Positions 1 to 64,000 are shown, counted from the stretch's first letter. The stretch: 64,000 nt of DNA from Pseudanabaena sp. FACHB-2040 (GCF_014696715.1 NZ_JACJQO010000010.1:62001-126000), one strand, 5' to 3'. A program made the numbers and translations. The notes: generated by a model not told the origin, from the letters alone.

Positions 1-336
1 CTAGAAGAAGACAACATCGTGGCCGTCGGCATTTCTGCCTTTGCCGTCGATCAGCTGGGCGATATTGTGTTTCTGGAGCTGCCGGAGGTCGGCGATAACG
101 TAGAAAGGGGTGAAAAGTTTGGCACCGTTGAGTCGGTCAAGGCGGTCGAAGATCTTAAGGCCCCGGTCAGTGGCGAAGTCATTGAGCGCAACAGTGAACT
201 GCTAGATGTGCCCGAACAACTGGGCAATGATCCCTATGGCGATGGCTGGCTAATCAAGGTGCGCGCCGATTCTTTAGAAGATCTAGACGATACCCTCACG
301 GCCGAGGAATATAAGGACCAAGTGGAAGGGGAGTAA
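1..336 (+). CDS. gcvH: Glycine cleavage system H protein (5' truncated)
   Basis: Lipoyl carrier of the glycine cleavage complex, which shuttles the aminomethyl group from P-protein to T-protein. The reading frame is open to the left edge of the window (codons for LEEDNI precede the first GTG), so about 20-25 N-terminal residues lie outside. The hallmark lipoylation segment [15 protein letters not shown] is visible, the lysine of ESVKAV being the expected lipoyl-lysine, followed by the family's [12 protein letters not shown] block. It lies 140 nt upstream of gcvP on the same strand, so the two are probably co-transcribed. Confidence 0.97.
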
Positions 337-476
337 GCCTGCTATTGCCTCCCGGTTTGCTTCACAATAGGTAATACTTAGACGCTTGGGTAGTGGGTGC
401 AATGCCCCCTTTAGGGCCAGTCTCTGACTAACGCACCTCTCTCCTAAGTATTTCTTATTGTGGGAGCATACCGGCC

Positions 477-3400
477 TTGCTGTACGAACAAAGTATCCCT
501 GGTACCAAATTAGAGCAGGCTGCCCCAGACGCCTCGCCTGCTAATGGGTCTGTAGCCGCTGTTGACCGCTCTAGCCCTACCTTCAGCGAGTTCGTACAGC
601 GCCACATCGGTCCCGACTCGGCCGAACAGCAGGCCATGCTGCAGGCTCTAGGTTACGACTCTTTAGCTAGCCTGATCAGCGCTGCCGTGCCCGCCAATAT
701 CCGCCTAGAGGGTCCCCTCAAGCTGACAGCCGGAACCACCGAAGCCGCCGCACTGAAGCAGCTAAAGCAGATAGCCGAGCAAAATCAGGTTTGGCGCTCC
801 TATCTGGGTCTGGGCTACGCCAACACCCTGACCCCACCAGTGATTCAGCGCAACATCCTAGAGAATCCTGGCTGGTACACCCAATACACGCCCTACCAGC
901 CCGAAATCTCCCAGGGTCGCCTGGAAGCCCTGCTCAACTTCCAAACCCTGATCACCGACCTGACCGGGTTAGAAATTGCCAACGCCTCGCTCCTCGACGA
1001 AGGCACTGCCGCTGCCGAAGCCATGGCCTTGAGCTTTCATGCCCGTAGCCAAAAGGCGGCCAAGACGTTCTGGATCTCCCAGGCGTGCCATCCCCAAACC
1101 ATAGATGTGGTGAAGACCCGCGCTATTCCCTTAGGCATTGACGTTATGGTGGGTGACCACCGCAGCTTCACCTTCGATAGTCCGGTTTTTGGCGTGCTGC
1201 TGCAGTATCCGGCCACCGATGGCGCGATCTACGACTACACCAATTTCATTCAGCAGGCGCACGCGGCGGGCGCTCTGGCCACCGTTGCTGCCGACCTCCT
1301 CAGCCTCACCCTGCTGAAGTCTCCCGGTGAACTAGGGGCCGATATCGCAGTAGGTAACACCCAGCGCTTTGGCGTGCCCCTAGGCTACGGTGGCCCCCAC
1401 GCCGCCTATTTTGCAACCAAAAACACCTATGCCCGCAAGCTGCCTGGTCGGCTGGTTGGGGTGTCTAAAGATACCTACGGTAAGCCGGCCCTGCGTTTAG
1501 CCCTGCAAACCCGTGAGCAGCACATTCGCCGGGATGCTGCTACTAGCAATATCTGCACTGCCCAGGTGCTGCTGGCCGTCATTGCCAGTATGTACGCGGT
1601 CTATCACGGACCTGAGGGGCTTAAGCAGATTGCCACACGCATTCATGGCCTAACCGTTGCTTTGGCCGAGGCTCTTAAGCAGGCGGGCTTTACCCTAGGC
1701 AGTGAACCCTGCTTTGACACACTGCGGGTCGGCACCCGGAAGCAGACCCAGGACATTTTGAGTCGGGCTGCTGCCCAGCGCATTAACCTACGGGTGATCG
1801 ATCCCCAGACCCTGGGAGTCGCCCTAGATGAAACCACAACCCCCGATGATGTTAGGGACCTGATTGAGGTGTTTACAGGCCAACGGGCTACTCAGGATCT
1901 GTCTTTGCGACCATCTGGCCCCTCGTGGGGGGACGCAACGATAAATCCTACAGACACACACGCCTCTACAGGTTCATCTCTGCCGGTGCGTTTGCTGCGG
2001 ACCTCAGCCTATTTGACCCACCCGGTTTTCAATACGCACCATTCGGAGACGGAGATGCTGCGGTACATGCACCGCCTGCAGGCCAAAGACCTGTCCTTAA
2101 CGGCGGCAATGATTCCTCTGGGCTCTTGCACGATGAAGCTAAATGCGACGGCTGAAATGGTGCCAATTACCTGGCCAGAGTTTGGCCAAATTCACCCCTT
2201 TGCACCGCTGGAACAGACCCAGGGTTACCAACAACTTTTCCGCGACCTTGAGGGCTGGTTGGCCGAGATTACAGGCTTTGCTGCCGTGTCGCTCCAGCCC
2301 AACGCCGGAGCCCAGGGCGAATATGCTGGACTGCTGGTCATTCGTGAGTATCACCAGCAGCGGGGCGATACCCATCGCCACGTTTGTCTCATTCCCCAGT
2401 CGGCCCACGGCACCAACCCAGCCAGCGCTGTGATGGCCGGTATGAAGGTGGTTCCCGTTGCCTGTGATGTAGACGGCAACATCGATGTGGCTGACCTCAA
2501 GGCCAAAGCCGAGAAGCACCAAGATGCCCTAGCGGCGTTGATGGTGACCTACCCCTCTACCCACGGCGTATTTGAAGAAGCCATTCGGGAAATTTGCGAC
2601 ATCGTCCACAATCATGGTGGCCAAGTCTACATGGATGGGGCCAACATGAATGCCCAGGTGGGGCTGTGCCGTCCAGCAGATTTTGGGGCCGATGTCTGCC
2701 ACTTAAACCTGCATAAGACCTTCTGCATTCCCCACGGTGGCGGTGGCCCCGGCGTCGGCCCGATTGGGGTCAAGGCACACCTGCAGCCCTACCTTCCAGG
2801 TCACAGCCTGGTGCCAGGAGTCGGCGGCGAGCAGGCAATTGGCGCGATGACGGCGGCTCCTTGGGGCAGCGCCAGCATTCTGCCGATTTCCTGGATGTAT
2901 ATCCGGATGATGGGCGCTGAAGGGCTAACGCGGGCAACAGAAGTCGCCATTCTCAACGCCAACTACATTGCCAAGCGGCTAGAGGGTCACTACGACATTC
3001 TCTATACCGGACAAAACGGAAGGGTCGCCCACGAGTGCATTATCGACTTGCGCCCCTTCAAAAAATCTGCCGATGTCTCGGTAGAAGACGTGGCCAAGCG
3101 GCTGATCGACTACGGCTTTCACCCGCCGACTATGTCTTGGCCGGTGGCGGGGACACTGATGGTAGAACCTACTGAAAGCGAGGCCCTAGTGGAGCTAGAT
3201 CGCTTCTGCGATGCCATGATCGCTATTCGCGCCGAAATTCGGGCCATCGAGGAGGGTCAGGTATCTGCAGCCAGTAACGTTCTCAAGCAGGCTCCCCACA
3301 CTGCCGAAGATCTGGTCGCTGCTGAGTGGGATCGTTCCTACTCGCGCGAGCAGGCTATCTTTCCGGCGTCCTGGACTCGGCAGTATAAGTTCTGGCCGGC

Positions 3401-3479
3401 TGTGAATCGGATTGATCAGGCGTATGGCGATCGCAACTTAGTCTGCTCTTGCCTACCGATGGACAGTTATGAAGAGTAA
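477..3479 (+). CDS. gcvP: Glycine dehydrogenase (decarboxylating), P protein
   Basis: PLP-dependent P-protein of the glycine cleavage system, which decarboxylates glycine and loads the aminomethyl group on lipoyl-GcvH; in cyanobacteria it works in photorespiratory glycolate metabolism. The product is 1000 aa, normal for the homodimeric type. The N-terminal RHIGPDS block and the PLP-lysine motif [17 protein letters not shown] are present. The start is the TTG at 477; no ATG is available before the conserved RHIG region, and the next in-frame ATG (about residue 54) would cut into it, so TTG or another non-ATG start is likely. It follows gcvH directly. The downstream gene converges on it. Confidence 0.97.
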
Positions 3480-3510
3480 AGGCAGACGCGGGGAAGGGGA
3501 AACGCATCTT

Positions 3511-4038
3511 CTACCCTGCGCCTGCTCGAAACAAAAACTCCCCAAGTGCCTCCCATGGCCCGCCTTGGTAACGCCAGAGCAGCAGACCCTCGCCTTTGCC
3601 GCTTAGTGGCTGCCAGTCCTGGCTCAGGTAATCGTAGAGCTGGCGAGCGATCTCTGGCTTAACTTTGTTCTGAATGGTCACGTGGGGGCGGTAGCGCTGG
3701 CTGTCTTGGCGGCTCAGCCACGGCTGCCAGGTGTTGGCTAATGCTTGGCGTAGCTGCAGCAGATCGGGGGCGTCGATTTCGATGGCGACGCCTTGACCCA
3801 AAAAGCGCAGATTGGGGAAGGACAAAGGTAGCTCTGTCGTGCTGTCGCTGAGAGTGTTGAGGGTGTCTTGAATAGAGGATTCCTGATCGCCAGGGAGGGC
3901 GTGAAAAAGTGTGACATGGGCGGGGAGAAAGTTGCGATCGCTAGGAAAGTGCTGCTGGCGCAGTGGGTCAAGCCGATCGAAGGTCGTGGCGTCTAGCTTG
4001 AGGGTCAAAATCAGGGGCAGCGCTGATGGTTGAGACAT
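3511..4038 (-). CDS. 2H phosphoesterase / 2'-5' RNA ligase family protein
   Basis: A 175-aa member of the 2H phosphoesterase superfamily (LigT/ThpR and cyclic phosphodiesterase fold). Both catalytic HxT motifs are visible: HVTLF near residue 41 and HVTIQ near residue 121, the expected spacing for the bilobal fold. Enzymes of this family hydrolyse or ligate 2',3'- or 2',5'-phosphodiester bonds in RNA; the actual substrate cannot be told from sequence. It lies 5 nt downstream of a PD-(D/E)XK-type gene on the same strand, so the two are probably transcribed together. Confidence 0.85.
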   Translation of the reverse strand: MSQPSALPLILTLKLDATTFDRLDPLRQQHFPSDRNFLPAHVTLFHALPGDQESSIQDTLNTLSDSTTELPLSFPNLRFLGQGVAIEIDAPDLLQLRQALANTWQPWLSRQDSQRYRPHVTIQNKVKPEIARQLYDYLSQDWQPLSGKGEGLLLWRYQGGPWEALGEFLFRAGAG

Positions 4039-4043
4039 ACGGA

Positions 4044-4667
4044 TTATGAATTGGCTACAAGCGCTGCTAATCCCTTCATGATTTGCAGTGTTCGCGCTAA
4101 CCCCTCATCTTGATCCAAAATAAATTCCTTCGACCTTGCATATCGAGGGCCTCCCTGCCGCACCAGCTTCAAAAACACAAAACTGCTGCCATTTGTCACC
4201 ATGCCAAACAGCGGCAATCCCGATACTGGAGCCGCCAGCATATAGCCCAACACCTGAGGAATCCCCACCTTAAGCGAAAACTCTGCCCGCTTCGACTCAA
4301 TCACCAATACCCAAAGCTGGTCTTTTAGCACCAGCACATCCAGTCGGCCTCTGAGAATCTGTTCATCCCCCTCGGCAACAATCTCTACTGTTTTTTCGGT
4401 CGTTACATAGAACGGCGGTAAAAATACACCTGCTAGGTCTAGTAGTGGCGCAACCACCGCTAGCTTGACTGTATTCTCTAATAGCGATCTGCGCTCTAAG
4501 TTGGCATAAGCTGCCTCCACCCGTGTCAACCGCTCTTGCTCCACCGCAGTCAAAGCAGGCCAATCTCCCTGCCACTCTGAGAAGAAGTTATCCTCGACCT
4601 CTTGCAACCCAAACTGTTGCTCTAGGTCATACAGGGTCAACTGCTCAATGGCTACAGTCTGCACCAT
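4044..4667 (-). CDS. PD-(D/E)XK nuclease-like protein (HsdR-N-like)
   Basis: A 207-aa cytosolic protein of a type common in cyanobacteria and often annotated as restriction endonuclease subunit R, although only a nuclease-core-sized domain is present. The middle holds the pattern RLDVLVLKDQLWVLVIESKR, whose D then E-x-K spacing matches the PD-(D/E)XK catalytic core. No helicase or methylase lies next to it, so a true restriction role is not supported. It precedes the 2H phosphoesterase gene with a 5-nt gap. The function is unknown; nuclease activity is inferred from the motif alone. Confidence 0.7.
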   Translation of the reverse strand: MVQTVAIEQLTLYDLEQQFGLQEVEDNFFSEWQGDWPALTAVEQERLTRVEAAYANLERRSLLENTVKLAVVAPLLDLAGVFLPPFYVTTEKTVEIVAEGDEQILRGRLDVLVLKDQLWVLVIESKRAEFSLKVGIPQVLGYMLAAPVSGLPLFGMVTNGSSFVFLKLVRQGGPRYARSKEFILDQDEGLARTLQIMKGLAALVANS

Positions 4668-4778
4668 GTTTGCACCTACAAAACTGTTTCCAACATGCCA
4701 CGGATCTCCTCAAGTTGATAGGATTGATAGGCTTGACTGTAGCTTTGTAATACAACCCGTAAGACAGGCCAGCACGTA

Positions 4779-6467
4779 ATGCGATATTTGATCACCAGCG
4801 CCCTACCCTACATCAATGGCATCAAACACCTGGGCAACCTGGTCGGCTCCATGCTGCCTGCGGATGTTTATGCCCGATTTCTCCGGCAGCAGGGAGAAAC
4901 CGTTCTGTATATATGCGGTACCGATGAGCACGGCACCCCGGCTGAACTAGCGGCTCGTGAAGAGGGGCTAGACGTGGCCGACTATTGCCAGCGGCAGTAC
5001 GAGCGGCAGGCCGACGTTTACAGCCGCTTTGGGCTGTCTTTTGACTATTTTGGGCGCACCTCTTCGCCTGAGAACCACGAACTCACCCAGCACTTTTATC
5101 AGCGGCTCGACGCCAACGGCCTGATCGAAGAGCGCGAGATCAGCCAAATGTATTCTTTAACTGACGAGCGGTTTTTGCCCGACCGCTATGTCATCGGCAC
5201 CTGCCCTAAGTGCGGCTATACCGCTGCGCGAGGCGACCAGTGCGAAAACTGCACCTCCGTACTCAACCCCACTGATCTGCTGGAGCCGCGTTCTGCTATC
5301 TCCGGCAGCACTGACCTAGAGATTCGTCAGAGCAAGCACCTGTTTTTGAGGCTAGATACCCTGAGCGATCGCGTTCGTGAGTGGGTTAGCAGCCATCCAG
5401 ACTGGCCGCTGCTGACCAAATCCATTGCCCTCAAATGGCTCAATGAAGGATTGCAAAGCCGGGGCATTACCCGCGATCTGAGTTGGGGTATTGATGTGCC
5501 CAGGCCCGGCTTTGAGAACAAAGTGTTTTACGTCTGGTTTGATGCGCCGATTGGCTACCTGGCTGCGACCAAAGCCTGGGGAAATAAAACTGGTGAGAAC
5601 TGGCTGGACTGGTGGCAGCCCAGCGAAACTGAGGCTGATGACGTGCGCTACGTGCAGTTCATGGCCAAAGACAACCTGCCTTTCCACACCATCATGTGGC
5701 CTGCCATGATCTTGGGCACTGAAGACCCTTGGAAAATGGCCGACTATATCAAGGGCTTTAACTGGCTCAACTACTATGGCGGCAAGTTTTCTACCAGTTC
5801 TAAGCGAGGCATTTTCCTTGATCAGGCGCTGGAGGTGCTGCCCGCTGACTACTGGCGCTACACCCTGATGGCCACCGCGCCCGAATCGGCAGATTCGACC
5901 TTTACCTGGGAGCAGCTGCAGAACAAGGTCAACAAAGAGCTGGCCGATACCCTGGGCAACTTCATCAACCGCATCCTCAAGTTCACGGCCTCTCGCTATG
6001 GCAATCAGATTCCGGCGGGGGGCACTCCTGGGGAAGCCGAGCAGCAGCTCGAAGCGGACTGCCAGCGCCTGATTGGCACGTTGCAAGACTGTCTGCAGCG
6101 GATGGAGTTTCGCAAGGCCACCGAAGCGCTATATGCTCTGTGGACTGTGGGCAACCAGTACATTGACGTGCAGGCTCCCTGGACTCTGTTTAAGCAGGAT
6201 AAAGAGCAGGCGGCGATGGTGATTCGCACCTGCATTCACCTGATTCGCACCTATGCGATTGTCTCGGCACCGTTTATTCCCTTTACGGTGGCGCAGATCT
6301 TTGAGGCGCTGCACCTGCCAGAGTCAGACGGCAACTGTTCGTTTGAGAAAGCGGTTGATTTTGCTGCCCTGCCAGAGGGGCATCCCTTTGAGGTGCCGCC
6401 GCCGCTGTTCCAAAAGCTCGATGATGAGCGGATTGAAGAGTTGCGATCGCAGTTTGGTGGCGAGTAG
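4779..6467 (+). CDS. metG: Methionyl-tRNA synthetase
   Basis: Class I aminoacyl-tRNA synthetase charging tRNA-Met. The product is 562 aa. The HIGH-equivalent KHLGN is near residue 17, zinc-binding knuckles CPKCG and CENC near residues 145-160, and the KMSKS-equivalent FSTSSKRG near residue 340. An anticodon-binding helical domain follows. The C-terminal dimerisation/tRNA-binding (EMAP-like) domain of the E. coli enzyme is absent, so this is the short form. The ATG at 4779 directly begins the conserved MRYLITSALPYINGIKH. The next gene starts 10 nt after its stop. Confidence 0.96.
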   Translation: MRYLITSALPYINGIKHLGNLVGSMLPADVYARFLRQQGETVLYICGTDEHGTPAELAAREEGLDVADYCQRQYERQADVYSRFGLSFDYFGRTSSPENHELTQHFYQRLDANGLIEEREISQMYSLTDERFLPDRYVIGTCPKCGYTAARGDQCENCTSVLNPTDLLEPRSAISGSTDLEIRQSKHLFLRLDTLSDRVREWVSSHPDWPLLTKSIALKWLNEGLQSRGITRDLSWGIDVPRPGFENKVFYVWFDAPIGYLAATKAWGNKTGENWLDWWQPSETEADDVRYVQFMAKDNLPFHTIMWPAMILGTEDPWKMADYIKGFNWLNYYGGKFSTSSKRGIFLDQALEVLPADYWRYTLMATAPESADSTFTWEQLQNKVNKELADTLGNFINRILKFTASRYGNQIPAGGTPGEAEQQLEADCQRLIGTLQDCLQRMEFRKATEALYALWTVGNQYIDVQAPWTLFKQDKEQAAMVIRTCIHLIRTYAIVSAPFIPFTVAQIFEALHLPESDGNCSFEKAVDFAALPEGHPFEVPPPLFQKLDDERIEELRSQFGGE

Positions 6468-6477
6468 CCCTTTGCCT

Positions 6478-7008
6478 ATGTCTCTAACCCTAGAAACCGA
6501 GCGGCTGCGGCTGCGTCCCATTGCGGATAGCGAGGTTGATACGCTCCACGCTATTCTCACGGATTCCTTTGTCCGCAAATACCTGTGCGACGACCAGATT
6601 TTCTCCCGGCAGCAAGTCGAGGAGATGCTGGCCGAGAGCCAAAGGGCCTTTGCAGAAGAACGATGGGGGCTTTGGCTGATTGAAGTTAAAGCCGAACCTA
6701 CTCCCATTGGGTTTGTGGGCCTGTGGAACTTCTTTGAGGAACCGCAGCCGCAGCTGGCCTATGCTCTGCTGCCAGGGGCGACTGGGCAGGGCTACGCGAC
6801 CGAGGCCGCTACTCGCATACTGACCTATGCTTTTGATGAACTGGGCTACGGGTATCTCGTGGCCAGCTGTGACAAGCCCAATTTAGCCTCCCAAAACGTT
6901 GCTGAGAGAATTGGCATGAAGCGAGTTGAGGAAAGAACTGAGAACGGCAAGCCCATTGTCTTTTTCAGAATTGAAAGATCAATGGGCGAGGATGGGTCAG
7001 AAGGTTAA
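6478..7008 (+). CDS. GNAT family N-acetyltransferase (RimJ/RimL-like)
   Basis: A 176-aa GNAT acetyltransferase. The N-terminal LETERLRLRP is the classic opening of the RimJ/RimL ribosomal-protein N-acetyltransferase group, and GQGYATEAA is the acetyl-CoA pyrophosphate loop. The frame is open further upstream inside metG, but the ATG at 6478, 10 nt after the metG stop, starts exactly at the family N-terminus and is preferred. The substrate is unknown. It is probably translated from the metG transcript. Confidence 0.88.
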   Translation: MSLTLETERLRLRPIADSEVDTLHAILTDSFVRKYLCDDQIFSRQQVEEMLAESQRAFAEERWGLWLIEVKAEPTPIGFVGLWNFFEEPQPQLAYALLPGATGQGYATEAATRILTYAFDELGYGYLVASCDKPNLASQNVAERIGMKRVEERTENGKPIVFFRIERSMGEDGSEG

Positions 7009-7010
7009 GC

Positions 7011-7601
7011 CTAAGCCGCTTCAAACCGCTCGACCTGCAGCACAAAGCCGGGTAGAACGGCTTCTCCAGAGAGCAGGGTTGGTAGCTGGCAGACTTCTTT
7101 GGGCTGGCCCTGACGATAGATTTCCACCTGCTGATCCTGCGGGTTAAACATCCAGCCCAGCCTCACTCCGCTGTCAATATATTCCTGCAGCTTGGCTCGC
7201 AGCGGCTCTAGGTCGTCTGTACGGGATCTCAGCTCGATGACAAAATCTGGCGCTAGGGGCGGAAAATTCTGGCGCTGCTCGGGGGTAAGCGCTAACCAGC
7301 GAGAATTTTCTACCCAAGCGGCATCGGGAGAGCGATCGCCGCCACCTGGCAGCTTGAATAGAGTAGATGAGCTAAACACTTTGCCAAGCTGGGTTTGGCG
7401 GTTCCAGAGGGTTAAATCTGCGCCCAACTCCATTTCACGACTGCCGCTATCGCCGCCTACAGGTGCCATGACAATGAGTGCTCCTTGGGCATTGCGCTCT
7501 AGAGGCGTATTTGGGTTGCTGAGACACAGCTGATAAAACTGCTCATCAGTCAGGTGAACGTCGCTCAGGTCCAGCGTAATTGGCAGCATCAGCGAGGACA
7601 T
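7011..7601 (-). CDS. Uma2 family endonuclease (DUF820)
   Basis: A 196-aa Uma2/DUF820 protein with a PD-(D/E)XK-like fold, a family strongly expanded in cyanobacteria. Visible family features are SPDAAWVENSRW and the core PDFVIELRSRTDDLEPLRAKLQ (split in evidence: PDFVIELRS then LRAKLQEYID), with E and K positions in the expected places. The frame stays open upstream to 7814, but the ATG at 7601 matches the family start, and a longer version would overlap the divergent rhomboid gene. Its biological role is unknown; some relatives sit near mobile elements. Its stop is 2 nt from the end of the converging GNAT gene. Confidence 0.87.
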   Translation of the reverse strand: MSSLMLPITLDLSDVHLTDEQFYQLCLSNPNTPLERNAQGALIVMAPVGGDSGSREMELGADLTLWNRQTQLGKVFSSSTLFKLPGGGDRSPDAAWVENSRWLALTPEQRQNFPPLAPDFVIELRSRTDDLEPLRAKLQEYIDSGVRLGWMFNPQDQQVEIYRQGQPKEVCQLPTLLSGEAVLPGFVLQVERFEAA

Positions 7602-7800
7602 ACGGGGCTCCAGTCTGAGACCTAGCTTTATGATGCCGTATCGTAGAGTGTGCGATCGCAAGCCAAAAACAGCAGCCCCTAATGGTCGGAGCAAAACCGC
7701 TGCCACCGGCCAAAAATCTTTAGTTTGGACGATATTCAAGCCGGGTCTGCTCTGGCATAGTCGGGAGGTACGACCCACTGCTGAGTTTGGAGAAGCCCTC

Positions 7801-8544
7801 TTGGTCCCCGTCAAAGACTACAATCCCATTAACACGACGCCCTACGTCACCTATGGGCTGATTGCGCTCAATATTTTGATTTTTATCTACGAGCTAACGC
7901 TGCCCTCTTACTCCCTGCTAGGTTTCTTTAGAACTTGGGCTGTGGTGCCTGCGGAGCTATCGACCAGCTTTGCCACTGGAGTTTCGGCAGTCAATATCGA
8001 AGAGTGGCTAACACTGGTGTCGGCGCAGTTTCTCCACGGCGGCTTTTTGCATGTTGCTGGCAACATGCTTTATCTATGGATTTTCGGCAACAACGTCGAA
8101 GATCGGTTGGGACACGTCAAGTTTTTGATTTTCTATCTGCTCTGCGGCACGATTGCAGGGCTGGCTCAGTGGTTCTTTGCGCCTTTTTCTGAAGTGCCTT
8201 CACTGGGGGCGAGTGGTGCGATCGCAGGGGTGATGGGGGCCTACATTTTCCGGTTCCCCGATGTTCGCATTCTGACGATTGTGCCGCTGGGTCCATTCCC
8301 CTTTCCTGTGCGGATTCCGGCAATTTTCTACCTGGGCATCTGGTTTCTGCAGCAGGCGGCCTATGGGGTAGCAAGTCTTGAGGCTCCTACCAATATCGGT
8401 ATGGAAAACGGCGGTGTTGCCTACTGGGCGCACGCAGGCGGCTTTGTAATTGGAGCGTTACTGGGGCCGCTCTTTGGTCTGTTTAGAGGCCAAGATAATA
8501 CCATTCCGGTTGAAATTGCTGAGTCGGAACAGCCAAACCCCTAG
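7801..8544 (+). CDS. Rhomboid family intramembrane serine protease
   Basis: A membrane-embedded serine protease of about 247 aa with six or so transmembrane segments. The catalytic serine lies in GASGAIAGVMGAY and the histidine in WAHAGGFVIGA; the HGGFLHVAGNMLYLWIFG block is also diagnostic. The frame opens at 7630, but the TTG at 7801 gives MVPVKDYNP, which matches the typical VPLRDxNP beginning of this bacterial family, so the TTG start is preferred over the upstream ATG at 7630. The substrate is unknown. It is divergent from the Uma2 gene with about 200 nt between them. Confidence 0.92.
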   Translation: MVPVKDYNPINTTPYVTYGLIALNILIFIYELTLPSYSLLGFFRTWAVVPAELSTSFATGVSAVNIEEWLTLVSAQFLHGGFLHVAGNMLYLWIFGNNVEDRLGHVKFLIFYLLCGTIAGLAQWFFAPFSEVPSLGASGAIAGVMGAYIFRFPDVRILTIVPLGPFPFPVRIPAIFYLGIWFLQQAAYGVASLEAPTNIGMENGGVAYWAHAGGFVIGALLGPLFGLFRGQDNTIPVEIAESEQPNP

Positions 8545-8804
8545 GAAATTTTGTAAAGGCCCCATGTACTTTGGGAACTTCTCCTAGCGGCAACCGTCCA
8601 AAGAATGTAGGCCCAAAGCTGAAACCGTCTGCAATTTGGGTTAGGGTTCGATAGGTTGCTCTGTGGTTTGCAGGGACAAGCGTTGCTGGTTAACTGGCAA
8701 TGCTTATTGGGGGACTTAAAGATGCGATCGCACAGCAACCTATCTCAAAACCAACTCAATAAAGCTGGGTCTCCTACGCTCACCGCCGCAATCAGTAGGT
8801 TGCT

Positions 8805-9377
8805 ATGAAACGAATTCTCTTAAGTGCTTTGCCGCTGCTGGTATTTCCGGTGCTGGCTGTCGCTCCAGTTCAGGCCCAGACCAGACCCAACCAGCCTGCT
8901 ATTTTTGTTCAAACGCCCACAGGCCCAGTCCGGGCAACTTTGGGCGGGGATAAACCGCTTTATCTCAACAACGACACGACCTATGAATACACCCTGCGAA
9001 CTGAGGTAGCAACCTCAGCCAATGGCATAACCTGGCCCGTTGGAACCCTAATTCGCGGTCAGTTTGAGCCAGTGCAAGGGGGCCTGCGCTACGTCGCCAC
9101 CTCGGCTGAAGTCAATGGTCGGGTAGTAACGCTGCGGGCAGTTTCCGACACCCTCCACGATGTCAAAGACCCCCGCGAAACCGGCGCTGGCGCTATTTTG
9201 ACCGATGCGGCGATTGGTGCGGCTGGAGGCGCTGTTATTGGCGGCATCTTGGGCGGCGGCATCGGCATTGGTGAAGTCATCGGCGGCGCGGCTGCCGGAG
9301 CCGTTATTGGCAACGTTACAGCGCAGCGTGTCGTGGTCATTGAGCCAAACCAGTCGATTGTGTTGACGCCTCAGTAA
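8805..9377 (+). CDS. Exported glycine-zipper protein, function unknown
   Basis: A 190-aa protein with a clear Sec signal peptide (MKRILLSALPLLVFPVLA, cleavage near AQA/Q at residue 25). The mature part has a beta-rich region containing PVRATLGGDKPLYLNNDTTY, then a strongly Gly/Ala-rich stretch from residue 125 to 165 with repeated GGxxG spacing, typical of glycine zippers that insert in or span membranes. Similar proteins occur throughout cyanobacteria without an assigned function. A terminator-like hairpin follows 18 nt after the stop, so it is probably monocistronic or last in its unit. Confidence 0.8.
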   Translation: MKRILLSALPLLVFPVLAVAPVQAQTRPNQPAIFVQTPTGPVRATLGGDKPLYLNNDTTYEYTLRTEVATSANGITWPVGTLIRGQFEPVQGGLRYVATSAEVNGRVVTLRAVSDTLHDVKDPRETGAGAILTDAAIGAAGGAVIGGILGGGIGIGEVIGGAAAGAVIGNVTAQRVVVIEPNQSIVLTPQ

Positions 9378-9394
9378 AATAGTAAGTCGTGAAT

Positions 9395-9436
9395 GAGAAA
9401 AGGAGGGGTGGCAATCGTCATTCCTCCTTCTCTTGT
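9395..9436 (+). terminator. Rho-independent-type hairpin
   Basis: Ten base pairs formed by GAGAAAAGGAGG (9395-9406, one bulged A) and CCTCCTTCTC (9423-9432), followed by a short T-rich stretch. It sits directly downstream of the glycine-zipper gene. Confidence 0.6.
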
Positions 9437-9672
9437 GTAAATGCAATGGTCAAAGACTGGTCTATCTGGGCCAGTGCCTATCTTTTCCTATCACTAGACG
9501 AACGACTTCCTAGGTGTAATCTCCCTGCGCCTCGTCGTAAAACGTATTTGCGTAGTAAGCAATGAGTTCATAGCACATCGATATCCTAGTGCAGCCGACA
9601 TCAGTTTGCGAGTTTTAGAAATTGTGGGATGGATGAGATCCCACGACTCATCTTCTCACTCAGTCCTACCAT
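9437..9672. other. Intergenic gap, no gene recognised
   Basis: This stretch lies between the terminator after the glycine-zipper gene and the toxin pseudogene, which ends in it from the other side. No convincing coding, RNA or repeat signal was seen. Confidence 0.4.
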
Positions 9673-10013
9673 TTACAGGCTAGGACGTGTCACTCGAATA
9701 AGCTCGCCAGCAATTGTGTCTTTGCCTTTGAGTAGCTTATGAATGTTGGCTGCGTAGTTGTCCCAATCAAGATTTTTGGAGCAGACAATAATGCCTGCAT
9801 GCGCAGTCAGTTGTCCATGCAGGCGAACAAAATCACGGCGATTTTCAGTAATGCGGCCCGATTTTCCTGAATTGCGAACTGTAGGACTTCTTCATCAGGA
9901 ACTCGCTGGTTTGCTTGGCCTGCTTCTTGAACCGTTAGTAAGTCATATTCAATGGCTCGTAGACGCTGCACGACGGGAAGCGGAAACTGCTCGTCTGCAT
10001 ATAGGCGAAGCAC
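9673..10013 (-). pseudogene. Frameshifted DUF5615 PIN-like toxin
   Basis: The intact first half (MLRLYADEQFPLPVVQRLRA through VPDEEVLQFAIQENRA) is the N-terminus of a DUF5615 PIN-like protein, the putative toxin partner of DUF433 antitoxins. Translation then shifts and stops at 9807 after 68 aa. In the alternative frame the rest of the family continues without interruption: TENRRDFVRLHG, then AGIIVCSKN, and an end at RVTRPSL with a stop at 9673. One missing base near 9850-9860 explains both halves. The catalytic-type acidic residues are thus split over two frames and the product is probably inactive. Its start lies 2 nt downstream of the DUF433 stop. Confidence 0.8.
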
Positions 10014-10015
10014 TT

Positions 10016-10342
10016 CTACGCTGCCTCATTTTGGCGAATGGCTGCTTCAACTTCATCCGTGAAGACGGTGTCATAAGCCCAGGCGTTAGCCAGGTCTGTT
10101 GCTGTCAATTGTGGATAAGCTTCTAAAATTTGGGCGTCACTTGCGCCTAGACGCCGGTAGTGAACCAAATCCCAGACGGGAATACGAGTTCCTACAATGC
10201 AGGCGTCGCCACCAACCACACCCGGTGACTTCTCGATGCCTGTCCAGGTACCGCTGAGACTTTGAACTAGAAGCTGCACTGCCTGAGCCTTTTCTGCGGG
10301 GGACAAGGCGAGCAGATACGGCTGTAGGTCTTGAAGGGTCAT
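10016..10342 (-). CDS. DUF433 antitoxin-like protein
   Basis: A 108-aa DUF433 protein. The core GGDACIVGTRIPVWDLV, then YPQLTATDLANAWAYD, is the family signature; DUF433 has a helix-turn-helix fold and is regarded as the antitoxin (VapB45-like) of DUF5615 PIN-type toxins. The N-terminal 35 residues resemble the short helical antitoxin segment often seen with it. It is the first gene of a two-gene unit with the frameshifted toxin. If the toxin is dead, this gene is an orphan antitoxin. Confidence 0.85.
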   Translation of the reverse strand: MTLQDLQPYLLALSPAEKAQAVQLLVQSLSGTWTGIEKSPGVVGGDACIVGTRIPVWDLVHYRRLGASDAQILEAYPQLTATDLANAWAYDTVFTDEVEAAIRQNEAA

Positions 10343-11033
10343 TGGGGTTACTGGCTAAAACCTATATTGCTCAGACAGTAGACTCGCTAACCAGTTTCAT
10401 TAGAGATGAAGAGAACGGCAACGGTAGTTGTGCGGGGAGCTACAGAGCGTAACTAACTCATTATACGAAGATTATACGAAGAAATATTATGCGACATCTG
10501 AGGTTGAACATAGGGACCATGAATGCGATCGCAACAAAGGATCGGTCTTTACCCATCGCATTCCCCTGACCTGGCTTTATGGCCTTGCTAGGATGGGGCA
10601 AAACTGTGGAGTTGGCTTTTATGCACCCTTTACCGCTGCTGATTGGTTCGACAACCCTGCTCGGCTTTGGCTACTTTTGCTTTGATCTCTACCGCAACCG
10701 ACGTAGGCTCTCGGAAAAGCCTGAAGTTGATATGGTTTGCTATGACGTTTTGCCTCTCGATGGCGCTGATTCGTCAGCCGTGAATCATGCTGTAGGTGAA
10801 GCAAGCCAATGTATCGATGGTGGGTTAGGGCACTGTGTGGATGCGATTTCCCACGCTTTTCATCAATAAGAAATTAAAACTGTGAAGAAGTAGGTGGCTC
10901 CAGGTGTTTTAGCACAGCGATATTGCATACAGTAGTGCGATCGCAACACCCCTAGAATTGACAGGCGAAGGTGTAATTACAATAGTTGGAATTTGTGTTG
11001 AGTTTCGCTTGCTCAACACTAACCTACAGGAGG
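10343..11033. other. Gene-poor gap of about 690 nt
   Basis: No gene was recognised with confidence here. The stretch carries two HIP1 sites and short overlapping frames that look degenerate. The only protein-like one runs 10579-10869 (listed separately). The low coding density suits a decayed accessory region next to a broken toxin gene. Confidence 0.4.
10579..10869 (+). CDS. Possible small membrane protein, doubtful
   Basis: A 96-aa open frame with one hydrophobic segment (LPLLIGSTTLLGFGYF, near residues 17-33) followed by basic residues (YRNRRRLSEK), a topology seen in small single-pass proteins. No family was recognised, no good ribosome-binding site was seen, and the C-terminal third has no clear character. 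It may be a remnant or chance frame. Confidence 0.25.
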   Translation: MALLGWGKTVELAFMHPLPLLIGSTTLLGFGYFCFDLYRNRRRLSEKPEVDMVCYDVLPLDGADSSAVNHAVGEASQCIDGGLGHCVDAISHAFHQ

Positions 11034-11270
11034 CTATTCGAGATTGTCGCAGTTGCCTAGGTAGAGCTGTACAAAGGTTTCGGCGGCTTCGGGGTTGAGT
11101 TGCCGCAGGGCTTCTTTGATTTCAAATATGATGTCGCCCGCTGGGTCGCGTTGTTCTAGTACCCAGCGGTTTACGTTGGGCCGAGCTACGCCCATTGTCA
11201 TCGCCAGCTTGTTCTGGCTGATGCCGTACATTTCCAAAACCTGCTTAAGAGCTTTTCCCACACGCGCCAT
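11034..11270 (-). CDS. XRE-family helix-turn-helix regulator, small
   Basis: A 78-aa DNA-binding protein made almost entirely of a Cro/C1-type HTH: LKQVLEMYGISQNKLAMTMG then VARPNVNRWVLEQRDPAGD, where GISQNKLA and ARPNVNRW are the two HTH helices. Such small XRE proteins regulate themselves and a neighbour. Thirty-four nt upstream of its start is a 21-bp perfect inverted repeat, which lies between it and a divergent small frame, so it probably binds there; this is inference from position. Confidence 0.85.
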   Translation of the reverse strand: MARVGKALKQVLEMYGISQNKLAMTMGVARPNVNRWVLEQRDPAGDIIFEIKEALRQLNPEAAETFVQLYLGNCDNLE

Positions 11271-11304
11271 GCCCCGATTGTGTCAGAGGCTCATCACTGC
11301 GTAA

Positions 11305-11360
11305 ATGTAACCAGATTGGTACTATCTGTGGCATAGTAAATAGTACCAATCTGGTTACAT
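11305..11360. promoter_or_regulatory. 21-bp perfect inverted repeat, probable operator
   Basis: The arms occupy 11305-11325 and 11340-11360, are exact reverse complements (starting ATGTAACCAGATTGG), and are separated by 14 nt. The repeat lies between the XRE regulator (start at 11270, minus) and a frame starting at 11377 (plus). It has no T-tract on either side, so a terminator is unlikely. A possible promoter pair TTGGTA (11317) and ATAGTA (11340) with 17-nt spacing lies within it, so repressor binding would cover the promoter. Confidence 0.65.
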
Positions 11361-11376
11361 CGCTTGAGGTGATTTC

Positions 11377-11791
11377 ATGCTGCAAGACAGCTTTGGTCAG
11401 GATCGGCAAATTGCTTCGAATAAAGAGAAAGGGCAAGTTTGTCTGCCCTCTGGGGAATTCATAGGCGTTGCAGAAAACCCATCTCCAGAGGATGTGGCAG
11501 CATTTCTCACTTCCGACCCCTCAGACACCACTCCCACTGCCCCAACACCTTTCTCCTCCCCCCTCAACTTTCTCCTCCCCCCTCACTCCTCACTGCGATG
11601 GCCCTTGGCCAGTCTCTGACCATCGCGAACCCGTTCGCATCCTTGTAGTCGGCACTGCCCACGGCATTGATACCATCGTCCATACCCTCTATGCCAAAGG
11701 CTTTGCTCACATCAGCGAGTGGAGCCGCCTCATGCCCCACAGCCCCGGCAAGCTCATGCGTATCCTCACCCGCTACGTGCGATTGGATTAG
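11377..11791 (+). pseudogene. Disrupted small gene of unknown function
   Basis: Two consecutive frames look like one broken gene. The first (11377-11619) begins MLQDSFGQDRQIASNKEK and includes VCLPSGEFIGVAENPSPEDVAAFL, then runs into Pro/Ser/Leu-rich low complexity. The second frame (ending 11791) holds VRILVVGTAHGIDTIVHTLY and GFAHISEWSRL, which I recognise as a type of small conserved cyanobacterial protein of unknown function, but it has no good start of its own. Between them is a 19-nt-period repeat with two C6 tracts (11550-11585). A slippage frameshift there, or two adjacent genes, are the alternatives. Confidence 0.45.
11550..11585. repeat. Tandem C-rich direct repeat
   Basis: Two exact copies of TTTCTCCTCCCCCCTCA at 11550-11566 and 11569-11585, a period of 19 nt. 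Each has a run of six C. It lies where the reading frame changes in the surrounding small gene. Confidence 0.85.
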
Positions 11792-11940
11792 AGGAGAGCT
11801 GCCTTTCAAAGAAAATGCGATCGCACATTTCCCGCCAGTCCTGGCCCCCAAAATACGCTACAGAAAAAGCCGGTCCCGATGTAGCACCTGTGGGACCGGC
11901 TTTGAGGAACTGTTTGAGGTGAACGTTTAGCCAGAGCGCT

Positions 11941-14900
11941 CTAGGTCTGATCTTGAATCATCCGTACCTGCCGCGACGGGCCAAACACCTGGTCAATGTT
12001 TGAGACCTCTAGAACGTTGTCAGAGAGCATGGTAGACACCTTCAAACGGGTGCCGCCCTCCATCGGGACATTAAACCGCCGCCGAATGGTTGAGCCGTTG
12101 ATGTTGGCTTCCACCTCGACCTGGGCATCCACCCGATCGCTAGCGGGCATTACATCAATGCCGCCTAGACCGGGGCGCAGATTGAACTGCAAGTTGCGAT
12201 CGCGACTGCCCGGCAGCTGGTTGATCTTAACCTTGATGCGATCGCGGCCAACCCCCAGCTTTTGATCAATCTCCATTTGCATCAGCTTGTCGCGATCGGG
12301 CTTCACTTGGAGCATATTTTTGCTGGTGTCCATGTCCTTACAGGTGACTTCCGTTTGCTCGGCTGTTGCCATCCCCGAAGTCATCAGGAACTGGTTTAGC
12401 CCCTGCTTGAGGGCATAGCGGAACTGACCATCGCGCACCCCGCGCACCTCATGTCGGAAGTCTCCTAGCCGATTTGCCTGCACAGCATTGACTAACATTT
12501 CGCGGGTCGCGGGCTGCAGGCTTTCGAGCACCGCCGGATCGTTCACGACCCGATGCAGCGTCCGAGCTTCGATTAGCTCAGTGGGCAAGGGGTCGTTGCG
12601 CACTGCGTCCCGAATTGCGCGCAGACCCCGGCTGTCTGCCAGTTCCCCTAATGCCAGGTGGGAGAGAACTGCTGGGGAAACTGCGCCTGCCCCTAGCACC
12701 ACGTTGTTGTTCGTTGGGTTCATGCGCATCAGCAGTTCACCTGCCACCGTGCCCTTGCCCTGAGACTGGTCATAGCCCTTAAAGCCTACAAAGTAGCCGT
12801 TGAGCGGGCGACCATTTTGCAGCTGACTAGTGGCGCGACTGCCAAACGCATTGATGTCGTTGCCATTCAAGTCAGTGATGCTGGCGGTTTCGGCATCGTC
12901 ACCCAAAATCAGAATCGTACCCGACAGAATCAGCAGAATAGCGTCCCAGATGGGCGTGCGTGGAGCCGTGTTGAGCGCGCTAAAAGGCATATAGTGCAGC
13001 CGTCCGCCACTCCAAGCCCCGCCGCGGTACGTGCTATCCCCCATGTACTCAAAGGTGTTGTCATCGGGGTTGACCGTCAGCGTCCGCAGTTGGTTAGGGA
13101 AGATAGGATCGCAAATGGTCATCTTCCAGGGCTTGGTGCTGCTGTCCCAGCCCACCGGCAAAATGCAGTGAGGTGCGCCACTGAAGTTGTAGTTTTGGGC
13201 CACACACAGCACCGGATGATTGCCCCGATTAAACTCCGCCCGTGTGCGGTTAAATACGTCCTTCGGATCGTGAGTATTGCCGGTGACAAACTCCTTCATA
13301 AACCACCAAATGGCGCTGGCCCCCACTTGATAGCAATGCTTCACGTTGAGCTCAGGCCGCACCGTATTCCAATCAGTAAAGCGGTTCAGCGGCAGCGAAA
13401 ACAGGCTCGAATTTTTGCGGGCATAAATCGCCTCTAGCGACATGCCAAAGCAGTTGCCGTTTTCCGCCAGGTCTTTAACCACCAGCTCATAAAAAGCTTT
13501 TTCTAGCCAATCCGTTGCGTCCCACCATTCGGCTTCGCTATCCACGTCAGAAAAGGCACTGGCGTACTGCGAATAAGACAGGTTATCAGTACCCCGGTTC
13601 ACCACACCCCAAAACTTCTCAGTCTCCGACAGGCTATTGATATTTACCTGCGGCTTCACCGAAGCCATGATGGCGTTGATCCTGCTAAAAGCGCCTGAGT
13701 TCAAAATGCCGCCATTTTCCCGCAGGCCCCAAGCGTTGGCCATATTGAGCACTTTAGTCCAGGTGCCAATATGGTCATCGTTGCCGGGGTCAGCGTCCCA
13801 CACGTCTACCGTCAGCGTCACGGTTTTGTTGACGTTGGGCGTGATGACGTTGGGAATCGTGAGGTTGAGGTCAATGATGTTTTTGTTGCCGAAATCACCA
13901 TCGGAGGGATGCCGTTTGCTGTAGAGCGTGCTGCTTCCTTCCTGCAGCGTAACTTTGACATAAATGTCGTTTTGACCCATGCCCCACCCTTCGGTTTCAT
14001 CGGTGTCAATGCGGCCAATAAAGACCTTGAAGGGACGAGCAATAATGATGGACGACCCGCTGCCGTACCAGAGCAAGCTGCCCGTTTGAAAGGTGTTATG
14101 GCGGCCTGGAGAGGCCCCTGGAATGTCCTTTTCGTCGGAGGTGGGGAAGCCTAGTTCTCCGGCCGGGCCGCCTAAATCTAGATACTTCCGGCGAATATCG
14201 CCATGCACTTCAAACGTTCCGGTTTGACCGCTCCAATACACGGTGCAGTGCTCAAACTCGGAGAACTTGCCCACCACGGCACCGTTCTTTCTCACGTCTG
14301 ATTCATTGGTGATGGGAAAGCCCCATTTGCTAGGACCGCCCAGGGTTAAATACTTGGTCAGAATGTTGCCGTGGACTTCGTGGGCGTTGGTGTCGCTGTC
14401 TTTGAAGTACATGCGGCAATTCTGAAATTCCTGCTCCAGGCCACCCGCAATCCGTTGGGCTGCTTTAGTAGGGAACCCCAGCGCCCGGGACTCTCCCAGC
14501 GCTTCGTAGTCTAGGTAAATCTGGCCGAGCACAGGCACTGCGCCGGTGTTGCTAGACCAGTAGATCGCTCCTTTCGAAAAGATGCTCTTGCGTCCATTGG
14601 GGTTGGTTGCTTTTTCCTCGTCGCTGACCAGGTAGCCCAACGCCGTGCGATTGGGCATAGCCTGGTACTGAGTGTAGATACTGCCATGGATCTCAAAGGC
14701 GGCCCCAATGCCGTCGTGATACATCAGGGCACCCTTGTCGTAGCGCTGCACGTAGGCGTCAATGGCCTGGTCATAGGTGAGGGCGCTGGCGGCGGCTCCC
14801 AGGTTATGGGTTGCGCGGAGAGACTCTAGCTTGTGGGTGATAAACCATTCGGGGTGTTCCCGGCGCTCGTCCAGGGCGGCCTCTAAATCCTTGGGAATGC

Positions 14901-15549
14901 CCGCCAGCCACTGAACAGCAGCAAATTTGCCGTCAAAGTGGTTGCGCTGGCCATCGACCCAGGTGCCAATGTATAGGTCAGAGCCCGCCAAAGGCTCTAT
15001 GCGCCCTTGGGGAAAGGCGTGAACCGATACGATGCGCCCGTCTACAAACAGCGCCACCGTGTCGATGTCGTACACCAGATCGGCGGTGTACCACTGGTTT
15101 ACCTTAAGACCTGTCGCAAACTGGCTGGTTGCTGCTTGCCACCCGTGGGCTTTGGGGGCAACGGAAGCCACCAGATCGAAATCGGTTGTTCCTGCCCGGG
15201 GCGTTAGAAATAGAGCAAAGGGCAGCCGGTTTGATTCAATCAGGTTTTGGCGTTGGTCAACTGGGCCATTGGCCTGGAACACAACGCGCAGAGTGAATTG
15301 GCGAAAATCAACGGCCAGGCCTGCTACCTGCACCGATGCCCGCCCGTTTTTGCCCATGTCAACGGCTTTGGGATAGTTGCCCAGAGGGGTCATTCTAGGG
15401 CCATCTGTGACGGTTGCGGACTGCACCAGGGTGGTCAGAGAGCCACCTACATCGGCTGCGGCTGAGTGTCGAATGGGGGTTGCCAGAGAGCCATCAGGAT
15501 TGGAGAGCTGAAGGCTGTCAAACGTAAAGTCAACGAGTGTTCTTACCAT
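11941..15549 (-). CDS. Large LamG / LGFP-repeat / papain-like peptidase protein
   Basis: A 1202-aa modular protein not recognised as a named family. In order: a concanavalin/LamG-like beta domain at about 1-225; four LGFP-type repeats at about 285-495 (for example YLTLGGPSKWGFPITNES and YLDLGGPAGELGFPTSDE); a C2-like or beta-sandwich region at about 500-610 (DIYVKVTLQEG, VDVWDADPGNDDHIG); a papain/C39-like segment with Cys700 in NGNCFGMSLEA, His794 in APHCILPVGWD and an Asp in ICDPIFP; one hydrophobic stretch near 860-875; and a 300-residue C-terminal part with two beta-rich regions. No N-terminal signal peptide is visible. LGFP repeats are known from actinobacterial wall proteins. Peptidase activity is inferred from the Cys/His/Asp arrangement only. 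Confidence 0.75.
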   Translation of the reverse strand: MVRTLVDFTFDSLQLSNPDGSLATPIRHSAAADVGGSLTTLVQSATVTDGPRMTPLGNYPKAVDMGKNGRASVQVAGLAVDFRQFTLRVVFQANGPVDQRQNLIESNRLPFALFLTPRAGTTDFDLVASVAPKAHGWQAATSQFATGLKVNQWYTADLVYDIDTVALFVDGRIVSVHAFPQGRIEPLAGSDLYIGTWVDGQRNHFDGKFAAVQWLAGIPKDLEAALDERREHPEWFITHKLESLRATHNLGAAASALTYDQAIDAYVQRYDKGALMYHDGIGAAFEIHGSIYTQYQAMPNRTALGYLVSDEEKATNPNGRKSIFSKGAIYWSSNTGAVPVLGQIYLDYEALGESRALGFPTKAAQRIAGGLEQEFQNCRMYFKDSDTNAHEVHGNILTKYLTLGGPSKWGFPITNESDVRKNGAVVGKFSEFEHCTVYWSGQTGTFEVHGDIRRKYLDLGGPAGELGFPTSDEKDIPGASPGRHNTFQTGSLLWYGSGSSIIIARPFKVFIGRIDTDETEGWGMGQNDIYVKVTLQEGSSTLYSKRHPSDGDFGNKNIIDLNLTIPNVITPNVNKTVTLTVDVWDADPGNDDHIGTWTKVLNMANAWGLRENGGILNSGAFSRINAIMASVKPQVNINSLSETEKFWGVVNRGTDNLSYSQYASAFSDVDSEAEWWDATDWLEKAFYELVVKDLAENGNCFGMSLEAIYARKNSSLFSLPLNRFTDWNTVRPELNVKHCYQVGASAIWWFMKEFVTGNTHDPKDVFNRTRAEFNRGNHPVLCVAQNYNFSGAPHCILPVGWDSSTKPWKMTICDPIFPNQLRTLTVNPDDNTFEYMGDSTYRGGAWSGGRLHYMPFSALNTAPRTPIWDAILLILSGTILILGDDAETASITDLNGNDINAFGSRATSQLQNGRPLNGYFVGFKGYDQSQGKGTVAGELLMRMNPTNNNVVLGAGAVSPAVLSHLALGELADSRGLRAIRDAVRNDPLPTELIEARTLHRVVNDPAVLESLQPATREMLVNAVQANRLGDFRHEVRGVRDGQFRYALKQGLNQFLMTSGMATAEQTEVTCKDMDTSKNMLQVKPDRDKLMQMEIDQKLGVGRDRIKVKINQLPGSRDRNLQFNLRPGLGGIDVMPASDRVDAQVEVEANINGSTIRRRFNVPMEGGTRLKVSTMLSDNVLEVSNIDQVFGPSRQVRMIQDQT

Positions 15550-15819
15550 AGTGATTTCTGGCTAATTGCCAATTGAGGGGGGTTTTGGCTGCACTAAAAA
15601 ATCAGGACCCAATAAAGGGTCTATGGGTCTTTCCTGATTTCCAACTTCGAGGGGCGTTGGTAACTCTCATTACAGAATTGATTTCTGCCTTATCGGACAA
15701 CCCACCAAATTCTTAAAAAAGCTTTACCACCCAATTTTTAGGATTATTTAACTGTTAGTAAGCGGAGCGCCCAGCGTCCAGTCAGGACAGCCGTTATTGC
15801 CAATGGCAGCCGCATAGAA

Positions 15820-15845
15820 AAGGGAAGTGCGATCGCACTTCCCTT
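15820..15845. repeat. HIP1-centred 26-bp perfect palindrome
   Basis: Symmetric about GCGATCGC with outer arms AAGGGAAGT and ACTTCCCTT. The palindrome could fold into a hairpin on either strand. A similar 30-bp structure exists at 54335. Confidence 0.8.
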
Positions 15846-15925
15846 CCACAAAAACGGCCTTTTAAGTTCTTCCCCGAGAAAAACCGGATTCTTCTACGCA
15901 AGCACAGTAGACACTTCTCCTTTAG

Positions 15926-15990
15926 AAAAAACCGGGACTCTGCTGCGGTGCGAAGTTTGCCCCTGTCTGCATAGGAGAATCCCGGTTTTT
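15926..15990 (-). terminator. Bidirectional terminator after thiC
   Basis: Perfect inverted arms AAAAACCGGGA (ending 15937) and TCCCGGTTTTT (15980-15990) around a 42-nt loop. The A and T runs form uridine tracts on either strand. It lies 28 nt past the thiC stop and upstream of the divergent-side gene. Confidence 0.7.
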
Positions 15991-16017
15991 AGGCTTAGAC
16001 CTCGGGTTTAGGCTGAG

Positions 16018-17418
<1,401 letters not shown>

Positions 17419-17498
17419 TTAGAGATGCGATCGCATCCCCATTTCCAGATCGCAAAAACCTAACTGCCGCCCCACGCATGAATTAGGCGGGCGTGGAA

Positions 17499-18998
17499 TT
17501 AATTCAGCGGTAGAACCTCAGAGTCGCCATAGGCCTTGATCTCGGTCTTGAGCCGAGTAAAGTCGAAGACCTGAGTGCGGCCCCACTGAGCCATCAGAGC
17601 AATCCAGCCGAGGGATATCGCAGTCGACACCACAATAGGAGCCGCAAAGCTGACCAGCAAATCCCCAGCAAAGGGCAGCCCATTCCACGGGCTAAAGTCA
17701 GGCCGAGGGAAGAACAGCGCTCCTACCCCAATGCCAATCAACGCACTCCAGAGCGCCATTGACCCAGTTAGCCGCCGCGAGTAGAGGCCAAACAGCACCG
17801 GAAAAATCGCCCCAGCACAAACCAGATCTGCCAGCAGAAACAGATACAGCACGTTGTAGCCCCGCGCCGCAATCAGCACTGCCGGCACTCCAAAAGCCAC
17901 AATCAGCAGTCGAGACAGCTGCAAAATGCGGCTAGAGCGCATCTGCGGAAACAGCCGCATCATGTCTATGGTGAAGAGACTGGCAATGCCGTTGAGCAAA
18001 GTATCCAGGCTACTCATCACCAGGGCCAGGGCCAGCACCAATACCGCTATGCCAACCCATCCTGGCAAGGCCAGCGCCTGGATCAGCGAGAAAAAGGCCC
18101 GGTCATCAGTAAAGCCCAAGCTTGCCGCCAAAATTCCTAGCAGACCCGAAACCAGCAGCAGCGGCAGAATAATCAGAAACGATCCCAGAAAAGAGCGGCG
18201 TACCACCTGGCTGTTGCGGCAGGCGTAGATCCGCTGCCAGTTGCCCTGGTTGAACATTTCTGCCGCAATCACCGCAATTACCAGCGTCGCCCCAAACTTA
18301 ATGCCGGGGCCATTGCCCAGCGACAGCAGCTGCGGTGCGGCCTGCTGGACGGGTGCGATCGCAGCCCCCCAGCCCCCCAACGCCATCACCGCAATGCCAA
18401 AGCTCAGCAGCAGCAGCGGCACAATCACCGCAAACTGAATCGCATCGGTGAAGATCGTGGCTTCCAGCCCACCCACCACTGTGTAGGCAAATACTGCCGT
18501 AATCACCAGCAGCGCCGTTACCCAGAGCGGCACATCGGCCATGATTTGGACGGCTTTTGCGATCGCAGTCAGCTCCGCCGCCACATAGACAAACATGTAA
18601 AAAACAATAATGCCTAGGGTCAGCAGGTACATGGCATTGCCAAAGCGGTGCAGCACGTACTCATTGAGCGAATGCCCCTGAGGCATCAGGTGGCGAATCC
18701 GTACCCCTACTACTGCAAACATCGCTGCCGGGGTCGCCTGCCCAATGCAGTAGCCAACAATCCCGGCAATTCCGCTAGTCGCGCCCACCTCCGGCGGACT
18801 AAACAAAATCCATGCCCCCATCGCTGAGGCCACAATCGTTGCCAGCGCCATCCCCGTACCAATTCGGTTCCGGCTCACCATGAAATCTTCTAGGCTGATT
18901 GCATGACGGCCCGCCTGCACCAGCCCCAGCAGGGCAAATGCCGCAACCGTCACCAGCATCACTGCCAAAGCCACAGCGCCAATGCTCATGGCCAACAC
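17499..18998 (-). CDS. SSS-family sodium:solute symporter, probable thiamine-related transporter
   Basis: A 499-aa membrane protein with about 13 hydrophobic segments and the solute:sodium symporter signature region (GGLEATIFTDAIQFAVI, and NWQRIYACRN). The substrate is not evident from sequence, but the gene follows a TPP riboswitch and precedes thiC, so uptake of thiamine or a pyrimidine precursor is a reasonable inference; SSS/PanF-like transporters under thiamine control (named ThiV) have been proposed from comparative genomics. The start could also be the ATG three codons in. Confidence 0.85.
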   Translation of the reverse strand: MLAMSIGAVALAVMLVTVAAFALLGLVQAGRHAISLEDFMVSRNRIGTGMALATIVASAMGAWILFSPPEVGATSGIAGIVGYCIGQATPAAMFAVVGVRIRHLMPQGHSLNEYVLHRFGNAMYLLTLGIIVFYMFVYVAAELTAIAKAVQIMADVPLWVTALLVITAVFAYTVVGGLEATIFTDAIQFAVIVPLLLLSFGIAVMALGGWGAAIAPVQQAAPQLLSLGNGPGIKFGATLVIAVIAAEMFNQGNWQRIYACRNSQVVRRSFLGSFLIILPLLLVSGLLGILAASLGFTDDRAFFSLIQALALPGWVGIAVLVLALALVMSSLDTLLNGIASLFTIDMMRLFPQMRSSRILQLSRLLIVAFGVPAVLIAARGYNVLYLFLLADLVCAGAIFPVLFGLYSRRLTGSMALWSALIGIGVGALFFPRPDFSPWNGLPFAGDLLVSFAAPIVVSTAISLGWIALMAQWGRTQVFDFTRLKTEIKAYGDSEVLPLN

Positions 18999-19421
18999 AC
19001 CTCATAAAAAGACGGGTCTAGTGGGCTAGAGGCGGCTGTCGGTCGGGGATAGATCTAATGCCTGCAGCAGACGTTTAAATCCATAGCCCCAGGAGGCGGA
19101 GATGCAATACATCTCCGCCAGCAAAATCACTCAGTTTTTACATACCGATAACTTTTGAGCTGACCCCAGCTCTCCAGCTTTCGATATCGAGACGTCGTTT
19201 CGGTAGCAAGACCTCAATCAACGCTTCCCTCCGCTGGTGTTAACCAGGTCAGGTTCTGAGGGTATATTCTCAGCCCGATTACTCGGACACCCCTAGCTTG
19301 AGGGTAAGCATACCACTAAATGGATGAATGGGTAGGGTGTGGGGAGTGGATGAGTAGGGAGTAGCTCGGTACAAGTATCAGCAAAACTATCGACCCGTCC
19401 ACTCATTCACCCCCTACTTCC
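18999..19421. other. Leader region holding the TPP riboswitch
   Basis: Apart from the riboswitch at 19221-19304, the 5' part (18999-19220) is an untranslated leader with no recognisable gene. The stretch 19320-19420 holds GT-rich sequence and an imperfect inverted repeat of low quality, possibly ending the PhyH gene transcript. Confidence 0.55.
19221..19304 (-). promoter_or_regulatory. TPP riboswitch (THI element)
   Basis: Read on the minus strand, the conserved THI-box pieces occur in order: TAGGGGTGTCC, GGGCTGAGAATATACCC, CAGAACCTGACCTGG, and TTAACACCAGCGGAGGGAAG. These correspond to the consensus GGGG, CTGAGA, ACCC, GAACCTGA and GCG-AGGGAAG. It is about 220 nt upstream of the SSS transporter start, with thiC next in line. 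Thiamine pyrophosphate binding would lower expression of both. Confidence 0.95.
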
Positions 19422-20234
19422 CTAATACGCGTACGCCTGATAAACCTCTACCTCAGGCCGCTCTTCCAGCGATTCCACGATGGGGTTAAAGCGCAGCAGG
19501 TGCTTGGCCCGATCCGAGAGCGTGTCCCAGGTAGCGCGGGGGATTTGGATCGATACCTCGGGGCGATACAGCCAGCGACGGCTGTAGCCGATGACAGCCA
19601 TTGGGCGGGGGGTATTGGTGCGGTTAGGGGTGCCTCGGTGTAGGCCCCGCACGTCGCGGATCATGACGTCGCCCGCTCGTAGCATGATCGGCTCTAGCTC
19701 AACCGCACCCGATTCTAGCTGGCGCAAGCCTTCTTCTTTGGTGAGCATGTGGGTGCCGCGAGCGACTTCAAACGGGCCGTTTTCCAGCGTCACATCCACT
19801 AGGGGAAAGTTGACGGCTAGTTGAAAGGGCGGCGTTTCCTGCTCCATTTCGGGAAACAGCGGCGGCGCATCTCGGTGGATCGCCTGGTAGTCAGATCCTA
19901 AAAGCGGCGTGTCGGTTGCCAGTTGGCACATGACGGCATCCTCCCCCACCAGGCCCGCGACGATTGCCAAAACATCATCGTCTTCGTAAATGCTGGCCTC
20001 GGCAAAGGGTGCGTTGAAGGGGAGGGTGACATAGTAACGGGCAGAACCTCGGTTTTGCAGGTCGCCTTCCCGTTGGATGTGATCTTCTAGCAGGGGGGTG
20101 AAAGCGGCGCGCCAGGCTGCCAGCACCTCTAGGGAGAAGTGGTCTTTGAGAATGCAAAAACCGTCTTTGAGCGCGGCTTGGGTAAATTCTTGGATTTGTT
20201 GGTCGCTATAACGGCGGGTCATTTGAAGGGGCAT
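19422..20234 (-). CDS. Phytanoyl-CoA dioxygenase (PhyH) family protein
   Basis: A 270-aa Fe(II)/2-oxoglutarate-dependent dioxygenase of the PhyH family. The iron-binding HRD lies at about residue 119 (AIHRDAPPLF) and the distal His in RGLHRGTPNR near residue 200, with a following Arg for 2-oxoglutarate binding. The N-terminal ALKDGFCILKDHF is typical. Family members hydroxylate lipids or secondary metabolites; the substrate here is unknown. The start could be Met1 or Met5. The gene stands alone. Confidence 0.88.
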   Translation of the reverse strand: MPLQMTRRYSDQQIQEFTQAALKDGFCILKDHFSLEVLAAWRAAFTPLLEDHIQREGDLQNRGSARYYVTLPFNAPFAEASIYEDDDVLAIVAGLVGEDAVMCQLATDTPLLGSDYQAIHRDAPPLFPEMEQETPPFQLAVNFPLVDVTLENGPFEVARGTHMLTKEEGLRQLESGAVELEPIMLRAGDVMIRDVRGLHRGTPNRTNTPRPMAVIGYSRRWLYRPEVSIQIPRATWDTLSDRAKHLLRFNPIVESLEERPEVEVYQAYAY

Positions 20235-20336
20235 AGGAATTACCAGAACATTCCGATTCTAGGAATCCCCATTTGGCTTGGTAGTATACATTACAAATTG
20301 TTGTGATCTTGCCTCTTTTAGGGATGAGTATGCTTG

Positions 20337-21449
20337 CTAAAGCAAGGCCTGAAGCTCAACCTGGACTTGCTGAAGCTGCAGGTACATCGCCCCCAGATTT
20401 TCTAGAGCGCGTCTCATGTCCGTGCCGTAGAGCAGGCTGCACTCCGAGTGTCCTAACATACTGCCCGGACGCCAGTAGAAAGGATGGATCATCCTGACCA
20501 CCCCTAGAAGGCTCGTCAGCAGGGTTGCGCGGGTAAGGGGCTGATCCGGGTTTAACCGATCCGTTCCCCCGGTCATGTCAAACCCATAGTAATGAATCAA
20601 CTGATGCAAGGCCAGGTAGAAGGCATCTTCTGGGCTTACGTCTACAGCCTGCTCTGCGGTGTAGGCCTGGGTCACTAACAGCAGGTTGTCTGTCTCCTTA
20701 TGCTGCCTGCGGGAGCGGTTCAGCGCCTCTAGCTGCTCTAGTTGCGATCGCACCTCAGCCACCTTGTCATATAGCTCATCAATCATCTTGAGCGCATTTT
20801 CACGGCTGTCGGCGTGACCCGTTAGCAGAAACGTTTGAGGGTCGGAATAGGGGGCCATCTCGGTAAAAAACTGCTCTAGGATGTCGGCCAGCTCCCCTTG
20901 GGTGACGGGGCGCTGGGCGTCAAAAGTACCGTCGGCCTCCCTCAAACCTAGGCTAAAGTACCTCTCTAGCTCGACCAGGGCCGCTTCGTAATCGGGGGTT
21001 GGTTGGGCGACCGCGATCGCGTCCAGGGTCTTGGAGGGTGTGCTGATGGGCAAAGGGGCCGAGGGCACGGGAGCTGTCAGTGCCTTGGAAGACTGCCCTG
21101 AGGTCTGGGCGCGGGTGATGGCCCGCACGGCATCGGTCGTCAGCCGATCCACTCGCCCTTCTAGGTAAGTGTAGTTTGTTGAAAAGATGTAGCAAAAGTC
21201 TTGTTCCTGCTGAATTGCCGCAAACACAATATCTACCTTATCCAGTACCTGGTTTAGATTTAGATGCTGAACTAGACCCACAACATACTCTCGCTGCAGC
21301 ACGACAGCATTGGGGTCAGGCAGGCTGCTGACGTCTGAGGATAGGGGCGGGGAGGTTGTAGACTGGGGGGCCGCCAGGGTGGGGGTAGCTACCAGCAGCA
21401 GGGGGAGGGCAGCAGCGGCAACTATCCGTAATCTGTTGAACGATGGCAT
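20337..21449 (-). CDS. Exported protein with SLH-like segments
   Basis: About 370 aa with a Sec signal peptide (MPSFNRLRIVAAAALPLLLVATPTLA). Two stretches resemble S-layer homology domains: DGTFDAQRPVTQGELADILEQFF near residue 200 (in two parts) and LNPDQPLTRATLLTSLL near 310. Between them is a predicted coiled-coil helix (KVAEVRSQLEQLEALNRSR). Such proteins bind peptidoglycan-linked polymers or, in cyanobacteria, contribute to porin-like assemblies, but the porin barrel is absent. The frame is open to 21752; the ATG at 21449 fits the signal peptide and avoids overlapping the divergent gene. Confidence 0.7.
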   Translation of the reverse strand: MPSFNRLRIVAAAALPLLLVATPTLAAPQSTTSPPLSSDVSSLPDPNAVVLQREYVVGLVQHLNLNQVLDKVDIVFAAIQQEQDFCYIFSTNYTYLEGRVDRLTTDAVRAITRAQTSGQSSKALTAPVPSAPLPISTPSKTLDAIAVAQPTPDYEAALVELERYFSLGLREADGTFDAQRPVTQGELADILEQFFTEMAPYSDPQTFLLTGHADSRENALKMIDELYDKVAEVRSQLEQLEALNRSRRQHKETDNLLLVTQAYTAEQAVDVSPEDAFYLALHQLIHYYGFDMTGGTDRLNPDQPLTRATLLTSLLGVVRMIHPFYWRPGSMLGHSECSLLYGTDMRRALENLGAMYLQLQQVQVELQALL

Positions 21450-21726
21450 GGGGTTCTCCCAAAACGTCACTGGTCTTGGAGGGCTGACAGCGGCAGGCAA
21501 CAGTCCTGAATGGGTAGGGCTTGGGTAAAGGCTGATTTTGCAACTTAACGAACCCTTCAGGGCTGACAGCTTGAGTTCCGCACAGGATTCATGTACAGCA
21601 ACAAAGTTAAGCCAACTCAGCCAATGACCCAAGAACCCGTAGGCCAGTAAAAAAACTGCTGCAAACTGCGATTTTTCTGCGTCAACAGCCCATAATTGAG
21701 GACGACGATTTGAAGGACGGTCACAC

Positions 21727-21981
21727 ATGCCCAGAACGCCCAGTGAATACATCGTTCACATGTTGTTTGACGGGGGCCATCGCGAAGAGGTGCGCTTTCA
21801 ATCCATTCAGGATTTTCAGAAGTGGTACAGCAGCGAACTCATGCCTAAGGCCAGCTCAGACGACCTGATCAGCGTGCCTCTACCCAAAGTCAATCCGGGT
21901 GAGTACATGGTGATTCGCCCCTCCCGAATAGTGGGTATTCGCGTGGAACCTGTCTTTAGCTCCAGCGTCGAACGCTATTAG
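21727..21981 (+). CDS. Conserved cyanobacterial protein of unknown function (84 aa)
   Basis: Small cytosolic protein. It starts MPRTPSEYIVHMLFDGGHRE and ends with GEYMVIRPSRIVGIRVEP, sequences that I recognise from many cyanobacterial genomes as an uncharacterised family. There are no membrane segments or metal-binding motifs. It is 16 nt upstream of mltA on the same strand and probably shares its transcript. Confidence 0.82.
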   Translation: MPRTPSEYIVHMLFDGGHREEVRFQSIQDFQKWYSSELMPKASSDDLISVPLPKVNPGEYMVIRPSRIVGIRVEPVFSSSVERY

Positions 21982-21997
21982 TCAACAGGTTTTCGAC

Positions 21998-23179
21998 GTG
22001 ACTCGACGGCTCCGCTTTTTTCTGCCAATCTTGATAGCCAGTTTTTTGGCTGTCGTTGGATTGGCAAGCTTGCCCCAACCCGGCAATCCTGCCCCTGTTC
22101 TTGTGCCCGTGTCGCCTAGCAGTTCGGCGGCTCTTGCTTCTTTGGGCTACGACGATGCTCTTTGGGGCAGTTCTGGAGACCGGGCTAACCTGATTCGGGC
22201 AATCGACTACAGCCTGCAATATCTGGCCACGCCTCAGGCAGCAACGGCCTATCAGCAGTATTCGGTGCCTGAATTTAGTCGCGATCGCACCCAGCGCAGT
22301 CTGCGGCGGCTGCGGCAGCTATTGTCTAGCAGCCCCACAGCCGAGGCCTTTCAGCAGGCCGTTTTGCGAGAATTTACCCTCTATCAGTCAGTGGGCCGAG
22401 ACGGTCAAGGCACGGTTGATTTTACGGGCTACTTTGAGCCGATCTACTCAGCTAGCCGCACTCCCAGCGCTGAATATCGCTATCCTCTCTACCGTCGACC
22501 GGCCAATTTAGAACGCTGGGCCATGCCCCACCCGACCCGGCTAGCGCTAGAGGGCGCAGACGGTTTGCAGGGCGGCCAAGGGCAACTGCGGGGCCTAGAG
22601 CTAGTCTGGCTGCGAGATCGGCTAGAAGCCTTTTTGGTGCAGGTTCAGGGGTCGGCCAAGCTGGCGTTACCCGACGGTCAGCTGATGTCTGTTGGCTATG
22701 CAGGCCGCACCGAGCATCCCTACCGCAGCATCGGTCGAGCTTTGGTAGACGACGGCATTCTAGAGGCAGAAGGGCTGACGCTACCTGCCGTGATCGACTA
22801 TTTCCGGCAGCACCCTGAGGCTTTAAACACCTACATTCCACAAAATCAGCGGTTTATCTTCTTTCAAGAAACCGCTGGCGGGGCTCCTAACGGCAGCCTG
22901 AACGTGCCTGTCACCGCCGGACGCTCCATCGCTACCGACAAATCGCTCATGCCCCCCGGTGCCCCCGCCCTAATCTCTGTAGCGTTGCCTCAGCAGAATT
23001 GCCAGGGTGAATGGAGCCCGCGCCCAGTAAATCGCTTTGTTCTAGATCAAGATACTGGAGGAGCCATTCAAGGCCCCGGACGGGTAGATTTGTTTATCGG
23101 CACCGGCCCCGAAGCCGGGGCCCAAGCTGGTCTGATCAACACCCCAGGGCAGCTTTACTACCTGCTGCTACGCCAATAG
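21998..23179 (+). CDS. mltA: Membrane-bound lytic murein transglycosylase A
   Basis: Peptidoglycan lytic transglycosylase. The product is 393 aa and starts with GTG at 21998. An N-terminal hydrophobic segment (FFLPILIASFLAVVGLA) serves as a signal or anchor; no lipobox Cys is seen. The MltA domain shows VDFTGYFEPIYSASRTPS and SVGYAGRTEHPYRSIGRAL, and the C-terminal 3D domain shows FVLDQDTGGAIQGPGRVDLF with its conserved Asp residues. It acts at the inner face of the cell wall in cell-wall turnover. Confidence 0.93.
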   Translation: MTRRLRFFLPILIASFLAVVGLASLPQPGNPAPVLVPVSPSSSAALASLGYDDALWGSSGDRANLIRAIDYSLQYLATPQAATAYQQYSVPEFSRDRTQRSLRRLRQLLSSSPTAEAFQQAVLREFTLYQSVGRDGQGTVDFTGYFEPIYSASRTPSAEYRYPLYRRPANLERWAMPHPTRLALEGADGLQGGQGQLRGLELVWLRDRLEAFLVQVQGSAKLALPDGQLMSVGYAGRTEHPYRSIGRALVDDGILEAEGLTLPAVIDYFRQHPEALNTYIPQNQRFIFFQETAGGAPNGSLNVPVTAGRSIATDKSLMPPGAPALISVALPQQNCQGEWSPRPVNRFVLDQDTGGAIQGPGRVDLFIGTGPEAGAQAGLINTPGQLYYLLLRQ

Positions 23180-23284
23180 CCCAGCCGGTACTGGAAGATG
23201 GGAACGGGCTTGAAACCCTCTGATTGTCCTGCTTTTGACGACTTTTGAGCTTCGTAGCCGGTACTGTGCCAATATCCAGCCGGT

Positions 23285-23366
23285 AGGATGGGCAAAGCAA
23301 AGCGTGCCCATCAAAGCCGATACTTTTGAGTTTCGTAGGCAAAGCAAAGCGTGCTTATCAAAGCTG
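23285..23366. repeat. Intergenic direct and inverted repeat
   Basis: Two near-identical copies of GGCAAAGCAAAGCGTGC..ATCAAAGC (about 27 nt, two base differences), the first flanked by GATGGGCA and TGCCCATC, which pair into a hairpin. Similar sequences are common in cyanobacterial intergenic DNA. The same gap also holds two copies of CCGGTA. Confidence 0.7.
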
Positions 23367-24002
23367 CCCTGTCACCAGCGACAGCGTGTTGTTCTCCACC
23401 AGAATATAAACCCCCAAACAAATCAGCACCAGCGGCACAATGCGGTGGCTGTAGCGATCCATTACACGACCGACTGTTGGGTGGCGAGAGATATAAAGCG
23501 CGACGTAGCACTCAATCGCAGGCAGCACAGCATAGGTGGCTAACACGACTACAAGCTGGGCCAAGTTGATGCTGGCAAACAAGGGAATATACACCCCAAA
23601 GTTATCGCCGCCATTGGCAAAGGTGACTGCTGCGACGGTGTAGGTATGGCGGCTCCACAGGGCCGATAGCCAAGATCTTTTCGGTGGGTCTGGGTTAACG
23701 ACTTTGGCCTCAGGGGCCTCATTATCGTCTTCGGGGTTAAAGATTTGATTGAGTGCGATCGCAATTGGCAGTAGGCCCAGCAACCCTATCCACGCCTGGG
23801 GAATCCACAGACTGCCCACAAATCCAACTAGGCTAATTAACACAATACCGGCAAAGCCGAGGTACTGGCCTAGCACCACATGCCGTCGCCGAAACACTGC
23901 GTTGGTCTGCGAAAAAAACAGCGTCAGTAAAACCAGGTCATCAATATTTGTAACTACAAAGGTGATGATTCCAGTCACGATAGCGGCCAAAACCCAGGGC
24001 AT
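23358..24002 (-). CDS. CadD-family cadmium resistance transporter
   Basis: About 214 aa with five to six transmembrane segments. The family pattern TGIITFVVTNIDDLVLLTLFF near residue 10 (shown in part as TGIITFVVTNIDD) and the second half FANGGDNFGVYIPLF, with paired Asp/Asn residues in membrane helices, match CadD/CadR-associated transporters that export or sequester cadmium-like cations. The open frame begins at 24077, but the ATG at 24002 puts the first helix at the N-terminus as in the family. The substrate is inferred from the family only. Confidence 0.85.
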   Translation of the reverse strand: MPWVLAAIVTGIITFVVTNIDDLVLLTLFFSQTNAVFRRRHVVLGQYLGFAGIVLISLVGFVGSLWIPQAWIGLLGLLPIAIALNQIFNPEDDNEAPEAKVVNPDPPKRSWLSALWSRHTYTVAAVTFANGGDNFGVYIPLFASINLAQLVVVLATYAVLPAIECYVALYISRHPTVGRVMDRYSHRIVPLVLICLGVYILVENNTLSLVTGQL

Positions 24003-24300
24003 TTTCAACCTGCTTAGTAAGAGGATGGTTCTATTAAAACTAGCGAAGAGACTAGCCCGGTAATAATAAACCCCCACAGCACTGAATTGGCGTGTGCCTA
24101 AGCAGCAGTGATATCCTAGACAGGATGTGTTGCAGTTGCGCCCCTGTCTGCTACCCCAGATAGTATCGCGCTACTGTAGGGGCATGACCCCGTTGCGGTT
24201 GCCCTATGTTTTAAGGCTGTATTGATGTCTTGGCACTACCTAGCCCGGTTATGGTTGATTTGCTCTAGAGGAGCCTGAGGCTGTTCCTGCCCCTACGCCT
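24003..24300. other. Divergent intergenic gap with inverted repeat
   Basis: Between the CadD-like gene and the CPA1 antiporter. Perfect 9-nt arms GTAGGGGCA (24176-24184) and TGCCCCTAC (24288-24296) flank about 100 nt; the arm sequence is common in cyanobacterial dispersed repeats. No gene was seen. Confidence 0.5.
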
Positions 24301-26346
24301 ATGGATGCTCCCTTTGAATTAACCCTGCAAATAGTGCTGACCGTGCTAGCGGGCATTACGGCTCAGGTTATTGCTGAATTCTTTAGAGTCCCCAGCATTA
24401 TTTTTCTGTTGCTGCTGGGCATTGGCATTGGCCCAGACGGCTTGGGCTTGATTCATCCCCAGTCTTTGGGGGTCGGGCTGGAGGTGATGGTTTCTCTCTG
24501 CGTTGCCCTGATTTTATTTGAGGGAGGGCTAAGCCTAGAGCTAAAGGAACTGGGCCAAGTTTCTACCAGCCTGCAAAACCTCGTCACGTTTGGCATCTTT
24601 GTCACCTTAGTGGGTGGCGGCATGGCTGCTCACTGGCTGGGTGAATTTCCCTGGCCGCTCGCTTTTCTTTACGCGTCGCTGGTGGTGGTTACTGGGCCTA
24701 CGGTGATCAACCCGCTGCTACGCCAGGTAAAAGTAGACCGCAAAGTGGCCACTCTGCTAGAGGGCGAGGGCGTCTTGATTGATCCGGTAGGGGCGATCTT
24801 GGCGGTTGTTGTCTTGAACATTATCCTCAGTGGCGATGCTGATCCAGTAACTGTCGTGAGCGGCCTGAGTCTGCGCTTGGGTATCGGGGCCTTGATTGGC
24901 GGTATTGGCGGGGCTGCGATTGGCATATTTCTCAAACAAGCCAAGTTTCTGTCAGAGGACCTGCGTAATTTGGTAGTGCTGGCGGGGCTATGGAGTCTGT
25001 TTGGCCTGGCCCAGTCGATTCGAGGTGAGTCGGGGCTGATGGCAACCGTTGTGGCCGGTATGGTGGTGCGGGTGCTGTCTGTGCCCGATGAGCGGCTGCT
25101 GCGTCGGTTTAAGGGGCAGCTCACGGTGCTAGCGGTTTCGGTGCTGTTTATTTTGCTGGCGGCAGACCTATCGATTGCCAGTGTGTTTGCCCTGGGGCAG
25201 GGGGCGGTGTTTACCGTTCTGGTTTTGATGTTTGCAGTGCGGCCCCTGAATATTTGGTTGTGCACTCAGCAGAGCGACCTCAACTGGCGACAAAAGTTCT
25301 TCCTGAGCTGGATTGGTCCACGAGGCATTGTTTCAGCCTCGGTTGCTTCTCTATTCTCAATTTCGCTCACGGAGCAGGGCATTAGCGGTGGCGATGCGAT
25401 TAAGGCCCTAGTCTTTCTAACCATCATTATGACGGTGATGATTCAGGGCTTAACGGCGGGTCGGCTGGCCCGGCTGCTACATATCACGTCTGACCAGCTG
25501 ACGGGAGCGGTAATCGTTGGCTGCAGCCCCTTAAGCTGCCTGATTGCCCGGCTGCTGAAGGAACAGGGCGAAGCTGTCATTCTGCTTGATACCAATGAAG
25601 CATCCTGCCAGGAGGCCGAAAAGGAGGGCCTGAAGGTGGTCGTCAGCAGCGCCCTAGAGGCCGATGTGCTGGAAAGTGTAGGTATGGCAACCGTAGGCAC
25701 TCTACTGGCTATGACCAGCAATGGTGAGGTCAATGCGGTCATTGCTCAACGGGCGCTGGAGGAGTTTCAGCCGCCTAGGGTGCTGGTCGTTATGCCGACG
25801 GAAAAGCCGGCTAACGATCAGTCCAGTTCCTCGCGGGTACAGTCTGCTCTGGCTTCTTCCCTCTCGCTCAAAACCTGGAACACTTACCTCACAGATGGAG
25901 CAGTGCGGCTAGGGGAAACCTGCATTCAAAGTGTGTCTCCGGAGGCTCAGAGGGCACATCTCAAGGGGCTCATTCAAAACGGCTCACTGGTGCCCCTGCT
26001 GGTGCAGCGGGAAGAAAAGCTGCAGGTCGCCCTAGCCGAAGAGGAGTGGCGGGTGAGCGATCGCATTATCTACCTCTTCCACGACCCCAAGCCCAAACTG
26101 CTCAAGCGGCTCTCTGGTGGCACCCAACCTGCCCGTCTAACGCTCGAATCGGTGCCTGAAATTGAGGAGTTTCCTCTGCCTGAGCCTGAGTTACCTGAAC
26201 CTAAGCTGCCTGAACCTGAGTTGCCTTCGACTGAAGCCGATGCAGCGGATCCAGCTCTTAACGGGGCTGCGGCGGCAGACACGTCCCAAAGCCGCAATCA
26301 GCCCCCGGCTGCCAAAACGGCACCAGGCCCAGCAACTCCCCCTTGA
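24301..26346 (+). CDS. CPA1-type Na+/H+ antiporter with NAD-binding domain
   Basis: A 681-aa cation:proton antiporter with about 12 membrane helices up to residue 385. The ion-site region GEGVLIDPVGAILAVVV contains the conserved Asp-Pro; TGPTVINPLLRQ and SWIGPRGIVSASVASL are typical of the NhaP-like group. Next comes a TrkA-N/RCK-like domain (about 400-510, AVIVGCSPLSCLIARLL), where the nucleotide loop departs from GxGxxG. The last 60 residues are Pro/Glu-rich with PEPELPEPKLPEPELP. It probably exports Na+ or K+ from the cytoplasm in exchange for protons. Confidence 0.88.
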   Translation: MDAPFELTLQIVLTVLAGITAQVIAEFFRVPSIIFLLLLGIGIGPDGLGLIHPQSLGVGLEVMVSLCVALILFEGGLSLELKELGQVSTSLQNLVTFGIFVTLVGGGMAAHWLGEFPWPLAFLYASLVVVTGPTVINPLLRQVKVDRKVATLLEGEGVLIDPVGAILAVVVLNIILSGDADPVTVVSGLSLRLGIGALIGGIGGAAIGIFLKQAKFLSEDLRNLVVLAGLWSLFGLAQSIRGESGLMATVVAGMVVRVLSVPDERLLRRFKGQLTVLAVSVLFILLAADLSIASVFALGQGAVFTVLVLMFAVRPLNIWLCTQQSDLNWRQKFFLSWIGPRGIVSASVASLFSISLTEQGISGGDAIKALVFLTIIMTVMIQGLTAGRLARLLHITSDQLTGAVIVGCSPLSCLIARLLKEQGEAVILLDTNEASCQEAEKEGLKVVVSSALEADVLESVGMATVGTLLAMTSNGEVNAVIAQRALEEFQPPRVLVVMPTEKPANDQSSSSRVQSALASSLSLKTWNTYLTDGAVRLGETCIQSVSPEAQRAHLKGLIQNGSLVPLLVQREEKLQVALAEEEWRVSDRIIYLFHDPKPKLLKRLSGGTQPARLTLESVPEIEEFPLPEPELPEPKLPEPELPSTEADAADPALNGAAAADTSQSRNQPPAAKTAPGPATPP

Positions 26347-26354
26347 TCAGCCTT

Positions 26355-27674
26355 CTAGACTGGGGCTGTGGACTGTGGGCTGGGAGCCTTTTTAAGCTGG
26401 GGGGGATGCTGCCCATACCACTGGCTAAGGGCACTGCGGTGGACCTCTTGCCAGGGCACTTGATGCTGACGGGCCAGCTGAGCGCAGTCTTCAAATTCGG
26501 GATGGACGTTCATGAGCTGCCGGGTTTCTGGGTGGTAGGCCAGCTTGAGCTGCACCGGCCCATAGGGGGTGTCGATGGGGGTCAACGTTCGCGTTAGGGC
26601 GTGCCGCCACTGCAGCTGCCGCCGAATTCCCAGGGTAGTAGTTTCTTCAAACAAAACCTGTTCGCAGGCTGAGGTCTGGTTGGGCTGACAAATGACGGTT
26701 AGCAGTACTCCAGGGCGAGACTTTTTCATGCCCACAGCCTGAGTAAACACATCTAGCGCGCCGACGTTCCAAAGGCGCTCATAGAGGTAGCCAATGGCTT
26801 GAGGGCTGAGGTCATCGACCTGAGTTTCTAAGACGGTGACGGGTTCTAGATGGGGCGGGGTGGATGGGTGGATGGGTGGATGAGAGTGGGTGTGAGCTTT
26901 CGAAGATAGAGTGATCAGCCCGTCAGGGGCCTGGCCAATCCAGAGCCGCAGCAGGTTGGGAATGGGCAGATCGTGGCCGCCTGCTCCCAAGCCAACTTGC
27001 TGCAGGGTCATGGCGGGAGGGGGGCCAAAGTGGTCGGCGAGGGTGGTTGCGATCGCAGCCCCTGTTGGTGTCACTAGCTCTTTTTGCAGCCCGTTGCTGT
27101 AGATCGGCACCTGCCCCATCTGCAACAGTTTGAGCACGGCGGGGGCCGGTACTGGCAGCCAGCCGTGGGCTGCCCGCACTAGCCCGCCGCCCGTAGGCAG
27201 CGCTGAACAGCTCAGCCTATCTACCTGCAGCCAGTCCAGCCCCAAACAGGTGCCGACAATATCGACAATGGCATCGACCGCTCCAACCTCATGAAAATGG
27301 ACTGCTTCAGGGGCAATGCCATGTACTGCGCCCTCGGCCTCGGCTAGGCGGCGAAAAATGGCTAGGCTCCACTCGGTCGCTTTAGGGGACAGCTGCGCTT
27401 TTGAGATCAGCTGTTCAATATCCCCCAGATGGCGGGAGTGGGCAGAGGGCGCTGTGAGATCGACCTTAACTCGCGTGGCGGCTTGTCCCTGGCGCAAAAC
27501 GTTCTCCGCCCACAGCTCAAATTCCCCGGTCAGGCCCAGCCGGTTGAGCTGCTCAGTTAAGTAGTCTAGCGGCACCCCAGCATCCACCAGTGCCCCCAGG
27601 CACATATCTCCAGCGATGCCGGTAGGGCAGTCCAGATAGGCAATTTTTTTAGCAAGTTGGGTCGACTCAGACAT
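26355..27674 (-). CDS. larC: LarC nickel insertion protein
   Basis: CTP-dependent cyclometallase inserting nickel in the last step of pincer-cofactor synthesis (the lactate racemase cofactor). The product is 439 aa. It begins with AYLDCPTGIAGDMCLGALVD, has AVHFHEVGAVDAIVDIVG, and continues after a linker with VLETQVDDLSPQAIGYLYE, the start of the C-terminal (LarC2-like) half. In Lactiplantibacillus plantarum the two halves are joined by programmed frameshifting; here they are one frame. The linker (about residues 260-275) is His/Pro-rich (HTHSHPPIHPSTPPH) and encoded over a tandem 8-bp repeat. No larB, larE or larA is adjacent. Confidence 0.93.
   Translation of the reverse strand: MSESTQLAKKIAYLDCPTGIAGDMCLGALVDAGVPLDYLTEQLNRLGLTGEFELWAENVLRQGQAATRVKVDLTAPSAHSRHLGDIEQLISKAQLSPKATEWSLAIFRRLAEAEGAVHGIAPEAVHFHEVGAVDAIVDIVGTCLGLDWLQVDRLSCSALPTGGGLVRAAHGWLPVPAPAVLKLLQMGQVPIYSNGLQKELVTPTGAAIATTLADHFGPPPAMTLQQVGLGAGGHDLPIPNLLRLWIGQAPDGLITLSSKAHTHSHPPIHPSTPPHLEPVTVLETQVDDLSPQAIGYLYERLWNVGALDVFTQAVGMKKSRPGVLLTVICQPNQTSACEQVLFEETTTLGIRRQLQWRHALTRTLTPIDTPYGPVQLKLAYHPETRQLMNVHPEFEDCAQLARQHQVPWQEVHRSALSQWYGQHPPQLKKAPSPQSTAPV
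26858..26881. repeat. Tandem 8-bp repeat in larC
   Basis: Three exact copies of GGGTGGAT in a row. It encodes part of the His/Pro-rich linker of LarC. Because the unit is not a multiple of three, gain or loss of one copy would shift the reading frame. Confidence 0.9.
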
Positions 27675-28082
27675 ATCTCTAAACCTAGATCCTTGAATAT
27701 CTGGCCCCTCCGATGGTACTCAAAGCGAAGGGCGATCAGACGGTCTGTAGCTGTGGTAGCAGGATCAGCACACAGTAGACCTTACTTGAGTTGGGCTGGA
27801 GGATTTATGTGCGATCGCACCCCTCTCCCTGGGCACTCTTCTATCTGACATGTAGATGCACCCTAATGGATTTGCTCCCCTGATTTGAATTGGGGGAGTA
27901 TTTTTTTTGCAAACTTGTTCTGCAAAAAAGGCTGGGTAGTTCTTGCAAAACTACTTTTGGCCGATACAGAGAATTTTCTAAAGGAGTATCGTTTTCATAA
28001 TAAATTCGTCAGGGCTGCCCGATCCCGCCGATTATGAACTGGCATGTCTACCGATATAGCCGGACGCACACTAGAGTAAAGT
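27675..28082. other. Divergent intergenic region larC / Sua5
   Basis: About 400 nt between two divergent starts. It has one HIP1 site, AT-rich tracts near 27900 and a small inverted repeat GTAGTT..AACTAC (27938-27951). No gene or RNA was recognised; promoters for both genes must lie here. Confidence 0.45.
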
Positions 28083-28739
28083 ATGGCAACGGTCTACAAA
28101 ATTCACCCTGAAACTCCCCAAACTCGGAAAATCTCCGCCATCCGAGATGCTTTGCAGCAGGGGGCCGTGATGCTTTACCCCACCGATACGGTCTATGCCA
28201 TTGGCTGCGATCTCAATGTCAAAGGGGCTGTGCAGCGCGTGCGGCAGCTCAAGCAGCTAGCCAATGAAAAACCCCTGACGTTCCTGTGCTCTTCCCTGTC
28301 CAACATTGCTGACTATGCCGTTGTTGATGACAATGCCTACCGCATCATCAAGCGGCTAATTCCGGGGTCTTATACTTTTCTGCTGCCTGCTACCAAAGAG
28401 GTGCCGCGCCTGGTTATGAGCCCCAAGCGTCGCACTACCGGCATCCGCGTGCCCGATCATGCTATTTGCCAGGCGCTGCTGGAGGAACTGGGCCATCCAA
28501 TTATCTCCACCTCATCGCTGTCGGTGGCGCAGCCGTCGGGTCAGCCCGATCTAGCGACCCTCTCCAAAGCCCTGCTGTTTGACCGCCTGGAAAACCAGGT
28601 AGACATTATTATCGACGACAGTGAGGATCTGACCTACGAAGTCTCTAGCATTCTTGACTTTACAGAAGGAGAACCCACGCTAATCCGGCGTGGGCTAGGC
28701 TGGGAAAAGGCGCTTTCCTGGGTGCCTGAGCGGGTCTAA
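28083..28739 (+). CDS. Sua5/YciO/YrdC family protein (threonylcarbamoyl-AMP synthase-like)
   Basis: A 218-aa protein of the YrdC fold. The motifs AVMLYPTDTVYAIGCD, KPLTFLCSSLSNIADY and TTGIRVPDH are those of the family. Members make threonylcarbamoyl-AMP for the t6A modification of tRNA; this shape (no C-terminal Sua5 domain) is closest to the YciO/short Sua5 subgroup, so it may be the paralogue rather than the essential tsaC. ATG at 28083, gene alone on its strand. Confidence 0.88.
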   Translation: MATVYKIHPETPQTRKISAIRDALQQGAVMLYPTDTVYAIGCDLNVKGAVQRVRQLKQLANEKPLTFLCSSLSNIADYAVVDDNAYRIIKRLIPGSYTFLLPATKEVPRLVMSPKRRTTGIRVPDHAICQALLEELGHPIISTSSLSVAQPSGQPDLATLSKALLFDRLENQVDIIIDDSEDLTYEVSSILDFTEGEPTLIRRGLGWEKALSWVPERV

Positions 28740-28854
28740 AGCAGCCCGAATGAAAGCTAAGCCAATACTCTCGCCCATACATTCCCCCTAGGGCAGGGTG
28801 GGTCGGTGCTTGGGTCAACCCACCTCTAGCCCCTCATAGGAAGGCAATACTCAC

Positions 28855-29385
28855 CTAATGGCCGTCCCAGGTTACCCAGCGGTGAAAGGTTCCCGTTTCA
28901 CAGTCACGGTCAAAAGACCGCAGCAGGTTTAGGTTGGCCCCCTCTAGATCCACCCCAGTGATATCTGTACCGTCCATACAGGCGCTGGCCAGGTTGGCCC
29001 GCCGCAGCGTCGCTCCGCTGAGAGCAACCTGCTTGAGATTAGCTCCCCGCAAGTCAGCGTCTTCTAAATCTGCAGTTCTAAGATCTGCCTGACCCAAGTC
29101 GGTACCGACCAGGCTGGCCCGCCGCAAGTCCGCCCCAATCAGGTTAACGCTGGTCAGGTTGGCCCCGCTCAGATCAGTGCCCTTGAGGTCAGCATTGGTC
29201 AGGTTGGCTCCAGTAAGATTGGCTCGGCTCAGATCGGCCCGGCTCAAATCTGCATGGCTCAAATCTGCATGGCTCAGGTCAATGCCGCTCAGACTTGCTC
29301 CGCTCAGATTGACCCGATTTAGATGAATTCCTGAAAAGTCGCGGTAGCCCTGGTTGTATTCGTGCAGCAACTCTTGAATGTTCAT
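28855..29385 (-). CDS. Pentapeptide repeat protein
   Basis: About 176 aa dominated by 20-odd A(D/N)LxX pentapeptides (ADLSHADLSHADLSRADLSR and similar), which fold in a right-handed quadrilateral beta-helix. The N-terminus MNIQELLHEYNQGYRDFSG is a small cap common in cyanobacterial members; the ATG at 29385 is chosen for that reason over the one at 29403. The C-terminal end SFDRDCETGTFHRWVTWDG leaves the repeat. No function is assigned; such proteins are abundant in cyanobacteria. Confidence 0.9.
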   Translation of the reverse strand: MNIQELLHEYNQGYRDFSGIHLNRVNLSGASLSGIDLSHADLSHADLSRADLSRANLTGANLTNADLKGTDLSGANLTSVNLIGADLRRASLVGTDLGQADLRTADLEDADLRGANLKQVALSGATLRRANLASACMDGTDITGVDLEGANLNLLRSFDRDCETGTFHRWVTWDGH

Positions 29386-29775
29386 GGCAGCTTGTTTCCT
29401 CAATACAGACGGATACTGCCTTAGATCCAGTAAGAAAGCCGAGGGGGTGAAACGAGGTGTAAAGGAAGAGATAGCTTACTGTATCTTCAGCTACCTTTCA
29501 TTATTGCGGGGGTGAAAAAAATTGCTGCCTTTGGTTTACACATCGAAAATTCTTTGTACAGAAGTTCTTTTAGTTGGGGCCTCTCAAAAGCTTTGTAAAG
29601 ATTGGGTTGGAGATGGCTACAAGACTGCTGGGGCACGCCGCAACACCTACCTATAGGTAAATGCGACAACTGCTGAGTTGCCCGAAGATAAAGAACGTTA
29701 AAGCATCTGTCAAGCCTTTGAACAAGTTTTGCAATGCTTTTGCAAAATACCGTCTTTTCCCTGAACCTCGACCCT
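29386..29775. other. Intergenic gap of about 390 nt
   Basis: Divergent region between the pentapeptide protein and the NTF2-like protein. A 102-aa open frame on the minus strand here has no family resemblance and was not accepted. No clear RNA gene or repeat was seen. Confidence 0.4.
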
Positions 29776-30144
29776 ATGATTCCTTTTTCTACCACCTTTG
29801 AAGACGTTCTCGAATCGGCTCAAAGAGCCTGGCTGATGAGCGATGCTGAGGGCTTTGCGGGTCTATTTGATGAGATTGGAGAATTCATGGTGCCGGGTGG
29901 TCGGTGGATTGGTCAGGAGGACATTCAGCTAGCGTTTCAGGAGTATTCGGACGCCTACGAAGTCCTGCAAATCGAGGTGCTGCAGATTCTCAAAGAAGGC
30001 AATAGAGCCGCCGTAGAATGGCGCTGGACTGACCGGGAGCGGGCAACAGGCAACACCTCCGAGGCAGAAGACGCCATTTTCATTGAGATGCTGGGTGGGC
30101 GCATTACCCGGTGGCGCGAATATATCGACAACGGCTCCCTTTAA
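29776..30144 (+). CDS. NTF2-like / SnoaL-type protein
   Basis: About 122 aa with a cone-shaped alpha+beta NTF2-like fold inferred from FEDVLESAQRAWLMSDAEGF at the start and the strands VEWRWTDRERATG and EDAIFIEMLGGRITRWREYID. Members are small isomerases, hydrolases or ligand-binding proteins; the role here is unknown. The open frame begins at 29734, but the ATG at 29776 fits the fold better; neither has a strong ribosome-binding site. It is 14 nt upstream of the glycogen debranching gene, suggesting one transcript. Confidence 0.75.
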   Translation: MIPFSTTFEDVLESAQRAWLMSDAEGFAGLFDEIGEFMVPGGRWIGQEDIQLAFQEYSDAYEVLQIEVLQILKEGNRAAVEWRWTDRERATGNTSEAEDAIFIEMLGGRITRWREYIDNGSL

Positions 30145-30158
30145 CGAGATCACTCGCG

Positions 30159-32162
30159 ATGGCTCTTCACTTTGGACGCAACATTTGCGGAGATTTAGAA
30201 GTCTCCGGGCAGCGGGAATGGCTGGTGACGAATGGCATCGGTGGCTATGCCAGCGGCACAGTTGCGGGCGTGCTAACTCGTCACTACCACGGGTTACTGG
30301 TGGCGGCGCTCAAGCCTCCTCTCATGCGAACTCTGCTGGTCACCAAGCTAGATGAAGCGGTTCACTATGGAGAGCATCAATTTGAGCTGCAAACGGATCG
30401 CTGGGTGGGGGGAGCGGTAACGGGGCATGGCTACACCCAGACAGAGCGATTCCATTTGGAAGGCACCGTGCCGGTGTGGACCTATGCCTTTGGTGATGCC
30501 CTGCTAGAAAAGCGTATCTGGATGGAGCAGGGGGCTAATACCACCTACGTTGACTATAAGCTGCGGCGAGCTAGTGAACCGCTGACGTTGTCGCTCAAGG
30601 CTCTGGTCAACTGCCGGCCTCACCACGACAGCACCGAGGGGGGCCGCTGGCAGATGCAGGTTGAGTCGGTAGAGCAGGGGGTGCAGGTGCGGGCCTTTGA
30701 TCAGGCGACCCCTTTCTACCTGCTGGCTAAGAATGGCACGGTGGAGCTGGCTCATACCTGGTGTCGGGGCTATAGCCTGGAGATAGAGCACGCTCGGGGC
30801 ATACATCCCTTTGATGACCATCTGCACGCGGCGACTTTTGCGATTACCCTAGCCCCAGAAGAGTCCTACACGCTGGTTTTGAGCACCGAAGAGGAGCCCT
30901 GTCTGGAGGGTCAAATGGCACTCAAAGCCCGCTATGCCTATGAGGAAGACCTGCTGCAGCGGTGGCAGGGAGCCCACCATCTAAGCGAAAAGAGCACGCC
31001 GCAGTGGCTGGATCATCTGGTGTTGGCCGCCGATCAGTTTGTGGTGCAGCGACCTCTGCCGGGGGAAGATCACGGCAAGACGGTGATTGCGGGCTACCCT
31101 TGGTTTGGCGACTGGGGCCGCGATACGATGATCAGCCTGCCGGGACTTGCGATCGCAACCGGCCGCCCTGAAATTGCCCGCCCCATTCTCCGCACCTTTG
31201 CCCGCTACGTTGACCAGGGCATGCTGCCAAACCTGTTTCCTGAGGTTGGCGAAGAACCTCACTACAACACCATTGATGCGACGCTCTGGTACTTTGAAGC
31301 GATCCGCGCCTACTTTGCGGCCACCCAAGATGAAGCGCTGCTGCGAGAGCTATTTCCAGTGCTAGAGGAGATTATTGCCTGGCACCAAAAGGGCACCCGT
31401 TACAACATTCACATGGACGAGGATGGCCTGATCTGGGGCGGCGACCCCAGCGTGCAGCTGACCTGGATGGATGCCAAGGTCGATGACTGGGTCGTTACGC
31501 CCCGCATTGGCAAGCCTGTGGAGATCAATGCCCTGTGGTACAACGCCCTGGTGAGTATGGCTGAGTTTTCCCGGCATTTGGGCCAGTCGGCAGATCGCTA
31601 TACAGACCTAGCTGAGCGGGTACGAAGCGGGTTTCAGCGGTTTTGGCATGAGGAAAAGGGCTACTGCTACGACGTGATCGACTCCCCTAACCCTCAAGAA
31701 GAAGACATGCTGCGGCCCAACCAGATCTTTGCGGTGGCCCTGCCGCAGTTTGAAGGTGTTGAGCCTTTACTAAGCCCGGAGCAGCAGCGGTCTGTCGTGG
31801 ATCATGTCGCTCGGGCATTGGTGACGTCTCACGGGTTGCGATCGCTCTCTCCCGATCACCCTGAGTATATTGGGCAGTACACGGGCGGTCGCTATCAGCG
31901 CGATGGAGCCTACCACCAAGGCACCGTTTGGGGCTGGCTGATTGGTCCCTTTGTGCAGGCGCACCTGAAGGTATACCGCAACCCAGCTACGGCTCAGAGC
32001 TTTTTAGAACCTATGGCAGATCACCTTTACTCGGGCGCAGTCGGCAGCCTTAGTGAAGTGTTTGATGGCGATGCCCCTTTCTCACCGCGTGGCTGCTTTG
32101 CCCAAGCTTGGACAGTGGCTGAGGTGCTGCGAACCTGGCTGCTGACTTTGCAGACGACTTGA
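30159..32162 (+). CDS. Amylo-alpha-1,6-glucosidase-type glycogen debranching enzyme
   Basis: A 667-aa protein with an N-terminal glycogen-debranching (GDE_N) domain (EWLVTNGIGGYASGTVAG at residue 17 on, then HYHGLLVAAL) and a C-terminal (alpha/alpha)6-barrel of GH133 type with WFGDWGRDTMISLPGL and GALWYNALVSMAEF-like segments. It should hydrolyse alpha-1,6 branches of glycogen in the cytosol. The open frame reaches back to 30111, but the ATG at 30159 after the NTF2-like stop gives the family N-terminus MALHFGRNICGDLE. Confidence 0.9.
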   Translation: MALHFGRNICGDLEVSGQREWLVTNGIGGYASGTVAGVLTRHYHGLLVAALKPPLMRTLLVTKLDEAVHYGEHQFELQTDRWVGGAVTGHGYTQTERFHLEGTVPVWTYAFGDALLEKRIWMEQGANTTYVDYKLRRASEPLTLSLKALVNCRPHHDSTEGGRWQMQVESVEQGVQVRAFDQATPFYLLAKNGTVELAHTWCRGYSLEIEHARGIHPFDDHLHAATFAITLAPEESYTLVLSTEEEPCLEGQMALKARYAYEEDLLQRWQGAHHLSEKSTPQWLDHLVLAADQFVVQRPLPGEDHGKTVIAGYPWFGDWGRDTMISLPGLAIATGRPEIARPILRTFARYVDQGMLPNLFPEVGEEPHYNTIDATLWYFEAIRAYFAATQDEALLRELFPVLEEIIAWHQKGTRYNIHMDEDGLIWGGDPSVQLTWMDAKVDDWVVTPRIGKPVEINALWYNALVSMAEFSRHLGQSADRYTDLAERVRSGFQRFWHEEKGYCYDVIDSPNPQEEDMLRPNQIFAVALPQFEGVEPLLSPEQQRSVVDHVARALVTSHGLRSLSPDHPEYIGQYTGGRYQRDGAYHQGTVWGWLIGPFVQAHLKVYRNPATAQSFLEPMADHLYSGAVGSLSEVFDGDAPFSPRGCFAQAWTVAEVLRTWLLTLQTT

Positions 32163-32599
32163 CCTAGCGCTTGCCCCAGGCTGCAAAGTTTTGCGTCTAA
32201 CCCGATGGTTTGGGGATGTTCTTCTTGAAAATTAGAAGTTAAACGAATCTCTCCCTAGAAAACCTCCCCTCTGCAGTAGGACGGGGCAAAGGGGCTGGTA
32301 AAATCCATCCTCAACCGGATCTCGATTGGTAGCTGATTTGACTAAAGTGAAGTTCTTACAGGTTAAAGCTGGGTTGTAGTGCAGTCCCTAACTCTCTTAC
32401 CCAAGTTGTCTTCTATTAAATATCTTCTGTAGAGAAAAATACCTACTCCTTTGCGTAGATTTTGACATTGGCTTCTTGCAGGAGTTTTAAGATTTGTTAC
32501 GGTATGAAGGCACAGATTATTGTTGCCTAGTACTGCTGCCCGACATCAGCCCTAGCGCAGTTTTGAGTACAGTCCCCTAACCGCAGTCATTGAGTCTGA
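32163..32599. other. Intergenic gap with possible promoter
   Basis: No gene was recognised in these 437 nt. A weak promoter candidate for the acyltransferase operon is TTGACA at 32462 with TTTTAA at 32485 (17-nt spacing). Two similar short segments, GCAGTCCCTAAC and ACAGTCCCCTAAC, occur near 32385 and 32570. Confidence 0.35.
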
Positions 32600-33328
32600 A
32601 TGGAATCTTTAGTTTCCGGTAATCCTCTCGCTATCTCCCAATGGTTGCTCACCTTGTTAGGCATCCGGATGTCGGTGCATTTTTCTGAGCGGATCCCCGC
32701 TGGGGCTTCTTTGGTGTTGGTGAGCAATCACCGCAGCTTTCTGGATGCGCCGCTGCTAATGGCTGGGCTGAATCGACCAGTGCACTTTGCTTGCCACCAC
32801 TACATGAGCCAAGTGCCGGGAATGCGGGAGTTTGTCAATGCTCTGGGCTGCTTGCCGCTAGATGCTCCCGGTGAGCAGCAGACCTTTTTCCGTGAGGCCA
32901 CGCACCTCTTGCGCGACCAGCAGGCGATCGGCATCTTTCCAGAAGGGGCGGCTCCGATGGTGCAGAGAACCGACCCCTTTGAGATGAGCGAGTTTCAGCG
33001 TGGCTTTGCCCACTTGGCCATGAAGGCTCCGGTCGAAGATTTGGTCATTTTGCCAGTTGCGATCGCATCCACCCAAGAAACCGTGCCCTCGGTCATGCCT
33101 CTCAAAGTCCTAAGTTGGTTCGACCCTAGTGAACCTTTGTTTGACCAGTCGGGCTGGCACCCAGCCGTGATTTACCGCAAAGTAGATCTGCTGGTGGGCC
33201 ACCCGGTGCGGGTAACGGATCGGCTGCGTTCTCACTATCACGGACGGCGGGCTGCCAAGCTAGCCACAGAAATTACCGATTCTTGTCAAAATGAGATTGC
33301 CAATTTGCTGCGTCAGGGGGCTTACTAG
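32600..33328 (+). CDS. 1-acyl-glycerol-3-phosphate acyltransferase-like protein
   Basis: A 242-aa LPLAT/PlsC-family protein. The acyltransferase motif NHRSFLDA (NHX4D) is near residue 42 and FPEGAAPM near residue 113. The N-terminus MESLVSGNPLAISQWLLTLLGI is hydrophobic, compatible with membrane association. It most likely transfers acyl groups to lysophosphatidate or another hydroxyl acceptor. It precedes an alpha/beta hydrolase by 17 nt. In plant phytyl ester synthases such a pair of domains is fused, so a role in fatty-acid ester formation is possible; this is inference. Confidence 0.85.
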   Translation: MESLVSGNPLAISQWLLTLLGIRMSVHFSERIPAGASLVLVSNHRSFLDAPLLMAGLNRPVHFACHHYMSQVPGMREFVNALGCLPLDAPGEQQTFFREATHLLRDQQAIGIFPEGAAPMVQRTDPFEMSEFQRGFAHLAMKAPVEDLVILPVAIASTQETVPSVMPLKVLSWFDPSEPLFDQSGWHPAVIYRKVDLLVGHPVRVTDRLRSHYHGRRAAKLATEITDSCQNEIANLLRQGAY

Positions 33329-33345
33329 AAGAAGAACCCCGTATA

Positions 33346-34158
33346 TTGCCTATCCTCGGGAGAATGTTGAAACCGATTAAGCCGCTCCACCTGATCAGCC
33401 CTGGCCCAGTAAATCGCAACCATCCTCTGCTGGTATTTTTGCCCGGCATGGATGGTACTGGCACACTGTACGTAAACCAAACTCAACGCCTGCGACAGTA
33501 CTTTGACATTCGCTGCCTAGTCATCCCAGCCGATGACCAAACGCCCTGGGAGGGGCTGGTGCAGCAAACGGTCAAGCTGATCAAGCAGGATCGTCAGGGT
33601 CGTCCGGTATACCTTTGTGCCGAATCTTTTGGGGCCTGTTTGGCGCTGCAGGTAGTCGCCCATGCCCCTGATTTGATCGACCGGTTGATTTTGATTAACC
33701 CTGCCTCCTCTTTTGGTCGGTTGCCCTGGTTCCGCTGGGTGGCCAGCGTTGCGCCCTGGGTCTCAGCCTCGGCCTACCATATGGGCACCTTGACCCTACT
33801 GCCCCTGCTGGCAGCCCTGCACCGCATTTCAGACGACAACCGCAGCAAGCTTCTGACGGCCATGCGCTCTGTCTCTCAGCGTAGTGCCGCCTGGCGGATG
33901 GCTCTGCTCAGCCAGTTTCGGGTCGAAGACCTGCCGCTCCACACTTTCCGCAACCCTACTCTGTTTATTGTGGGTCAGGCTGATCGGCTGCTGCCTTCCC
34001 TTAGCGAGGCAAAGCGGCTGGCTGAATTTTTGCCCGGTTCCCAGACCCATCTCTTGCCGTTGAGCGGTCATGCCTGCCTGCTGGAGCAGGAGGTCGATTT
34101 GGTGACCATTCTCCAGAGCACGGATATGTTGCCAGAAGTGGTGACTTCAGCAGCCTAG
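33346..34158 (+). CDS. Alpha/beta hydrolase, phytyl-ester-synthase-like
   Basis: A 270-aa alpha/beta hydrolase. HPLLVFLPGMDGTGTLY forms the oxyanion region, YLCAESFGACLAL (AESFGA nucleophile elbow, Ser about residue 99) and GHACLLEQ (His near 246) complete the triad with D in GQADRLLPS. The GMDGTG and GESxGACLAL-type features resemble the N-terminal half of plant PES1/PES2. It follows the acyltransferase gene by 17 nt, same strand, probably as an operon. Its substrate is unknown; lipid or acyl-chain related activity is inferred. Confidence 0.82.
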   Translation: MPILGRMLKPIKPLHLISPGPVNRNHPLLVFLPGMDGTGTLYVNQTQRLRQYFDIRCLVIPADDQTPWEGLVQQTVKLIKQDRQGRPVYLCAESFGACLALQVVAHAPDLIDRLILINPASSFGRLPWFRWVASVAPWVSASAYHMGTLTLLPLLAALHRISDDNRSKLLTAMRSVSQRSAAWRMALLSQFRVEDLPLHTFRNPTLFIVGQADRLLPSLSEAKRLAEFLPGSQTHLLPLSGHACLLEQEVDLVTILQSTDMLPEVVTSAA

Positions 34159-34279
34159 AGACAGGGGGCCAATTGCGCTGACCTCAACCGCCGAGTACAC
34201 TGTGCAGTGGGTTTTTGCTCCAGTCTAAATGGAGTGGTATTGTTAATGACCCCTGGAAAAGTGAGTTGAGGAACTGCCC

Positions 34280-35431
34280 ATGCGCTCCAGACAGTTTGGT
34301 CGGAATGTGCGATCGCATCTGTTTAGCCCCTCCCGTCGTCGGTTCCTGCACTTCTCGGCGGCAGCGATTTCGACGGTGGCGCTAGCCAACTGTCAGAGGC
34401 AGCAGGCAGGTGCCCCCGAGGCCGAAGCCGATTCCCAGGCTAGCTCCGCCGGCACCGACGAACCACTCTATATCTACACCTGGGCTGACTACTCAGATGA
34501 GGAGGTCTACCAGCGCTTTACCGAAAGAACGGGCATTCAGGTCGTCGCCGACGTCTACGATTCCAACGAGACTATGCTGGCCAAGATGCAGGCGGGTGGA
34601 GGCAAGCAATATAGCGTCCTGTACCCCTCCGACTACATGGTGCAGCAGATGCTTGAGCTAAATCTGCTCTCTGAAGTTGATAAATCACAGCTAACAGGGC
34701 TAGACAATCTGCGCGACCGTTGGCAGAGCCCGCCCTACGACCCAGATAACCAGCACAGTATCCCGGTCAGCTGGGGCACCACTGGTCTGATCTACGATAC
34801 GACCGTTATCAACCCAGGCCCCACAGACCTAGACTACCTGTGGGACAACCAGAGCAGGCTCTCAGGCAGAATTACGCTGTTGGAAGACGTGCGCGAAACA
34901 ATGGGAGCCGTCCTCAAGTCCTTAGGCTACTCCTACAACGCCACCGATCCTCAGCAGATTGAAGCAGCCTATAACCGACTACGAGAGTTGAAACCTGCGA
35001 TCGCAGCTTTTCAGTCCTTTGGCTGGGAAGATCGGCTCGTTGCCGGAGACCTGCTGATGTCAATGACCTACTCTATTGTTGGCAACGCTTTACCTGTCGA
35101 CAATCCCAACTTGCGATACATCATTCCTGAAGGCGGCAGCTCCGTCTGGACTGATACAATGGTCATTCCTCAAGGCGCTCCCAATCCAACCGCAGCCTAT
35201 GCCTGGATTAACTTTATGATGGAGCCAGAAAATGCAGCCTTTGCTGTGGAAAAACTGCGCTTTGCCACGCCCAACGAGTCAGCTTTTAGCCTGCTCTCCA
35301 ACGAGGTAAAAGAGAGCGAAACGCTCTTCCCATCTGATGACGTGCTAGCCAAGTGCGAAAGCATTGCGCCTCTAGACGAAGCCACGACTGAACTCTACGA
35401 CAAATACTGGACTGAACTGGCCAGCATTTAA
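34280..35431 (+). CDS. Polyamine-type extracellular solute-binding protein (Tat-exported)
   Basis: A 383-aa PotD/PotF-like binding protein. The N-terminus has a twin-arginine signal (SRRRFLHFSAAAISTVALAN) followed by Cys in ANCQR, so it is probably a lipoprotein exported by Tat. The mature protein begins with EPLYIYTWADYSDEEVY and contains PVSWGTTGLIYDTTV and INFMMEPENAAFAVE, typical of the spermidine/putrescine-binding family. No ABC partner is adjacent; the complete importer at 42-47 kb has its own binding protein. A strong terminator follows. Confidence 0.85.
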   Translation: MRSRQFGRNVRSHLFSPSRRRFLHFSAAAISTVALANCQRQQAGAPEAEADSQASSAGTDEPLYIYTWADYSDEEVYQRFTERTGIQVVADVYDSNETMLAKMQAGGGKQYSVLYPSDYMVQQMLELNLLSEVDKSQLTGLDNLRDRWQSPPYDPDNQHSIPVSWGTTGLIYDTTVINPGPTDLDYLWDNQSRLSGRITLLEDVRETMGAVLKSLGYSYNATDPQQIEAAYNRLRELKPAIAAFQSFGWEDRLVAGDLLMSMTYSIVGNALPVDNPNLRYIIPEGGSSVWTDTMVIPQGAPNPTAAYAWINFMMEPENAAFAVEKLRFATPNESAFSLLSNEVKESETLFPSDDVLAKCESIAPLDEATTELYDKYWTELASI

Positions 35432-35443
35432 GCTTTAGCTCAC

Positions 35444-35486
35444 TCAAAAAAGTAGAGACGTGCTCAGCACGTCTCTACTTTTTTGA
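35444..35486 (+). terminator. Strong Rho-independent terminator
   Basis: A perfect 20-bp inverted repeat (arms start TCAAAAAAGTAGAGACGTGC, three-nt loop at 35464-35466) ending in TTTTTT. It lies 12 nt past the stop of the polyamine-binding protein and can work in both directions, also serving the small gene on the opposite strand. Confidence 0.92.
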
Positions 35487-35589
35487 AATTGACTTTTTGG
35501 ACAGTATCAACAGTAGATGAGCGGCAAGGTTGATTTGACTGTGTCGATTGATCTTCCTTGCCCAACTCCTGTACTGCCTTAGATGATCT

Positions 35590-35724
35590 CTAGTTGCCGC
35601 GACGCTTCAAAGCTTCGATCATCTGCTGGCGAACCGCCTTTGCCCACTGATCAAAATCAACCTCACCATCCTGCACTTGAGCTGCAGAAGCGGTTCGTCT
35701 CTGAACCTGAGAATCGTGTGCCAT
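35590..35724 (-). CDS. Small conserved protein, 44 aa, unknown function
   Basis: A short coding frame not found by length-limited searches. It reads MAHDSQVQRRTASAA, then QVQDGEVDFDQWAKAVRQQM and IEALKRRGN. The Trp/Ala-rich centre (DFDQWAKAVRQQMIEALKRR) looks like an amphipathic helix. A Shine-Dalgarno-like GGTGA is 8 nt upstream of the ATG. The codon use and clean stop suggest a real gene; I recall similar short cyanobacterial proteins but no function. Confidence 0.65.
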   Translation of the reverse strand: MAHDSQVQRRTASAAQVQDGEVDFDQWAKAVRQQMIEALKRRGN

Positions 35725-36052
35725 TACCTGTCACCTGTGGAAAAGAGTATTAAAATTAACAATTTGTTCAGCATCCCTATTATTGTTGGGATAGCTGATG
35801 CTCGGCAATCATACTTTCGACAGATCTCATCAAGATTTCGTCACAAAATGCCCATCTTTAAAGATTGCTAGATTGAGCTAGTTAGCCTCACAAGGAGATA
35901 TTTGAACTTCCCCATAAGTGGCCCTTTAAAGCAACCTGTCAAAACAGACATTAATTGAGATAAAACAGGTTCATTCGATGAGAATTAGCTGGGAAAAACC
36001 TGTCGATTTCAAGAGCGATCTCTAGTCTAGCTTGCCCTACGAAACGTCGCTT
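35725..36052. other. Intergenic gap, hairpins only
   Basis: Upstream of the 44-aa gene and downstream of carB. A hairpin CAGCATCCC/GGGATAGCTG (35769-35797) and inverted arms AACCTGT/ACAGGTT (35933-35971) are seen. No gene was recognised. Confidence 0.5.
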
Positions 36053-39000
36053 CTATCCATCGACCCTTAAATAGTCTTGTAGGGCCTTTACATCCAGCGG
36101 TTCTTGCTGCAAAGAGCGGATGGCTGCTGCGGTAGCTCTAGCCCCCGCAATAGTGGTGATAATCGGCACCTTGTAAGCCAGTGCTGTCCGTCGGATGGAA
36201 CGGTCATCTTCCTGGGCTTCACCGCCAGACGGAGTGTTGATGATCAGCTGAATCTGGTTGTTTTTGATGGCATCGACGACGTGGGGCCTGCCCTCGTGCA
36301 GCTTAAGCACCAGATTGACCGTCAGACCGCTTTCCATCAACGTTTTGCGTGTGCCGGTAGTGGCGATTAGCTTAAAGCCCATCGCCGCTAGATCCTGAGC
36401 AATTGGAATCACCGCCTCCTTCTCCCGGTCGTTCATGGAGATGAAAACTGCGCCCTTGAGCGGCAGTCGCTGGTTGGCGGCCAGTTCTGCTTTAGCAAAG
36501 GCTTTGCCAAAGTCCACATCAATGCCCATGACTTCGCCGGTAGAGCGCATCTCTGGTCCCAAAATGGCATCGGTGCCAGGAAACTTCTCAAAGGGCAGCA
36601 CGGCTTCTTTGACCGAGATGTGTTTGGGAATGACCTCCTCGGTGACGCCCAACTCTGCCAAGGTTTTGCCCGACATTACTCGCACAGCCATCTTGGCTAG
36701 GGGCACCCCGGTGGCCTTAGAGACAAAAGGCACTGTGCGCGAGGCGCGGGGGTTGGCCTCTAGAATGTAGACCTGATCGCCTTTAACAGCGAACTGAATG
36801 TTCATCAACCCCACTACCTGAAGCCGCTTAGCTAGCTTGATCGTCCACTCCCGAATGGTGCTCAGGGGGCCATCACTCAGGGTGATGGTGGGCAGCGAAC
36901 AGGCCGAGTCACCGGAGTGAATGCCTGCCTGCTCAATGTGCTCCATGATGCCGCCAATCACGACGTTACCGCTCTGATCTGCGATCGCATCCACATCCAC
37001 CTCAATCGCGTTCTCCAGGAACTTGTCGATCAAAATCGGGTGGTCAGGCTCGACCTGGACGGCGTAGGTCATATACCGTTCTAGATCCTTATCGGAGTAG
37101 ACAATCTCCATGGCCCGTCCGCCCAGCACATAGCTAGGCCGCACCACCACAGGATAGTCAATCGCTTGGGCCACCTTCAGGGCCTCTTCGTAGCTGCGGG
37201 CTAGCCCGTTGGCAGGCTGCAAAATGTCCAGCTCCCGCAGGATCTGCTCAAACCGCTCCCGGTCTTCGGCGGTATCGATAGAGTCGGGAGAGGTGCCCCA
37301 GATGCGTGTGGAGGCGGGAGAGCTGGGGAGCGCAGGAGACGTCTCCCCTGTCCCCTGTAGCGCTGCTAGATACTTTTGCAGCGGCACCGCCAGCTTCAGG
37401 GGCGTCTGCCCACCAAACTGGATGATGATGCCTTCGGGGTTTTCGGCTTCGATGATATTGAGCACGTCTTCCTTGGTCAGCGGCTCAAAGTAGAGGCGAT
37501 CGCTGGTGTCGTAGTCGGTGGAGACGGTCTCGGGATTGGAGTTGACCATGATGGTTTCGAAGTCGTCGGCCCGCAGGGCGTAGGAGGCATGACAACAGCA
37601 GTAGTCAAACTCAATGCCTTGGCCAATGCGGTTGGGGCCACCGCCCAAAATCATCACCTTGCGGCGATTAGAGGGCAGTACCTCGCTCTCCTCCTCGTAG
37701 GTGGAGTAGTAGTAGGGGGTGAGCGCTTCGAACTCAGCCGCGCAGGTATCGACAGTCTTATAGACGGGAATGACGCCTAGCGACTTGCGGTAGGCCCGCA
37801 CTTCATCCTCAGAGGTCTTGGTGGCGTAGGCAATCTGCCGATCGCTAAAGCCCTGCCGCTTGATGGCGTACATCAGGTCTTTGTCGATGTCTTGCAGCGG
37901 TGTGCGCTTGAGCAGCTTCTCGGTTTCGAGCAGGTCTGCAAGCTTGCGCAAAAACCAAGGATCGATGCCCGTGAGTTCAAAAATCTCCTCGACGGTTTGG
38001 CCTAGCTGCAGGGCATGGCGCAGGGAAAAGATGCGCTCTGGATTGGGGGTGCGCAGGCTAGCTCGGATCTGGGAGATAGTGGGGAGTTTTTCGTTGCGAT
38101 CGCAGCCCCAGCCTGCTCGCCCAGTTTCCAACGACCGAAGCGCCTTTTGCAGTGACTCCTGGAAGGTGCGACCAATCGCCATGGCCTCGCCCACCGACTT
38201 CATTTGAGTGGTCAGGTTGGGCTCAGATCCAGGGAATTTCTCAAAGGCAAACCGGGGCACCTTTGTCACCACATAGTCAATGGTCGGCTCAAAGCTGGCC
38301 GGAGTCTTGCGGGTGATGTCGTTTGGAATTTCATCAAGGGTGTAGCCCACTGCCAGCTTGGCGGCAAACTTGGCAATGGGAAAACCCGTCGCCTTAGAAG
38401 CCAAAGCAGAACTGCGCGACACTCGTGGGTTCATCTCAATAACGATGACGTCGCCCGTATCTGGGTTCACCGCAAACTGAATGTTAGAGCCCCCTGTCTC
38501 TACCCCGATCTCGCGAATGATCTTGATCGAAGCATCCCGCAGTCGTTGGTATTCTTTATCGGTCAGCGTTTGGGCTGGAGCCACCGTGATCGAGTCTCCA
38601 GTGTGAACCCCCATTGGGTCCAGGTTCTCAATGGAGCAGATGATCACTACGTTGTCGGCCAGATCGCGCATGACCTCCAGCTCGTATTCCTTCCAGCCCA
38701 GCAGCGACTGCTCAATTAGAATTTGCGATACCGGACTGGCATCAATGCCGGATCGGGCAATTTCCTCAAACTCCTCCTGGTTGTAGGCAATGCCGCCGCC
38801 AGTGCCGCCCATCGTATAGGCCGGGCGAATGATCAGAGGAAAGGAGCCAATTTGAGCCCCAATTTCCTTGGCTTGGTCCATCGTCTCTGCTAAGCCCGAC
38901 GGACACACGCCTACACCGATGCGCTCCATCGCCTCTTTAAACAGCTTGCGGTCCTCCGCCATCTCAATGGCGGGCAGCTTGGCCCCAATCAACTCAACAC

Positions 39001-39334
39001 CGTACTTCTCTAAAACGCCACTCTTAGCGAGCGACACGGCTAGGTTGAGCGCAGTCTGGCCGCCCATGGTGGGCAGCAGCGCATCGGGGCGCTCCTTGGC
39101 AATAACCCGCTCTACCAATTCTGGGGTAAGCGGCTCAATATAGGTCCGATCAGCTATCTCTGGGTCGGTCATGATAGTGGCCGGGTTGGAGTTGACTAGA
39201 ACTACTTCATAGCCCTCCTCCCGCAGCGCCTTACAAGCCTGGGTGCCCGAATAGTCAAACTCACAGGCTTGACCAATGACAATTGGCCCAGATCCGATCA
39301 GCAAAATTTTCTTGATGTCTTCACGACGGGGCAT
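36053..39334 (-). CDS. carB: Carbamoyl-phosphate synthase large subunit
   Basis: Makes carbamoyl phosphate from bicarbonate, ammonia (from CarA) and two ATP for arginine and pyrimidine synthesis. The product is 1093 aa, a duplicated ATP-grasp protein. The start [20 protein letters not shown], the first ATP-grasp [17 protein letters not shown], the second [19 protein letters not shown] and [17 protein letters not shown], and the C-terminal MGS-like allosteric domain ([15 protein letters not shown]) are all present. A Ser/Pro-rich insert of about 20 residues ([16 protein letters not shown]) lies at about residue 650, between the oligomerisation and second synthetase regions. Confidence 0.97.
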
Positions 39335-39541
39335 AGGCTGTAGTCACCAGAGATGATTCACGGAAATCCAGAATATTGTAGATGCTTTCTCGGTCCCCAA
39401 CCCGTTCTACTGGGCCCGGCTTAATCCAGAGTTGATGACGTTTCCTGAGTTCAGGCTGATTTTTTCCAACTCAAGTATTTAAGGACACAAGTTCTCAGTA
39501 CAGATGTACTATTTTAAGGAATAAACCGATGGGCTAGGGCA

Positions 39542-40180
39542 ATGGCAGAGCGGTTCCGGCAGGCGATCTGGCGTACATACTCAGCAGCAGGCTGTCGTTG
39601 GCTGCTAGTGCTGGGCATTTTAGTGTGGGGAGTCGGCGAACTGAGCCGTTACGCCGAGTGGGGGGTTGCCGATGAGCTTGCTGTTCAACCTGCCCCTGCC
39701 CAGCCAAAACCTTGGCAGGGGGCTTCGTTTCCAGTAGAAAACTTTGCGGCCTATACCTCCCCCTTTGGCTACCGCCAGCATCCTTACGGCGGCTACCGCT
39801 TTCACTATGGCCTTGATGTTGCGGCCCCCTTAGGCAGCTACATCCGCAGCTGGTGGGATGGCACCATTATTGAAGTTTCTGATGACACTGCCTGCGGTAC
39901 CTCCGCCATTGTCAAGTCAGGAGACTGGCTCCATATCTATTGTCATATGCAGGGCCATATCGTGTGGGAAGTCGATGGCGATCGCGTTTTGGTAGACCGC
40001 CAGGGCGGCATCGAAATTCAGCAGGGCGCTAAGGTTAGAGCCGGGCAGCAGATTGGCCGTGTCGGCATGACCGGCAGCACCACTGGGCCGCACCTCCACT
40101 GGGGCCTGAAATACAAAGGCACCTGGATTGATCCAGCGCGGGTGCTCCAGGCCATGATCACCGAGCAGTCCTCCCCGTAG
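39542..40180 (+). CDS. M23 family metallopeptidase, exported
   Basis: A 212-aa LytM/peptidase_M23 protein. An N-terminal hydrophobic segment (WLLVLGILVWGVGELS) anchors or exports it. The zinc ligands are in FHYGLDVAAP (H and D) and TGPHLHWGLK (HxH), the usual M23 arrangement, so cell-wall endopeptidase activity is likely. Cys in TACGTSA and a nearby Cys (IYCHMQGH) might form a disulphide. The next gene starts about 80 nt downstream in the same direction. Confidence 0.9.
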   Translation: MAERFRQAIWRTYSAAGCRWLLVLGILVWGVGELSRYAEWGVADELAVQPAPAQPKPWQGASFPVENFAAYTSPFGYRQHPYGGYRFHYGLDVAAPLGSYIRSWWDGTIIEVSDDTACGTSAIVKSGDWLHIYCHMQGHIVWEVDGDRVLVDRQGGIEIQQGAKVRAGQQIGRVGMTGSTTGPHLHWGLKYKGTWIDPARVLQAMITEQSSP

Positions 40181-40262
40181 GAGAAATCCGTTGTGGTGGC
40201 AACAGTCCTATCCCAAAAATTTCTTCTATGCTGGTCTGCATATCCCTAGCTTGCCTGAACTG

Positions 40263-41588
40263 ATGATGTCTCCTCAGACCGTCTTGCCGGATCTCAACGC
40301 CTTCTGGATGCCCTTTACCGCCAACCGCCAGTTTAAGACCCATCCCCGCATGCTGGTGGCGGCGAAGGACATGCACTTCACTAGCCACGATGGCCGCCAG
40401 ATTCTCGATGGCACGGCTGGGCTGTGGTGTGTCAATGCTGGGCACTGCCGTCCGCGCATCGTAGAGGCAATTCAGCAGCAGGCGGCGGTGCTAGATTTTG
40501 CCCCGACCTTTCAGATGGGTCACCCCGGTCCCTTTGAACTGGCCGATCGCCTAGCCCAAATTGCCCCCGCCGGGATGAATCATGTCTTTTTTGCCAGCTC
40601 TGGTTCTGAGGCTGTAGATTCGGCCCTTAAAATTGCCCTGGCCTATCACCGGGTTAAAGGAGAGGGCACCCGCCAGCGCCTGATTGGCCGGGAGCGCGGC
40701 TACCACGGAGTGGGTTTTGGCGGCATTTCGGTGGGCGGCATTGGCCCCAACCGCAAGCTATATGGCAGCTTGATTCCGGGCGTTGACCATCTGCCGCATA
40801 CTCACAATTTGGAGCACAACAGCTTTAGCCGAGGCGTTCCGGCTTGGGGAGCGCATCTGGCAGACGAGCTAGAGAACTTGGTCAAGCTCCACGACCCCTC
40901 CAATATTGCTGCGGTGATCATAGAGCCTGTGGCAGGTTCCACCGGGGTGCTAGTGCCGCCGGTTGGCTATCTAGAGCGGCTGCGAGAACTCTGCACCCAA
41001 TACGGCATTCTGCTGATTTTTGATGAGGTGATTACGGGGTTTGGTCGTTTGGGAACGCCCTTTGCCGCCGACTACTTTGGGGTGGTGCCTGATCTAATCA
41101 CGGTTGCTAAAGGCATCAGTAACGGCACGGTGCCGATGGGAGCCGTTTTTGTGCGGGACGAAATTCATGAAGCGTTTATGCATGGCCCTGACAACGCCAT
41201 TGAACTGCCCCACGGCTATACCTATTCAGGCCATCCTCTAGCTTGTGCGGCGGCGCTGGCGACCCTCGACACGTACCAGGAGGAAGGGCTGTTTGAAAAT
41301 GCCCGTAACTTGGCTCCCTACTGGGAAGAGGCTGTTCACTCTCTCAAGGCCGTTCCGGGCGTTATTGATCTGCGTAACTTGGGCATTGTGGCTGGCATTG
41401 AGCTAGAGCCAATTTCGGGTCAACCTACCGCCCGCGCCTTTGATATTTTTCTCAAGTGCTACGAGCGAGGTCTGCTGATCCGCACGACTGGAGACATCAT
41501 TGCCCTGTCGCCGCCGCTGATGCTGCAGAAGCAGCACATTGATGAGATGTTTGGCATCCTCACTGATGTGCTTAAGGAAAGCGCTTAG
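40263..41588 (+). CDS. Omega-amino acid--pyruvate aminotransferase-like
   Basis: Class III PLP-dependent aminotransferase, about 441 aa. It opens with LNAFWMPFTANRQFKTHPRML, has ASSGSEAVDSALKIAL, FDEVITGFGRLG and the PLP-lysine block VAKGISNGTVPMGAV. The N-terminal WMPFTANRQFK signature points to beta-alanine/omega-amino acid:pyruvate transaminases. It would deaminate an omega-amino acid or polyamine breakdown product. The start is one of two ATGs at 40263/40266, after a long open frame from 40191. Its end overlaps the convergent DUF3598 gene by 4 bp. Confidence 0.9.
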   Translation: MMSPQTVLPDLNAFWMPFTANRQFKTHPRMLVAAKDMHFTSHDGRQILDGTAGLWCVNAGHCRPRIVEAIQQQAAVLDFAPTFQMGHPGPFELADRLAQIAPAGMNHVFFASSGSEAVDSALKIALAYHRVKGEGTRQRLIGRERGYHGVGFGGISVGGIGPNRKLYGSLIPGVDHLPHTHNLEHNSFSRGVPAWGAHLADELENLVKLHDPSNIAAVIIEPVAGSTGVLVPPVGYLERLRELCTQYGILLIFDEVITGFGRLGTPFAADYFGVVPDLITVAKGISNGTVPMGAVFVRDEIHEAFMHGPDNAIELPHGYTYSGHPLACAAALATLDTYQEEGLFENARNLAPYWEEAVHSLKAVPGVIDLRNLGIVAGIELEPISGQPTARAFDIFLKCYERGLLIRTTGDIIALSPPLMLQKQHIDEMFGILTDVLKESA

Positions 41589-42409
41589 GCGACCTTGCGC
41601 TCGGTCACTAAGGTGAGGCTGACCCAGGTGCCCTGGCTGCTGTAGGCCCGAATGAGCCGCTGCCGCAGGTCGGGCTGAATGAGCCAGCCTGCTTCGAGAA
41701 ACAGGGGCTTGCCAGCCTCGATTTGGGTTGGGTAGGTTGCAGAGGCTCCATCGGGCAACATCAGAACGGTTACAGGCTGGCTACCCTGGTCAAACTGCAG
41801 CGCGTTCTCTCTGATGCGCCCTAGGGACTGAATGGGGGGAGCTTGCCCAAACTGAAGGGTTTGCTGAATCTGATCACTGCCGGCTGGCTGAATCTCTAGG
41901 CGGGTGCTGGTTCTGTCTTCGGGCTGCCAGTCGGGATACACGCTGACGGCCTCTCCCTCCCAGGTGCCCAGCAGCTGATCGACGGTTACAGGTGGGCGGG
42001 ACTGTGGCTGAGTGCCCTGAAGGTATTCTCGAATCAGGGTGAGGCTGCTGAGGGTGCGCTCGCCCTTGAAAATTTCCACCAGCCGCAGCCTTTCTTGACC
42101 CTGGATCAGGCCCAGCTCAGCGCCAAAATCGCCGAAGGGGCTCCATTGGATTGATCCCTGGGAAAAGGCCCCATCTTCGCAAAACAAAACGCCTTTACCC
42201 AGCGAGCGATACTCCAGCACCGTTTCTTGAGGGGGGCCGCCAGGGGGTCTTTTACGGATCTCCTGCCGCATCATCTGGCCCTGATCCTGGGGGATGAGCG
42301 CTATTTCGGTAGGGGTGTCGCTGAGCTGTTCCCCGGTTGGCGAGAGCTGGGTGAAAGAGCCTATCCAGGTACCTGTGTTTTTGAGCAGCCGTTCCCACTG
42401 AGAAGCCAT
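41585..42409 (-). CDS. DUF3598 family protein
   Basis: A 274-aa cyanobacterial DUF3598 protein, predicted to be a lipocalin-like double beta-barrel. It begins MASQWERLLKNTGTWIGSFT and contains GVLFCEDGAFSQGSIQWSPF and LLGTWEGEAVSVYPDWQPED, the paired signature with which each half starts. No catalytic residues are known. Its stop overlaps the end of the aminotransferase. It lies just downstream of the ABC permease genes (22-nt gap) and could be the last gene of that unit or separate. Confidence 0.8.
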   Translation of the reverse strand: MASQWERLLKNTGTWIGSFTQLSPTGEQLSDTPTEIALIPQDQGQMMRQEIRKRPPGGPPQETVLEYRSLGKGVLFCEDGAFSQGSIQWSPFGDFGAELGLIQGQERLRLVEIFKGERTLSSLTLIREYLQGTQPQSRPPVTVDQLLGTWEGEAVSVYPDWQPEDRTSTRLEIQPAGSDQIQQTLQFGQAPPIQSLGRIRENALQFDQGSQPVTVLMLPDGASATYPTQIEAGKPLFLEAGWLIQPDLRQRLIRAYSSQGTWVSLTLVTERKVA

Positions 42410-42431
42410 GCCATGCTGTTGTGCAACAGCT

Positions 42432-43241
42432 TTATTGTCGCTGACGGCGGGAAATTAGGGTGAAGGAGAAAAATGCGATCGCAATCACCGAAAACGAGAA
42501 CAAAGTAGTCAGCGTCCCCAGTGCATAAAGCGCAGGCGAGGTCACGTTAGTCGTCATACCGAAGATCTCCAGAGGCAGCGTGTTGTACTGGCCTGAGATC
42601 AAAGACGTGCGGGTAAACTCATCGTAGGACAGGGTAAAAGTCAACAGCCCCACCCCAATCAGGCTGGGCGCAATCAGCGGCAGCACAATGCCCCAAAACG
42701 TTTTGGCATCGTTCGCTCCCAAGTCCCGAGCCGCTTCCTCATAGGAGGGATCAAAGCGGTTGAAAATACCAATCATGATCAAAAATGCGATCGGCAGTAC
42801 CCAGGTCAAGTGGGCTCCCATCCCCGAGGTCAGCCAGTTAGTATCCCAGCCCAGTACCTGAAACATTACCCCAATGCCTAGAGAGATCAAGATGCTCGGC
42901 ACAATCAGACTAGCAATCGTTAGGTAAAAGAGCACCGTTGACCCCTTAAACCGCTGCCGAAAGGCCATACTGGCCATTACCGAGATCGCTGCCGTCAGCA
43001 CCATGATCAAGAGACCCAACAGGAGCGATCGCTGGAACGGCTCCACAAAGTTGCCCACCCGCTGCTCCTGAAACACCTGCCCTAGCCAGTAAAAACCAAA
43101 GCTCCGTACCGGAAAAGTCAGCGTGCCATCTGGCCCCTGTAGAGACAGGATAAAGATAGTGACCATCGGGCCGTAGAGAAACAGCACAAACAGCGCAAAG
43201 AAGGCAGCGAGAACGTAAAACGCAGGAGATCGCTTGGGCAT
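42432..43241 (-). CDS. ABC transporter permease, polyamine type (PotC-like)
   Basis: A 269-aa inner-membrane permease with six predicted helices. The EAA loop is EAARDLGANDAKTFWGIVLP, the coupling motif with the ATPase. It belongs to the PotC/second permease group. It is the last of four same-strand genes (ATPase, binding protein, PotB-like, PotC-like) and is 115 nt after the PotB-like gene. Confidence 0.9.
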   Translation of the reverse strand: MPKRSPAFYVLAAFFALFVLFLYGPMVTIFILSLQGPDGTLTFPVRSFGFYWLGQVFQEQRVGNFVEPFQRSLLLGLLIMVLTAAISVMASMAFRQRFKGSTVLFYLTIASLIVPSILISLGIGVMFQVLGWDTNWLTSGMGAHLTWVLPIAFLIMIGIFNRFDPSYEEAARDLGANDAKTFWGIVLPLIAPSLIGVGLLTFTLSYDEFTRTSLISGQYNTLPLEIFGMTTNVTSPALYALGTLTTLFSFSVIAIAFFSFTLISRRQRQ

Positions 43242-43356
43242 GGGAGGAAACGGCCGTTAGAAGAGTTTCGTGGGACGAGTTAGGGTTGGCGGAGCTAGGT
43301 TGTCAGAAAGTCTCAGCCTTCAGAAAACAGCTCGGATAATTCAACTAGACAGGCTG

Positions 43357-44214
43357 CTAAAGTTCCTTACGAATATCTAGCACCCGCAAAATCGAGATCA
43401 CCATCGTCAGAGTGACCAGCAGCAAAATCATGGCGTTAGCCGCCGCCAGAGGGTACTGCAAGCTGCCGATCTGAGTTTGAATCAGTTTGCCAACCGAAGC
43501 CGCCTGACCGCCCCCCATTAGCCTCACCGTAACAAACTCGCCCATCACCAAAGTGACGATGAAGATAGAGCCGATCGCAATTCCTGGAGCTGATAGCGGC
43601 AAGATGATCTCTCTAAAGGTGGCAAACCCAGAAGCGCCCATATCTTGAGCCGCTGTAACCAGATCCCGGTCAATCCGCATCAGGCTGTTGAAGATGGGAG
43701 CAATCATGAAAATGATGTAGAGGTGCACCATCCCCAGCACCACCGCAAAGTCTGAGTACAGCAGAAACTCCAACGGGCTGCTGATTAAACCATTCCCCAT
43801 CAATAGCTGGTTGACGAGTCCTTCTCTCCCCAATAGGGGCAGCCAGGAAATCATCCGAATAATGTTCGAAGTCCAAAAAGGAATGGTGCAAACCAGAAAT
43901 AGGATGATCTGCCACCGCAAATCCTTAATGTAAAACGACAGAAAATACGCCACCGGATAACCAATCAGCAGAGTAAATAGCCACACCAAAGCCACAAACT
44001 TGAAGGTATTGAGATAGGTTCTCAAGGTGACATCGGAGCTGAAAAGGCCGATGTAGTTGTCCAGGGTAAAGGCTGGGGTCATGGAGTAGCCATTAAACTC
44101 CCAGAAGCTCACAACCCCAATTAGCAAGATGGGAAAGACCAGAAACAGGAGAAAAACTAGAGACTGGGGCGTGATCAGCAGGTATGGCTTGAGAACTTTC
44201 CAAGTTTGAGACAT
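43357..44214 (-). CDS. ABC transporter permease, polyamine type (PotB-like)
   Basis: A 285-aa permease with six or so transmembrane helices. The EAA loop AAQDMGASGFATFREIILP near residue 190 is typical of the PotB/PotH family. It forms a heterodimer with the PotC-like permease. It follows the binding protein after a 287-nt gap that carries the nested inverted repeat. Confidence 0.9.
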   Translation of the reverse strand: MSQTWKVLKPYLLITPQSLVFLLFLVFPILLIGVVSFWEFNGYSMTPAFTLDNYIGLFSSDVTLRTYLNTFKFVALVWLFTLLIGYPVAYFLSFYIKDLRWQIILFLVCTIPFWTSNIIRMISWLPLLGREGLVNQLLMGNGLISSPLEFLLYSDFAVVLGMVHLYIIFMIAPIFNSLMRIDRDLVTAAQDMGASGFATFREIILPLSAPGIAIGSIFIVTLVMGEFVTVRLMGGGQAASVGKLIQTQIGSLQYPLAAANAMILLLVTLTMVISILRVLDIRKEL

Positions 44215-44373
44215 GGCTCTGGCTAATTCACGATTGGGAGAGATTAGAAACAGGTGCTCTTTTTAAGAACTTGCTCCGCTGCTTGCGCAGATACAGCGCA
44301 GCCATTGCGAACAAAGCGAAGCAATCTTGGAGAACACGCTAGGGATTCAAGCGGCTATTTAGGAAATAGCAAA

Positions 44374-44459
44374 GCTTACTGGATCCCCCCTGCTCCCCTT
44401 TTAAGGGAGTTAAAAGTTTCCTTTGTAGGGGAAATTGGGGGGATCTTTACTCAGTAAGC
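44374..44459. repeat. Nested foldback repeat in the ABC operon
   Basis: Perfect arms GATCCCCCC (44382-44390) and GGGGGGATC (44437-44445), nested in GCTTACT (44374-44380) and AGTAAGC (44453-44459), with further short arms AGCGGCT (44350-44356) and AGCCGCT (44483-44489) outside. Internally CTCCC and GGGAG pair too. The whole can fold as one long hairpin. GATCCCCCC/GGGGGGATC elements recur in many cyanobacteria. Confidence 0.8.
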
Positions 44460-44501
44460 ATGCTGAAAATGCCTTTTTAAACAGCCGCTAGATGAGCTAA
44501 T

Positions 44502-45809
44502 TTAGGCAGCGATAAACTCGTTCCACTTTTGCACCAGGTAGGTGTTTTCCTCCATAGTGGAGTTCCAGCAGACGATATTGCCAAACCGCTCGTTGAAGGA
44601 GCCGCCATCGCGAACAGCCCCAGATTTCTCTAGGGTTTTGCCGAAGGGATCAACCATGTCTTTGGCGGCAGCCTTGCCCTCGTACCAGAAGTCCCACTCC
44701 TCAGCACTCATGAACTTCTTGGCATTCTCTGGCGCGGCGCTGTAGTAGCCCTGACGACCGAGGAAAGCCCCTACCCAGCCGTCGAGCATCCAGTTGATGT
44801 ACTCGTAAGCGGCATCGAGCTGAATGCCCGACAGGTTCTTGGAGAGGCCAATGCCGCCGCCCCAGCCCCGATAACCCTCTTTAAGAGGTGCATAAACACA
44901 CTCGACGCCCTTAGACTTAACGGCAGTCACTGCTGGGGACCACATCGACTGCAGCACCACCTCACCGGAAGACATCAGGTTAACCGATTCATCAAAGGTC
45001 TTCCAGAAAGCCCGGAACTGGCCTGCCCGCTTCTGCTCCTTGAGGATGTCGGTGATCTGGTCGATCTCGGTGCGGGTCATGTTGCCTTTGTCGCCAAAGG
45101 TCATCAGCCCCAGCGACTCAGCAATCATGGCCGCATCCATAATACCGATTTGAGGGATGTCGATAATCGAGGTCTTGCCCTTAAACTCGGCATTAAAGAG
45201 TTCGCCCCAACTCTCGATCTGGCGATTGACCAGATCGGGCCGATAGCCTAGGGTATCGGCATTGTACTGAAAGGGAATCAGCGTAGCGTAATCGGTGGGA
45301 GAGGTGGCAAACTCCTTAGAGTCTGGGCCAGTCAGGTACATCACTCGATAAGGAGCTGTGCCCTGGGAGTTTTCTACAGGCATGCCGTTAAATTTGCCCT
45401 GGGTGAAGAAGGAAACGATCTTGTCGTAGTCCTTAATTCTGGAAATCTCAATCGGCTTCAAGTTGCCGGAGGGCACTACCAGAGGCAGGCTGAAATATTC
45501 CCCATCGAAGATGTCGTACTGATTGGGCTGAGTGATAGCGATTTGGTTGTTTTCCTCAGTGCTCAAAGCCCGCATTTCTAGCTTAAAGCCGAGGTCTTCC
45601 TGAGCCTTGTCTCGGATTTCGTTGATTTGAGAAACGCCCGTTCCAATTAGGCGCAGAGTGACATCTTTGGTTTGATTTGTGTTGACTTCAGGACCAGGAG
45701 CCGGGTTGTTGGGAGTGCCGCTCGGGGATGAGGCGCAGCGAGTTGCAGTCAAAAAGGCTCCAGCAGCAAGACCAGTACGGATGACGTTACGGCGGGAAAT
45801 CTTTGCCAT
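44502..45809 (-). CDS. ABC transporter substrate-binding protein, polyamine type
   Basis: A 435-aa PotD-like binding protein. The N-terminal ISRRNVIRTGLAAGAFLTATRC has a twin-arginine motif and a Cys near residue 25, so it is a Tat-exported lipoprotein candidate. The mature domain contains NQYDIFDGEYFSLPLVVPSG, PFQYNADTLGYRPDLV and FLGRQGYYSAAPENAK. It lies 57 nt downstream of the ATPase gene. Substrate: a polyamine or related cation, inferred from the operon. Confidence 0.88.
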   Translation of the reverse strand: MAKISRRNVIRTGLAAGAFLTATRCASSPSGTPNNPAPGPEVNTNQTKDVTLRLIGTGVSQINEIRDKAQEDLGFKLEMRALSTEENNQIAITQPNQYDIFDGEYFSLPLVVPSGNLKPIEISRIKDYDKIVSFFTQGKFNGMPVENSQGTAPYRVMYLTGPDSKEFATSPTDYATLIPFQYNADTLGYRPDLVNRQIESWGELFNAEFKGKTSIIDIPQIGIMDAAMIAESLGLMTFGDKGNMTRTEIDQITDILKEQKRAGQFRAFWKTFDESVNLMSSGEVVLQSMWSPAVTAVKSKGVECVYAPLKEGYRGWGGGIGLSKNLSGIQLDAAYEYINWMLDGWVGAFLGRQGYYSAAPENAKKFMSAEEWDFWYEGKAAAKDMVDPFGKTLEKSGAVRDGGSFNERFGNIVCWNSTMEENTYLVQKWNEFIAA

Positions 45810-45866
45810 GTTCTTTATAGTGGGTGAAGGGTTGAGATGAAAATCTTTTGTTGTAGAAGGGCAGAG

Positions 45867-47042
45867 TCAATGGGGCAAAAAGACGCAGTCTTCCGCAGCC
45901 CAGTCGAGCACTACGACCTGGCCTTCATTCAAGGGGTCTTGCATCCAGTCGGTGGTTCTGGCTTTGTAGAGGATTTCTATCCCGGTTTTTTCCAGAGCCA
46001 GGGATACTCGGGTGATGTAGCCCGTGAACTCGATAGCGGTAATGCGAGCCGTTACCCGATTGGTGGCAGGCATGGGGCCGGAGACTGTGGCCGCTTCTAA
46101 GGACTGCAGGTGCAGGCGGTCGGCGCGAACACAGCAGGCAGCCGTTGTTCCTGGCTGGGCAAATTCACCCCGGCAGAGCAGCGAACCTAAGCCCTCTGCC
46201 TCTACCTGAACTAGATAGCCCTGGGTGTCTTGAACCGCGCTAATAACCTGGCCGGGGAAGATGTTGTTGTCGCCTGTAAAGCGAGCCACAAACTGGGAAG
46301 TGGGCTGGGAAAAGATCTCTTGGGGCGTGCCGACCTGGTCGATGCGGCCATGATCCATAACCACAATCTGATCGGACAGGGAGTAGGCTTCATCCTGGTT
46401 ATGGGTGACCTGAATGAAGGTCATGCCAAACTGGCGCTGGAGCTTACGCAGTTCGCCCCGAGTTTTAACCCGTAAAGACTCGTCTAGAGCGCTGAGCGGT
46501 TCATCTAAGAGCAGCACTTGGGGCCGGGTGACTAAGGCCCGAGCCAGAGCCACTCGCTGCTGCTGCCCGCCGCTAAGCATTTGGGGCTTGCGCTGGGCAA
46601 ATTGAGTGAGGCCGACAAGTTCCAGCATTTCACCCACTCGCTCCCGGCGCTCAGCCTCGGGCATTTTGCGCATCTTGAGCCCAAACTCAACGTTTTGCCA
46701 AACGGTCTTGTGGGGGAAAAGGGCGTAGTTTTGAAACATCATGGCGGTGTTCCGCTGGGCAGGCGGCAGGCCGTTGATTTTGAGATCACCGATGTAGATG
46801 TCGCCACTGGTAACTTCTTCGTGCCCTGCGATCATCCGCATGGTGGTGGTTTTGCCGCAGCCACTGGGGCCTAGCAAACAGCAATAGGTTCCGGCAGGCA
46901 CATCTAGAGTCAACTCCTTGACGGCAGTTACGGGGCCATATTTTTTGGTGACCGATCGCAGGGCTACCCCTCTGGCCTCGGCAACCAGTGAATCGGGCAC
47001 TGGGCCGGTTGAGAGGCTGGAAATGACTTGTGTGTCTTGCAT
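45867..47042 (-). CDS. ABC transporter ATP-binding protein (PotA-like)
   Basis: A 391-aa ATPase for the importer. Walker A GPSGCGKTT is at about residue 60, the signature LSGGQQQRVALARAL at about 155, Walker B LLLDEPLSALDE follows, and an OB/TOBE regulatory domain fills the C-terminal 120 residues. First gene of the unit; the region upstream carries a GTA-N8-TAC dyad resembling an NtcA site, so nitrogen control is possible. Confidence 0.92.
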   Translation of the reverse strand: MQDTQVISSLSTGPVPDSLVAEARGVALRSVTKKYGPVTAVKELTLDVPAGTYCCLLGPSGCGKTTTMRMIAGHEEVTSGDIYIGDLKINGLPPAQRNTAMMFQNYALFPHKTVWQNVEFGLKMRKMPEAERRERVGEMLELVGLTQFAQRKPQMLSGGQQQRVALARALVTRPQVLLLDEPLSALDESLRVKTRGELRKLQRQFGMTFIQVTHNQDEAYSLSDQIVVMDHGRIDQVGTPQEIFSQPTSQFVARFTGDNNIFPGQVISAVQDTQGYLVQVEAEGLGSLLCRGEFAQPGTTAACCVRADRLHLQSLEAATVSGPMPATNRVTARITAIEFTGYITRVSLALEKTGIEILYKARTTDWMQDPLNEGQVVVLDWAAEDCVFLPH

Positions 47043-47385
47043 GATGAAGTACCAAAGGGAAAACGCTGTCTGGGAATTTCGGTTAGCTCAGTTAAAGAAT
47101 ATTTGAGCCAGAAATCGTGTCAGCGCCAGGAATCTATCTAAATGGAGTTGCTAATCGGAGAGACTAACAGCAACCTCCCTATTCAAAACCTAAGATTGAT
47201 GCCTTACTGTATTGTTGTATACAGTATGCCGAACGCCTTGCTAGTCATCTTAAATAACGCTAGATCAATGCTTTGAGTTATCAAGATTCTTTTACAAGCA
47301 GCAGTTTAAGCACATCGATATGCTTGGCAAGGTTTACTTTTTTTCAATCCAGTTTTAACCTCACCCTCGCGTTGCAATCTGTTCT
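47043..47385. promoter_or_regulatory. Divergent promoter region of the ABC operon
   Basis: Between the ATPase gene (minus) and the gamma-glutamylcyclotransferase-like gene (plus), 343 nt. It holds a palindromic site 47205-47226 (see separate entry) and AT-rich stretches. No gene was seen. Confidence 0.5.
47205..47226. promoter_or_regulatory. NtcA-like site GTA-N8-TAC in a dyad
   Basis: Arms TACTGTAT (47205-47212) and ATACAGTA (47219-47226) are perfect inverted repeats with a 6-nt centre. Inside, GTA (47209) and TAC (47220) are 8 nt apart, the NtcA consensus. Spacing to a TAN3T -10 box is not exact: TAGGTT lies 16 nt past it on the minus strand, where consensus is about 22. Confidence 0.5.
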
Positions 47386-47784
47386 ATGAGCACTTCTCTA
47401 TCTGGTTCTAAGATCATTTTTATCTGTGGTTCTGCTCTACAGGGACAGCCTGACCACGCTAATTTGCAGTCTGCTCGCTTTGTCCGAGAGGCTAAGACGG
47501 CTCCTAAGTACCGGCTCCATGCAGTGGGCAATGGCTGGCACCCTGGTATCTATGGGGTGGAAGCAGGCGGTATTTCGATTCCGGGTGAGCTGTATGAGAT
47601 GACAGCTGAGCAGTATGACTACCTGGCTAGCAATGAGCCGCCGAACATGTACCCCCATGAGGTGGATCTAGAGGATGGGGGGGTTGCGATCGCATTTCTC
47701 TACCCCCAAGCACTCATTGAAGAGCACGGCTGGCCCGACATCTCTGAGTACGGCGGATGGGCTGCCTACAAAGCGGCTACCTAG
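47386..47784 (+). CDS. Gamma-glutamylcyclotransferase-fold protein (AllophanateH_C-like)
   Basis: A 132-aa protein of the GGCT-like fold, close to the C-terminal domain of allophanate hydrolase (AtzF). Typical features are SALQGQPDHANLQSARFVRE, GISIPGELYEMTAEQYDYL and PDISEYGGWAAYKA. The C-terminal domain of AtzF is involved in urea-derived nitrogen use in other bacteria, but this is a stand-alone protein and its reaction is not established. It is divergent from the polyamine-type importer across a possible NtcA site. Confidence 0.75.
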   Translation: MSTSLSGSKIIFICGSALQGQPDHANLQSARFVREAKTAPKYRLHAVGNGWHPGIYGVEAGGISIPGELYEMTAEQYDYLASNEPPNMYPHEVDLEDGGVAIAFLYPQALIEEHGWPDISEYGGWAAYKAAT

Positions 47785-47886
47785 CACAGGTTACGCTCAG
47801 GACGGAGAGCAGTGGTTAGGCCATGCCGGCATGATGGGGCAATACCTGAAGCGCAGTGCCTCCGGGCGAGGGCTGTGAGCCGGCCT

Positions 47887-48240
47887 CTAAATGTCTAGGC
47901 AGCTGATCAGCTTATCCATGTCGGTCATGTCGCCAATTAGGCGCTGCAGCGGGGGCGGTAGCTGCTTGATGAGCGTGGGCACTGCAAAGACCTGATCCTG
48001 CTCCAGCCGCTCTGGGTCTTGGTAGATATCAACAATTTCTAGCTCATAGCGCCCCGGTAGCCGCTCTTCGCAAAGCTTTTGAATACGCTGGATGGCTCGC
48101 ATCGATCGCAAGCTGTTGCTAGCTACATACAGACGCAGCACGTATGTCTCCATTTCCTGTTTAGCTAGATAGTCTAGAACTTCCTGGTTTGGGCTCTGGT
48201 GTGAAGAGGGAGGCTGAGATTTTCGATCAAATATAGACAT
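47887..48240 (-). CDS. KaiB-like protein
   Basis: A 117-aa KaiB homologue. The thioredoxin-like core YVLRLYVASNSLRSMRAIQRI, LEIVDIYQDPERLEQDQVFAVPTLIKQLPPP (only parts quoted) matches KaiB, and the last third RLIGDMTDMDKLISCLD aligns with its switch region. An extra 30 N-terminal residues (MSIFDRKSQPPSSHQ and following) precede it. It follows the kaiC-like gene by 23 nt on the same strand. It resembles the KaiB2/KaiB3 subgroups more than the clock KaiB, a judgement from sequence and context. Confidence 0.88.
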   Translation of the reverse strand: MSIFDRKSQPPSSHQSPNQEVLDYLAKQEMETYVLRLYVASNSLRSMRAIQRIQKLCEERLPGRYELEIVDIYQDPERLEQDQVFAVPTLIKQLPPPLQRLIGDMTDMDKLISCLDI

Positions 48241-48263
48241 TGATTTCCCTGCGGGTGCTGTGG

Positions 48264-49967
48264 TCAGGAGGTGTAATTCTTGGGGTTCAGGGTGTCTTCG
48301 GCATATCGGTACTTAGCTCGCGATCGCTGCTCCTGTAAAAGTTGGCTTTCGTGCTGCTGAGCCTGCTCGACTAAGCGATCGATATCGTCTTTTTCAGCTT
48401 CAAACTCAGCCTGTAATGCGTGGATTTGCGCCTCCATGATCAGTCGCTTGCGCTCGATCTCATGCTGCTTGCGCTCGATGGCCTGTTGCCGGGCCACAGC
48501 CTCCGCCGCTGCCTGCGCCTCCTTTACTAGGCGGGCCGTGCCAGTAACAATGCCGTCTGGCCCCAGATAGACGTCCAGCATTTCGATCCCCTGACTCGTC
48601 ATGCGAAACTCTCGCACTTGGTTGGAGTGATGGGTGCCCCTAGACTTGAGCACAAACAGCAGGCGATTGCGCTCACCGTTGGTTTCCTGATCTCGCAGCA
48701 GCAACCAGGTATCCATCAGCGATGAAATCCCCACGTCAGTTGACTCTAGTGGCGTGCCGTCCGTTGTTAGATTGGTCAGCACAATACTAATCCCCTGAGC
48801 CTTGAGGAAATCCACTAGCCGCATCAAAAAAGACTGAATGTGATGGAACAGCCCGGCTGAGGTAAGGCTAGAAATAGGGTCAAAAATGACCATTTTTGGC
48901 TCAAAGTCCTGTACAAGCTGGCAAATCTTCACCAGATGCATTTCCAAGCCGTAAAATGTGGGCCGCAGGGCATGAAACTTTAACAGCCCTGACTGCTGGG
49001 GCGTCTCTAGATCCAGACCAATGGAGCGCATATTGCGAATGATCTGGTTGGCCGACTCCTCAAAAGCCACGTAGAGGCAGCGCTCTCCCCGACTGCAGCT
49101 AGCCGCCGCAAAGTGGCCACTGAGGGAGCTTTTGCCGGTTCCTGAGGTGCCCGAAATCAGCACGCTGCTGCCCCGGTAGATGCCTTTGCCGCCCAACATA
49201 CCATCTAGCCGTTTCACCCCGGTAGAAATGCGCTCTGAAGAGACTGTGTAGTTTAGCTCCACAGAGGTCAGAGGCAGCACCACAATGCCGTTGCTCTCGA
49301 TCAAGAAAGGGTACTCGTTAGAGCTGTGCTGCGAGCCTCGGTACTTGGCAATGTGCAGCCGCCGAGTCGAGAGATCCTGCTGGATGCGCTGGTCTAGAAC
49401 CATTACACAGTCAGAGACAAACTCTTCGATGCCGTGACGAGTCAGGCTATGGTCACCGCTTTCAGCCGTAATGATGGCAGTGACGCCTTTGGCCTTAAGC
49501 CAGAGAAATAGCCGCCGCAGTTCAGAGCGCACTAAGGCCGTATTTGAGAGATTGCCGAAGAGGGTTTCTAGCGTGTCGATCACGACCCGCTTGGCCTGGA
49601 TGCGGTCAATGGCGTAGCCAATCCGCACAAACAGAGCCTCTAAATCGTAGTCTCCGGTTTCTTCGATCTGAGTGCGTTCGATGTGGATGTAGTCAAGCGC
49701 GAGAAGCTTTTTGGCTACTAGAGTATCAACATCCCAGCCCAGGGAGGCCACGTTTTGGGCCAGCTCGTCAGTTGATTCTTCCAGGGAGATAAAAACGCCG
49801 GGTTCGTTGGCCTCTGCACCCCGCACCAAAAACTCCATTGCCATTAGAGTCTTGCCGCAGCCTGCCCGGCCGCAGATTAGCGTAGGGCGGCCCTGGGGCA
49901 ACCCGCCATAGGTGATTTCATCTAGGCCACGGATGCCGGTGGGGCATTTAGTGAGTTGTCTTTTCAA
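48264..49967 (-). CDS. KaiC-family double ATPase (KaiC2-like)
   Basis: A 567-aa tandem RecA-like ATPase. CI Walker A is GRAGCGKT (residues ~33-40) with catalytic EE in SLEES; CII Walker A is GTSGTGKSS (~270) with AFEES. Position of the KaiC phosphorylation pair reads ISS (Ser415, Ser416) in GISSLMDTW rather than the Ser-Thr of clock KaiC. The C-terminal 90 residues form a long charged coiled coil (IERKQHEIERKR and so on), unlike the short tail of clock KaiC. The start is TTG. It is 23 nt upstream of a KaiB-like gene. Confidence 0.9.
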   Translation of the reverse strand: MKRQLTKCPTGIRGLDEITYGGLPQGRPTLICGRAGCGKTLMAMEFLVRGAEANEPGVFISLEESTDELAQNVASLGWDVDTLVAKKLLALDYIHIERTQIEETGDYDLEALFVRIGYAIDRIQAKRVVIDTLETLFGNLSNTALVRSELRRLFLWLKAKGVTAIITAESGDHSLTRHGIEEFVSDCVMVLDQRIQQDLSTRRLHIAKYRGSQHSSNEYPFLIESNGIVVLPLTSVELNYTVSSERISTGVKRLDGMLGGKGIYRGSSVLISGTSGTGKSSLSGHFAAASCSRGERCLYVAFEESANQIIRNMRSIGLDLETPQQSGLLKFHALRPTFYGLEMHLVKICQLVQDFEPKMVIFDPISSLTSAGLFHHIQSFLMRLVDFLKAQGISIVLTNLTTDGTPLESTDVGISSLMDTWLLLRDQETNGERNRLLFVLKSRGTHHSNQVREFRMTSQGIEMLDVYLGPDGIVTGTARLVKEAQAAAEAVARQQAIERKQHEIERKRLIMEAQIHALQAEFEAEKDDIDRLVEQAQQHESQLLQEQRSRAKYRYAEDTLNPKNYTS

Positions 49968-50140
49968 GTCGTGTGAAGAGGATTAAACCATCTAATTTAC
50001 GCTATCAGTGAAAACGGCTATCGGGGGCTGGCTGAGTCAAAGCTTTAGACTTTTGACCGAATCTGCCTTTGGAATGTGTTAGCCCTTTGCCCAAACCCAA
50101 ACAATGGGAGCGAGAAGCATTGACGAATTTAGAAAACTAC

Positions 50141-50146
50141 AGGAGG
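50141..50146 (+). promoter_or_regulatory. Shine-Dalgarno AGGAGG that decides a start
   Basis: A full AGGAGG three nt before the ATG at 50150, which supports that ATG as the true start of the downstream membrane protein over the upstream open frame beginning at 50069. Confidence 0.6.
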
Positions 50147-50149
50147 ACT

Positions 50150-50845
50150 ATGGGACGTGGACAGGTGCTCTGGGGGATTTGGCTGGGCTTTATTGTCTAC
50201 GTTTTGGCAATAGCGCCGCCTCTGCCTGCCGATACGGTACAGCCGTTGCTGCAGCTACTAACGGGTCAAGTACCGCTGATCAACCCAGTGCTGATTTCCC
50301 TGTTTAGCCTGGTGGGAATCTGGCTGCTGATCTATAGCTGCCTGATTTTTCCCGATGGCAGAATGCAGCGGCTACCGGCTTGGGCCTTTATGCTAGCCTC
50401 GGTGGGAACAGGCGTTTTAGCACTGATTCCTTATCTGGCGCTGCGGCAGCCTAATCAGGAATTTTTGGGGCCAAAAGACGGCTGGCTGTCTCTGCTAGAG
50501 TCTCGATTTACGGCTGTTACTCTGGTTGTCAGCACGGTGGTTTTGCTGGCTTTTGCCCTGTTTTGGGGCGACTGGTCTGCTTACTTCTTTGAGTTTCAGC
50601 GCAATAAGTTTGTCCACGGCATGAGCCTGGCCTTTGTCTTGTTCTGTGTGCTCTTTCCCTATCCCACGTTGTTGAGCGACGATATGGCCCGGCGCGGTTT
50701 GACCAGCAACTCCTCACTCTTCTGGTGGGTAGCGCTGATCCCCTTATTTGGGCCATTGGCCTATCTGTGCCTGCGCCCGCCGCTACTGACCTTCCGGCGA
50801 TCGCAAAGTCCTGATCGCACCGCCGCTCTGTCCTCAAATCGCTAG
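50150..50845 (+). CDS. Conserved membrane protein, unknown function
   Basis: About 231 aa with six hydrophobic segments (GIWLGFIVYVLAIAPPLP, LISLFSLVGIWLLIYSCLIF and later ones). It begins MGRGQVLWGIWLGF. The motif IFPDGRMQRLPAWAF follows the second helix, and PYPTLLSDDMARRG is a likely loop. The family looks cyanobacterial; I cannot give a function. It is divergent from the kaiC-like gene. Confidence 0.72.
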   Translation: MGRGQVLWGIWLGFIVYVLAIAPPLPADTVQPLLQLLTGQVPLINPVLISLFSLVGIWLLIYSCLIFPDGRMQRLPAWAFMLASVGTGVLALIPYLALRQPNQEFLGPKDGWLSLLESRFTAVTLVVSTVVLLAFALFWGDWSAYFFEFQRNKFVHGMSLAFVLFCVLFPYPTLLSDDMARRGLTSNSSLFWWVALIPLFGPLAYLCLRPPLLTFRRSQSPDRTAALSSNR

Positions 50846-50905
50846 TGCGATCGCAAACAGCGGCAAGCTTCTAGATAGGTTAAAAGCCTTTATACTAGCG
50901 GGTGA

Positions 50906-51859
50906 TTGCTGTCGGATTTCAGGGACTGTCGCTTGCAACCGCTGCTGTCTATTGTCACTCCCACACTGGGCAACTTTTCCGACTACTGGCTAGAGCAGCT
51001 CTTGGCGGTTAAGGGAGATGTTCAGTTTGTGCTCGTGTACCCGCCTGGGGTGGCTCGGCGTGCGATCGCAGACCCCCGAGTCAAGTCCCTCATCAGTCCT
51101 TACAAGGGAGAAATGATGCAGCGTTTTTTAGCGTTGCTCAATGCTGACGGCCAATACGTCCTGGCTCTAGACGATGATGATTATGTGCACCCCGACGTAG
51201 TCACTCCCGTCGAAGCATACTTTGCTAAGTTCCCCCAAAGTTTGGGACTCCGGCTAATGCAGGCGCGCATCCCAGTCCAGGATCAGGAGGCGATCCGTCA
51301 GCCCTGGGGCACCATTCCCGATATTGCCGCCCTAGAGGTGGTTTCGCGGCGTGAGAGCGATCGGCAGACTACGCTTCAAGAAGTGCCAGTTGCGCCCCTG
51401 CAGCGCTCCTTTGACTGGCGCTACCTAATTTGGCCCTTCACTAAACGCACCGATGATCACGGCCCCCATATCGAGAACTTTAACAATAAGGTCTGGCGTA
51501 ACGACAAGGTGCAGCAGGTTCTGCCCGAGCTGTCTAAAGTAACGGTGCTCTGTGGTTCCTTGACTTGGATTCCTAACTGGGGCTTTGATCGCCTAATGGG
51601 ACTGTTTTTGCAGGCGGCTTTTTACCAAGAAGGAACGGTGGTAGGCCACTGGATGCCAGAACCGGCTCAAGTGCGGTTTATGGTGGGTGATCCGTCCCAA
51701 AAGCCGCCGCGCTTTCATGTGGTGTCAGACGCGCTGTTGGTCAAGGGCTTTCCCCAGTACGGCTACTTCTGGAATTTGTTTTTTAACAAGCTGTCCTACG
51801 TTCCCCGAATTTATGGAAAAATGCTGCGGCAGCGCGGCAAAAAGCACCCTGGCGCTTAA
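50906..51859 (+). CDS. Glycosyltransferase, GT-A type
   Basis: A 317-aa protein whose N-terminal LLSIVTPTLGNFSDYWLEQLL and YVLALDDDDYVHPDVVTP, with a DxD metal motif, fit a GT2-like GT-A fold. The C-terminal half (FDWRYLIWPFTKRTDDHGPH, then LVKGFPQYGYFWNLFFNK) is not a known domain to me. The TTG start at 50906 is uncertain; a later start near the conserved LLSIV is possible. It stands alone after the membrane protein gene (60-nt gap). Confidence 0.75.
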   Translation: MLSDFRDCRLQPLLSIVTPTLGNFSDYWLEQLLAVKGDVQFVLVYPPGVARRAIADPRVKSLISPYKGEMMQRFLALLNADGQYVLALDDDDYVHPDVVTPVEAYFAKFPQSLGLRLMQARIPVQDQEAIRQPWGTIPDIAALEVVSRRESDRQTTLQEVPVAPLQRSFDWRYLIWPFTKRTDDHGPHIENFNNKVWRNDKVQQVLPELSKVTVLCGSLTWIPNWGFDRLMGLFLQAAFYQEGTVVGHWMPEPAQVRFMVGDPSQKPPRFHVVSDALLVKGFPQYGYFWNLFFNKLSYVPRIYGKMLRQRGKKHPGA

Positions 51860-51872
51860 CCAGGTTTAGCCC

Positions 51873-52202
51873 AGGTCGCAGGGGAATAGCTCAGATGATG
51901 GCACTGGCACTGAACTCCAGAATAGACAGTAGCCCCGATATAGCCTGCCTCTGGCTGCCATAGATGCAGATGCCAGGACTGATCACACCCCATTGTCCCG
52001 AATTGGGGAATGATTTTGCCTTCCCTTAAGTCAGCTTAGGTCGCAGGGGAATAGCTCAGATGATGGCACTGGCACTGAACTCCAGAATAGACAGTAGCCC
52101 CGATATAGCCTGCCTCTGGCTGCCATAGATGCAGATGCCAGGACTGATCACACCCCATTGTCCCGAATTGGGGAATGATTTTGCCTTCCCTTAAGTCAGC
52201 TT
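51873..52202. repeat. 165-bp exact tandem duplication
   Basis: Copy 1 at 51873-52037 and copy 2 at 52038-52202 are identical by eye over all 165 bp. Copy 2 is the 3' end of the phosphopantetheinyl transferase gene; copy 1 continues beyond its stop. 165 bp is 55 codons, so the frame is kept, but the junction produces a TAA and ends the protein at 52036. Without the duplication the protein would read on through TWAKPG to a stop. Confidence 0.95.
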
Positions 52203-52905
52203 TTACATCAGACATAGATCGGGTCAACCCTTGGCCGGTGGCTTTTAGAAAGGCTTCTTTGCCGGTCCAATACTCAAAGAACTGGGCCTGGGCTGCTTCG
52301 GCCGGGATCTGCTCAAAAACCTGCAGTTCTTCTGCGGTGAGGCAGCGCTGAGCCATTTGCTGCAGATCTCTCAGGGGCCGCACCTGCTCAATATCGATGC
52401 CGATGGCGCGATCGCAACTCACCCCATACACCACCCAGTCCCCCGAGTGAGACAAGTTGAACTGCAGATCGGCCCGCTGTCCATCAATGCACAGGTGCGG
52501 CTTGCCCCTAGTTTCGTACTCAAATCCCAGCCCAGCGGGATCGCAGTTGACATAACGGCTTAAAAGCTGGCGCAGCCCGCCCCGGCTGAGCCCGTAGCGA
52601 ATGCGATCGCGCTCAAACACAAACCGATTCATGCGATCGCGCTCCTCTGGGGACAAGCAGCTGACCCAACCCTCTAAATAAGGCTCCAGCCCCTGCAGGT
52701 GTAGGTGCCAGATATGAAGCGTTCCGGCGGTTAAAGCAGAGGCAGCATCTGTACCTTTAGCAAGATTAGTCATCAAAACCGGGTCTACTACCATTACCGT
52801 TGCATCGTGCGCTGTTAAACCCTTAGCAGGGCAATCTATGGATGGGCCTGTCACCGCTGCCCTCCAATCTATAAGTGTCGTTAACTTGAGTAAAGGCGTG
52901 TTCAA
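52036..52905 (-). CDS. 4'-phosphopantetheinyl transferase (Sfp/HetI-type)
   Basis: A 289-aa enzyme attaching the phosphopantetheine arm of CoA to acyl- or peptidyl-carrier proteins. The motifs NLSHSGDWVVYGVSCDRAIGID and FEYWTGKEAFLKATGQG (quoted in part) are the conserved P1-P3 core of Sfp/HetI-type PPTases. The first 70 residues are extra to the family and a later start (VVDPVLMTN) is conceivable. The last five residues differ from the likely original end because of the tandem duplication. It serves fatty acid or secondary-metabolite synthases. Confidence 0.9.
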   Translation of the reverse strand: MNTPLLKLTTLIDWRAAVTGPSIDCPAKGLTAHDATVMVVDPVLMTNLAKGTDAASALTAGTLHIWHLHLQGLEPYLEGWVSCLSPEERDRMNRFVFERDRIRYGLSRGGLRQLLSRYVNCDPAGLGFEYETRGKPHLCIDGQRADLQFNLSHSGDWVVYGVSCDRAIGIDIEQVRPLRDLQQMAQRCLTAEELQVFEQIPAEAAQAQFFEYWTGKEAFLKATGQGLTRSMSDVKADLREGKIIPQFGTMGCDQSWHLHLWQPEAGYIGATVYSGVQCQCHHLSYSPAT

Positions 52906-52990
52906 TACGGCGCAGTCTCTTGAGCGAGGCTGATGCAGCTAGGCGGTAACGCCTCTGATTCATATTCATTAGTTGGATCACAAGTCAGGC

Positions 52991-54226
52991 ATGGTTTTAA
53001 GGCTAGATCCTACCGATACCCGCTCCTTTGAGCCCAGCGGCAAAAAGCCCCAAAGGCTCCACTTCTGCGTTCTGGGAGGCGGTTTTGGTGGCCTTTACAC
53101 AGCCCTGGCTCTACATCAGCGGCTAAAAAGCTATCCTACCCCCTGCCGCATCACCCTGGTTGAACCGCACGACCGCTTTACCTTCACTCCCTTGCTGTAC
53201 GAGCTGTTGACCCGGGAGTTGGGGCAGCAGGAAGTAGCGCCTACCTACTCTCAGCTCTTGGCCAAAACCTCCGTCAGGGTTCAAAAAGATTGGGTAGAGA
53301 GCATTAACCTGGCCCACCGTCGGGTTTACCTACGCCACGGCGAGCCGTTGACCTACGATTATCTGGTGGTGGCCTTAGGTAGCCGGCAGCGCACCTTTGC
53401 AACTCCCGGCGTCAAAAGCCACGCTCTGCCTTTCTCCAACTTAGAAGATGCCCGCAAGCTGGAGCAGCGGTTGACGGTTTTAGAACAGTCGCCCTTGCCG
53501 CTGATTCAGCTAGCGGTGGTGGGTGGTGGCCCTAGTGGGGTAGAACTGGCCTGCAAACTGGCGGATCGCTTAGGCCACCGAGGGCAGATTCACCTGCTAG
53601 ACCGCCGCTCGGCCCTGCTGCGAACTTACCCGATCCCAGTACAAAAGGCAGCCCTCAAGGCTCTTCGCTCCCGCCGCATCAAGATCCACCTTGATGCCGC
53701 AGTCGATGCGGTCGAAGCTCATCAGATGCGCTATCACCAGGGCGGTCAGCAGCAGATTCTAAATGCTGATTTGGTGCTGTGGGCTGTGGGCGCTAGCCCC
53801 TACCACTGGCCCAGCGTGGATGGGGTGCCTGCAACCGAGCGGGGGCAGTGCTTGGTCCGTCCAACCTTACAGCTGCCGGAGTACCCAGAGGTTTTTGTGT
53901 TGGGCGATATGGCAGCGATGCCTTGGGCAGATCGGGGCTATGCGCCGCTGACGGCTCAGGCCGCTTTTCAGGCGGCTCCGATCGTGGCTCATAATTTGTG
54001 GGCTGCGATCGCAAATCGCCCCCTCAAACCCTTCACCTATCACCACCTAGGCACCATGCTCACTCTAGGCCAAAATAACGCCGTAGTCTGCGGCTTTGGC
54101 CTAACGCTAACGGGCTGGCTGGGTAGCTTAGTGCGCCGCTGGGCGTACTGGTTTAGAATGCCGACCTGGCGGCACCGCTGGCAAGTGTTGCTCCATGCTT
54201 TGCGGGGATCAAAGGGTTCTCTCTAA
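52991..54226 (+). CDS. Type II NAD(P)H dehydrogenase, NdbB/NDC1-like
   Basis: About 411 aa, two-dinucleotide-binding flavoprotein. FCVLGGGFGGLYTAL binds FAD and LAVVGGGPSGVELACKLADR binds NAD(P)H. TFTPLLYELLTRELGQQEVAP and LWAVGASPYHW with LGDMAAMP are the NDH-2 fingerprints; GTMLTLGQNNAVV is shared with NDC1/NdbB, the demethylphylloquinone reductases. A membrane-facing amphipathic helix at the C-terminus (LVRRWAYWFRMPTWRHRW) is present. It probably reduces a quinone at the thylakoid or plasma membrane. ATG at 52991 is preferred to a TTG at 52973. Confidence 0.85.
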   Translation: MVLRLDPTDTRSFEPSGKKPQRLHFCVLGGGFGGLYTALALHQRLKSYPTPCRITLVEPHDRFTFTPLLYELLTRELGQQEVAPTYSQLLAKTSVRVQKDWVESINLAHRRVYLRHGEPLTYDYLVVALGSRQRTFATPGVKSHALPFSNLEDARKLEQRLTVLEQSPLPLIQLAVVGGGPSGVELACKLADRLGHRGQIHLLDRRSALLRTYPIPVQKAALKALRSRRIKIHLDAAVDAVEAHQMRYHQGGQQQILNADLVLWAVGASPYHWPSVDGVPATERGQCLVRPTLQLPEYPEVFVLGDMAAMPWADRGYAPLTAQAAFQAAPIVAHNLWAAIANRPLKPFTYHHLGTMLTLGQNNAVVCGFGLTLTGWLGSLVRRWAYWFRMPTWRHRWQVLLHALRGSKGSL

Positions 54227-54334
54227 ACTTTCCAGATCTGCCAGTTCGCTAGACGGGAAACGCGGCAGCTAGGAAGGTGCGATCGCAGTTCCCTCAAACC
54301 CGAGTGCGACAGGCAATAGGGTTTAATGTTCGAT

Positions 54335-54364
54335 ATTGAGAGAGTGCGATCGCACTCTCTCAAT
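54335..54364. terminator. HIP1-centred 30-bp perfect palindrome
   Basis: Symmetric from ATTGAGAGAGT outward through GCGATCGC to its mirror. A fold with 15 bp stem would form; it lies 109 nt after the NdbB-like stop and 75 nt before the channel gene. No T-tract, so terminator or regulatory stem are both possible. Confidence 0.55.
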
Positions 54365-54439
54365 CAACCAGCGATAGACTTCAGGTTGCCTGCCGCTGTT
54401 GATTGAATCCTTACTTGGTGAACTGCCAACCCTACAGAT

Positions 54440-55504
54440 GTGATGAGAAAAAGAAACGGCCGCCTGAGATTAAGATTGGGGTTTATCGCCGTTGTCTTAT
54501 TCTTAGTTGGCTTAATCCTCTCGCTTCTGTGGAGCGAAGGGGCCTTCACCTCAAGAAGGATTGTTTGGGAAGTCCTAGAAGACGCCATCATCACGCTGAT
54601 GGGCGAGTATCCAGATAAGCCCGAGACGATTGCCGGACGGGTTATCCAACTGCTGCTTTTAGTCTTTGGAACCCTTGCTTTTGGAGCAATTGTCGGCAGG
54701 GTTTCATCCTTTTTTGTCACGCGTGCCCTTCACCGAAAAGAAGCTGTGAAGCATTTCAACGATCACATCATTATCTGCAACTGGAATGAAAAGGCACCCG
54801 CTATCGTCCACCAGCTGCTTGAAGCAAATAAGGGACATCCTAGAGATATCGTGGTGATTTCCGCTTCAGAAGTTGAAGACCGCAGCGACCTTGAGGAGCG
54901 AGACGAGGTTCACTTCATCCAGGCCGATCCCACCCATCACGCCACGCTAGAAAGGCTGCAAGCCTCCCAGGCAAAAGCCGTTATTTTGCTAGCTGATGAA
55001 GAAAGCGAAGGCCCCGATGAGAAAAATGCCCTGATTGCCCTGGCAATTAAACACCTCGAACAGATACCAGGGCATCAAAAAGACATTCATGTTGTCGGAG
55101 AACTGGTGAAATTAGATCGCCGCCGGCACCTAAAGGAAGCGGGTGTAGATGAACTGATTTCGGCCCGAGACTACAGCTCAGGAATCATCGCTCAGAGCGC
55201 TGTGTTTAAGAACATGTCGGTTGTCTACCAGCAGCTCCTCACCTACTCAGACGACTCAAACGAATTTTATTTCATTGCGCCAGGGAGGTACCCAGAGCAT
55301 CTCCAGGGCAGAACTTTTGCAGAGCTGAGTCGTTGGATCAGTGGGTACAGCGCCTGCCATGCCGATAACCCTCTGCTGCTAGTTGGAGTCAAGCTGGGCA
55401 ATGGCGAAATCCTTTTGAATCCCAAGCAAAGCCACTTTGAGCGGCTAGCCGCAGTAGATTCGTTGATTGTGATGGCATTTCGCAATGTGGAGCGAATCGT
55501 TTAG
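54440..55504 (+). CDS. Potassium-channel/RCK-type protein with unusual filter
   Basis: A 354-aa protein. Two transmembrane helices (LGFIAVVLFLVGLILSLLW and LLLLVFGTLAFGAIV) bracket a pore loop AIITLMGEYPDKPET. The usual K+ filter TVGYGD is replaced by TLMGEYPD, similar to the CASTOR/POLLUX-type variant. Then a TrkA-N/RCK domain follows (HIIICNWNEKAPAIVHQLLE), and a second RCK-like half. It most likely forms a ligand- or nucleotide-gated ion channel; ion selectivity cannot be told. Confidence 0.75.
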   Translation: MMRKRNGRLRLRLGFIAVVLFLVGLILSLLWSEGAFTSRRIVWEVLEDAIITLMGEYPDKPETIAGRVIQLLLLVFGTLAFGAIVGRVSSFFVTRALHRKEAVKHFNDHIIICNWNEKAPAIVHQLLEANKGHPRDIVVISASEVEDRSDLEERDEVHFIQADPTHHATLERLQASQAKAVILLADEESEGPDEKNALIALAIKHLEQIPGHQKDIHVVGELVKLDRRRHLKEAGVDELISARDYSSGIIAQSAVFKNMSVVYQQLLTYSDDSNEFYFIAPGRYPEHLQGRTFAELSRWISGYSACHADNPLLLVGVKLGNGEILLNPKQSHFERLAAVDSLIVMAFRNVERIV

Positions 55505-55520
55505 AAGTGGCTACTGCGCT

Positions 55521-56117
55521 TTAAACTTGGGCGGGGGAAAGCATCAGCAGTGAATTAATGTAGCGCAGCACTAAATATTTTTGCTTGTCTGGATCAAATT
55601 GAGCTGGATTTACAACAAATCCGGTGCCAATTCCATCTATGAAGGCAATCAGTGCATTGGCCTCAAGGCTCAGGTCAAGGTCTTCTCGAATTAGCTTTGC
55701 TGCCTGCAAAGCCTTCAACTCCTTTTCAAGGATCTCGTGGAGTTGGGCATAGCGGCGGCGATGCTCAGCCATCAGATGTTCTCGCCCTACGGCATAGCCT
55801 AGAAACGCAATCCATACACTCCAACCGTCCTCATCGCCGGGTTCAAGCGGGAGCGGAGAGAAAACCAGTTGCCTGAGGCGATCGAGTCCTTCGTAGCCCT
55901 GCGTGCAGGTCTGCATATGGTTAATTGTCCTTTCGATCACCCGATCCAAAGCAAAGAGCATGAGGTCATCCTTGTCTCGGAAGTAGTGGGTTACAACGCC
56001 CGTTGTCGAACCAAGCTCTTGGGCAATGGCCCGCATAGTGGTGCGGTCTAGGCCCTCGCGGACAATGACCCGCCAGGCAGCTTCAGAAACTTCAAGACGG
56101 CGATCGGCATGGCTCAT
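55521..56117 (-). CDS. TetR family transcriptional regulator
   Basis: A 198-aa TetR regulator. HTH: TTMRAIAQELGSTTGVVTHYF, with RDKDDLMLFAL following. The open frame begins at 56153; the ATG at 56117 gives the typical N-terminus MSHADRRLEVSEAAWRVI. The 17-bp-arm dyad at 56169-56209 lies in the intergenic region toward the divergent SMR transporter, so it most likely represses both itself and that unit; the ligand is unknown. Confidence 0.88.
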   Translation of the reverse strand: MSHADRRLEVSEAAWRVIVREGLDRTTMRAIAQELGSTTGVVTHYFRDKDDLMLFALDRVIERTINHMQTCTQGYEGLDRLRQLVFSPLPLEPGDEDGWSVWIAFLGYAVGREHLMAEHRRRYAQLHEILEKELKALQAAKLIREDLDLSLEANALIAFIDGIGTGFVVNPAQFDPDKQKYLVLRYINSLLMLSPAQV

Positions 56118-56168
56118 CAGTTTTGACAACGCTCTCGGCCTGCAGGCAAACATTACTGTTGACAGATT

Positions 56169-56209
56169 ATCACAACGGTTGTTATAAGTTGCATAACAAC
56201 CGTTGTGAT
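56169..56209. promoter_or_regulatory. TetR operator-like dyad, 17-bp perfect arms
   Basis: Arms ATCACAACGGTTGTTAT (56169-56185) and ATAACAACCGTTGTGAT (56193-56209) are exact reverse complements with a 7-nt centre. Each arm holds an 11-nt near-palindrome (ACAACGGTTGT, ACAACCGTTGT), so two dimers may bind. It lies between the TetR start and the SMR gene start. Confidence 0.8.
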
Positions 56210-56251
56210 GTAACGGTGTTCAGAAAAAACGTGGATTGGAGATAGCTGCCC

Positions 56252-56608
56252 ATGGTGCAACACCTTTGGGGTCATTGGCTGCTGGTCGGGATGGGGGCTC
56301 TCAGTACCGGCATAGCCAACGTCTTGTTGAAAAAGTCCCGGCTGGTCGCCACCGATCCTGGGCTGCTCGCGCTGGTTTCGTCCCCCTGGTTTATAGGGGC
56401 TTTGTTTTTTTACTGTCTCGATCTGTTGCTGTTTGCAAAAGCGCTGGACCGCCTGCCGGTTGCGATCGCACTGCCCGTCTTTTTTGGCATCATGCTGAGC
56501 GCGGTTCTGGTGCTTTCAAACGTGTTTCTAGCCGAGCGCCTAACGGCAAATCAGCTGGTTGCTTTGGGCCTGATTAGCGCCGGCATTGTCATCATGTCTC
56601 AAAAATAG
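56252..56608 (+). CDS. SMR/EamA-type small transporter
   Basis: A 118-aa membrane protein with four helices, as in small multidrug resistance transporters (LLKKSRLVATDPGLLALVSS, then LPVAIALPVFFGIMLSAVLV and FLAERLTANQLVALGLI). The essential Glu of EmrE (near residue 14 there) is not clear: the first helix has GMGALSTGIANVL, so the drug-export function is uncertain. It is divergent from TetR and 12 nt ahead of a glutathione S-transferase gene. Confidence 0.8.
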   Translation: MVQHLWGHWLLVGMGALSTGIANVLLKKSRLVATDPGLLALVSSPWFIGALFFYCLDLLLFAKALDRLPVAIALPVFFGIMLSAVLVLSNVFLAERLTANQLVALGLISAGIVIMSQK

Positions 56609-56620
56609 GAGAAACCAAGG

Positions 56621-57421
56621 ATGACTGGCGTAGAGCTCTATCATTTCCCCGAGTCTTTGTGCTCTCAGAAAGTGAGACTTGTTTTGGCCGAGAAAAACAT
56701 TGCCTGGAAAAGTCATATCGTTAACTGGCTCACTTTTGAAAATTTGCAGCCTAACTATATTCGCCTGAACCCCAAAGGGGTTGTGCCAACGCTGGTTCAC
56801 AATGGCAAGGTGATCTGTGACTCAGCGGTGATTATTCGCCATCTAGATCAGCACTTTCCTGGCCCTAAGCTGACGCCTGCTGACCCTGCCCTGCAAGAAA
56901 CAATGAATGCCTGGATTGACCGACAAAATCGTTTTCCGATGCGGGCAATTATGTACGGCAACCTAAAAGGAATAGATAGGCTGGTTGCTCACAGGACGGT
57001 GGCGATCAAAGAAAAGCTGTTGCCTCGGTTGATCCAGCAACATCCTGACCTCAAGGAGCTGTATGCAGCCAAGCTAGCCGATGTGCAGATTTGGAACCAA
57101 ACCCTTCAAGATGCTGAAAAGATAGCTCAGATCAACACTCAAATTGAGCCCCTGCTCGACCCGCTGACCCATCAGCTCAGCCAATCAGACTGGCTCTGTG
57201 GTGCTGACTACTCGCTGGCAGATGCTGTGTGGACGACTGTGCTCAGCCGATTGGAAGAACTGGGCTTTGGTCCCCTTTGGGAGGGCGGGAAACGGGATGC
57301 GATCGCACCTTACCTCAGCCGTCTGAAAGCCCGCCCCAGCTACAGCGCCGCCATTCAAAATGACACGATGCCCGTGAGCATGGTCTTGTCAGGGCTACGG
57401 CGCATTTTTCTAGGGATTTGA
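56621..57421 (+). CDS. Glutathione S-transferase family protein
   Basis: A 266-aa GST. The N-terminal thioredoxin-like part LYHFPESLCSQKVRLVLAEK contains the possible active Ser/Cys (SLCS), and NPKGVVPTLVHNGKVICDSA is the G-site cis-Pro region; the C-terminal half is alpha-helical (SDWLCGADYSLADAVWTTVL). A ribosome-binding AGGAG lies 9 nt upstream. It is likely co-transcribed with the SMR gene and under TetR control, which suggests detoxification. Its 3' end overlaps the convergent MBL gene by 12 bp. Confidence 0.88.
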   Translation: MTGVELYHFPESLCSQKVRLVLAEKNIAWKSHIVNWLTFENLQPNYIRLNPKGVVPTLVHNGKVICDSAVIIRHLDQHFPGPKLTPADPALQETMNAWIDRQNRFPMRAIMYGNLKGIDRLVAHRTVAIKEKLLPRLIQQHPDLKELYAAKLADVQIWNQTLQDAEKIAQINTQIEPLLDPLTHQLSQSDWLCGADYSLADAVWTTVLSRLEELGFGPLWEGGKRDAIAPYLSRLKARPSYSAAIQNDTMPVSMVLSGLRRIFLGI

Positions 57422-58399
57422 GCACCCAGATGTGCACAGGCCATCGGCATCGAATGAAATTGTTCGGCCACTAAGCGGCAGATACACAGGGGTTTCTGTT
57501 GCTGCTACAAAGACTGCGGTCCTAGTGTCTGGCAGCAGCGCGCCGCCCCTAGTCGCGGCTTCGTTGGCGTGGGAAGGAATTACGGCAGTCGGTTTGATCA
57601 GCTCATTAATCACATAGGCCGCTTCCTTTGGCCCAGTGGTGAAGGTATCGCCAATATTTATCACCACCAGCTTGGCACCGTATTGATTGGCAACAACGGT
57701 TTCCTGTTCAGCGGTAACGCCCGTATCTCCTGAGAGATAAACCACCAAACCGTTAGAGAAGGTGATGACGTAGCCAGTCGGTGGGCCAACATAAGCAGTC
57801 AGGCCAGCGGTGCTAAGGCTCTCGCCCAAATCGCCTTCAATAAAATCACCGCTCAAACCGTTTGAATGAACAGCAGGCACTGTCGTAAAACTGACGCCAT
57901 CAATGGTGCGCGATGCCCCAAAGCGAACTAACTGCACCGAATCTGGGTCGCCGCCTAACTTCTCAACCTTGCGGGATAGAAAGCTCGCCATCTCGCTGCC
58001 GACCACGATGCGGGCCTCTTTGCCGACTGCAATCTCAACGCTGTTGGAATCGGGGGTCGTGCCAACGTTGGTTTGGGGTTGAGCGCACGTGCCCTGGTTA
58101 ACGGCGGCAATGCGGCTATCGCCTAGATGATCGCCATGAACATGACTGATCAGCACGACATCGATATCGCCTAAGCGGGGGTCGCCAGATCCCGCCACCG
58201 TTCTGCCTGCATCGTAGAGAATGCGAAGCCCGTTGGGATCTTCCAGCACCATAGCCCGGTCGCGCGCACAAAACTCACCCTCATGACTGCCGAGGGCCGT
58301 AATCTTGACATCATCCGTTGCGGCTACCGCTGCACAAGACCCAAGAAAGGCAGCCAACACAAGCAGGAGAGCAAAGCAGCGGCGCAACAACATGATCAA
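57410..58399 (-). CDS. Exported metallo-beta-lactamase-fold hydrolase
   Basis: A 329-aa protein with a signal peptide (MIMLLRRCFALLLVLAAFLG, possibly a lipoprotein at LGSC). The metal site ISHVHGDHLGDS is the HxHxDH motif; a further His in VPAVHSNGL and Asp in LSGDTGVT complete the set. Substrate unknown; similar proteins include periplasmic lactonases and phosphodiesterase-like enzymes. Cys pairs near residues 44 and 104 and at the C-terminus (CTSGC) may form disulphides in the periplasm. Confidence 0.85.
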   Translation of the reverse strand: MIMLLRRCFALLLVLAAFLGSCAAVAATDDVKITALGSHEGEFCARDRAMVLEDPNGLRILYDAGRTVAGSGDPRLGDIDVVLISHVHGDHLGDSRIAAVNQGTCAQPQTNVGTTPDSNSVEIAVGKEARIVVGSEMASFLSRKVEKLGGDPDSVQLVRFGASRTIDGVSFTTVPAVHSNGLSGDFIEGDLGESLSTAGLTAYVGPPTGYVITFSNGLVVYLSGDTGVTAEQETVVANQYGAKLVVINIGDTFTTGPKEAAYVINELIKPTAVIPSHANEAATRGGALLPDTRTAVFVAATETPVYLPLSGRTISFDADGLCTSGCSNP

Positions 58400-58456
58400 A
58401 ATTCTCTATAGTCACGCCTATACCTTATCAACTGTGCAGAGAAAATTTCATTTACC

Positions 58457-60187
58457 TTAAAAGCCCAAATCGGCTTTAGCAGCTTCTGCGGCCTTAAAAA
58501 CCGCTAAATCAGGCATCTCTTCCCAGGCAGTTTCGCCCACCTCGCTGTAGAACGCGGCATCGTAGGGGCGGGTGCGCACCACTACCGGCATCGGCACGGC
58601 GTGGCCCAGCAGTAGAGCCTGCTGCTTAGAGTCGAGCTTGGCCAGCACCGATCGCAAACCCTGCCCCCCTGACACGCCGGTAAAGATGGCATCAATATCC
58701 TTCTCATCGTTCAGCAGCGCCGTGATGCGGGTGCCGATCTGAGACATCACCTCGTTGTCGATGCCGGAGGGCCGCTGATCAACCACTAACAGCGTCACAA
58801 AGTACTTGCGCATCTCGCGGGCAATGGTGCCAAAGATGGTTTGCCTAGCCGTAGCCGGATCAAGGAAACGGTGGGCCTCTTCGATAGTGATCATGAGCTG
58901 CTGGGGCCGATCTGCCGGGTTTTTGCTCTGCAGAAACTTGTCGGCTTTTTTCACGTAGCTGGCATGAATGCGGCGGGCAATGACGTTAGTTGCCAGCATG
59001 TAAGAGAGCATATTGGACTGGGAGCCAAACTCAATCACGACGTGCTTGCCCGCATCAATGGCGTCGAGGATCTGGCTAACGTAGTTGTGAGGACAGGTGT
59101 TGCGAATATATTTCAGGTCGCCCAACCGGGTTAGCTTGCGCTGCAGAGCCATAATTGAGGACTTGCTGCCCATCTTGGTTTCGCAGAACTCCTGAATCTC
59201 CTCGTTGCTTAGGGTCAGCAGGCGGTTGATCCAGGACTTGCCAAACTCGTTACGCAGGATAATGGCGTTTTCTAGGCTGGCCTCTGAGAGATTTAGCTCG
59301 CCCCGCACTAAGAGGAGATCCTCGACATCGATTTGGTCGTAGCTGATGTAGAGTTCCTGAGCATCGCGCACACCTCGGCGCTTAGTGGACTCGGGGTCGA
59401 GGGTGAAGATCTGCACCTGTCCCGGAAAAAGCTGCCGCAGCCCTTTGACGGTGCTAAAGCGTTTGCCCTCACTGACCGCCTCCCAGCCATACTCGGAGTG
59501 CATGTCGAAAATCAGGTTGACGGCAGCCTGGCGCTTGATCGTGCCTGCCAGCAGCAGACGGGTCAGGAAGGATTTGCCGGTGCCAGATTTGCCAAAAATG
59601 CCGTTACTGCGCTCGACAAAGCGATCTAAGTCAATACAGACAGGCACGTCCATATCGATGGGTTGGCCAATGGCAAAGTTGCGCCGATGGGGATCGTCTT
59701 CCCAGCCAAACACAGCTCGGAAATCACGTTCTGAGGCGTCGTAGACTTGGCTGAAGTGGCCCGGAATGGTCTTCACCGGCAGGAGTTCAACAGCATTGCT
59801 ATTGGCCTCAAAGGACGCTAGGCCGCTGGCCTTGGCAGCCTTGCGCTGAGCCTTTTGCGCTGCCACTGAGCTTGGCACAGAGTCTTCTGCCTTGGGCGTG
59901 AACATGAGCATTGGGGTCAATGCAATGGTGCCGTAAGTGCCGGTTCCTGCCAATACGTCTTGCAAAAAAGTGTTAGACGGCTCTGGGGGATTGGCCAAAA
60001 TGCGGCTGCTGGCAGTGCCCAGGGTCACATCGGTGAGCATGCAAAAAAAGTGCGATCGCACCCCCCGCACCACCAAAAACTTCCCTACGCGCATATCTTC
60101 CACCAGCACGTCTGGGTGCAGCCGCACCTCTAGACCCTGGCTCAGCGAGCCCTGGACGACCGATCCCAACGGACGCTCTAAGTCCAT
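58457..60187 (-). CDS. HerA-like ATPase (DUF87), FtsK/HerA superfamily
   Basis: A 576-aa protein. N-terminal region holds a HAS-barrel-like part; the RecA-like core has Walker A GKSGTGKSFL at about residue 198 and Walker B LMITIEEAHRFL near 430. The conserved DQRPSG motif and Arg finger position are present (VVDQRPSGID). In archaea HerA works with the nuclease NurA on DNA ends; no NurA is adjacent here, so the cyanobacterial role is unknown. It lies 57 nt downstream of the MBL gene on the same strand orientation. Confidence 0.85.
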   Translation of the reverse strand: MDLERPLGSVVQGSLSQGLEVRLHPDVLVEDMRVGKFLVVRGVRSHFFCMLTDVTLGTASSRILANPPEPSNTFLQDVLAGTGTYGTIALTPMLMFTPKAEDSVPSSVAAQKAQRKAAKASGLASFEANSNAVELLPVKTIPGHFSQVYDASERDFRAVFGWEDDPHRRNFAIGQPIDMDVPVCIDLDRFVERSNGIFGKSGTGKSFLTRLLLAGTIKRQAAVNLIFDMHSEYGWEAVSEGKRFSTVKGLRQLFPGQVQIFTLDPESTKRRGVRDAQELYISYDQIDVEDLLLVRGELNLSEASLENAIILRNEFGKSWINRLLTLSNEEIQEFCETKMGSKSSIMALQRKLTRLGDLKYIRNTCPHNYVSQILDAIDAGKHVVIEFGSQSNMLSYMLATNVIARRIHASYVKKADKFLQSKNPADRPQQLMITIEEAHRFLDPATARQTIFGTIAREMRKYFVTLLVVDQRPSGIDNEVMSQIGTRITALLNDEKDIDAIFTGVSGGQGLRSVLAKLDSKQQALLLGHAVPMPVVVRTRPYDAAFYSEVGETAWEEMPDLAVFKAAEAAKADLGF

Positions 60188-60275
60188 AACCCAGGCACCT
60201 CAAACGGTTTAACGAGAATGCTCTGAGTTATCGTAACTTAGCTTTTTAAGTTTTTAATACATCTGTTCCAAGAAA

Positions 60276-60815
60276 CTAAAACTGAATGCCCACGCCACCC
60301 TGGACAGAAATGGCCATATTGCTGCCTTCCCGGTAAGCATCAAAGGCAAAAATAGCGTTGCCAAAAGCCACCAGATTGCTGTTGGGGAACATATAGTCAA
60401 CCCCTGGCTGCAGCACAAAAGCTGTCTGGTTGCCCACCGGAGAAGGCGTGTCGCCACCCCCTGCAAAAGACACCCCAGCGCCCAAGTAGGCATCTAAATT
60501 CCAGTTCAACGGCACGTCGTAGGAAACAGTCGGCACAACCGCAAAGTTACCGCCAAACAAAAATGCCTGACCCCGCAGCGAGATCGGCATAGTCAAAAAG
60601 CGGTAGCGACCGGCAAGCACACCCGAGAAATTATTGCCTCGCCCGGTGGCGGCATCGTTGGTCAGACCAACGGCACCCCCCACCCCAACATAGCTACCGT
60701 AAGCCACCTGGGCCTGAGCCGGAGGAGCCTGCAGCAGTCCGGCTGTTGCGATCGCAGCAGCACCCAAAACTGAAGCGGAAGCAACCCGACCCATCCAACG
60801 CGTTAGACTCTCCAT
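60276..60815 (-). CDS. Outer-membrane beta-barrel protein
   Basis: A 179-aa protein with a signal peptide cut near AQA/Q (residue 36). The mature part is alternating hydrophobic beta-strands ending with the terminal Phe (GGVGIQF) expected of outer-membrane proteins. Length fits an 8-stranded barrel of the OmpA/OmpW or acid-shock class. Role unknown. It lies 89 nt downstream (in reading order) of the HerA-like gene. Confidence 0.8.
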   Translation of the reverse strand: MESLTRWMGRVASASVLGAAAIATAGLLQAPPAQAQVAYGSYVGVGGAVGLTNDAATGRGNNFSGVLAGRYRFLTMPISLRGQAFLFGGNFAVVPTVSYDVPLNWNLDAYLGAGVSFAGGGDTPSPVGNQTAFVLQPGVDYMFPNSNLVAFGNAIFAFDAYREGSNMAISVQGGVGIQF

Positions 60816-61035
60816 TTTTTACTCCTCACGCCAGAAAACACCCGGGGCTACTGCCCCACTCGGCCCACCAGTTGGCCGCCAGATTACTCTACCGGGATCA
60901 AAAAATAGCCAGACTGACCTATCTAGCCCAGAGAAATCAGGGATTTCGTCCCTTTTTCTCCCTGAGATACCGGTAATTCAACCAAATACCCTAGAGAACG
61001 CATGGTAATTGTATCTATTCTTTACAGAATTGCAA
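60816..61035. other. Intergenic gap ppc / beta-barrel gene
   Basis: A 220-nt gap downstream of ppc and upstream of the barrel protein. A weak hairpin with AGGGA and TCCCT arms near 60940 is present. No gene was seen. Confidence 0.4.
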
Positions 61036-64000
61036 CTAGCCCGTATTCCGCATGCCAGCGGCAATGCCGTTGATCGTCAGCAGCGCTCCCCGCAAAAGTT
61101 CACCCTGGCTATAGCGAGAGCGAATCACGCCAGTAGCGGCCTGATTTTTGTACTGGCGCAGTCGCTTCAGCAGCGCTACCTGCAAAAAGCCCAGAGGCAC
61201 AATCGTACCGTTGCGCAAATGCACCGACCGCTGCAGATCCGGATCACCATCTAGTAGGCGCGTATGGCCGGTAATTTGCAGCACCAGGTCGCAGGTCAGG
61301 TAAAACTCCTGGGCAATTTTCTCAAACAGGCTCTGAAACCGCTCCCGATCTTCAGGCTGGGTCAGTTCGTGCACATAGTGCTCGGCGATTTGTAGATCGA
61401 CCTTAGAAAGCGTCATCTCCACCTTAGAAATGACCATCTTAAAAAAGGGCCACTTGTAGTAGAAAGAGCGCAGCAGCTTTAGGTGCTCCTCCGGCGCTTC
61501 GTCTAAAAACTCCTTCAAAGCCGTCCCTACCCCGTACCAGGAGGGCAGCAGAAAGCGTGCCTGAGTCCAGCTAAATACCCAGGGAATAGCCCGCAGGCTG
61601 CTGAGGTCTTTGCGCCCACCTCGACGGGCCGGACGAGAGCTGATCTGGAGCTGGCTGATCTCCTCAATTGGCGTTACTTGATGGAAGAAGTTGACCAGGT
61701 CGGGTTGCTCGTAAACCAGCTCGCGGTAATGGCTGCGAGAGCGCACCGCCAGCTCTTCCATAATCTCGTTCCAGGGCTGAATGTCGTCGAAGCTGTTGCT
61801 CAACAGACTGGCCTGAATGACCGCCGTGGTCACCGTTTCTAGGTTGTAAAGGGCCAGGTCGGCCAGGTTGTACTTTGAGGCCAGCACCTCGCCCTGCTCG
61901 GTGATCTTGATGCGTCCGGCAATGCTGCGCCCCGGCTGAGCCAAAATCGCCTCATAGGCAGGGCCGCCGCCACGCCCAACAGAGCCACCGCGCCCGTGAA
62001 AAATTCGCAGCGCCACCCCATAGCCATCGGCAACAGTTTGCAGAGACTGTTGGGCCTTATGAATCTCCCAGTTACTGCTCAAAAAGCCGGAGTCTTTGTT
62101 GCTGTCGGAGTAGCCCAACATGACCTCCTGCAGCGGCACCACCGGAGGCGCTGCCAGGTCAGGGTGTTCTGGCCCCTTCTGCTGCAGCACCTTGCGGTAA
62201 AACGGCATTTCAAATAGCTCGTGCAGTACTGCAGGAGCCCGCTGCAGATCTTCTACCGTTTCAAACAAAGGTACTGCCTGAATACTCGCGACACCTGTTG
62301 CAGGGTCATAGAGTCCGGCTTCTTTAGCCAGCAGCAGCACCTCTAGCAGGTCACTGACGCTGTGGCTCATACTGATGACATAGCTGCGGCAAATTTCTGA
62401 GCCAAACTCCTGATGCAGCCGACGCACCATCCGCAGCGTCTCGATGGTCTCACAGGTTTTGTCAGAGAAGGACAGCTCTGCCGGGATCAGCGGGCGACGG
62501 GTTTCCAGTTCAGTTACCAGCCACGCCACCTTCTCAGCCTCGGAAAGGTCATTGTAAGGCTGCGGCAAAATCTGTAGATACTGGGTGATCTCGTTGAGCG
62601 CATCGGAGTGGCGCGAACTTTCCTGGCGCAGATCGAGCTGGGCCAGATTAAAGCCATACAGCTCCACCTGGCAAATCAAGGTCTCAAGATCGTCACAAGT
62701 CAGGCCAGTTTCCTCCAGGTTGCGCTGAATTAACCGCAGCTCGTCTAGAAACTCTTCTCCTGAGTGGTAGCTGTTGGCCGACTGAAAATCTTTGCCAGGT
62801 TGGCTGAGGGAGTAGTTGCCCTCATAGAGCCGAAGGCTACGGTGCAGAGTATTTTCTAGCCGCTGCTGGATATAGGCTAGCTTTAGCCGGTAGGGTTCTT
62901 GTCGATATCGAATGGCCAGCCGGTCGTAGATCTCAGGCATTTTGACCTGGTCTTGCTCTAGCGACTCCAGGAGCTCTGGCAGCACTTCGCTCCAGTGGAG
63001 TGAGAGGCTGAGCAGGTTGGTCAGGTTCTTAATTGAGATAACGTACTTTTCCAGCACCAGGTTGCGCTGAAAACAGGCTGTTTTGAAGGTGACTTCGGGG
63101 GTCACCGAGGGGTTGCCATCGCGATCGGAGCCTACCCAGGAGCCAAAGCGGCAGTAGCGATGGCGGGGCGGCTGCAGGTGGGGGAAGGTGGCCTTTAGCG
63201 CCCGCTCGAAACGCAGGTAGAGCTGGGGCAGCGCATCAAACAGCACCACCTGAAAGTAGTGGAGCGTGTAGTCTACTTCATCAAGGACGGAGGGCTTGAA
63301 CTGGTGCAGCTCATCTGTGCGCCACCACAGCCTAACTTCTTCAGTGAGCTGAGATTTAAGGCCTTCAACTTCCCAGGTAGAAGACAGCCCAATATTTTGG
63401 GCTCCTTCTTCTGCCAGATCTAGCCGACGCAGAATATCGGCAATGCGCCGCTGCTTATCTCGAATGGTGTGGCGCACAATTTCGGTGGGGTGGGCCGTGA
63501 ACACTAGCCGCACATCGAGCTGATTGATCAGGTTTTGAATTAGCTGGGGCGGCACATTTAGCCGCTTCAGCATGGGGAACAGCCAGTAAAAGGTGCCCAT
63601 TTCCTTACGGCTGTCGGCTCCTTCCTGCAGGCTGCGATTGAGCAGATCGGCCTGAAAGAGGTGGCTACGAGCATCGGCGGTGGGGCCATCTTCTAGCAGC
63701 TGGGCTGGAGCCTCGAGGTGGTTAAAGATGGACTGGGCTTGGGCTTGCGATCGCTCCGAGTCTTCGTAAGCTGCTCGATACTGCTGCTGCTGCCCTCGCT
63801 GCTCATAGTGCTGCTCAACGATATTGATTAGCTGAAAATAGAGGGCAAAGGCTCGCGAAGCCCGAATCGCATCTTCTAAATCCAGCGCTTCGACGACGTC
63901 TACAACCGCTTTGACTCTGGCCTCATTTGCCGTGGGAGCCTGCCCTTCGGGGGAGCACATCTGGCGCAGCTGACGCAGTAGGTCGAGAAGATTTTGGCCA
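61036..64000 (-). CDS. ppc: Phosphoenolpyruvate carboxylase (5' end beyond window)
   Basis: Anaplerotic enzyme converting PEP and bicarbonate to oxaloacetate, feeding the TCA cycle and nitrogen assimilation. Nearly 990 residues are visible, with the frame open to the right edge ([14 protein letters not shown] precedes the first ATG), so the start lies outside. Catalytic and binding motifs are [34 protein letters not shown] and the C-terminal GMRNTG. This is the bacterial-type, longer cyanobacterial form. The length suggests only a few N-terminal residues are missing. Confidence 0.97.

What the first reader, a model, noticed from the sequence alone, without database searches (positions are those of the whole stretch)
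11941..15549. 1202-residue modular protein: LamG, LGFP repeats and a papain-like Cys/His/Asp centre
The order LamG-like beta domain, four LGFP repeats, a C2-like part, then a segment with NGNCFGMS (Cys700), APHCILPVGWD (His794) and ICDP is unusual in a cyanobacterium. LGFP repeats are known from actinobacterial wall proteins, and papain-like domains of this Cys-His-Asp type occur in toxins and in peptidase/transglutaminase-like domains of exported proteins. There is no signal peptide, so either export is non-classical or it acts inside the cell. The gene lies in an accessory stretch. Whether it is an effector or enzyme is not known.
Basis: partly seen in the sequence, partly recalled or inferred. 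Interest (0 to 1): 0.68.

Follow-up and report, generated by a model that had tools for sequence, protein, structure and literature searches.

The report
Leaderless lectin-C2-papain-like protease family
This cyanobacterial gene encodes a large mosaic protein that joins sugar-binding modules, a probable calcium/membrane-binding C2 domain and an undescribed papain-like enzyme; the whole assembly recurs, without an export signal, in a few bacteria of four phyla, which suggests a horizontally passed, perhaps injected or lysis-released, effector enzyme.

Summary
In detail: a 1202-aa ORF on the minus strand (15549..11941) with Laminin_G_3, four LGFP repeats, a C2 domain, a Cys700/His794/Asp814 segment and a beta-rich C-terminus. 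The architecture recurs in sparse cyanobacteria and in Chloroflexi, betaproteobacterial and Nitrospira MAGs, under purifying selection, with a tree and GC pattern that imply lateral transfer. The papain-like reading is supported: the AF2 core retrieves papain-like proteases weakly, profile comparison links the segment to an uncharacterised exported lipoprotein family (96%; unrelated control 0.6%), and Cys, His and Asp are invariant across both. The 'C2-like' part is a true C2 fold (Z about 10.5) with most calcium-ligand aspartates. No signal peptide is possible where checked. Contractile-injection sheath genes occur in 10 of 12 carriers, confirmed as eCIS clusters in three, one on the gene's own contig. 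Best reading: a leaderless, lectin-armed, calcium-responsive papain-like peptidase acting after release or injection. Delivery and target are inferred.

The parts
11941..15549 (-). whole gene, 1202 aa, leaderless; ATG at 15549, stop at 11941-11943
   Evidence: homologues start at the same Met
14845..15549 (-). N-terminal LamG / concanavalin-A-like domain (residues 1-235; Pfam match 70-213)
   Evidence: Laminin_G_3, 27.3 bits whole protein, 31.5 bits as a segment
14065..14697 (-). four LGFP repeats (about residues 285-495)
   Evidence: PF08310, E 6.4e-46, 4 stretches; PDB PS1 LGFP domain 6swz E 2.7e-29
13717..14043 (-). C2 domain (residues 503-611); putative Ca2+ ligands Asp528, Asp585, Asp587, Asp591/592
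   Evidence: AF2 pLDDT 60-87, C2 folds at Z 10-11; profile matches synaptotagmin-1 C2, E 9e-4; Pfam C2 15.9 bits, below its cut-off
12910..13716 (-). papain-like catalytic domain (residues 612-880)
   Evidence: AF2 and fold searches; hhalign to exported family prob. 95-96%
13450..13452 (-). catalytic Cys700 codon (NGNCFGM)
   Evidence: invariant in the 9 leaderless and 11 exported members aligned
13168..13170 (-). catalytic His794 codon (APHCI)
   Evidence: invariant in both families
13108..13110 (-). catalytic Asp814 codon (ICDP)
   Evidence: invariant in both families
11944..12852 (-). C-terminal region (residues 900-1202), beta-rich from about residue 1030
   Evidence: AF2 pLDDT 60-85 for residues 1031-1191; no Pfam match; conserved across phyla

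Best explanation
The gene encodes a leaderless, horizontally transferred mosaic enzyme. LamG plus four LGFP repeats bind glycans, a C2 domain docks on membranes when Ca2+ is available, and a papain-like Cys700-His794-Asp814 centre cleaves (or acyl-transfers) peptide or protein bonds at that surface. It is made in the cytosol, where Ca2+ is low, and acts after the cell lyses or after delivery by a contractile injection system, so it works as a conflict or defence effector rather than as a housekeeping enzyme. Shown: the modules, their conservation as a unit, the invariant triad, the absence of a signal peptide, the patchy lateral distribution. Inferred: Ca2+ gating, glycan ligand, peptidase chemistry, release route, target.
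For: Same domain order in members from four phyla; strong purifying selection. Papain-like hits head both PDB comparisons although the model is weak: staphopains, IdeS, GtgE; T6SS effector BtaeB C-terminal domain, Z 6.2, 4.0 A, 113 aligned. Cys, His and Asp invariant over 20 aligned proteins of two families; hhalign 96% against 0.6% for an unrelated control. C2 fold Z 10.7, 3.5 A, 120 aligned to cPLA2 C2, with the GQND-Y and W-D-x-D...DD-x-x-G ligand pattern and synaptotagmin profile hits. No signal peptide possible in the window and G013 copies. The tree unites window and G009 with a Chloroflexi copy, and Nodosilinea copies with Nitrospira/beta copies; gene GC 60-63% against 51-56% flanks in the Nodosilinea group. 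Sheath genes in 10 of 12 carriers; eCIS confirmed in own genome, Nitrospira G461 and G445, where it shares the gene's contig. Sheath association 8/8 carriers vs 13/52 non-carriers, p 8e-5, and 6/6 vs 5/17 within one genus, p 0.005, uncorrected for relatedness.
Against: No activity data. AF2 of the catalytic domain is weak (mean pLDDT 49, pTM 0.51) and Z 6 alone could be a common arrangement. No eCIS gene lies next to the window gene (different contig), two carriers show no sheath (G458, G460), and related strains inflate the association; the sheath classes were set by hand after seeing the data. In the window copy the first loop-1 Ca ligand of synaptotagmin is not an Asp. In Nitrospira the gene heads a cluster of cytosolic-looking enzymes, which fits an internal role.
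Confidence: 0.4

Rival explanations
1. It acts inside its own cell as a Ca2+- or damage-triggered protease in regulated cell death or anti-phage response; LamG and LGFP serve as intracellular protein- or glycan-binding modules.
For: Leaderless where checked; the two invariant Cys pairs of the exported relatives, likely disulfides, are absent; in Nitrospira L039 the gene is followed on the same strand, 123 bp downstream, by patatin, a TM protein, C11 clostripain and two CHAT proteins, all leaderless by inspection; cyanobacterial Ca2+ surges and a Ca2+-sensitive cytosolic C2 domain are described for syNOS (PMC12922734).
Against: The cluster is seen once only; the cyanobacterial carriers have the gene alone. 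LamG and LGFP are typical of surface proteins. PADLOC has no match for the protein.
Confidence: 0.27
2. It is an envelope or extracellular housekeeping enzyme exported by an unrecognised route and held on the wall by LGFP repeats.
For: LGFP domains of C. glutamicum MytA bind peptidoglycan-arabinogalactan (reported in PMC11299179); catalytic-domain relatives are lipoproteins.
Against: Present in few genomes, so not a housekeeping function in the clade; no signal, no secretion gene beside it.
Confidence: 0.15
3. The Cys-His-Asp centre is not a peptidase but a transglutaminase, amidase or acyltransferase of papain-like fold.
For: Papain-like folds include all of these (PMC10318531).
Against: Closest folds retrieved are peptidases, though weakly.
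Confidence: 0.15

Closest known systems
Exported papain-like lipoprotein family (L043/L047 type; Chloroflexota and another class of the window's phylum; also Rhodococcus plasmids), undescribed in Pfam/NCBIfam
   Same: homologous catalytic domain with the same Cys, His, Asp; beta-rich C-terminal part
   Different: signal peptide or lipobox, two conserved Cys pairs, no LamG, LGFP or C2
Staphopains (MEROPS C47) and IdeS-like papain folds
   Same: papain-like fold in fold search; order Cys, His, then Asn/Asp
   Different: no detectable sequence similarity; not joined to LamG, LGFP or C2 (from memory)
Calpains (MEROPS C2), including bacterial ones (PMC4631099)
   Same: papain-like peptidase joined to a C2 or C2-like domain, Ca2+ theme
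   Different: no PF00648 match; third residue Asp, not Asn; C2 precedes the peptidase; LamG and LGFP added
MOA chimerolectin of Marasmius oreades (PMC8244254)
   Same: lectin joined to a Ca2+-dependent papain-like protease
   Different: fungal, other lectin type, metal sites at the protease domain; no homology tested or claimed
MytA/PS1 of Corynebacterium (6swz, 6sx4)
   Same: LGFP repeats, E 2.7e-29
   Different: mycoloyltransferase catalytic domain, exported
eCIS-associated toxins (PMC8213781, PMC11297309)
   Same: leaderless large proteins in genomes with eCIS
   Different: not beside the eCIS cluster here; no eCIS_core (PF13699) domain; delivery untested

Membership tests
Papain-like cysteine peptidases (clan CA) | ordered catalytic Cys, His, Asn/Asp | tested here: met
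   C700, H794, D814 invariant in two families
Papain-like cysteine peptidases (clan CA) | papain-like fold | tested here: inconclusive
   AF2 pLDDT 49 overall, core 62-92; papain-like proteases top the lists, Z 5.5-6.2; below the Z 8 guide value
Papain-like cysteine peptidases (clan CA) | peptide-bond hydrolysis | not testable with these tools
   needs an assay
Calpain family C2 | Peptidase_C2 (PF00648) sequence match | tested here: not met
   no Pfam match to residues 600-885 at E up to 10
Calpain family C2 | Cys-His-Asn triad | tested here: not met
   third residue is Asp in all 20 aligned
C2 domain | eight-stranded C2 beta-sandwich | tested here: met
   Z 10-11, 104-127 residues, rmsd 2.5-4.7 A to many C2 domains
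C2 domain | Ca2+-ligand aspartates in loops 1 and 3 | tested here: inconclusive
   D528, D585, D587, D591/592 present; first loop-1 Asp of synaptotagmin missing in the window copy, present in Nodosilinea and Nitrospira copies
LGFP repeat (PF08310) | score over Pfam cut-off | tested here: met
   154.9 bits, cut-off 22
Laminin_G_3 (PF13385) | score over Pfam cut-off | tested here: inconclusive
   27.3 for the whole protein, 31.5 for residues 1-283 alone; cut-off 27.6
eCIS effector | eCIS present in the genome | tested here: met
   sheath, AAA+WHD and eCIS_core genes on G000 contig 43
eCIS effector | encoded in the eCIS gene cluster | tested here: not met
   window gene on C10, eCIS on C43; nearest case G445, about 15-20 kb apart on one contig
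eCIS effector | loaded and injected | not testable with these tools
   needs particle proteomics
Polymorphic toxin | variable C-terminal toxin with adjacent immunity gene | tested here: not met
   full length conserved across homologues; no conserved neighbour shared across the groups

The most novel reading that the evidence does not exclude
A family of calcium-gated chimerolectin proteases (LamG-LGFP-C2-papain) moving between bacterial phyla as a detached payload of contractile injection systems, with a papain-like domain family not yet described.
Probability: 0.2. Interest if true: 0.75.

Novelty: new variant of a known kind. Interest (0 to 1): 0.52.

Why it matters
Canonical C2 domains are uncommon in bacteria (from memory), and a limited search of open papers found none described joined to a papain-like enzyme and glycan-binding repeats there. 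The catalytic domain belongs to a wider exported family that Pfam and NCBIfam do not cover, so one structure or assay would annotate many proteins. If the injection link holds, payloads need not be encoded beside the machine.

Tried and rejected
Phages, plasmids and viral contigs: no relative of the window protein's C2/papain-like region. Hydrophobic segment 865-883 as a membrane helix: KD mean 1.81, but AF2 gives a short helix followed by strands, so treated as buried core. Calpain membership rejected on sequence and triad. PADLOC: nothing for the protein. Viral fold library: nothing convincing. Sequence profile of the catalytic domain against PDB: only chance hits. Conserved gene neighbourhood of the exported family: none. 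The gene next to eCIS in G000 that also lies near the LGFP gene in Nodosilinea is a glycine-zipper protein, judged uninformative. thiC lies on another contig than the gene in G009, so no empty-site comparison was made.

Full report
Observation. The ORF lies on the minus strand, 15549 to 11941, 1202 aa. Pfam finds LGFP in four stretches (E 6.4e-46) and Laminin_G_3 at its threshold; the rest has no curated match in Pfam or NCBIfam. The open frame from stop to stop is 1206 codons, and 1185 codons for the 1181-aa Nodosilinea copy in G013, so a signal peptide is excluded there. Against the G009 homologue (82% identity over 1186 codons) third positions hold 547 of 808 differences and dN/dS is 0.10/1.53.

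Family and distribution. Whole-protein relatives with the same order were found in 8 of 63 genomes of the window's family, counting the window's own. In a phylum sample 2 of 386 matched, of which one is the own genome and the other only the distant exported type. A scan of GTDB genomes gave nine named loci: Nodosilinea, Tildeniella and filamentous cyanobacteria, a Chloroflexi MAG, a betaproteobacterial MAG and two Nitrospira MAGs. Translations show LamG-LGFP-C2-papain-like-C-terminus in these (L013 is cut by its contig end, L014 has a broken 5' part). A Nitrospirota sample of 118 genomes held only the known carrier. G009 also holds a diverged copy without LamG (L007) and a 44-codon C-terminal fragment (L008). 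The tree groups window and G009 with the Chloroflexi copy, and the Nodosilinea group with Nitrospira plus beta, with strong support; the Nodosilinea-group genes have 60-63% GC in 51-56% flanks. This implies lateral transfer, more than once in cyanobacteria. No copy was seen on plasmids, phages or viral contigs.

Catalytic domain. AF2 from ten sequences gives a weak model (pLDDT 49, pTM 0.51) whose better part, model residues 160-260, shows the strand-His, strand-Asp order that follows the Cys helix in papain-like folds. Foldseek and VIA-align both put papain-like proteases on top: staphopain, IdeS, GtgE, and the BtaeB C-terminal domain at Z 6.2, 4.0 A, 113 aligned, 12% identity. Z 6 is below the level the tool calls safe, so sequence evidence was sought. 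A profile search met a lipoprotein in another class of the same phylum (L019); its relatives are found in 4 of 18 genomes of that class and 10 of 201 Chloroflexota, most with an N-terminal signal or lipobox (read by eye). hhalign of the two alignments gives 95-96% probability, E 4e-8 and 1e-9, while the C2 alignment against the same profile gives 0.6%. In a joint alignment of 9 leaderless and 11 exported members the Cys, His and Asp are invariant. The exported family has two further invariant Cys pairs that the leaderless family lacks.

C2 domain. The second model (residues 492-1202, pLDDT 53, C2 part 60-87) matches C2 domains of cPLA2, extended synaptotagmin, dysferlin, perforin and cyanobacterial syNOS at Z 10-11. 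A profile of this part hits only synaptotagmin-1 among the significant PDB sequences (E 9e-4). Asp528 (GQND), Asp585, Asp587 and Asp591/592 match the usual calcium ligands; Asp528, Asp587, Asp591 and Asp592 are invariant in 12 sequences, Asp585 is mostly Asp or Glu, and the first loop-1 Asp of synaptotagmin is missing in the window copy. syNOS shows that a cyanobacterial C2 can bind Ca2+ at 1.6 uM, and internal Ca2+ surges are reported for cyanobacteria (PMC12922734).

LGFP and LamG. LGFP of MytA is reported to bind peptidoglycan-arabinogalactan (PMC11299179). In the window's family LGFP occurs in 10 of 60 genomes, mostly through this gene; one other LGFP protein, in G440, also looks leaderless.

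Context. In cyanobacteria the gene stands alone, between thiC and small ORFs in the window. In Nitrospira L039 it is followed, 123 bp downstream on the same strand, by patatin, a small membrane protein, C11 clostripain and two CHAT proteins with overlapping or close reading frames. Because the protein has no export signal, contractile systems were checked. Sheath (PF04984) is found in all eight carrier genomes of the family; the full-length type, classed by hand, in 8 of 8 carriers against 13 of 52 others (p 8e-5) and 6 of 6 against 5 of 17 in genus g13 (p 0.005). These p values ignore relatedness and a choice made after seeing the data. Of twelve carriers in all, ten have a sheath; Chloroflexi G458 and Nitrospira G460 show none, both being MAGs. 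eCIS clusters with sheath plus AAA+WHD and eCIS_core are confirmed in G000 and G461, and AAA+WHD plus eCIS_core beside tandem sheaths in G445, the last on the same contig as the gene; G459, G025 and G439 look like CIS clusters by gene order and sheath similarity. G000 also has a prophage-like sheath locus, so a sheath hit alone is not eCIS.

Mechanism. The least strained reading is a protein made in the cytosol, inert there for want of Ca2+ and target, which after lysis or injection attaches to glycan and membrane and uses its Cys-His-Asp centre on proteins or peptides. The fungal chimerolectin MOA, a lectin joined to a Ca2+-dependent papain-like protease (PMC8244254), is a working analogy; no homology is claimed. 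The internal-role rival rests on the Nitrospira cluster, the absent Cys pairs and the missing leader. The data do not decide between them.

Novelty. Every module is of a known kind, but the catalytic family, its exported sister family and this combination are not covered by Pfam or NCBIfam, and the open papers searched did not describe them. New variant of a known kind.

Noticed in passing
L039:316-8415 (Nitrospira MAG, G460:C354): Same-strand cluster of two CHAT proteins sharing a repeat-like linker (GGQVIG..NRREGD..GNQ.NVA), C11 clostripain, a small TM protein and patatin, downstream of the LamG-LGFP-papain gene; looks like a conflict or cell-death module.
   Followed up: partly
L043, L047-L054 and relatives: Widespread exported papain-like lipoprotein family (GGHCEGMA...GGHAITP...YDNNxPG) with no Pfam or NCBIfam model; stands alone in genomes, also on two Rhodococcus plasmids (L084, beside Tn7-like transposition genes) and joined to delta-60 repeats in L053.
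   Followed up: partly
L008:1498-1626 (G009:C6): 44-codon C-terminal fragment of the gene next to a transposase-like ORF and a copy of the PEP-CTERM-like neighbour found beside the intact gene in L033: remnant of a duplication.
   Followed up: no
L110 (G000 contig 43): The window's genome has an eCIS cluster with sheath, AAA+WHD ATPase and eCIS_core protein, and a separate prophage-type sheath on contig 42 (L109).
   Followed up: partly
L063:545-2533 (G440): Another LGFP protein in the same cyanobacterial family, 662 aa, apparently also without a signal peptide.
   Followed up: no
L014:6401-10064: In Nodosilinea WJT8-NPBG4 the gene appears broken in its 5' part (two overlapping frames).
   Followed up: no
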